IMG/VR virus record: IMGVR_UViG_3300045999_004366
Location: 1-24,314 of that record
Direction: 5' to 3' (one strand)
From: a virus
DNA length: 24,314 nt
Part shown: one piece after another, positions 1-24,314 of the stretch
Layout of the letters: each line of letters starts with the position of its first letter
Numbering within the stretch: the stretch's first letter is position 1
The notes under the pieces: generated by a model
Databases searched by the model: none
Seen by the model: only the letters and a program-made list of their open reading frames with translations
Told to the model about the DNA's origin: nothing
Made by a program: the position numbers and the translations under genes

Positions 1-1
1 C

Positions 2-670
2 TTGCTGCCTGAACACGAAGCCTCCATCCGCGCATCGCTGATCATGGCGGGTTGGTACGCCAAGCAGAACAAGATGCGCCTGTCGTGCCATCCTGGTCCG
101 TACACTTGCATTGCCTCGCCTGATCCCCACACGGTAGAGAAGAGCGTGAAGTCTTTGGCTATGCACTCGCTCATTCCCGACATCTTGGGCTACGGTGACG
201 AGTTTGCCATCAACATCCACATGGGCGGTGTGTACGGCGACAAGCACAAGACGGCTGATCGCTTCCTGCGGGAGTTTTCCCGACTGCCCGACAGCATCAA
301 GCGGCGGCTCACCCTTGAGAACGATGACAAGCCCACGATGTGGAGCATGACTGAACTGTACACTCAAGTGGCAAAGCACTGCCCCGTGAAGTTGGTGTTG
401 GACATCCACCATCACCGCTTCTGCCATCGGGAGTCTCTGCTTGAGGCAGCAGACATGGCGTTCCGCACATGGCAGGGATTCTGTGAAGTTCCGAAGGTTC
501 ACTACTCGGAGTCCAAGGCGGGAGCGCGACCGCAAGCCCACTCGGACTACATTCGTGAAGAGATTCCTCTGCTGTCGGATACAGTAGAGTACGATGTGAT
601 GATTGAAGCCAAGGCAAAGGACTTGGCACTGCTTGAATACAGAAAGGTTCACACACCATGTTTGGTTTGA
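2..670 (+). CDS. uvsE: UV DNA damage endonuclease (UvdE/UvsE family), 5'-truncated by window edge
   Basis: UVDE enzymes are TIM-barrel, metal-dependent endonucleases that nick DNA 5' of UV photoproducts and start alternative excision repair. The visible 222 residues carry the family's metal-ligand segments in order: LSCHPGPYT (about residue 28), INIHMGGVYGDK (about 71), LENDD (about 105), DIHHHRFCH (about 134), KVHYSES (about 164) and a late AHSDYI (about 178). The family is usually about 300 residues, so roughly 80 N-terminal residues lie upstream. The TTG at base 2 is probably an internal leucine and not a start. The end overlaps the next gene by 13 nt, which suggests co-translation. Such enzymes occur in Bacillus and some phages; here it would repair phage or host DNA after sunlight damage. 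The family call is secure; the true start is not visible. Confidence 0.92.
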   Translation: MLPEHEASIRASLIMAGWYAKQNKMRLSCHPGPYTCIASPDPHTVEKSVKSLAMHSLIPDILGYGDEFAINIHMGGVYGDKHKTADRFLREFSRLPDSIKRRLTLENDDKPTMWSMTELYTQVAKHCPVKLVLDIHHHRFCHRESLLEAADMAFRTWQGFCEVPKVHYSESKAGARPQAHSDYIREEIPLLSDTVEYDVMIEAKAKDLALLEYRKVHTPCLV

Positions 671-1089
671 TTCTCGCTACCGTGCTTTTTGCTGCTCCCG
701 TTGACGGCAAGGCTGCTCCTGCTCCCCGCGTTCCCGCTCCCGTGGAGTGCTACACCGTTGACAATCTGCTTGATGCCATGTACACCGTGGAGTCTGGTCG
801 CGGAAAGAATTTGGTTGGTGACGGCGGGAAGGCGATTGGTCCTTACCAAATTTGGCGCGAGTACTGGCAGGACGCTGTGGAACACGACAAGTCCATCGGC
901 GGGAAGTACGAAGACTGCATGAACAAGGCGTATGCCGAAAAGATCATTCGTGCGTATTGGAAGCGATACGCTCCGAAGGGTGCGACCATTGAGCAGTTGG
1001 CGCGGATTCACAATGGTGGACCGAAGGGACATAAGCGTAGCGCGACCGTGAAGTATTGGAACAAGATTGTAAAGGAGATGACCAAGTGA
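658..1089 (+). CDS. Invertebrate-type (i-type/destabilase) lysozyme-like protein with N-terminal signal or anchor; putative endolysin
   Basis: This 143-aa protein probably cleaves peptidoglycan. Residues 1-17 are hydrophobic (MFGLILATVLFAAP) and look like a signal peptide or signal anchor, followed by an Ala/Pro-rich linker to residue 29. The rest follows the i-type lysozyme plan: VESGRGKNLVGDGG (E45 and D55 are candidate catalytic acids, with spacing close to the Glu/Asp pair of i-type enzymes), IGPYQIWREYWQDA (60-73), a CMNKAYAEKII helix, then the hallmark ARIHNGGPKG (from about residue 118) and YWNKI. Only two cysteines remain, whereas animal enzymes are disulfide-rich. It overlaps uvsE by 13 nt and speD by 4 nt. 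A signal-bearing endolysin could be exported by Sec without a classical holin; no holin is recognised nearby. A tail-associated lysozyme or another muramidase-like fold are alternatives. The resemblance is by motif only. Confidence 0.72.
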   Translation: MFGLILATVLFAAPVDGKAAPAPRVPAPVECYTVDNLLDAMYTVESGRGKNLVGDGGKAIGPYQIWREYWQDAVEHDKSIGGKYEDCMNKAYAEKIIRAYWKRYAPKGATIEQLARIHNGGPKGHKRSATVKYWNKIVKEMTK

Positions 1090-1481
1090 GCAAGCCATTC
1101 GGATATTCGTATTACCTTGATATGTACAACTGCCGCATCGGTGCAGCCGATGACTTGGAACTGCACTACCGCTTTCTTGAGCGCGTTGTGGACAAGATCG
1201 GCATGACCCGCATGAGTCAGCCTTTCGTGATCCATGCTCCCACCCACAACGGCGTGGAGGTGTACCCCAACAAGACAGGGGTGAGCGGTTGGGTTCCGCT
1301 TATTGAAAGCGGCATTCAGATTCACTCCATTGAACCCACCCACTTCATCACGCTTGATGTGTATTCGTGCAACAAGTTTGACAAGCAGATCATTCTTGAC
1401 TACGCACGGGAGTGCTTTGGCTTTGTAGGACACGAAGAGAACTTCTTTGAGCGCGGCAGGTTCTACGGCGATATTCCATGA
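1086..1481 (+). CDS. speD: S-adenosylmethionine decarboxylase proenzyme (SpeD/SpeH-like)
   Basis: AdoMet decarboxylase self-cleaves to make a pyruvoyl group and then produces decarboxylated AdoMet, the aminopropyl donor for spermidine. The GTG start at 1086 is chosen because AAGGAG (1073-1078) precedes it at good spacing and it overlaps the lysozyme stop; this gives 131 aa, the usual size of the short bacterial/archaeal form. The key residues keep the spacing of the Thermotoga enzyme: cleavage Glu74-Ser75 in LIESGIQIH, His80 (+5, as His68) and Cys95 (+20, as Cys83) in TLDVYSC. Autoprocessing should yield a roughly 74-residue beta and 57-residue alpha chain. speD homologues are known as auxiliary genes in marine cyanophages. 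Its place directly before DNA methyltransferase genes, which also use AdoMet, is notable. The family call rests on the three exactly spaced catalytic residues. Confidence 0.86.
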   Translation: MSKPFGYSYYLDMYNCRIGAADDLELHYRFLERVVDKIGMTRMSQPFVIHAPTHNGVEVYPNKTGVSGWVPLIESGIQIHSIEPTHFITLDVYSCNKFDKQIILDYARECFGFVGHEENFFERGRFYGDIP

Positions 1482-2434
1482 CCAACCACCAACCACACTA
1501 TCGCATCATCACGGGCGACTGCATTACGGGCATGAAGACTCTGCCTGACGGCATCGTACATACTTGCATCACATCCCCGCCGTACTTTGGACTCCGCGAC
1601 TACGGTGGCGGGGACAGCGAGATCGGGCAGGAGGACACCGTTGACGGCTATGTGCAGAAGATGACCGAAGTGTTCCGCGAGGTGCGCCGCATCCTGCGCG
1701 ATGACGGTACGCTGTGGCTGAACCTTGGCGACTCGTACATGAGCGCAAAGAACTGCGCCCCGCCCCCGCAGACGCAAGGCGGTCAGCGCGGAATGCCTTC
1801 AGACTTTGTTCCTGCGAACCGCAAGGATCAGAAGGGGCTGAAGACAAAGGACTTGATCGGCATTCCGTGGCGCGTGGCGTTTGCGCTGCAAGCAGACGGG
1901 TGGTATCTGCGGCAGGATATCATTTGGAACAAGCCTAATCCCATGCCCGAGAGCGTGGAAGACCGCTGCACGAAAGCGCATGAGTACATCTTCCTTCTGT
2001 CCAAGAAGCCGAAGTATTACTACGATCACGAAGCGGTCAAGGAACCCGCTCGTAACTGGGGAACCCGCGACCGCTCCGAGATGCGTGACGGAACCACCGA
2101 TCCCAAACTAAAGCACCACGGGCTACAGGGCAAGGAATGGGAAGATAATCCCATGAAGAACAAGCGGTCGGTGTGGACGGTGAACGCCAAGGGCTACAAG
2201 GGCGCACACTTTGCGGTGTATCCCGAAGACCTGATCGTGCCGTGTGTGCTTGCAGGATGCCCCAAGGACGGCACGGTGTTTGATCCGTTCACAGGCAGCG
2301 GCACCACTGCTGTTGTGGCACTGAAGAACGGACGCAACTACATCGGGACTGAATTGAATTCTGAATATGTGAAGATTGCGGAAGAGCGGATTAAAGAATC
2401 CGTTCCACAAACCCTAGAAGGAATTCTGAAGTAA
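1478..2434 (+). CDS. DNA methyltransferase, beta-type motif order (N4-cytosine or N6-adenine)
   Basis: This is an AdoMet-dependent DNA amino-methyltransferase of 318 aa. The catalytic motif IV, TSPPYF (residues 32-37), comes first, and the AdoMet-binding motif I, FDPFTGSGTT (268-277), comes last, followed by GTELN (motif II region) and AEERI. This IV-before-I order defines the beta class. SPPY, as opposed to DPPY, is often seen in N4-cytosine enzymes, although some N6-adenine enzymes share it. The central 90-250 region would hold the target-recognition domain. The ATG overlaps the speD stop (ATGA) and the stop overlaps the next start (TAATG), so the block is translationally coupled. It may protect phage DNA from host restriction or pair with the neighbouring nuclease-like protein. 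The target sequence cannot be read from the protein. Confidence 0.9.
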   Translation: MTNHQPHYRIITGDCITGMKTLPDGIVHTCITSPPYFGLRDYGGGDSEIGQEDTVDGYVQKMTEVFREVRRILRDDGTLWLNLGDSYMSAKNCAPPPQTQGGQRGMPSDFVPANRKDQKGLKTKDLIGIPWRVAFALQADGWYLRQDIIWNKPNPMPESVEDRCTKAHEYIFLLSKKPKYYYDHEAVKEPARNWGTRDRSEMRDGTTDPKLKHHGLQGKEWEDNPMKNKRSVWTVNAKGYKGAHFAVYPEDLIVPCVLAGCPKDGTVFDPFTGSGTTAVVALKNGRNYIGTELNSEYVKIAEERIKESVPQTLEGILK

Positions 2435-3039
2435 TGTCTCCCGAACTGAAGCAATTTATTCTTGATCGCGCACTTGGAAAGACCACCATAGGTCTTGATC
2501 CTATGTGCGAGGAATTGTTTCAGATGTACATGAGTGATCCCAATTCCTCAACCCTTCGTGAGGCTGTTACTGTTCTTGTGGCTGGTTATGATCCTGTTGC
2601 AGGCAAGCATGGGCGGGACGCAATAGATCCTGCTAACGGAAATCCCAAAGAGGCTAAACCGAAGTCCTACACAGGAAAACCAACGAACGGCAGCGGATGC
2701 TTCAACGACTACACTCGCTCTCGTCTTGAAAAAGACGCGAAAGAAGGTCTTGATATTTTGCACTCGCTTTTCATCAAGGATAGGCTTGCGTATGTGGTGG
2801 AATTTAGTATCATGGCTGTCTACGAAAAACTAGACAATCAGATACGAGTGAACTGCGAAGAGAAAAATCAGAAATATGTACGCACGGCTGCGTGGGCATA
2901 TTCCGATTGGATACACCACCCAACGATGCGTATACACTACATTGATTGGCAACTGCTACACGCGAATCCGCGCTGTATCAACGGGCAGATGTACAAGGCT
3001 TTCATGGGTCAGCAGATGATGAGCGGATACACTGCATGA
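2434..3039 (+). CDS. Unknown protein with a possible PD-(D/E)XK nuclease-like core
   Basis: I do not recognise this 201-aa protein as a named family. A central stretch has the spacing of a PD-(D/E)XK active site: GRDAID (Asp62, Asp65), then a short glycine-containing turn, then EAK (Glu73-x-Lys75), followed by an aromatic/glycine segment and FNDYT (90-94). The rest is largely helical, with a Trp/His-rich end (DWIHHP, 158-163; YIDW, 169-172). It sits between two DNA methyltransferase genes, joined to both by TAATG and ATGA overlaps, which fits a restriction-type nuclease. That is inference from context and a short motif. It could equally be a non-enzymatic phage protein, a recombination nuclease or an accessory to the methyltransferases. 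The gene itself is well supported by its coding overlaps and lack of a competing frame. Confidence 0.5.
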   Translation: MSPELKQFILDRALGKTTIGLDPMCEELFQMYMSDPNSSTLREAVTVLVAGYDPVAGKHGRDAIDPANGNPKEAKPKSYTGKPTNGSGCFNDYTRSRLEKDAKEGLDILHSLFIKDRLAYVVEFSIMAVYEKLDNQIRVNCEEKNQKYVRTAAWAYSDWIHHPTMRIHYIDWQLLHANPRCINGQMYKAFMGQQMMSGYTA

Positions 3040-4031
3040 TACAGAATTTCCTGAACAAGCGGCATTCCACGCGGGCTTTGTCTGACGAGGAATTTAACAG
3101 CATTCTTCCTCAACTTGCGGTTGAATTGTCTGCTGTTGATTTCGTTCCGCGCTTCACGGAAGAAGAACTCCGAAAAGATTGGGATAGGCTACGGCTGTGG
3201 TCAGCAAATGGAACCCACATCAGCAGCACCTCTAGGGCAGGAATGAAGTTGTGTGAGCATTTTTTTCCGAACTTTTGGGATATAGAGGACAGCAAGGGCA
3301 ATTCGTTTCGCAAACTGTGGGCAGATCCGCAGTTGCTTGAAAAGGTTCTGCGTTGGAACAGAAAATCCCATTCAACTCCGTATCTCTCCGAACTGCGGCG
3401 CGGAGTGTATTTCTGCGGAGGTCTTTGCAAGTCCACAATGTATCGTCCTCAGATTGCCCGACTTGTCACCAAAGGATGCGGCAGAGTTCTTGATCCGTGC
3501 ATGGGATGGGGCGGGAGATTGCTTGGGAGCGTTGCTAGTGGAGCCGAGTATGTGGGATTTGATCCGAACACGGAAACATTCCGTCATCTGAATGAACTGG
3601 TTGAGTTTTTGGGAATACAGCACAAGGTTAGACTGATCTGCGATGATGCCATGAACATGGACTCATACGATTTGGGTAAGTTTGATGTGGTGCTGACCTC
3701 GCCTCCTTACTTTGATCTTGAGGTGTATTCTCACGAAACCACACAGTCGGTTGCGTCTCGTACAACCTATGAAGCATGGAACAACGGATTCCTTGCACCA
3801 CTCATACAGAAATCGGTTGCACATCTAAATGAGAACGGAAAGTCTTGTTGGAATGTGGCAAAAGTGAAGAACCACGATATGTGGGAAAGCGTGGAAACCG
3901 CCCACGCCGATCTTGGATTTGCAGCAATAAAAGAATACGGAGTTTCTTCATCGGCAAGACAAGTGAATCAGAGTGCTAGTAAAAACAAAAAGACGGTTGA
4001 TCGGACAGTTGTATATTCAAGAAAGGATTAA
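3036..4031 (+). CDS. Class I AdoMet-dependent DNA methyltransferase (motif I before motif IV)
   Basis: This is a second putative DNA amino-methyltransferase, 331 aa from the ATG at 3036, which overlaps the upstream TGA; an in-frame TTG at 2946 lies inside the preceding gene and is rejected. The AdoMet-binding loop is VLDPCMGWGGRLLG (151-164), the acidic strand-end is VGFDPN (173-178), and the catalytic motif TSPPYF is at 221-226. The order I then IV differs from the methyltransferase at 1478, so the two are not a recent duplication. Residues 1-140 are an extra helical N-terminal part (EEELRKDWDRLRLW, 42-55) whose role I cannot name; it might read DNA or bind the neighbouring protein. An RNA or protein substrate is less likely but cannot be excluded. 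Confidence 0.8.
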   Translation: MIQNFLNKRHSTRALSDEEFNSILPQLAVELSAVDFVPRFTEEELRKDWDRLRLWSANGTHISSTSRAGMKLCEHFFPNFWDIEDSKGNSFRKLWADPQLLEKVLRWNRKSHSTPYLSELRRGVYFCGGLCKSTMYRPQIARLVTKGCGRVLDPCMGWGGRLLGSVASGAEYVGFDPNTETFRHLNELVEFLGIQHKVRLICDDAMNMDSYDLGKFDVVLTSPPYFDLEVYSHETTQSVASRTTYEAWNNGFLAPLIQKSVAHLNENGKSCWNVAKVKNHDMWESVETAHADLGFAAIKEYGVSSSARQVNQSASKNKKTVDRTVVYSRKD

Positions 4032-4032
4032 C

Positions 4033-4296
4033 ATGAGCAATTTCAAGCCTATTGGAAAATGGATTTGGGTGCAGTCGCACCTTGGCGGTCAGAAGGAAAC
4101 CGAAGCAGGCATCATCTACAATGAAGTAGTCAAAACCCAGTACATTTGGGGTACGGTTGCCGCAATCGGTGATAAGATAACGGAAGACATCAAGGTTGGA
4201 GACAAGGTTCTGTGGGATCGCACCAAGAACCAAGGTCAGGGACATGATGGCAGGGACATGGTTCATCAGGACTGGATTGCACTCGTTGAGCGTTAA
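4033..4296 (+). CDS. groES: GroES-like co-chaperonin (Cpn10 fold)
   Basis: This 87-aa protein would cap the host GroEL ring and help fold phage virion proteins, as T4 gp31 and the GroES proteins of several marine phages do. It begins FKPIGKWIWV (the Cpn10 first strand), then has a mobile-loop-like segment ending in ETEAGIIYN (about 20-28, comparable with the SAGGIVL loop of GroES that binds GroEL). This is followed by WGTVAAIGDK (the G-x-V-x-A-x-G strand) and VGDKVLW (the conserved GD turn). The length is close to the usual 95 residues. The start at 4033 follows AAAGGA (4022-4027), one base after the methyltransferase stop; a longer reading from an upstream TTG inside that gene is unlikely. 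The fold call is good, but GroEL partnership is inferred. Confidence 0.78.
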   Translation: MSNFKPIGKWIWVQSHLGGQKETEAGIIYNEVVKTQYIWGTVAAIGDKITEDIKVGDKVLWDRTKNQGQGHDGRDMVHQDWIALVER

Positions 4297-4304
4297 GGAG
4301 CATC

Positions 4305-6857
4305 GTGGACTTCTACACTTCCGTTGATATTCGTGGCAAGAACATCCTGTATCGTGGATGGAAGAACGGGCAGAGACAGCATCTCCGCATCCCGTTCTGC
4401 CCCACGCTCTACATCCCGTCCAAGGACGAGGGAGAGTTCACCACCATCAACGGCAAGCCCGTGCAGCCCATTCAGTTTGACGGCATCGGGGAAGCCCGCG
4501 AGTTCATTGACCGTTTCAAGGATGTCTCCAACTACGACATCTACGGAAACACTAACTTTGTGTACCAGTACCTTTACAAGGAGTTTCCCAATGAAGTTGA
4601 TTATGACTTCAGCAGCCTCCGCATAGCAAACTTGGACATTGAGACATCGTGTGACGGCGGTTTTCCCACGCCATCCGCTCCTACCGAGCGGGTCATTGCA
4701 ATCACGATCTCAATGGGCGACAAGACCTATGTGCTAGGCTTGGGAGACTTTCATATTGACGGCGAGGGAGTTTCCTGCATTCCTTATGATGACGAGCAAG
4801 AACTGCTTGCAGGGTTCATTGAACTGTGGAGGTTCCTTGATCCCGACATCGTGACAGGGTGGAACATCCGCTTCTTTGATATTCCGTACCTTGTGGCGCG
4901 GATGAACTACCTTGAAGAAGGATGGGGGAACTCCCTCTCGCCGTGGGGCAAACTCCGCGAGACTGTGGTGAATCGCATGGGACGCGACCAGACCGCGTAT
5001 GTAATCAGCGGCGTTGCCACGCTTGACTACTTTGAACTGTATCAGACTTTCACCTATGTGAAGCAGGAGTCCTACTCCCTCAATCACATTTCCAAGGTGG
5101 AGTTGGGCGAAGAGAAACTGTCGTATGCGGAATACGAAACCATTCAGGAGTTCTACACACAGAACTTTCAGAAGTTCATGGAGTATAACTTCCAAGATGT
5201 GCGGCTTGTTGATCGCCTTGAATCCAAACTGAAACTCATGGAACTGGCGGTGGCGTTGGCGTATTCGGCTCGGGTGAACTTTGAGGATGTGTTCTCGCAA
5301 GTTCGCACATGGGATGCCATCATCCACCACCACCTGATGAGCAAGGGCATGGTGATCCCGCAGAAGACCGAACACAAGAAAGATGATCAATACGCGGGTG
5401 CGTATGTGAAAGATCCGCTTGTGGGCAAGCACGATTGGGTGGTGAGTTTTGACTTGAACTCGCTGTATCCTCACCTCATCATGCAGTACAACATCTCTCC
5501 CGAGACAAAGCACCCCAATCCCGTATGGCGGCGTGGAGCCATTTCTCCCGAGTCCATGTTGGCACGGAATCGCGGCGAGACTGTAAAGCAGTTCATTGAC
5601 CCTGCCGAATATCTGAACTCTGCAAAGGCAGAAGGCGTGAGCGTGGCAGCGAACGGTGTTGCGTTTGTGCGTGATCGCCAAGGCTTCCTGCCTGAACTCA
5701 TGGAGAAGATGTACGCAGAACGCAAGCACTACAAGGGGCTGATGATTGCTGCACAGAAGCGGTTGGTGGACTTGGACAAGAATGCGCCAGCCGAAGAGCG
5801 GCGCAAGATTGAGTACGAGATTTCCAAGTACCACAACTTTCAGTTGGTGCGAAAGATTCAGTTGAACTCCGCATACGGTGCAATCGGCAATCAATACTTC
5901 CGATTCTTTGATGTGGCACTTGCCGAAGCCATCACACTGTCGGGGCAGTTGAGCATCCAATGGATCGGTGACGCTCTGAACAAGTTTCTCAATCGCGTCC
6001 TCAAGACCGAGGGTGAGGACTATGTGATTGCGTCCGACACCGACTCTGTTTACTTGAGACTTGGCAAGGTGGTGCAGTCGTCCTTCAAGGGCGAGGCTGA
6101 TACGCAACGGGTGGTGGACTTCTTGGACAAGTTCTGTGAGCGGGTGATTCAGCCACAGATTGAAAAGGAGTTCGCCACCCTTGCGGACTGCACCAATGCC
6201 TACGCAAACAAGATGGCAATGGGACGCGAAGTGATTGCGGAGAAGGGCGTGTGGACGGCGAAGAAGCGGTATATGCTGTCCGTGTGGGATGCCGAAGGCG
6301 TTCGCTACAAGACTCCGAAGTTCAAGATCATGGGCATGGAAACAGCGCGTTCATCCACTCCTGCCTATGTCCGCAAGTCTCTGAAGACTGCCATTGAGAT
6401 GGTGCTGATGCAGGACGAAGCCACGCTTCAGGAGTTTGTCCGCAAGACTGAACGAGACTTCAAGTCCTTGCCCGTGGAGGAAGTCGCCTCTCCCCGATCC
6501 GTGAACGGCATGGAGGAATACTCTTCACCGCTTACCATCTACAAGAAGGGTACGCCCATCGCGGTAAAGTCTGCCCTGCTCCACAACTCGCTTGTAAAAA
6601 AGATGGGCTTGAGCAAGAAGTACCGCACCATCGGTGAGGGCGAGAAAATGAAGTTCATCTATCTGAAGACTCCTAACCCCATTCACGAAGGTGTGATCGG
6701 TTTCCCCGTCACCATGCCGAAGGAGTTTGATCTTCAGAAATACATTGACTACGATACTCAATTCAAAAAGACTTTCCTTGAGCCTCTACGCGCCATCACC
6801 GATGCGGTGGGGTGGAGTCCCGAGGAAAGAAATACTCTTGAGTCCCTGTTTGCTTGA
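4305..6857 (+). CDS. 43: Family B DNA polymerase with 3'-5' exonuclease, T4 gp43-like
   Basis: This is the replicative DNA polymerase, 850 aa against 898 for T4 gp43. The exonuclease acidic pair is D111 and E113 in NLDIETS, nearly the same numbering as T4 D112/E114; a second exonuclease segment is GWNIRFFDIPYL. Polymerase motif A is SFDLNSLYPHL with catalytic D383, motif B is IQLNSAYGAIGNQYF, and motif C is SDTDSVYL with D578 and D580. The sequence is uninterrupted, with no intein. Translation starts at GTG 4305, supported by AAGGAG at 4295-4300 with a 4-nt gap. No beta-clamp or clamp-loader genes (T4 45, 44, 62) are in the window. A 43-nt gap after the stop carries a possible promoter motif. 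All catalytic residues are present, so it should be active. Confidence 0.97.
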   Translation: MDFYTSVDIRGKNILYRGWKNGQRQHLRIPFCPTLYIPSKDEGEFTTINGKPVQPIQFDGIGEAREFIDRFKDVSNYDIYGNTNFVYQYLYKEFPNEVDYDFSSLRIANLDIETSCDGGFPTPSAPTERVIAITISMGDKTYVLGLGDFHIDGEGVSCIPYDDEQELLAGFIELWRFLDPDIVTGWNIRFFDIPYLVARMNYLEEGWGNSLSPWGKLRETVVNRMGRDQTAYVISGVATLDYFELYQTFTYVKQESYSLNHISKVELGEEKLSYAEYETIQEFYTQNFQKFMEYNFQDVRLVDRLESKLKLMELAVALAYSARVNFEDVFSQVRTWDAIIHHHLMSKGMVIPQKTEHKKDDQYAGAYVKDPLVGKHDWVVSFDLNSLYPHLIMQYNISPETKHPNPVWRRGAISPESMLARNRGETVKQFIDPAEYLNSAKAEGVSVAANGVAFVRDRQGFLPELMEKMYAERKHYKGLMIAAQKRLVDLDKNAPAEERRKIEYEISKYHNFQLVRKIQLNSAYGAIGNQYFRFFDVALAEAITLSGQLSIQWIGDALNKFLNRVLKTEGEDYVIASDTDSVYLRLGKVVQSSFKGEADTQRVVDFLDKFCERVIQPQIEKEFATLADCTNAYANKMAMGREVIAEKGVWTAKKRYMLSVWDAEGVRYKTPKFKIMGMETARSSTPAYVRKSLKTAIEMVLMQDEATLQEFVRKTERDFKSLPVEEVASPRSVNGMEEYSSPLTIYKKGTPIAVKSALLHNSLVKKMGLSKKYRTIGEGEKMKFIYLKTPNPIHEGVIGFPVTMPKEFDLQKYIDYDTQFKKTFLEPLRAITDAVGWSPEERNTLESLFA

Positions 6858-6865
6858 CCTCCTCC

Positions 6866-6872
6866 CTACATA
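6866..6872 (+). promoter_or_regulatory. CTACATA motif before the Sm-like gene
   Basis: CTACATA lies in the 43-nt gap after the polymerase gene, 28 nt before ATG 6901. The same 7-mer is at exactly 28 nt before nrdJ and 24 nt before the minus-strand gene. TACATA could serve as a -10 element. A TTTGCTTGA stretch (6849-6857) just upstream resembles the T4 middle-promoter MotA box, but it lies partly in the polymerase codons and is not shared by the other two sites. Confidence 0.45.
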
Positions 6873-6900
6873 CAGTAACCCCCTAACAAAAGGATTCATT

Positions 6901-7230
6901 ATGGCTACAAAGATCGTGAAGGTTCAGACTGGCGAAGAACTCATTGCTTCCGTGACCGAGAATTTTGAGGGCGACAAGGTTGTGTCGTACACTCTCAAGA
7001 ATCCGTGCATGGTTGTTCCCATGCCCACGAAGGGCGGCGGTGCAAATATTGCTGTCGTGCCGTGGATGGCATCGGTGAAGGAGCAGAAAATGACGGTTCC
7101 TGCTTCCTATGTGATGTTCACCGCCGAGCCTGCAACCGATCTTGCAAACGAGTTTAATGGTGCATTCAGCGGCATCGTGGTTCCGAGTGTTGTTCCCACC
7201 GCAGCAGGACTCAAACTCGTAAAGGAATAA
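6901..7230 (+). CDS. Small phage protein, possibly Sm-like fold
   Basis: This 109-aa protein starts at the ATG after AAAGGA (6889-6894). It opens with KIVKVQTGEELIASVTE, a strand-turn-strand pattern typical of small beta-barrels, then YTLKNPCMVV (about 30-39), VVPWMASV (54-61) and a C-terminal FSGIVVPSV. T4-like cyanophages carry proteins with the same outline (a TGEE start, LKNP, then WM), often described as Sm/LSM-like, so RNA binding is possible but not shown. It follows the polymerase gene, as the translational repressor regA follows gene 43 in T4, but I see no sequence likeness to RegA. It is preceded by the CTACATA motif and may begin a new transcript. Confidence 0.6.
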   Translation: MATKIVKVQTGEELIASVTENFEGDKVVSYTLKNPCMVVPMPTKGGGANIAVVPWMASVKEQKMTVPASYVMFTAEPATDLANEFNGAFSGIVVPSVVPTAAGLKLVKE

Positions 7231-7231
7231 C

Positions 7232-7804
7232 ATGAATCATTTCTATCAAGACTCAAAGTTTGGAGAGGACTATTTCACATACCCAAATCTGTACCGAGAA
7301 TTTGTGCAGATTCTGCAAAATGGTTCATCATTTGTTGAAATAGGATCATGGAAAGGACGAAGCATATCGTTTTTTGCTGTTGAGGCTATCAATGCTGAAA
7401 AGAACATAAAGTGTTTTTGCGTTGATACATGGAGAGGTTCTGCTGAACACGCACAAGAAGTCAATGTGGTGAATGATACACTTCATTCTCTGTTTCTCAA
7501 TAATGTAGAACCAGTGGCGCATTTCATCACTCCGATCAGAAAGCCATCCGTAGAGGCTGCTGCTGATTTTCAGGACGAATCTGTTGACATTGTTTTTATA
7601 GATGGTGACCATGACTATCAACCAGTCAAAGATGACATCGCCGCATGGATTCCAAAAGTTAAAAACGGCGGACTGATCACTGGACACGACTATCTGCTCC
7701 CGTCCGTGAAGAAAGCGGTTGACGAAATTTTTGGTGACGCAGTTATTTTCCGCAATCCGATGGAGAATTGCTGGATAGTACGAGTTCAAGTAGAAAACAC
7801 CTGA
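7232..7804 (+). CDS. Class I AdoMet-dependent methyltransferase, Methyltransf_24-like
   Basis: This 190-aa protein looks like a small-molecule or sugar O-methyltransferase, not a DNA methylase. FVEIGSWKGRSISF (34-47) is a glycine-poor motif I of the Methyltransf_24 type, CVDTW (63-67) is the acidic strand, and VFIDGDHDY (121-129) followed by DIAAWIPKVKNGGLITGHDY is the metal/AdoMet-side signature of that family. No DPPY or SPPY motif is present. It begins two bases after the preceding stop behind AAAGGA, and overlaps the next small gene by one base. Its codons are visibly more A/T-rich than the flanking replication genes, which hints at separate acquisition. With Gmd nearby it might modify a surface sugar, but the substrate is unknown. 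Confidence 0.75.
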   Translation: MNHFYQDSKFGEDYFTYPNLYREFVQILQNGSSFVEIGSWKGRSISFFAVEAINAEKNIKCFCVDTWRGSAEHAQEVNVVNDTLHSLFLNNVEPVAHFITPIRKPSVEAAADFQDESVDIVFIDGDHDYQPVKDDIAAWIPKVKNGGLITGHDYLLPSVKKAVDEIFGDAVIFRNPMENCWIVRVQVENT

Positions 7805-7980
7805 TGAATACTCTAAATCTTGAATACTTGAAAAGTCTTCTCGCAGCGCGAAAAGACCTGCTGCGCCGTGAAACGCAGCAGATGATCGTTGACAAACTCA
7901 CGCCCTTGGATACAATACGGGCTAACGAGAACGAAATGATTCTCATTGACACGCAGACCAAAGCATTGGAGAGACTATGA
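7804..7980 (+). CDS. Small helical hypothetical protein
   Basis: This 58-aa reading frame is chosen from the ATG at 7804, which shares one base with the preceding stop, and it overlaps uvsX by 4 nt (ATGA). It is charged and predicted helical throughout (KSLLAARKDLLRRETQQM, then ALERL at the end) and has no cysteine, signal or membrane segment. It is not recognised. The tight coupling to uvsX suggests it is translated just ahead of the recombinase and could be a small partner protein, but this is context only. Confidence 0.6.
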   Translation: MNTLNLEYLKSLLAARKDLLRRETQQMIVDKLTPLDTIRANENEMILIDTQTKALERL

Positions 7981-9026
7981 AACTAAAGGACATTCTGAAG
8001 GCAGCAGGAAACAAGTACGCCACCGTAGCCTCTGACGGCTTGGAGGGCAGCGATGTAAAGGGATTCATTTCCACGGGATCGTATGCGTTCAACGCGCTCC
8101 TGAGCGGTTCCATCCACGGTGGCATCCCCGACAACAAGATCGTGGCTCTTGCAGGAGAGCAAGCCACGGGCAAGACCTACTTTGCTCTCAATGTGGTGCG
8201 CGAGTTCCTGAACTCCGATCCCAACGCGATGGTCATGTACTTTGACACGGAGCAAGCCATCACTTCCGATCTGCTGAAGTCCCGTGGCATTGACACCGAC
8301 CGCGTGGCTGTGCTGCCCGTGGCTACCGTGGAGGAGTTCCGCCACCAGTGCGTCCTGTCGGTGGACAAGTACCTTGAAGCAGACAAGGACTCCCGCCCCC
8401 GCATGATGATCGTGCTTGACTCGCTTGGAATGTTGTCCACCGAGAAGGAGATGAACGACACCGCAGAGGGCAAGAACACCCGCGACATGACTCGCGCACA
8501 GGTCACGAAGGCAGCGTTCCGCGTCCTGACCATCAAGTTGGGTCATGCGCGGATTCCCCTGCTGATGACGAACCACACCTACGATGTGGTTGGTGCGTAT
8601 GTTCCCACGAAGGAGATGGGCGGCGGCAGCGGTCTGAAGTATGCCGCGTCCACGATCATCTACCTGTCCAAGAAGAAGGACAAGGTGGACAACGAGGTGG
8701 TGGGCAACATCATCCACTGCAAGGCGTACAAGAGCCGCCTGACGAAGCAGGACAAGATGGTGGATGTGCAGTTGAACTTTGAGACAGGGCTGAACAAGTA
8801 CTACGGTCTGCTTGATGTCGCCATCAAGTACGGTATCTTCAAGAAGGTGTCCACGAAGATTGAACTGCCCAACGGCAAGACGGCTTTTGAGTCGCAGATC
8901 AACAAGAATCCCGAGAAGTACTACACAGACGAGATTCTTGCTGCCATTGATGCCGCAGCGAAGCGGGAGTTCTGCTACGGATCAGACGAGAAGCCACCAG
9001 AGGAGTCCGCCGATGGAGATGAATGA
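7977..9026 (+). CDS. uvsX: UvsX-like RecA-family recombinase
   Basis: The protein (349 aa; T4 UvsX is 391) forms filaments on single-stranded DNA and drives strand exchange for recombination-dependent replication and repair. Visible motifs are Walker A GEQATGKT (60-67), the catalytic glutamate in YFDTEQA (E92), Walker B MMIVLDSLG (143-151, D148), MTNHTYD (197-203), and a glycine-rich loop MGGGSGLKY (214-222) matching the DNA-binding L2 region. The end is acidic (EKPPEESADGDE), a usual UvsX/RecA feature that modulates DNA access and mediator binding. It overlaps the small genes on both sides and lies two genes ahead of the gp41-like helicase, as in T4 where uvsX, 40 and 41 are clustered. Confidence 0.94.
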   Translation: MKLKDILKAAGNKYATVASDGLEGSDVKGFISTGSYAFNALLSGSIHGGIPDNKIVALAGEQATGKTYFALNVVREFLNSDPNAMVMYFDTEQAITSDLLKSRGIDTDRVAVLPVATVEEFRHQCVLSVDKYLEADKDSRPRMMIVLDSLGMLSTEKEMNDTAEGKNTRDMTRAQVTKAAFRVLTIKLGHARIPLLMTNHTYDVVGAYVPTKEMGGGSGLKYAASTIIYLSKKKDKVDNEVVGNIIHCKAYKSRLTKQDKMVDVQLNFETGLNKYYGLLDVAIKYGIFKKVSTKIELPNGKTAFESQINKNPEKYYTDEILAAIDAAAKREFCYGSDEKPPEESADGDE

Positions 9027-9198
9027 GGAACCGCACAATACCGCTGCTACTGATGAGGCACTAAAGCATTTTCTTCAGTTACGGGAAACCCCCGAGTACA
9101 AAAAGCGTCAGGAAGCAATGGATCGTCTGGCTAGACTTGATGAGGAACTTGGACTAAATGAGCCAAACCGAGAAGACAATACTGGCGGGGCTGCTTAA
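9013..9198 (+). CDS. Small charged hypothetical protein between uvsX and helicase
   Basis: This 61-aa frame begins at ATG 9013, inside the end of uvsX, behind AGAGGAG (8998-9004); a second ATG at 9019 would give 59 aa. It runs 41 nt into the helicase gene in another frame. The protein is hydrophilic and helical, with a middle ETPEYKKRQEAMDRLARLD and no known motif. T4 has gene 40 in the same spot, but I see no likeness to gp40, which is a larger membrane-associated protein. Coding status is supported mainly by the ribosome site, the nested overlaps typical of this genome, and the otherwise unexplained 131-nt space between uvsX and the helicase start. Confidence 0.6.
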   Translation: MEMNEEPHNTAATDEALKHFLQLRETPEYKKRQEAMDRLARLDEELGLNEPNREDNTGGAA

Positions 9199-10573
9199 CG
9201 ACAGCGAATTCTGCAAGAAGACCATTCCGTTCTTGCAGGAGGAGTATTTCCTTGACCGCGTGGATCGGGCAGTGTTCCGATCCATCAAGGATTTCGTGAA
9301 CCAGTACAAGGGCATTCCCACAAAGGATGCACTGCTGATTGCACTTGAAGACAACAAGGGATTGACGGAGGACGAGTTCTCCAAGTGCAAGAGCCTCGTA
9401 GGAGACATGGGGAAGTCCCCCAAGCAGGACACGCAGTGGTTGAGTGATACCACCGAGAAGTTCTGCAAGGACAAAGCCATCTACAATGCCATTCTTGAAT
9501 CCATTCAGATCATAGACGGCAAGGACAAGGCACGGACTCCCCATGCTCTTCCCGAGATCCTGTCCAAGGCGTTGGCTGTCTCGTTTGACACCAATGTGGG
9601 ACACGATTTCCTTGAGGACTACGAGTCTCGCCATGAGTTCTACCACAGGGTGGAGCGAAAGGTTCCGTTTGACTTGGAGATGTTCAATGCCATCACCAAG
9701 GGCGGTATCTCTCCAAAGACCCTGAACATCATCATGGCAGGAACAGGCGTGGGCAAGTCGCTGTTCATGTGCCATCATGCGGCTGCGTGTCTCATGCAGA
9801 ACCGAAATGTGCTGTACATCACGCTTGAAATGGCTGAAGAGCGCATTGCGGAACGCATTGATGCAAACATCATGGACATCACGATGGATGAACTTCAGGA
9901 CTTGCCGCTTGAGATGTACGAGAAGCGGCTGAAGGGTGCGACTCGCGGCGTGAGCGGCAAACTCATCGTGAAGGAATATCCCACCTCCTTTGCGAATGTA
10001 AACCACTTCCGCATCCTGTTGGACGAGTTGCGGCTGAAGAAGCAGTTCGTGCCTGACATCATTTTCGTGGACTACATCAACATCTGCTCGTCTGCGCGAT
10101 TCAAGCACGGCAACAACATCAACTCGTATGGCTACATCAAGGCTATCGCAGAGGAGTTGCGTGGTCTGGCGATGGAGAGGGATGTTCCCATCGTGAGTGC
10201 CACACAGGTGAACCGCGCAGGGTTCTCGTCCACCGATGTTGACCTGACGGATACTTCAGAATCGTTCGGCTTGCCCCACACGGCAGACCTGATGATTGCG
10301 CTCATCACCACCGATGAGTTGGAGAAGGCAGGACAGATCATGGTGAAGCAGTTGAAGAACCGCTACAACGGCAAGGCTGCAAACAAGAAGTTCATCGTGG
10401 GCTTGAACTACGCCAAGATGAAGTTCTACGATATTGACAGCAGCGTTTCGGAAGACCTGATGGATGCGAACATCCAAAAGGGTGAAGAGGACGGATACGG
10501 ATCGGGATACGGTGCGAAGGACTTCACGGCGAAGTTCGGCAAAAAGCGTGACACTAGCGATTGGAGCATTTAA
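9158..10573 (+). CDS. 41: Replicative DNA helicase, DnaB/T4 gp41-like
   Basis: This hexameric 5'-3' helicase unwinds the fork and recruits primase. Its 471 aa nearly equal T4 gp41 (475). Residues 1-150 are the helical N-terminal collar region, with FLDRVDRAVFRSI like the DnaB-type N domain. The RecA-like motor has Walker A AGTGVGKS (194-201), catalytic glutamate E224 in ITLEMAEERI, Walker B IIFVDYINI (301-309, D305), the SATQVNR sensor (347-353, Q350) and the arginine-finger region KQLKNRYNG (398-405, R402). The end is Gly/Tyr-rich and charged. The start at 9158 has GAGGAAC (9144-9150) ahead of it. The partner primase is one gene downstream, separated by gmd. Confidence 0.95.
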   Translation: MSQTEKTILAGLLNDSEFCKKTIPFLQEEYFLDRVDRAVFRSIKDFVNQYKGIPTKDALLIALEDNKGLTEDEFSKCKSLVGDMGKSPKQDTQWLSDTTEKFCKDKAIYNAILESIQIIDGKDKARTPHALPEILSKALAVSFDTNVGHDFLEDYESRHEFYHRVERKVPFDLEMFNAITKGGISPKTLNIIMAGTGVGKSLFMCHHAAACLMQNRNVLYITLEMAEERIAERIDANIMDITMDELQDLPLEMYEKRLKGATRGVSGKLIVKEYPTSFANVNHFRILLDELRLKKQFVPDIIFVDYINICSSARFKHGNNINSYGYIKAIAEELRGLAMERDVPIVSATQVNRAGFSSTDVDLTDTSESFGLPHTADLMIALITTDELEKAGQIMVKQLKNRYNGKAANKKFIVGLNYAKMKFYDIDSSVSEDLMDANIQKGEEDGYGSGYGAKDFTAKFGKKRDTSDWSI

Positions 10574-10574
10574 A

Positions 10575-11570
10575 ATGAAAACAGCAATCATTACAGGCGT
10601 AAACGGACAAGACGGATCTTACCTTGCGGATCTCCTCATCTCAAAGGGTTACTTTGTGGTGGGACTCAAGCGGCGAACCTCGCTCATCAACACCGAGCGC
10701 GTGGATCACATCTACAACGGCGAAATCACGAACTCGCAGTTCAAGATGTGCTACTACGACCTATCTGATGGTGGAGCCATGACTAATTTATTGGTGAAGT
10801 ACAAGCCCGATGAGGTGTACAATCTTGCGGCACAGTCCCATGTCGCTGTTTCGTTTGATATTCCTGAATATACCAGTGAAGGAATTGCTGGAGGAACGCT
10901 GAAGATTCTTGAAGCCATTCGTTCGGTGTCTCCGCAGACCCGTTTCTATCAGGCTTCGTCCTCCGAAATGTATGGCGACTCTACCGATTACGGAACTACG
11001 GGCTACACGGAAACTAGCCGCATGACCCCTGTATCTCCGTATGCGGTAGCCAAACTCCACGCCCACCACATGACTCGCGTTTACCGAAATGCCTACGGAC
11101 TTCATGCAAGTACAGGCATTCTGTTCAATCACGAAAGTCCGCGCCGTGGCGAGACATTCGTGACCCGCAAGATCACGATGGCTGCTGCACGAATTGCACA
11201 GGGAAAGCAGCACAAACTGTTCCTTGGCAGTCTTGATGCGAAGCGCGATTGGGGATTTGCGGGAGACTATGTGGAAGCCATGTGGCTCATGCTTCAACAG
11301 CCACGCCCCGATGACTATGTGATTGCCACCAATCGTACCCACACGGTTCGTGAATTTTTGGAAGTCGTGTTTGACTACGCAGGACTAGGCGATTATCGCA
11401 AATATGTTGAGATTGATCCTCGCCTGTTCCGCCCGAATGAGGTTCCGTATCTGCTCGGAAATCCTGAAAAAGCCAAGCGGGTCTTGAAGTGGGAGCCACG
11501 GCATGATATGATCTCGCTTGCAAAGATGATGTACGATTCCGACTTCAAGCGAGAGCAATTCAAACCGTAA
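10575..11570 (+). CDS. gmd: GDP-mannose 4,6-dehydratase
   Basis: Gmd converts GDP-mannose to GDP-4-keto-6-deoxymannose, the branch point to GDP-fucose, GDP-rhamnose and related sugars. The 331-aa protein has the full short-chain dehydrogenase pattern: ITGVNGQDGSYLAD (NADP-binding, 6-19), NLAAQSHV, SSSEMYGD (catalytic Ser/Thr and Glu region), YAVAKLHAHH (the Tyr-x3-Lys pair), FNHESPRRGETFVTRKI (substrate-binding, near-invariant in Gmd) and LGSLDAKRDWGFAGDY. The ATG at 10575 follows GGAG (10563-10566). The gene sits between helicase and primase, an unusual place for a sugar gene. gmd is known from cyanophages and some other phages, where it is thought to change lipopolysaccharide or capsule. 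No later enzyme of the sugar pathway is in the window, so it probably feeds host enzymes. Confidence 0.95.
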   Translation: MKTAIITGVNGQDGSYLADLLISKGYFVVGLKRRTSLINTERVDHIYNGEITNSQFKMCYYDLSDGGAMTNLLVKYKPDEVYNLAAQSHVAVSFDIPEYTSEGIAGGTLKILEAIRSVSPQTRFYQASSSEMYGDSTDYGTTGYTETSRMTPVSPYAVAKLHAHHMTRVYRNAYGLHASTGILFNHESPRRGETFVTRKITMAAARIAQGKQHKLFLGSLDAKRDWGFAGDYVEAMWLMLQQPRPDDYVIATNRTHTVREFLEVVFDYAGLGDYRKYVEIDPRLFRPNEVPYLLGNPEKAKRVLKWEPRHDMISLAKMMYDSDFKREQFKP

Positions 11571-12562
11571 TGTCCACCTACATTGACAAGAAATACATCA
11601 ATATGGTGTCTCCCCAACTTGAGCGATTCAAGTGGAAGACCCAATCACTTGCAAACTGCCGTTGTCCTCTCTGCGGAGACTCACAGCGCAGCAAGAGCAA
11701 GGCGCGTGGTTTTTTCTTTCCCAAGAAAAACGACTATTTTTTCAAATGCCACAACTGCGGTGCAGGGCATTCGGTGTACCGATTTTTGGAAACGGTGGCT
11801 CCTGCTCTGGCACAGGAATACGCGCTTGAGCGGTGGCGGAACGGTGAGAACGGCAAGAGCAACTATGTGAAGCCTGTGGAGGCTGCTGTAGCCCTTCCAA
11901 AGGCACAGATACGGCTTCCTCCCGTGTCCACGCTGCCTGAAACGCACCACGCACGGCAATATTTGGAATCGCGCAAGGTTCCCCATACCGACCGCTTCTA
12001 TTTTTCAAAAGCATTCGGGGATTGGGTGCGCTCCATAGACCCTACATACACTACCGTTCCGAATGACGAGCGTATCGTCATACCATTCGTGAACAAAGCA
12101 GGGGAACTCCTCGCGGCGCAGGGACGCTGCTTGAGCGGTTCCAAAAATTCAATCCGATACATTACCGTGAAGTTCACCAAGGACGGACGAGCGGTCTACG
12201 GCGAAGATCGGTTGGATTATTCAAAGAAGGTGTACGCCGTTGAAGGTCCGATTGACTCTGTATTTCTGCGTAACTCTATTGCTCTTGCTGGCAGCGAACT
12301 CGCTCACGCCACTAAACTTTTCCGCGATTGCGTTGTTGTATACGACAACGAACCACGCAATCCCGAAATTGTACGCAAGATGGAAGACGCGATCCGAAGC
12401 GGATACACCGTCTGCGTGTGGAACAGCAGCATTGGAGAGAAAGACATCAATGACATGGTGCTTGCAGGACGATCTCCCGAAGAGGTTCAAGCCATCATTG
12501 ACGAGTGTTCGTGCAGCGGTCTGACTGCACTGGCACGGTTTTCACAATGGAGAGTGCGATGA
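11570..12562 (+). CDS. 61: DNA primase, T4 gp61-like (zinc ribbon + TOPRIM)
   Basis: This primase makes short RNA primers for the lagging strand together with the helicase. It has 330 aa (T4 gp61 has 342). An N-terminal zinc ribbon has Cys32-x2-Cys35 (CPLCGD) and Cys60-x2-Cys63 (CHNCGAG). The TOPRIM catalytic part shows YAVEGPIDS with Glu225, and VVVYDNEPRN with Asp259 and Glu261, then GEKDINDMV (289-297), which is common to phage primases. The ATG shares a base with the gmd stop (TAATG). Thus gmd is inserted into what would otherwise be a helicase-primase pair. The motifs needed for activity are all visible. Confidence 0.92.
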   Translation: MSTYIDKKYINMVSPQLERFKWKTQSLANCRCPLCGDSQRSKSKARGFFFPKKNDYFFKCHNCGAGHSVYRFLETVAPALAQEYALERWRNGENGKSNYVKPVEAAVALPKAQIRLPPVSTLPETHHARQYLESRKVPHTDRFYFSKAFGDWVRSIDPTYTTVPNDERIVIPFVNKAGELLAAQGRCLSGSKNSIRYITVKFTKDGRAVYGEDRLDYSKKVYAVEGPIDSVFLRNSIALAGSELAHATKLFRDCVVVYDNEPRNPEIVRKMEDAIRSGYTVCVWNSSIGEKDINDMVLAGRSPEEVQAIIDECSCSGLTALARFSQWRVR

Positions 12563-12804
12563 GCGAATACAAACTAGATCCAATGCACGATTTTTGTAAC
12601 TCCGAAAACGGTAAATTACTGCATGATCGTATTTCACAAATGGACACCCTACAGCGTGTAGAGGTCGCTTCCATGTGTCAGATGTTCTCGTTCTGGCGAG
12701 AGATACAGGAAACTCTGTTTGCCGCTGCGGAGGAGATCAAGCGGCTTCGTGCGCGTGTAAGTGAATTGGAGGGTGCAAATGGAAAAGCAGATAAAGGTTC
12801 TTGA
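12559..12804 (+). CDS. Small hypothetical protein with C-terminal coiled coil
   Basis: This 81-aa frame starts at ATG 12559, overlapping the primase stop (ATGA); an ATG four codons upstream (12547) is possible. The first half has no recognisable motif. Residues 55-75 are a heptad-like charged helix (EEIKRLRARVSELEG) suited to a coiled coil. It overlaps thyX by 26 nt. It is not recognised; its coupling to the primase and thyX suggests only that it is expressed with the replication genes. Confidence 0.65.
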   Translation: MSEYKLDPMHDFCNSENGKLLHDRISQMDTLQRVEVASMCQMFSFWREIQETLFAAAEEIKRLRARVSELEGANGKADKGS

Positions 12805-13504
12805 CAACGGATTCGTGCAGTATGTTGACCACATGGGCAATGACCTGACCGTGGTGAACTCTGCGCGTGTTTCATTCAACAAGGAGAGCGATTGGGAATC
12901 CGAACCTGATTGGCGAGGCTACCATCCGCGCACACTTTCCGACAAGGACAAGAAACTCATCGGGTATCTTGCCAAGCACAAGCACTGGACTCCGTTCGCG
13001 CATCCACAGATCACCCTGCGGATCAAGGCTCCCATCTTCATTCGCACCCAACTCTTCAAGCACAAGGTTGGATTCACCGAGAACGAAGTCAGCCGCCGCT
13101 ATGTGAGTGATCCGCCGACCGTGTATTTTCCACATTGGCGCGGCAAGCCCACAAACGGCGCAAAGCAGGGGTCTGAAGACTTCATGCCCATAGATGATGC
13201 GTACAACACCGTGAGCCGCCACTACGAAATGTGTGTGCGGGAAGCACTGTTCTCCTACGAACAACTCCTGAAGTTGGGCGTGGCTCCTGAACAGGCACGG
13301 GCTGTGCTTCCGCAAGGAACCTATACCGAATGGTGGTGGACAGGTTCGCTTGCAGCGTTTGCGCGGGTGTATGCACAGCGCAGCGATCCTCATGCCCAAT
13401 GGGAATGCCAGCAGTACGCAGCGGCGTTCGGTGAGATCATAGCACCGCTTTTCCCCCATTCGTGGGCTGCTCTGACGCAGAAAGCACCCGCCCCTGAAGC
13501 CTAA
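12779..13504 (+). CDS. thyX: Flavin-dependent thymidylate synthase ThyX, variant signature
   Basis: ThyX methylates dUMP to dTMP using methylene-tetrahydrofolate, FAD and NADPH. The 241-aa protein has the usual length and order: WTPFAHPQITL (70-80), then FKHKVGFTENEVSRRY (93-108), which is the ThyX motif RHR-x7/8-S with both arginines of RHR replaced by lysine (KHK, 94-96), while NE, S105, R106, R107 and Y108 are kept. The C-terminal part has EQARAVLPQGTYTEWWW, the conserved dUMP-site region (ARxxLP). Similar non-RHR forms occur in some marine phage ThyX proteins, so the enzyme is probably active. Together with the class II ribonucleotide reductase at 21148 it makes the phage partly self-sufficient for dTTP. 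The ATG at 12779 lies inside the preceding small gene. Confidence 0.92.
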   Translation: MEKQIKVLDNGFVQYVDHMGNDLTVVNSARVSFNKESDWESEPDWRGYHPRTLSDKDKKLIGYLAKHKHWTPFAHPQITLRIKAPIFIRTQLFKHKVGFTENEVSRRYVSDPPTVYFPHWRGKPTNGAKQGSEDFMPIDDAYNTVSRHYEMCVREALFSYEQLLKLGVAPEQARAVLPQGTYTEWWWTGSLAAFARVYAQRSDPHAQWECQQYAAAFGEIIAPLFPHSWAALTQKAPAPEA

Positions 13505-13508
13505 ATAC
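13501..13508 (+). promoter_or_regulatory. CTAAATAC, T4-late-promoter-like box before the collagen-like fibre
   Basis: CTAAATAC overlaps the thyX stop and lies 4 nt before the fibre ATG. T4 late promoters use TATAAATA, commonly followed by C. The same word occurs at 16392 and (CTAAATA) at 24294. The very short distance here would give an almost leaderless transcript, so this copy may be fortuitous. Confidence 0.4.
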
Positions 13509-13512
13509 AGGG

Positions 13513-16395
13513 ATGACCTACTTCAACGATTCTCCCAAGCCCACAGAGCCACGCCGAACTGCTGCTGTTTCCAGTGGTCAGTTTGAGTCGGGTTCCGTAT
13601 TTCGTTTAGTGCGCGAAATCCGTGGTTCCGCGTACTCTGTGGGCGATCAGTTCATGCTGGTGGAGAGCGAGGACTGCCATGATCCCAACACGCTTGTATT
13701 GGGCGGCGTAGGCGAAAACTACTTTATAGATCCCCGTGGCAAGCCTTTACGGATAGAGGCAGGAGACACGCAGATTGACTCTATTTTTGAGTTGGTGGCG
13801 GAACCGCAGCGAGAAGTGGTTGAGGAGATTGGAGCCGAAGACGCTCCACCCCGTCTTGTCACAGCCGAGCAGTTCAAGACTTTCCGCGAGGGTCTTGCTG
13901 GCGTTCTGAACGAGATTGCCACTGTTCGTTCCACTGGCGGGGAGCGTGGAGAGCGCGGTCCGCGTGGCTACACAGGGGTTCAGGGCGACAAGGGTGATGT
14001 CGGACTGCAAGGACCGCAGGGTGAAAGGGGTGAGCGTGGTGAAACAGGAGAACAGGGCGAACAGGGCGAACGGGGAGAGAAGGGCGATACGGGTGAGCGC
14101 GGACCGCAAGGCGAGCGTGGCGAACCTGGTCCGCAAGGTGATCGTGGTGAGCAGGGCGAGCGCGGTCTGCAAGGCAAACAGGGAGAACGGGGACAGCGCG
14201 GCGAACAAGGCGAGCGTGGTGAAGCAGGAGCGGTCGGTTCCCAAGGACCGCAAGGTGAACGCGGTGCTGATGGTGCTGCGGGTGCTGACGGTCGTGATGG
14301 TGCTATTGGTCCGCGTGGCGAACGGGGCGAGAAGGGCGAACGCGGTGCTGAAGGCGCGATGGGTAAGCCTGGTTCAAACGGTGCAAAAGGCGAGAAAGGC
14401 GATAAGGGGGATGCTGGCGAGTCTGGAGTTGTAACCGCCAAGTTCCCGTTGGTCTATGATGCAACCGAAAAGTCCATCTCTATTGACGAAGAACGCCTAG
14501 ACAAAATTCTCAAGAAGATTCTTGGCGGTGGCAAGGTTTCGCCACAAGACATGGGCTGGCTTGCGTCCACGGGTGGTGGCGGCAAGGTTGCTGTGTACCA
14601 CAACGGTACAAAGATCACTCCTGATGTTCGCGGTATAGACTTTACTGGCTCTGGTGTGGCTTCCGTCACGAAAGTGGGCGGCAAGATCACTGTGAACATC
14701 AGCGGCGGTGGAGGTGTTGGGGCAACGGGCGCGACTGGTCCCACTGGTCCTGCGGGAGCAGGTGTTGCAGGCAACAATGATGTGGGCGTGATGTACCTGA
14801 AGAACAACGCCACACCCACGGACATTCCTGCAATCAACGCCCGTGCAGTTGTTGCGGGTGGAATGACCACGGGAAAACTGTTCAACTTTGAGAAGGACTC
14901 GGGAACAAACTCCCTGAAGTACTTGGGAGCGGGTGGGCGGTTCCATGTGGTTGCGTCTTTCAACTTCTGGACAGAAGTCAGCAACAACACCTGCGGATTC
15001 TACATCGGTCACAGTAAAAACATACTGAACGGATTAAGTGCGGACGGTGATCGTATATCGGAATCGGAAGTGTATATTGACTGCCCTTCTTCCTCCAAGC
15101 CTGTTGCAGGAACCATTCAGACCGTAGTTGACCTGAACACGAATGACCGCCTCTTCTTCATCGTTCAGAACAAGGACGCTGCGAAAGACATCACCGTTGA
15201 TTTCCTGAAGTTCGTTGCGGTTACGCTTACATCAGAGCGAGGGGCAACAGGAGCCACGGGTGCTATTCCCACAGACTATGTGTACTCGTTTAACGGAGTG
15301 ACGGGTGCTGTAGAGGGAGTTTGTGCAGCAGTTGCGGGAACAGGCATCTTCGTAAGCGGCAGCACAGGCACAGTCACCATCACCAACACGGGTGTGCAGT
15401 CATTCAACGGAAATACAGGTGCAGTTCAAGGTGTTTCTAGTTGGAACGGAGAGACTGGTGCAGTCACATTTAATAACTATGTTTCAAGTTTCAATGGGCT
15501 GACTGGCGCGGTTCAGGGCGTATCGGCAGCAGCGGCAGGCACAGGCATCTTTGTTTCTGCTGCAACTGGTTCCGTAACCATCACTAACACTGGCGTGCAG
15601 TCATTCAACGGACTCACAGGTGCAGTTCAAGGTGTTTCCAGTTGGAACGGAGAGACTGGCGCAGTTCAGTTCCACAATTATGTTTCGGCATTCAATGGTT
15701 TGACTGGCTCGGTTCAAGGCGTGTCTTCTGCAAACGGATTCACGGGTTCTGTAACATGGGCAGCAGGAACGGGACTTGAGGTTTCTTCTGGCGGCGGAAC
15801 CATCACATACGGCATCGGTGCGGGATACGCCTTGCTGCGTTCTGTTGGAAACACTGGCGACCTTTTCAATATAGACGATCCGTCTATCGGTGATCTTGTG
15901 TTCGTTCAAGACGATGGCACATACTACTACTGGGACTACTACAGTCCTGGAGGAACATACGCTTGGATCAACATCAGCGTTATTTCAAACGCACTGCAAG
16001 GAGACTTGAACGGTGACGGAACTGTTGACGGTGCTGATCTAGGCGTACTTCTTGGATCATGGGGATCTGTTTACAATGGTGCATCTCTTCGTCTAGGTGT
16101 TCAAGACGGAAACACAGGTGCTTTCAGAATATTCGCAGAGGGAAGTGCGAATCCAAAGAAGAGTGATATGGTCAGAGTGTCAACAGAGGGTTCTATTTCT
16201 GAATTCCGAGTGGACACCGACAATCTATACCTGACAGGACTCACCGAAATAAACGGAGAGAATACAAGTCTTGTTGCTTTGACCGTGAACAACGGAAGAA
16301 CAGAACTCAACGGCGACAGTCTGGTGAACGGAACACTAGAAATAATAAACGGCGGTCTTTCTGGTGGTTTCATAGACGGTGGCACATTCGTCTAA
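13513..16395 (+). CDS. Large tail-fibre protein: collagen-like stalk, C1q-like domain, SFNG repeats, dockerin-like loop
   Basis: This 960-aa protein is most likely a trimeric receptor-binding fibre. Residues 1-140 form a globular N-terminal part, probably the virion attachment end. Residues 143-304 are 54 uninterrupted Gly-X-Y triplets rich in GER, GEQ and GPQ. A short second collagen-like run, [13 protein letters not shown], lies near 405-417. Residues about 421-574 resemble a C1q/TNF-like jelly roll ([20 protein letters not shown], then [12 protein letters not shown]). From 592 come repeats around [12 protein letters not shown]. At 830-851 is a dockerin-type calcium loop, [12 protein letters not shown]. 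The C-terminus is beta-rich ([11 protein letters not shown]). The start has only AGGG directly ahead of ATG, an unusually weak ribosome site, and CTAAATAC overlaps the thyX stop just upstream. An adhesin role is inferred from domains and from the neighbouring fibre genes. Confidence 0.85.
13939..14427 (+). repeat. Collagen-like Gly-X-Y repeat, 54 triplets plus a closing glycine codon
   Basis: The segment codes 54 perfect Gly-X-Y triplets followed by one Gly, with GER the commonest triplet and GEQ, GPQ and GEK frequent. The 9-nt periodic DNA (GGC-GAA/GAG-CGT and similar) makes an open frame on the minus strand that is only a shadow. Such stretches in phage fibres form trimeric rods; without proline hydroxylation, the charged Glu-Arg/Lys pairs probably stabilise the triple helix. 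Confidence 0.95.
15286..15768 (+). repeat. Tandem 201-bp (67-aa) SFNG repeats in tail fibre, about 2.4 copies
   Basis: Unit 1 runs 15286-15486, unit 2 15487-15687, and a partial unit 3 15688-15768. Each unit contains two SFNG-x-TGAVQGV half-repeats separated by an AGTGIFVS...[10 protein letters not shown] segment and a [10 protein letters not shown] segment. DNA identity is high between units (for example the 70 bp from 15394 and from 15595 differ at only a few bases), which points to recent duplication or ongoing gene conversion. SFNG-x-TGAV motifs are common in phage tail fibres. Confidence 0.9.
16003..16065 (+). other. Dockerin-type calcium-binding loop within the tail fibre
   Basis: Residues 831-851 of the fibre read [12 protein letters not shown] followed by LGVLLGSWG. 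Positions 1, 3, 5, 9 and 12 of the loop are Asp, Asn, Asp, Asp and Asp, which is the full set of oxygen ligands of a type I dockerin/EF-hand-like loop, with the following short helix. Only one copy is present; cellulosomal dockerins normally have two. The LG-x-LLG-x-WG ending is, from memory, characteristic of planctomycete secreted proteins. Confidence 0.8.
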
Positions 16396-16399
16396 ATAC
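16392..16399 (+). promoter_or_regulatory. CTAAATAC, T4-late-promoter-like box before the giant fibre
   Basis: CTAAATACTGTAC overlaps the stop of the first fibre and lies 22 nt before the next ATG, leaving room for a short leader containing AGAGGA (16407-16412). Position and sequence fit a T4-type late promoter recognised by a phage sigma-like factor. Confidence 0.5.
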
Positions 16400-16421
16400 T
16401 GTACACAGAGGAAACTAGTAC

Positions 16422-19400
16422 ATGGGAACCACGATCATATTCCGTAGAGGCGAAAACGATCCCACATCAGGGTCGGGACTCACGCTTGCCGAGCCAGCGT
16501 TCAACACCACGCTGAAGACTTTCCATATCGGTTTGGGTCACGGTGTTACTGCGGCGTGGGTTGGCGCACCTATCAGCGGCTTGAGCGCGGACATTGCGGC
16601 AGGCATCACCTACAAGATTCCCACGGCATCGGCGGTCAAGAACTACATCGGGGGACTGTGCTACGGAAACACTGGTGCAGCGACTATCACACAGTATGTT
16701 AGTTCGTTCAACGGACTCACGGGAGCAGTTCAAGGTGTATCATCCGTAAATGGGTTCACTGGAGCAATAACTGTTTCTGGTGGAACGGGAATATCTCTTA
16801 ACTCATCTTCCAATTCCATCACAGTAAATACAACTGTTCTCCCCACAAACACATTTGCTCTCGATAGAAAGCATCTACTGATGGCGGGAACCACAAATGG
16901 AAATTCATCTCTTCTTGCTGACAATAATCTAGTATACAAACCAAATCTGCGAACCCTTGGGGCTAAAAACTCACTGTCGATTTCTGGTTTGGATGCAAAC
17001 TACGGTGAAGTAAACACCATACAGTTGAGTGGAAACACCGCTTCAGGAATAAATGTTTATACAGCAACTAACACAGTCACGCTAAAGGTTGCAGCAGACG
17101 GAGATTTCACAAGACTTACTTTTGAAACGGGAAACGAAGAAAACCTAATCGAAACATTGGCAGGCACTATAACATTTGCCGACTATCTTACGGATTCTCG
17201 AACATACTACCTGCCAGACGCAAGCGGAACCGTTGCGCTGACATCCCAACTCATGGGTGCTGTGAATGGTTCAACGGCTGCAACCACCGCTGTGACATCA
17301 TTCAACGGATTGACAGGATCGGTTGGTGGTGTCTGCGCTGCACAGACGAACACATTCACTGCACTACAGTCATTCGCTTCAGGAATATCTGCCAGCGGAA
17401 TCACAGTTGGCGGAAGCATGACAGTTACAGGAAACCTGACGGTCAGCGGTGGAGTCACATTCACCATCAGCGAGAATGTACTCATTGAAGACAACATCAT
17501 TATCCTCAACTCCAATGTCACAGGTTCTCCGAGCGAGAACGCTGGCATAGAGATTGAGCGCGGTACATCAGCGAATGTGCAGTTGCTGTGGAACGAGAGC
17601 AGCGACAAGTGGACATTCACCAATGACGGCAGCACCTACTACGATCTGCCGACATCTATAGTGACTTCGTTTAACGGACTCACGGGTGCTGTGCAGGGTG
17701 TGTCTGCTGCTGTTGCAGGAACAGGCATATCTGTATCGGGTGCAACTGGTGCAGTCACCATTACTAACACAGGCGTTCAGTCATTCAACGGATTAACAGG
17801 ATCGGTTGGTGGTGTCTGCGCTGCACAGGCAAACACATTCACCGCTCTTCAGACATTCAGCAGTGGACTGACCGCAACGGGAATCACAACAGGCACGATT
17901 ACCAACAGCAGCAGCATATCGGTGACATCAAAGGGCGGAACGGTCACCCTGAAAGGCATTACGAGTGGTACTGCTCTTGTAGCGAACTCCATCTCACTGT
18001 CTCCGCTAACAACAACCAATCTTTCTCTCAATTCTGCAACAGGAATAGTTGATGTAAACAGAGGATGGGAAGGCGTTCAGTCTGCCTACTCATCTGGCTT
18101 GAAGTTCGTGAATTATGATGAGAGTTTCTACTACAGCAACACACTCTTGGGAAATGCATCAGCAGACAGAACCATCTATCTGCCAGACGCAAGCGGAACC
18201 CTTGCGCTCACTTCGCAGTTGATGGGCGCAGTGAACGGATCAACGGCTGCAACCACCGCTGTTACTTCTTTCAATGGACGCACAGGCGCAGTTCAAGGTG
18301 TGTCTGCTGCTGTGGCAGGAACAGGCATCTCCGTTAGTGGTGCAACTGGTTCAGTTACGATTACCAATATCGGAGTTCAATCGTTCAACGGACTCACGGG
18401 TGCAGTTACAGGTGTAGCATCTATTCGTGGTCTTACTGGTGCTGTTGGAATCACCAATGGTACTGGAATCGGTCTGAGTGTGTCTGGTCAGACTATGACC
18501 TTCAGTAATACTGGAGTGTTGAGTATTGATGGTAGTACTGGTGCTATTACAAATGTTGCAAGAACAAATGTAGATAATAATTTTAGTTCTGCTCAAACCA
18601 TAGATGCACCAGGTGCATATCTTGAAATAATTGGTAGTGCTGCCGCCTTTATTCTTACTCCTGGTGTGGGCATTGAAGTTAGTGATTCGTTTAGTTCTCC
18701 TCAAACATTACGGTTTAATCAGGCAGGTACTACTACTACAGTTACTCTTCCTAATTATACTACAACTCTTGCAGGTCTTTCTGGTAATCAAACCTTCACC
18801 GCACTCAACACATTCTCTGCGGGTATTAGTGCTGCGGGTGCAACTTTATCATCAAACACAACAATTCCTTCGGGTTCAACTCTTACCGTTAATGGAAACT
18901 TTGTTGCCAATGGAAATGTCAATCTAGGTGATGCCGTAACAGATGCAATTACTGTTACTGGAGTTTTGGCAGCAAATGGTGGATTGAGTGCCGCAGGAGC
19001 CACATTTGCTAGTAATATCATCGTGAACACCATGACGGTTGGTCGCGGAAATACTAGCGGTGCTGTATCAAATACTGCTTTGGGAGTCAGTGTGTTGGCT
19101 GTGAACAGCGGCACATTCAACACAGGAGTCGGAAACTCTGCTCTAACCGCAAACACGACTGGTGGCTCCAACACAGCGGTGGGAAGACGCGCACTGTTTG
19201 CAAACACCACTGGCTCATCCAACACAGCGATTGGTCCAAGTGCGCTCGGTGCGGTCACTGGAGGCGTGTTCAACACCGCGATTGGTTCAGACTCTCTGTC
19301 TTCAACACTGGTAAGCAACAGTACAGCCGTTGGAGCGGGTTCAATTCAGTTTAATCAGAGCGGCAACTACAACACTGCTGTGGGTGCGTTTGCGGGATCG

Positions 19401-19988
19401 TTCTGGGGTGAAGGGTCTACGGCATCCATTTCAGCAAATCAGTTGCAGACTGGTACGGGCGGTGTTTACATTGGATACTACGCTCGCGGATCAACATTTA
19501 ATCAAACAAATGAAATCGTAATCGGAGCCAACGCTGTGGGCGGTGGCTCAAACACCGCCGTGATTGGCGCAACCTCACAGGTTTCTGCAACCATATACGG
19601 ATTGGTGAATGCACCAAGTGGTATTAGTGCTTCTGGTGGAGTAACATTCGGTGGCACGGTTGCTTCCGACACAGGCTACCGCATCACCTCAAATGCTATT
19701 AAAGAACAGACAGGAACCACATACACTTTCCTTGAGAGCGACAACGGAAAGATCGTGACATTCAACAGCGGATCAGCAGTGACCGTCACTATTCCCACTG
19801 GTCTTCCCACTGGATTCAACTGCACTGCCGTTCAGTTGGGTGCGGGTCAGGTCGGCTTCACCGCAGCAAGCGGACTCACGATGAACAGTTACGGCAATCA
19901 GTACCGACTCATCGGACAGCACGCATCAGCGTCAATCATTGAGTACACCGCCAACACCGTGAACCTGTCAGGAAACCTTGTAGTATGA
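16422..19988 (+). CDS. Giant tail-fibre protein with SFNG repeats and YadA-head-like repeats
   Basis: This 1188-aa protein is the second large host-recognition fibre. Residues 4-51 (IIFRRGENDPTSG, then TLAEPAFN, then TFHIGLGHGVTAAW) fit the short N-terminal domain seen in many fibres and tropism-determinant proteins, with a pattern of RRG, later LAEGE-like, then IGDG-like. The middle holds at least seven SFNG-x-TG motifs and two copies of a YLPDASGT...LTSQLMGAVNGS block that also closes beta-structured modules. Residues about 884-993 repeat N-T-x-x-G every 13-20 residues (GSNTAVGRRAL, SSNTAIGPSAL), like the left-handed beta-roll of YadA-type adhesin heads. The last 100 residues (GYRITSNAIKEQTGTTYTF, and the IPTGLPTGFNC segment) resemble a common fibre end domain. 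RBS AGAGGA at 16407-16412 supports the start, with CTAAATAC just before it. Residues about 667-790 are coded by unusually A/T-rich DNA. Confidence 0.88.
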   Translation: MGTTIIFRRGENDPTSGSGLTLAEPAFNTTLKTFHIGLGHGVTAAWVGAPISGLSADIAAGITYKIPTASAVKNYIGGLCYGNTGAATITQYVSSFNGLTGAVQGVSSVNGFTGAITVSGGTGISLNSSSNSITVNTTVLPTNTFALDRKHLLMAGTTNGNSSLLADNNLVYKPNLRTLGAKNSLSISGLDANYGEVNTIQLSGNTASGINVYTATNTVTLKVAADGDFTRLTFETGNEENLIETLAGTITFADYLTDSRTYYLPDASGTVALTSQLMGAVNGSTAATTAVTSFNGLTGSVGGVCAAQTNTFTALQSFASGISASGITVGGSMTVTGNLTVSGGVTFTISENVLIEDNIIILNSNVTGSPSENAGIEIERGTSANVQLLWNESSDKWTFTNDGSTYYDLPTSIVTSFNGLTGAVQGVSAAVAGTGISVSGATGAVTITNTGVQSFNGLTGSVGGVCAAQANTFTALQTFSSGLTATGITTGTITNSSSISVTSKGGTVTLKGITSGTALVANSISLSPLTTTNLSLNSATGIVDVNRGWEGVQSAYSSGLKFVNYDESFYYSNTLLGNASADRTIYLPDASGTLALTSQLMGAVNGSTAATTAVTSFNGRTGAVQGVSAAVAGTGISVSGATGSVTITNIGVQSFNGLTGAVTGVASIRGLTGAVGITNGTGIGLSVSGQTMTFSNTGVLSIDGSTGAITNVARTNVDNNFSSAQTIDAPGAYLEIIGSAAAFILTPGVGIEVSDSFSSPQTLRFNQAGTTTTVTLPNYTTTLAGLSGNQTFTALNTFSAGISAAGATLSSNTTIPSGSTLTVNGNFVANGNVNLGDAVTDAITVTGVLAANGGLSAAGATFASNIIVNTMTVGRGNTSGAVSNTALGVSVLAVNSGTFNTGVGNSALTANTTGGSNTAVGRRALFANTTGSSNTAIGPSALGAVTGGVFNTAIGSDSLSSTLVSNSTAVGAGSIQFNQSGNYNTAVGAFAGSFWGEGSTASISANQLQTGTGGVYIGYYARGSTFNQTNEIVIGANAVGGGSNTAVIGATSQVSATIYGLVNAPSGISASGGVTFGGTVASDTGYRITSNAIKEQTGTTYTFLESDNGKIVTFNSGSAVTVTIPTGLPTGFNCTAVQLGAGQVGFTAASGLTMNSYGNQYRLIGQHASASIIEYTANTVNLSGNLVV
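17211..17310 (+). repeat. Direct repeat copy 1 (second copy 18180-18279) in giant fibre gene
   Basis: A block of about 100 bp coding LPDASGTVALTSQL-type sequence through ATTAVTSFNG recurs 969 bp downstream at 18180-18279 in the same frame with scattered, mostly silent differences. The copies flank a whole module, so recombination between them would delete or add one 323-residue module without a frameshift. Confidence 0.85.
17784..17853 (+). repeat. Second copy of the [16 protein letters not shown] block (first copy 17301-17370)
   Basis: The 70 bp beginning TTCAACGGATT at 17301 recur at 17784 with few changes, coding [15 protein letters not shown]-x-NTFTALQ in both. The spacing of 483 bp (161 codons) keeps the frame. 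It is another module boundary within the fibre gene. Confidence 0.8.
19070..19398 (+). repeat. YadA-head-like degenerate repeats (NTA-x-G) in fibre
   Basis: Coding for about residues 884-993 of the giant fibre, this segment has recurring NTALG, NTGVG, NTAVG, NTAIG, STAVG and NTAVG motifs spaced 13-20 residues apart. The pattern is that of the collagen-binding head of YadA-type trimeric autotransporters, also found in many phage fibres, and predicts a trimeric beta-roll. Confidence 0.82.
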
Positions 19989-20791
19989 TTCTTCCTAGTG
20001 GAAAATCTGGAACGCTTTCCAGTGCGGCGCGGATATCAAACGACATCGTTCACTATGTTGATCTTTCTAATGACTACGGGTGGTCGGGTAATACTGCAAA
20101 CGACCTGATGGATCGTAGTGTGAAGTACTCCAGTCCCGCAGGATATGTTTCTGTGGTGAGCGGTTCCACGGCAGAACCAGGATACATTGAACTGGACGGC
20201 AGCACTGATTATTTGGTGGCAGGAAAAACGCTAGATGCTATGACCACCCTGCAAAACTTTACCATAGATGCATGGGTATATCCTGGCGCGACAACTGGTT
20301 TTACCATTGCATCTTTTCAAAAGGTAGTAGTCATTGGACAGACTGCCGCAAATCAGGGGTTTTCCTTTTTGCCATTGCTTAACGGCGGATGGCTCAATCC
20401 GCGAATACAATTTTATACTGCCAGCGGAGGAGCCAGACAGGGGCAGTTTCTGGCTACTGCTGGTCTGACATTCACGAAAAACGAGTGGACATACATCGTG
20501 ATGCGGTGCAAAGTAAATGGTGACTCATCGTGTCATGTGACTGCAAAAGTATTCAAGCCTAACGGACTTTCTGCTGCATCGTTGGTTGCGGGTGTAACCT
20601 CAGCATCACCCGCGTCCACAGGAATAACAAGCAGCAATGCGATGCACATCGGAAGTCAGGTTGTAGGGTCTGCTGCACCCGCTTACTTCAACGGAAAAAT
20701 CGGATCGGTTAGATTATACAACAGACTCTTGACCGATTCGGAAATAGAAACCAACTACGAACGGTCAAAGAAACGCTATGGTCATTCATAA
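19985..20791 (+). CDS. LamG/concanavalin-like jelly-roll protein, probable fibre tip or receptor-binding subunit
   Basis: This 268-aa protein has the outline of a LamG-like carbohydrate-binding domain: YIELDGSTDYL (67-77), the core strand FTIDAWVYP (92-100), EWTYIVMRCK (167-176) and the closing FNGKIGSVRLYNRLLTDSEI (235-254), a very typical LamG end. Residues 1-60 (VHYVDLSNDYGW) are probably the mount to the fibre. The ATG overlaps the fibre stop (ATGA), so it is translated immediately after the giant fibre. In phages such proteins are often fibre-tip or virion-surface adhesins; the glycan target is unknown. The end overlaps the next gene by 14 nt. Confidence 0.82.
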   Translation: MILPSGKSGTLSSAARISNDIVHYVDLSNDYGWSGNTANDLMDRSVKYSSPAGYVSVVSGSTAEPGYIELDGSTDYLVAGKTLDAMTTLQNFTIDAWVYPGATTGFTIASFQKVVVIGQTAANQGFSFLPLLNGGWLNPRIQFYTASGGARQGQFLATAGLTFTKNEWTYIVMRCKVNGDSSCHVTAKVFKPNGLSAASLVAGVTSASPASTGITSSNAMHIGSQVVGSAAPAYFNGKIGSVRLYNRLLTDSEIETNYERSKKRYGHS

Positions 20792-21050
20792 CGATCCAGT
20801 TTTTTATGCAGTGATTCCATCATCGGAACTGGAGTCTGTTGATTACACACAAACCATGTGTACGCGAGAGGGTGTTCGTGTTTCAATAGACGGCAGCAAA
20901 GCCATAGTGAAGTGGAAGGGAGCAGACACTCCATCGTCTGTTTCCGCAATATCGGAAATGCAAGGACCATACAACAGACAGGAAATACTGTCTGTGGTGT
21001 CCGCCGAGGAATGGGCAGGAACGCTACCAAATTACGAAACCGAACCCTGA
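20778..21050 (+). CDS. Hypothetical 90-aa protein ending the tail-fibre operon
   Basis: The frame begins at ATG 20778 inside the LamG gene and ends 25 nt before a strong terminator. The protein is acidic and beta-prone (REGVRVSIDGSKAIVKWKG at 30-48, then EILSVVSAEEWAGT). It has no signal or membrane segment and I do not recognise it. Its position, last in the fibre block, would suit a fibre-assembly chaperone or a small structural subunit, but nothing in the sequence proves this. Confidence 0.65.
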   Translation: MVIHNDPVFYAVIPSSELESVDYTQTMCTREGVRVSIDGSKAIVKWKGADTPSSVSAISEMQGPYNRQEILSVVSAEEWAGTLPNYETEP

Positions 21051-21075
21051 AACCAAATACTCATCCGATTACTTT

Positions 21076-21106
21076 AGAGGGGCGAAAGCCCCTCTTCTTG
21101 TTATGA
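21076..21106 (+). terminator. Rho-independent terminator after fibre operon
   Basis: A perfect 8-bp stem AGAGGGGC/GCCCCTCT with a GAAA tetraloop (21076-21095) is followed by TTCTTGTT. This is a textbook intrinsic terminator placed 25 nt after the stop of the last fibre-block gene. Confidence 0.93.
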
Positions 21107-21112
21107 TGCACT

Positions 21113-21119
21113 CTACATA
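21113..21119 (+). promoter_or_regulatory. CTACATA motif before nrdJ
   Basis: CTACATA stands 28 nt before the nrdJ ATG, between the fibre-operon terminator and the ribosome site AAGGAG. Since the terminator isolates nrdJ, a promoter is needed here, and this is the only recurrent element found in the gap. A convincing host sigma-70 -35 box is not visible. Confidence 0.5.
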
Positions 21120-21147
21120 CTCTACCCAATAACCAAGGAGTAAAAAC

Positions 21148-23067
21148 ATGAAGCGATTGCCTACCCTCTATCAGGATTTCATCCACCTTTCCCGTTACAG
21201 CCGTTGGATTGAATCCGAGAAACGCCGCGAGTCTTGGGAAGAAACGGTTGACCGTTACTTCCGCTTCTTTGACGAGCATTTCACCGAGCGGGGCGTGAAG
21301 ATAAATAAGGCAGTCCGCGAAGAACTCCGTGAAGCAGTGCTGAACCTTGAGGTGATGCCGTCCATGCGGTCGCTGATGACCGCAGGAGAAGCACTCAAGC
21401 GTGACAACACCGCAGGCTACAACTGCTCCTATGTCGCGGTCAACAAGGTTCGCGCATTTGATGAGATCCTGTATGTTCTCATGTGCGGAACTGGTGTAGG
21501 CTTCAGCGTGGAGAGGCAGTATGTTGAAAAACTTCCTACAATCGCTGAAGAGTTTACTAACAGCGATACTCTCATTGTGGTCAAGGACTCCAAGGAAGGT
21601 TGGGCAAAAGCCTACCGAGAACTGGTATCCCTACTTATTGGAGGTCAAATCCCCCGATGGGACTTGTCTCACATTCGTCCTGCTGGTTCCCGCCTCAAGA
21701 CTTTCGGTGGACGCGCAAGTGGACCTCAGCCGCTTGAAGACCTCTTCCGATTTACCGTCAGCACTTTTAAGAAGAGTGCTGGCAGAAAACTCACCTCCAT
21801 TGAATGTCACGACATTATCTGTAAAATTGCAGAGATTGTCGTTGTCGGAGGTGTCCGTAGATCGGCTCTTATCTCGCTATCCAATCTCACGGACGAGAGG
21901 ATGCGTGATGCAAAGGTTGGGCAGTGGTGGTTGGACAACCCCCAAAGGGCGTTAGCCAACAACTCCGTAGCCTTCAAGGAGAAGCCAGAGATCGGCACAT
22001 TCATGGAGGAGTGGCTGTCGCTCTACAAGAGCAAGAGCGGTGAGCGCGGCATCTTCAACCGTCAAGCCGCACAGAAGACCGTGGAGAAACTTGGGGATCG
22101 CCGTGATGCGTCTTACGAGTTCGGCACGAACCCCTGCTCCGAGATCATTCTCCGCGACAAGGAGTTCTGCAATCTGTCCGAGGTGATTGTTCGCGCTGAT
22201 GACACTCCTGATACGCTGAAGCGCAAGGTGCGCCTTGCTGCCATTCTTGGCACTTGGCAAGCCTCGCTCACCTACTTCCCGTACCTCAGCAGCGATTGGA
22301 AGCGCAATTGTGAAGAGGAGTGCCTGCTTGGTGTTTCGCTCACAGGCATTCTTGACAACCACTTCATGCGAACGCAGGGCGACAATCTCAATGTGCTGCT
22401 TGAACTGCTCAAGGCTGACGCGGTTGCCACGAACAAGGAGTGGGCTAAAAAGATCGGCATCAACCCCGCAGCGGCTATTACTTGCGTGAAGCCAAGCGGC
22501 ACGGTGTCACAGTTGACGGATGCGGCTAGCGGCATCCATGCTCGTCACAACGAATACTACATTCGTACCGTTCGTGCCGACCGCAAAGATCCCATGTGTC
22601 AGTTTATGATTGACAAGGGATTTCCTGCGGAGCCGTGTGTGATGCGTCCTGATCACACGATGGTGTTCTCGTTCCCTCAGAAGGCTGTGGGATCGGTGAC
22701 TCGCAACGACATGACCGCCATTCAGCACTTGGAGTTGTGGCTCACCTATCAGCGTCACTGGTGCGAACACAAGCCAAGCATCACGGTCACGGTGCGAGAG
22801 CATGAGTGGATGGAGGTTGGTGCGTGGGTGTACGCGCACTTTGACGAGATCAGCGGCATCTCGTTCCTGCCCCACTCCGATCACACCTATCAGCAGGCTC
22901 CGTATCAGGACTGCACAGCGGAGCAGTATGAAGCCGCTCTTGCGAAACTGCCGCAGTCCATTGATTGGAGTGAACTCACACAGTACGAGAAGTCAGACAC
23001 CACGAAGGGAACGCAGACCTTTGCGTGTTCAGGCGACAAGTGCGAAGTGGTTGACCTGACTACATAA
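21148..23067 (+). CDS. nrdJ: Adenosylcobalamin-dependent (class II) ribonucleotide reductase, monomeric RTPR-like
   Basis: This enzyme reduces ribonucleotides to deoxyribonucleotides using a coenzyme B12 radical, so it works with or without oxygen. At 639 aa it is shorter than the 739-aa Lactobacillus leichmannii enzyme. Matching segments are YNCSYVAV (C93, the first redox cysteine), GTGVGFSV, LSHIRPAGSRLKTFGGRASG, VRRSALI, NNSVAF, TNPCSEI (C330, radical cysteine, with E332), FCNLSEV (C341, second redox cysteine; the 11-residue spacing is identical to 408/419 of the reference), VSLTGI and KPSGTVSQLTDAASG. The tail has CSGDKC (627, 632), the swinging C-x4-C pair. No partner radical subunit or class I/III gene is present. 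AAGGAG at 21135-21140 sets the start. It stands as its own unit between two terminators and needs host- or environment-supplied cobalamin. Confidence 0.94.
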   Translation: MKRLPTLYQDFIHLSRYSRWIESEKRRESWEETVDRYFRFFDEHFTERGVKINKAVREELREAVLNLEVMPSMRSLMTAGEALKRDNTAGYNCSYVAVNKVRAFDEILYVLMCGTGVGFSVERQYVEKLPTIAEEFTNSDTLIVVKDSKEGWAKAYRELVSLLIGGQIPRWDLSHIRPAGSRLKTFGGRASGPQPLEDLFRFTVSTFKKSAGRKLTSIECHDIICKIAEIVVVGGVRRSALISLSNLTDERMRDAKVGQWWLDNPQRALANNSVAFKEKPEIGTFMEEWLSLYKSKSGERGIFNRQAAQKTVEKLGDRRDASYEFGTNPCSEIILRDKEFCNLSEVIVRADDTPDTLKRKVRLAAILGTWQASLTYFPYLSSDWKRNCEEECLLGVSLTGILDNHFMRTQGDNLNVLLELLKADAVATNKEWAKKIGINPAAAITCVKPSGTVSQLTDAASGIHARHNEYYIRTVRADRKDPMCQFMIDKGFPAEPCVMRPDHTMVFSFPQKAVGSVTRNDMTAIQHLELWLTYQRHWCEHKPSITVTVREHEWMEVGAWVYAHFDEISGISFLPHSDHTYQQAPYQDCTAEQYEAALAKLPQSIDWSELTQYEKSDTTKGTQTFACSGDKCEVVDLTT

Positions 23068-23126
23068 AAGGTCGCCTCTGTCTTAAGATACGCGACAACC
23101 CCACGGGAGATCGCATCTCTCGTCCG

Positions 23127-23160
23127 ACAACCCCCGTTTCGGCGGGGGTTGTTTCTTTTT
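23127..23160 (+). terminator. Rho-independent terminator after ribonucleotide reductase
   Basis: A perfect 10-bp stem ACAACCCCCG/CGGGGGTTGT (23127-23136 with 23143-23152) and a TTTCGG loop is followed by TTCTTTTT. It lies 60 nt after the nrdJ stop. The intervening bases contain two weaker inverted repeats (GTCGC/GCGAC and GAGAT/ATCTC), so the transcript end is structured. Confidence 0.95.
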
Positions 23161-23205
23161 GTAAATCTGTCAATTTTTATTCCGCCAAGTCCACTAGATA
23201 TTTAC

Positions 23206-23979
23206 ATGAAGAGAGGTGCAGTCCATTCTCTTCTCCTGGCGTTTGCACTCGTCTTGCTGCAAGCCTGTGCATGGGACATCGCCGCCACCACTGCGCCGAA
23301 GAGCGCACCCCCGCCGAAGAGCGGGGAGATTGAACTCGTAGAAGCCCCCGTGGAGCCAGCCTTCATGCGGGGCTTCTCTCGTATTTCTGAATGCGAAGAC
23401 ACCGCCGTGGGTGCGCTAGCACGGGAGGACGGCACGGTATACGGCAGCGGTGTGCTTGTGGGGTCTTCCCATGTTCTCACCGCCGCGCACTGCACCGAAG
23501 GGATAAAGCCCTACTGGTTCATCTCTGGTGGGGAATTCTTCAAGATCCACTCTGTTACGGTGCATCCACAGTACAAAATTGGAGAGGTCATTTTCGTGGA
23601 TCTAGCCATGCTGCGCTTGGACACGCCATGCCCTGCCACACCCGCCACGCTGCCACAGAAAGGCTACCAGTTGGCGCGTGGAGAGGATCTGACGGCAATA
23701 GGCTACGGAGGGGGAATACGGCGCAGAAGCAATCCTGGCGTGCTGTGGAACTACGGAACGCTTGTAGAGGAACCCACCGTATTCAAAATGTTGCCCCTTG
23801 ACGGCACCATCTGGTTTGGTGATTCGGGTGGGGCAATTTACGACAATAGCGGAGTTCTCGTTGGGATCATCTCCTCATTGGGTGTTACGAGGGGACATCT
23901 TTTCGAGAACTCCGCTACCAGGCTTGATCTTTTCCGCAATTGGATCACAGAAACAATGGAGGCTACCCCATGCAACTGA
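23206..23979 (+). CDS. Trypsin-like (S1/chymotrypsin fold) serine protease, putative lipoprotein
   Basis: This 257-aa protein starts MKRG, has a hydrophobic segment (residues 8-18) and a lipobox LLQAC with C21, so it is probably exported by Sec and lipidated. A proline-rich linker follows to about 50. The catalytic domain shows the triad in order: LTAAHC (His95), DLAML (Asp132) and GDSGGA (Ser207), with YGSGVLVG and VGIISS strands around them. The domain is complete at about 200 residues. There is no clear Shine-Dalgarno before 23206; a TTG start at 23149 would lie within the terminator tail and is less likely. The gene stands alone after a terminator. A membrane-anchored or secreted protease is unusual for a phage; it may act in lysis, superinfection exclusion or host surface remodelling. 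Substrate unknown. Confidence 0.88.
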   Translation: MKRGAVHSLLLAFALVLLQACAWDIAATTAPKSAPPPKSGEIELVEAPVEPAFMRGFSRISECEDTAVGALAREDGTVYGSGVLVGSSHVLTAAHCTEGIKPYWFISGGEFFKIHSVTVHPQYKIGEVIFVDLAMLRLDTPCPATPATLPQKGYQLARGEDLTAIGYGGGIRRRSNPGVLWNYGTLVEEPTVFKMLPLDGTIWFGDSGGAIYDNSGVLVGIISSLGVTRGHLFENSATRLDLFRNWITETMEATPCN

Positions 23980-24056
23980 CCCGCACGCAAAGAGTCCTGT
24001 TGTCGGCTTGCAGTTTTTTAGTTGGCGTTCTGCTCGCCAGACTCGTTGGGCTGTAG
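23970..24056 (+). CDS. Possible 28-aa single-span membrane peptide
   Basis: An ATG at 23970, preceded by GGAG (23958-23961), opens a 28-codon frame overlapping the protease end by 10 nt. The peptide has a short basic start (MQLTRTQR) followed by an unbroken hydrophobic stretch (residues 9-28, with LLSAC and FLVGVLLARLVGL). It could be a tiny membrane protein, perhaps acting with the protease or in lysis. It is too short to be certain it is translated, and it overlaps the 3' end of a minus-strand gene. Confidence 0.4.
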   Translation: MQLTRTQRVLLSACSFLVGVLLARLVGL

Positions 24057-24257
24057 AACCTGTGCTGCTTGCAGTGCTGTCAAAGAAGTAGAAACTTCAG
24101 ACAGTCTCTTTTCAATTGCAGCCTTCTGCTTCTCGGCAATCTGCAACTTGGCTTCAAGCAAAATGGTCTGGTTCATCAACATGGTCACCTTGTCCTGAAG
24201 AACGGGGATCAGGACTGTCTCATTGTAATTCTCCGTCTGTGCATTTAATGGAATCAT
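24018..24257 (-). CDS. Coiled-coil hypothetical protein (convergent gene)
   Basis: This 79-aa protein on the minus strand is the only minus-strand gene supported here. The ATG at 24257 is chosen because AAAGGAGG (24274 down to 24267) stands 9 nt before it; an upstream ATG at 24281 would put that ribosome site inside the coding region. Residues about 15-63 form a continuous heptad-type helix (MLMNQTILLEAKLQIAEKQ, then IEKRLSEVSTSLTAL), and the tail is polar (QPNESGEQNAN). I do not recognise it. A small, helical, separately transcribed gene pointing against the late block may be early or regulatory, or a small virion protein. The CTACATA motif lies 24 nt before its start. Confidence 0.72.
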   Translation of the reverse strand: MIPLNAQTENYNETVLIPVLQDKVTMLMNQTILLEAKLQIAEKQKAAIEKRLSEVSTSLTALQAAQVLQPNESGEQNAN

Positions 24258-24281
24258 GAATGGATTCCTCCTTTCTACCAT

Positions 24282-24288
24282 TATGTAG
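24282..24288 (-). promoter_or_regulatory. CTACATA motif before the minus-strand coiled-coil gene
   Basis: Read on the minus strand, GCCTACATAATGG lies 24 nt before the chosen ATG at 24257 and 7 nt before the AAAGGAGG ribosome site. It matches the motif found before the genes at 6901 and 21148. Confidence 0.45.
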
Positions 24289-24293
24289 GCAAC

Positions 24294-24300
24294 CTAAATA
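24294..24300 (+). promoter_or_regulatory. CTAAATA, T4-late-promoter-like box at window end
   Basis: CCTAAATA at 24293-24300 precedes ATGGATATGG at the window edge. It faces rightward away from the minus-strand gene and could drive a plus-strand gene that begins at or beyond 24300. Nothing further is visible. Confidence 0.4.
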
Positions 24301-24314
24301 TGGATATGGTGCCC

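Follow-up and report, generated by a model that had tools for sequence, protein, structure and literature searches.

Discussions of how phages lyse cells and control receptors usually revolve around wall-cutting enzymes, spanins, and binding proteins, and T4-type phages carry exchangeable cassettes that are bounded by promoters and terminators (morons). A search of the titles and abstract openings of open-licence papers returned nothing on phage-encoded lipoprotein S1 proteases or on T4-like planctomycete phages. Among lipoproteins of other phages, Llp of T5 is small and acts by binding FhuA from the periplasm (PMC9586334). Here we analyzed a window of 24,314 bases (the whole stretch of DNA studied), which is the record of an uncultured, T4-like phage and encodes a lipoprotein serine protease close to its right end. 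Upstream of the protease, the window carries UvsX-, helicase-, primase-, thymidylate-synthase-, and tail-fibre-like genes; the best matches to its DNA polymerase gene were cyanophages, with an identity of at most 49%. A frame at 1056-1481 resembles S-adenosylmethionine decarboxylase (phrog_3125, E = 5.4e-10).

The protease gene lies on the plus strand (23206-23979), with an ATG at 23206, coding sequence to 23976, and a TGA at 23977-23979. Its 257-aa product is laid out as a signal peptide (residues ~1-20), a lipid Cys (residue 21), a Pro-rich linker (~22-50), and a catalytic domain (~54-257). Pfam matched the protein to Trypsin (PF00089, E = 2.5e-15, 57.4 bits versus a cutoff of 20.6) and to Trypsin_2 (E = 1.7e-14). 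We aligned the window protein with those of 20 relative loci, whose identity to it is as low as 47%; H95, D132, S207 (in GDSGG), and C21 are unchanged in all 21 sequences. Across the 57 distinct entries with a late promoter box at the modal spacing (N5, see below), the His motif is present in 57 and GDSGG in 56, the single miss being a contig-end truncation. An AlphaFold2 model built from the 21-sequence alignment has a mean pLDDT of 77; values exceed 85 across much of the catalytic core, and the linker is poorly modeled. When searched against the PDB with Foldseek, it returned 1,700 matches at E ≤ 0.001 to S1 proteases (best E = 4.5e-12), and VIA-align gave Z scores of 24.1 to granzyme M and 23.8 to VesB, with trypsins at about 24 as well. 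By triad order, GDSGG motif, fold, and a Pfam score above the gathering cutoff, the protein is a member of peptidase family S1, and the original prediction of a complete His/Asp/Ser S1 protease with a lipobox was correct.

The description of this enzyme as trypsin-like holds for its fold and fails for its specificity. Counting back six residues from the catalytic Ser, the equivalent of trypsin Asp189 is a Thr in 21/21 sequences; Arg/Lys specificity is therefore not expected, and trypsin specificity is not supported by the aligned residues. A motif, [FY][ML]xGF, is conserved at residues 53-57, and residue 54 of the model aligns with residue 16, i.e., the mature N terminus of zymogen-type S1 enzymes. 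We speculate that cleavage near this motif might activate the protease or release it from its anchor. The protein weakly resembles models of the Do/DegP and MarP families (E ~4e-4), which raises the idea of a moron devoted to quality control or to defence in the periplasm, which would remove misfolded or hostile periplasmic proteins during infection in the manner of DegP. A related cassette in one contig (L127, see below) encodes a Trypsin_2 protease, as this idea would accommodate, but the score of 19.3 bits falls below the cutoffs of 416.2 (HtrA/DegP) and 250, Pfam shows no PDZ domain in the 257 aa, and the promoter is of the late type. We regard such a role as improbable.

The N terminus of the protease, MKRGAVHSLLLAFALVLLQAC, reads as a signal peptide ending in a lipobox (LQA-C21), followed by the Pro-rich linker. 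A PROSITE-like lipobox pattern fits 21/21 aligned proteases; among 20,000 shuffled versions of the N terminus of the window protein, it fits 588. It also fits 55/57 distinct N5 entries; the exceptions are L081 and L086 (CIPAC), and L101, which is not among the 57, has INC at this site. The basic start, hydrophobic stretch, and lipobox Cys expected of bacterial lipoproteins are all present. We infer from these features that the protease is exported and lipidated on C21. Position +2 relative to the lipid Cys (residue 22 of the window protein) is Ala or Val in most clades and Asp in one group (L018, L019, L025, L045, and L049), a difference that, by the E. coli sorting rule, would mean outer versus inner membrane. 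Retention of the signal peptide and lipobox throughout also led us to reject a virion or prohead protease, which the original prediction had likewise thought unlikely. Predicted late expression and the tail-fibre-like genes upstream in the window would suit such a protein; nevertheless, its export signal is kept, the proheads of T4-like phages use gp21, and we give the idea hardly any credence.

A T4-type late promoter box, ACTAGATA (23193-23200, plus strand), lies 5 nt before the protease ATG, and no Shine-Dalgarno sequence is seen before the gene in the window. This N5 spacing recurs in 57 of 73 distinct entries (L017 and L060 entries being one contig). The box is 1-3 nt further away in 11 others (N6 in L043, N7 in L121, and N8 in nine), a variant box stands at N5 in L101, and four entries are cut by contig ends. 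The T4-type late box is described as an 8-bp element that starts at position -13, and that of phage Aeh1 is reported to have a/gC at -13/-12 (PMC2988020). The protease box has a/gC at the same positions, and with the box at -13 to -6, the N5 spacing places the predicted start site at the A of the ATG. The window record is a fragment; a 96-kb relative (G001) encodes the late sigma factor gp55 (phrog_234, E = 7.9e-59), together with the clamp gp45. Since there is no Shine-Dalgarno sequence, the box sits at N5, and gp55 and gp45 are found in a relative, the protease is probably expressed late from a leaderless or nearly leaderless message.

An N5 box also precedes other late genes (ruvC-like, tail-fibre-like, and a 245-aa gene), which would imply that leaderless late messages serve several genes of these phages. 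Boxes exactly 5 nt before an ATG occur at 13500-13512 and 24293-24308 of the window and at 8929, 29927, and 40636 of G001. In a second class of late genes, the box lies 14-37 nt upstream, and many of these have, by eye, a Shine-Dalgarno sequence. Many small-gene proteins of G001 and G002 start with a K.F...L.E-like motif (e.g., G001 8929, 10224, 10745, and 28368), reminiscent of the capsid-targeting sequences of T4 internal proteins.

The cassette occupies a slot with well-defined borders. On its left lies a class II (B12-type) ribonucleotide reductase gene (21148-23067, plus strand; phrog_367, E = 7.9e-189), which holds this position in most relatives whose contigs extend far enough. Between this gene and the cassette is an intrinsic terminator (23126-23160, plus strand) with a 12-pair stem (23126-23153) and a T run, so that the protease does sit behind a terminator, as had been predicted. 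A pattern scan found three terminator-like sites versus a shuffle mean of 1.3 and is weak by itself; comparable elements are seen in L051, L064, and L066. On the right, a second late box, CCTAAATA (24293-24300, plus strand), stands 5 nt 5' of the ATG (24306) of a ruvC-like gene that extends beyond the window end and whose L028 homologue matches phrog_159 (E = 1.7e-29). Inside the slot, a convergent gene on the minus strand (24018-24281; likelier start ATG 24257) encodes a small coiled-coil-like protein of up to 87 aa, which has homologues in relatives and gave no match in Pfam or PHROG. Elsewhere, a conserved pair of genes adjoins the slot: in L028, a 145-aa membrane protein (8594-9028, phrog_38283) and a 98-aa protein (9043-9336) with an N-terminal lipobox, a membrane span, and a unimolecular-spanin-like layout with a short linker. 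In L101, by eye, the ribonucleotide reductase frame (37-1791) has an intein-like insert, and a nearby frame (3153-4007) resembles a homing endonuclease.

To survey the slot, we anchored on the ruvC-like gene with a 3-sequence alignment, which confirmed 123 loci, and kept the best 80. The S1 protease profile was found in 73 of these 80 contigs, and protease cargo that had been called rare for a phage is common in this lineage. The seven contigs without it (L064-L070) led to two observations. First, six of them (L065-L070) have an unrelated subtilisin-family (S8) ORF in the slot; that of L066 encodes 480 aa (PF00082, E = 5.1e-43; subtilisin E, E = 1.9e-37). In all six, the encoded protein starts with a hydrophobic stretch, ends in two dockerin-like repeats, and looks exported. 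The stretches flanking the swap align at 84% and 75% between L066 (S8) and L051 (S1). Second, the slot of L064 is cleanly empty: this contig runs collinear with L051 but lacks 1,095 bp, which hold the protease, the 28-aa frame described below, and the coiled-coil-like gene. An empty slot in 1 of the best 80 of 123 loci indicates that the protease function can be spared. Among 12 longer records, nine have S1, two have S8, one has neither, and none has both. That an unrelated protease fills the same slot suggests that these viruses require proteolysis beyond the host cytoplasm. The six S8 contigs form a closely related set, and the S8/S1 swap may reflect a single exchange event.

A scan for the S8 protein gave 31 loci, and the phage subtilisins with dockerin-like ends comprise L065-L070 and L124-L151. 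The catalytic Asp is a Glu in 34/34 phage S8 loci, which represent 23 distinct segments as some contigs are counted twice. Of nine cellular S8 loci tried, the same pattern read two (L152 and L160), which keep the Asp; L158, which it did not capture, has LDLG, and no reading was obtained for the other six. The S8 replacement may thus be weak or inactive, which softens the argument from the swap. The same Glu would fit a pseudoprotease or binding protein, with export and fold kept and catalysis unused, but the S1 triad is invariant in the 21 aligned sequences and its motifs persist across the N5 entries, and we consider this reading very improbable. Meanwhile, three T4-like contigs, one of 177 kb, carry another lipobox serine protease directly upstream of the S8 gene (L126-L128, 3161-3958, identical in sequence there; Trypsin_2, PF13365 E = 2.7e-18 in L127).

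A 28-aa single-span membrane peptide, MQLTRTQRVLLSACSFLVGVLLARLVGL, is encoded at 23970-24056 (plus strand, TAG stop after 24053), with a Shine-Dalgarno sequence, TGGAGG, 7 nt upstream (23957-23962, plus strand) that has TGGAGG-like counterparts in many relatives. The frame overlaps the protease end by 10 nt and the end of the convergent coiled-coil-like gene by 39 nt. Its best 15-aa mean hydropathy is 2.57, and Pfam found no family match that would link it to spanins or holins. All main clades have the frame, and its consensus is near MxLxRxQRVLLxAxSFLxGxLLARxxG[LF]; the hydrophobic frame with its own ribosome site was rightly predicted, and both it and the lipobox are conserved in relatives. 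Over 19 sequences, considering only codons outside the antisense overlap and with pairs that are not independent, pN/pS is 0.40 in frame, the two other forward frames give 1.14 and 1.27, and there are no stops. For the single pair of window and L040, it is 0.76 over 22 codons. Given the value of 0.40, we reject, for the overlap-free part, conservation as a by-product of the antisense gene; a mirror effect persists in the -2 frame (0.59). By these substitution patterns, the 28-aa frame evolves as a real coding sequence.

The 28-aa frame was present at 61 of 73 protease-bearing and 0 of 7 protease-less ruvC loci (best 80 of 123). The full set of 105 protease loci, in which some contigs figure twice, comprises 86 with the frame, 17 without it, and 2 in which it is cut. 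On a tree of 69 distinct proteases, its absences need eight changes, at least six of them forced by well-supported branches, and several losses leave its last codons in place. Long ORFs that resemble protease/28-aa fusions (L114, L115, L116, L117, and L119) are really deletions of the frame that keep these last codons. Repeated loss of the frame beside a retained protease means that the enzyme can do without it. The proposal that the two form a module therefore stands in part: the small frame is coding and never found without the protease at these loci, but the protease is kept without it.

Relatives of the protease were found in viral sequences. IMG/VR gave 25 loci with a single query sequence and 38 with an alignment, and tblastn against 50,697 deposited phage records gave none at E ≤ 0.01. 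In the genome collection, 36 stretches matched the S1 pattern and none was confirmed, while 298 Phycisphaerae genomes gave mostly partial matches (16/298 at E ≤ 1e-8); we accordingly name no bacterial donor for the S1 protease.

The sole good match of the S8 protein in the genome collection was a Phycisphaerae MAG (51% over residues 66-404), with one further match to an alphaproteobacterial MAG (26%). In a genome-by-genome search that covered class Phycisphaerae only, 87 of 298 genomes matched at E ≤ 1e-30, the best at 49% over residues 32-468, dockerin-like end included. This likeness hints at planctomycete hosts. The neighboring 145-aa membrane protein matched, among deposited phages, only Verrucomicrobia phage P8625 (two records) and phage C75C1; with the S8 matches, this tentatively points to a host in the PVC group. 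The best portal and polymerase matches were cyanophages at only ~49-53%, and we therefore took no host from them.

We suggest that the slot holds a late exchangeable cassette for proteolysis outside the cytoplasm, whose likeliest use is envelope breakdown and release, a reading to which we give somewhat more than an even chance. A gp55-type late promoter would drive a leaderless protease message. Led across the inner membrane by its signal peptide, given a lipid on Cys21, and tethered by the flexible Pro-rich linker, the product would present an active S1 protease to the periplasm or the outside, where it might cleave proteins of the host cell's envelope or surface as infection draws to its end. 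The 28-aa coupled peptide may be an optional membrane partner. An envelope-acting role, as originally predicted, is supported by the kept export signal and lipobox, the invariant triad, and the exchange for an unrelated, exported-looking protease. Sequence by itself fits lysis, superinfection exclusion, and surface cleavage alike, and gene neighborhood alone does not establish a part in lysis. Breakdown and release are favored because late expression is predicted, two unrelated proteases fill the slot, and three endolysin families (PF00959, PF01510, and PF13539) were found in 0/6 long, possibly incomplete records. The SLT endolysin family gave one sub-cutoff match in 1/6 of these records; as only four endolysin families were sought and the records are perhaps incomplete, missing endolysins prove little.

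A serious rival, and the second likeliest use, is removal of phage receptors: the lipoprotease would trim host surface proteins so that infected cells or debris stop binding phage (superinfection exclusion or anti-readsorption). Its lipoprotein topology is like that of the T5 superinfection-exclusion lipoprotein Llp, and the swap with another protease suits any surface-cutting role. However, Llp acts by binding rather than cutting (PMC9586334), the predicted expression of the protease is late rather than early, and no receptor is known. We judge receptor removal to be rather unlikely.

Planctomycete envelopes are often described as protein-rich, and a tentative, less than probable scenario is that of a Planctomycetota-infecting T4-like lineage whose late slot, with interchangeable S1 and S8 proteases, provides protease-based lysis of such an envelope from leaderless messages, with the 28-aa peptide tuning the S1 enzyme. 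Retention of an exported serine protease in a late slot throughout a divergent phage lineage, with one protease family swapped for another, would point to proteolysis of the host envelope as a regular phage function. The slot also offers a practical way into the phages of a little-studied host group and into the use of leaderless late messages by T4-like phages.

How does this locus compare with known systems? With granzyme M, Vibrio cholerae VesB, and trypsins, the phage protease shares the S1 fold (for granzyme M and VesB, rmsd 2.2-2.5 over 190-196 residues and 25-26% identity), the His/Asp/Ser order, and GDSGG. Unlike these enzymes, it is a virus-encoded lipoprotein with a Pro-rich linker; by counting, it has Thr for Asp189 and Leu (Ile in one) near 216, and lacks a clear zymogen IVGG start and Cys42. 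Phycisphaerae S8 proteases resemble the alternative slot gene, whose fold is unrelated to S1 and whose phage copies have Glu for the catalytic Asp. Like T4-type exchangeable cassettes, the locus has its own late promoter, a terminator before it, and a clean empty site in L064, but its cargo is an exported protease and two unrelated protease families alternate in it. Llp (T5) and Cor (T1-like) are likewise phage-encoded lipoproteins, and the phage protease may be envelope-acting as well; unlike Llp, which is small and acts by binding (PMC9586334), it has a full protease domain and predicted late expression.
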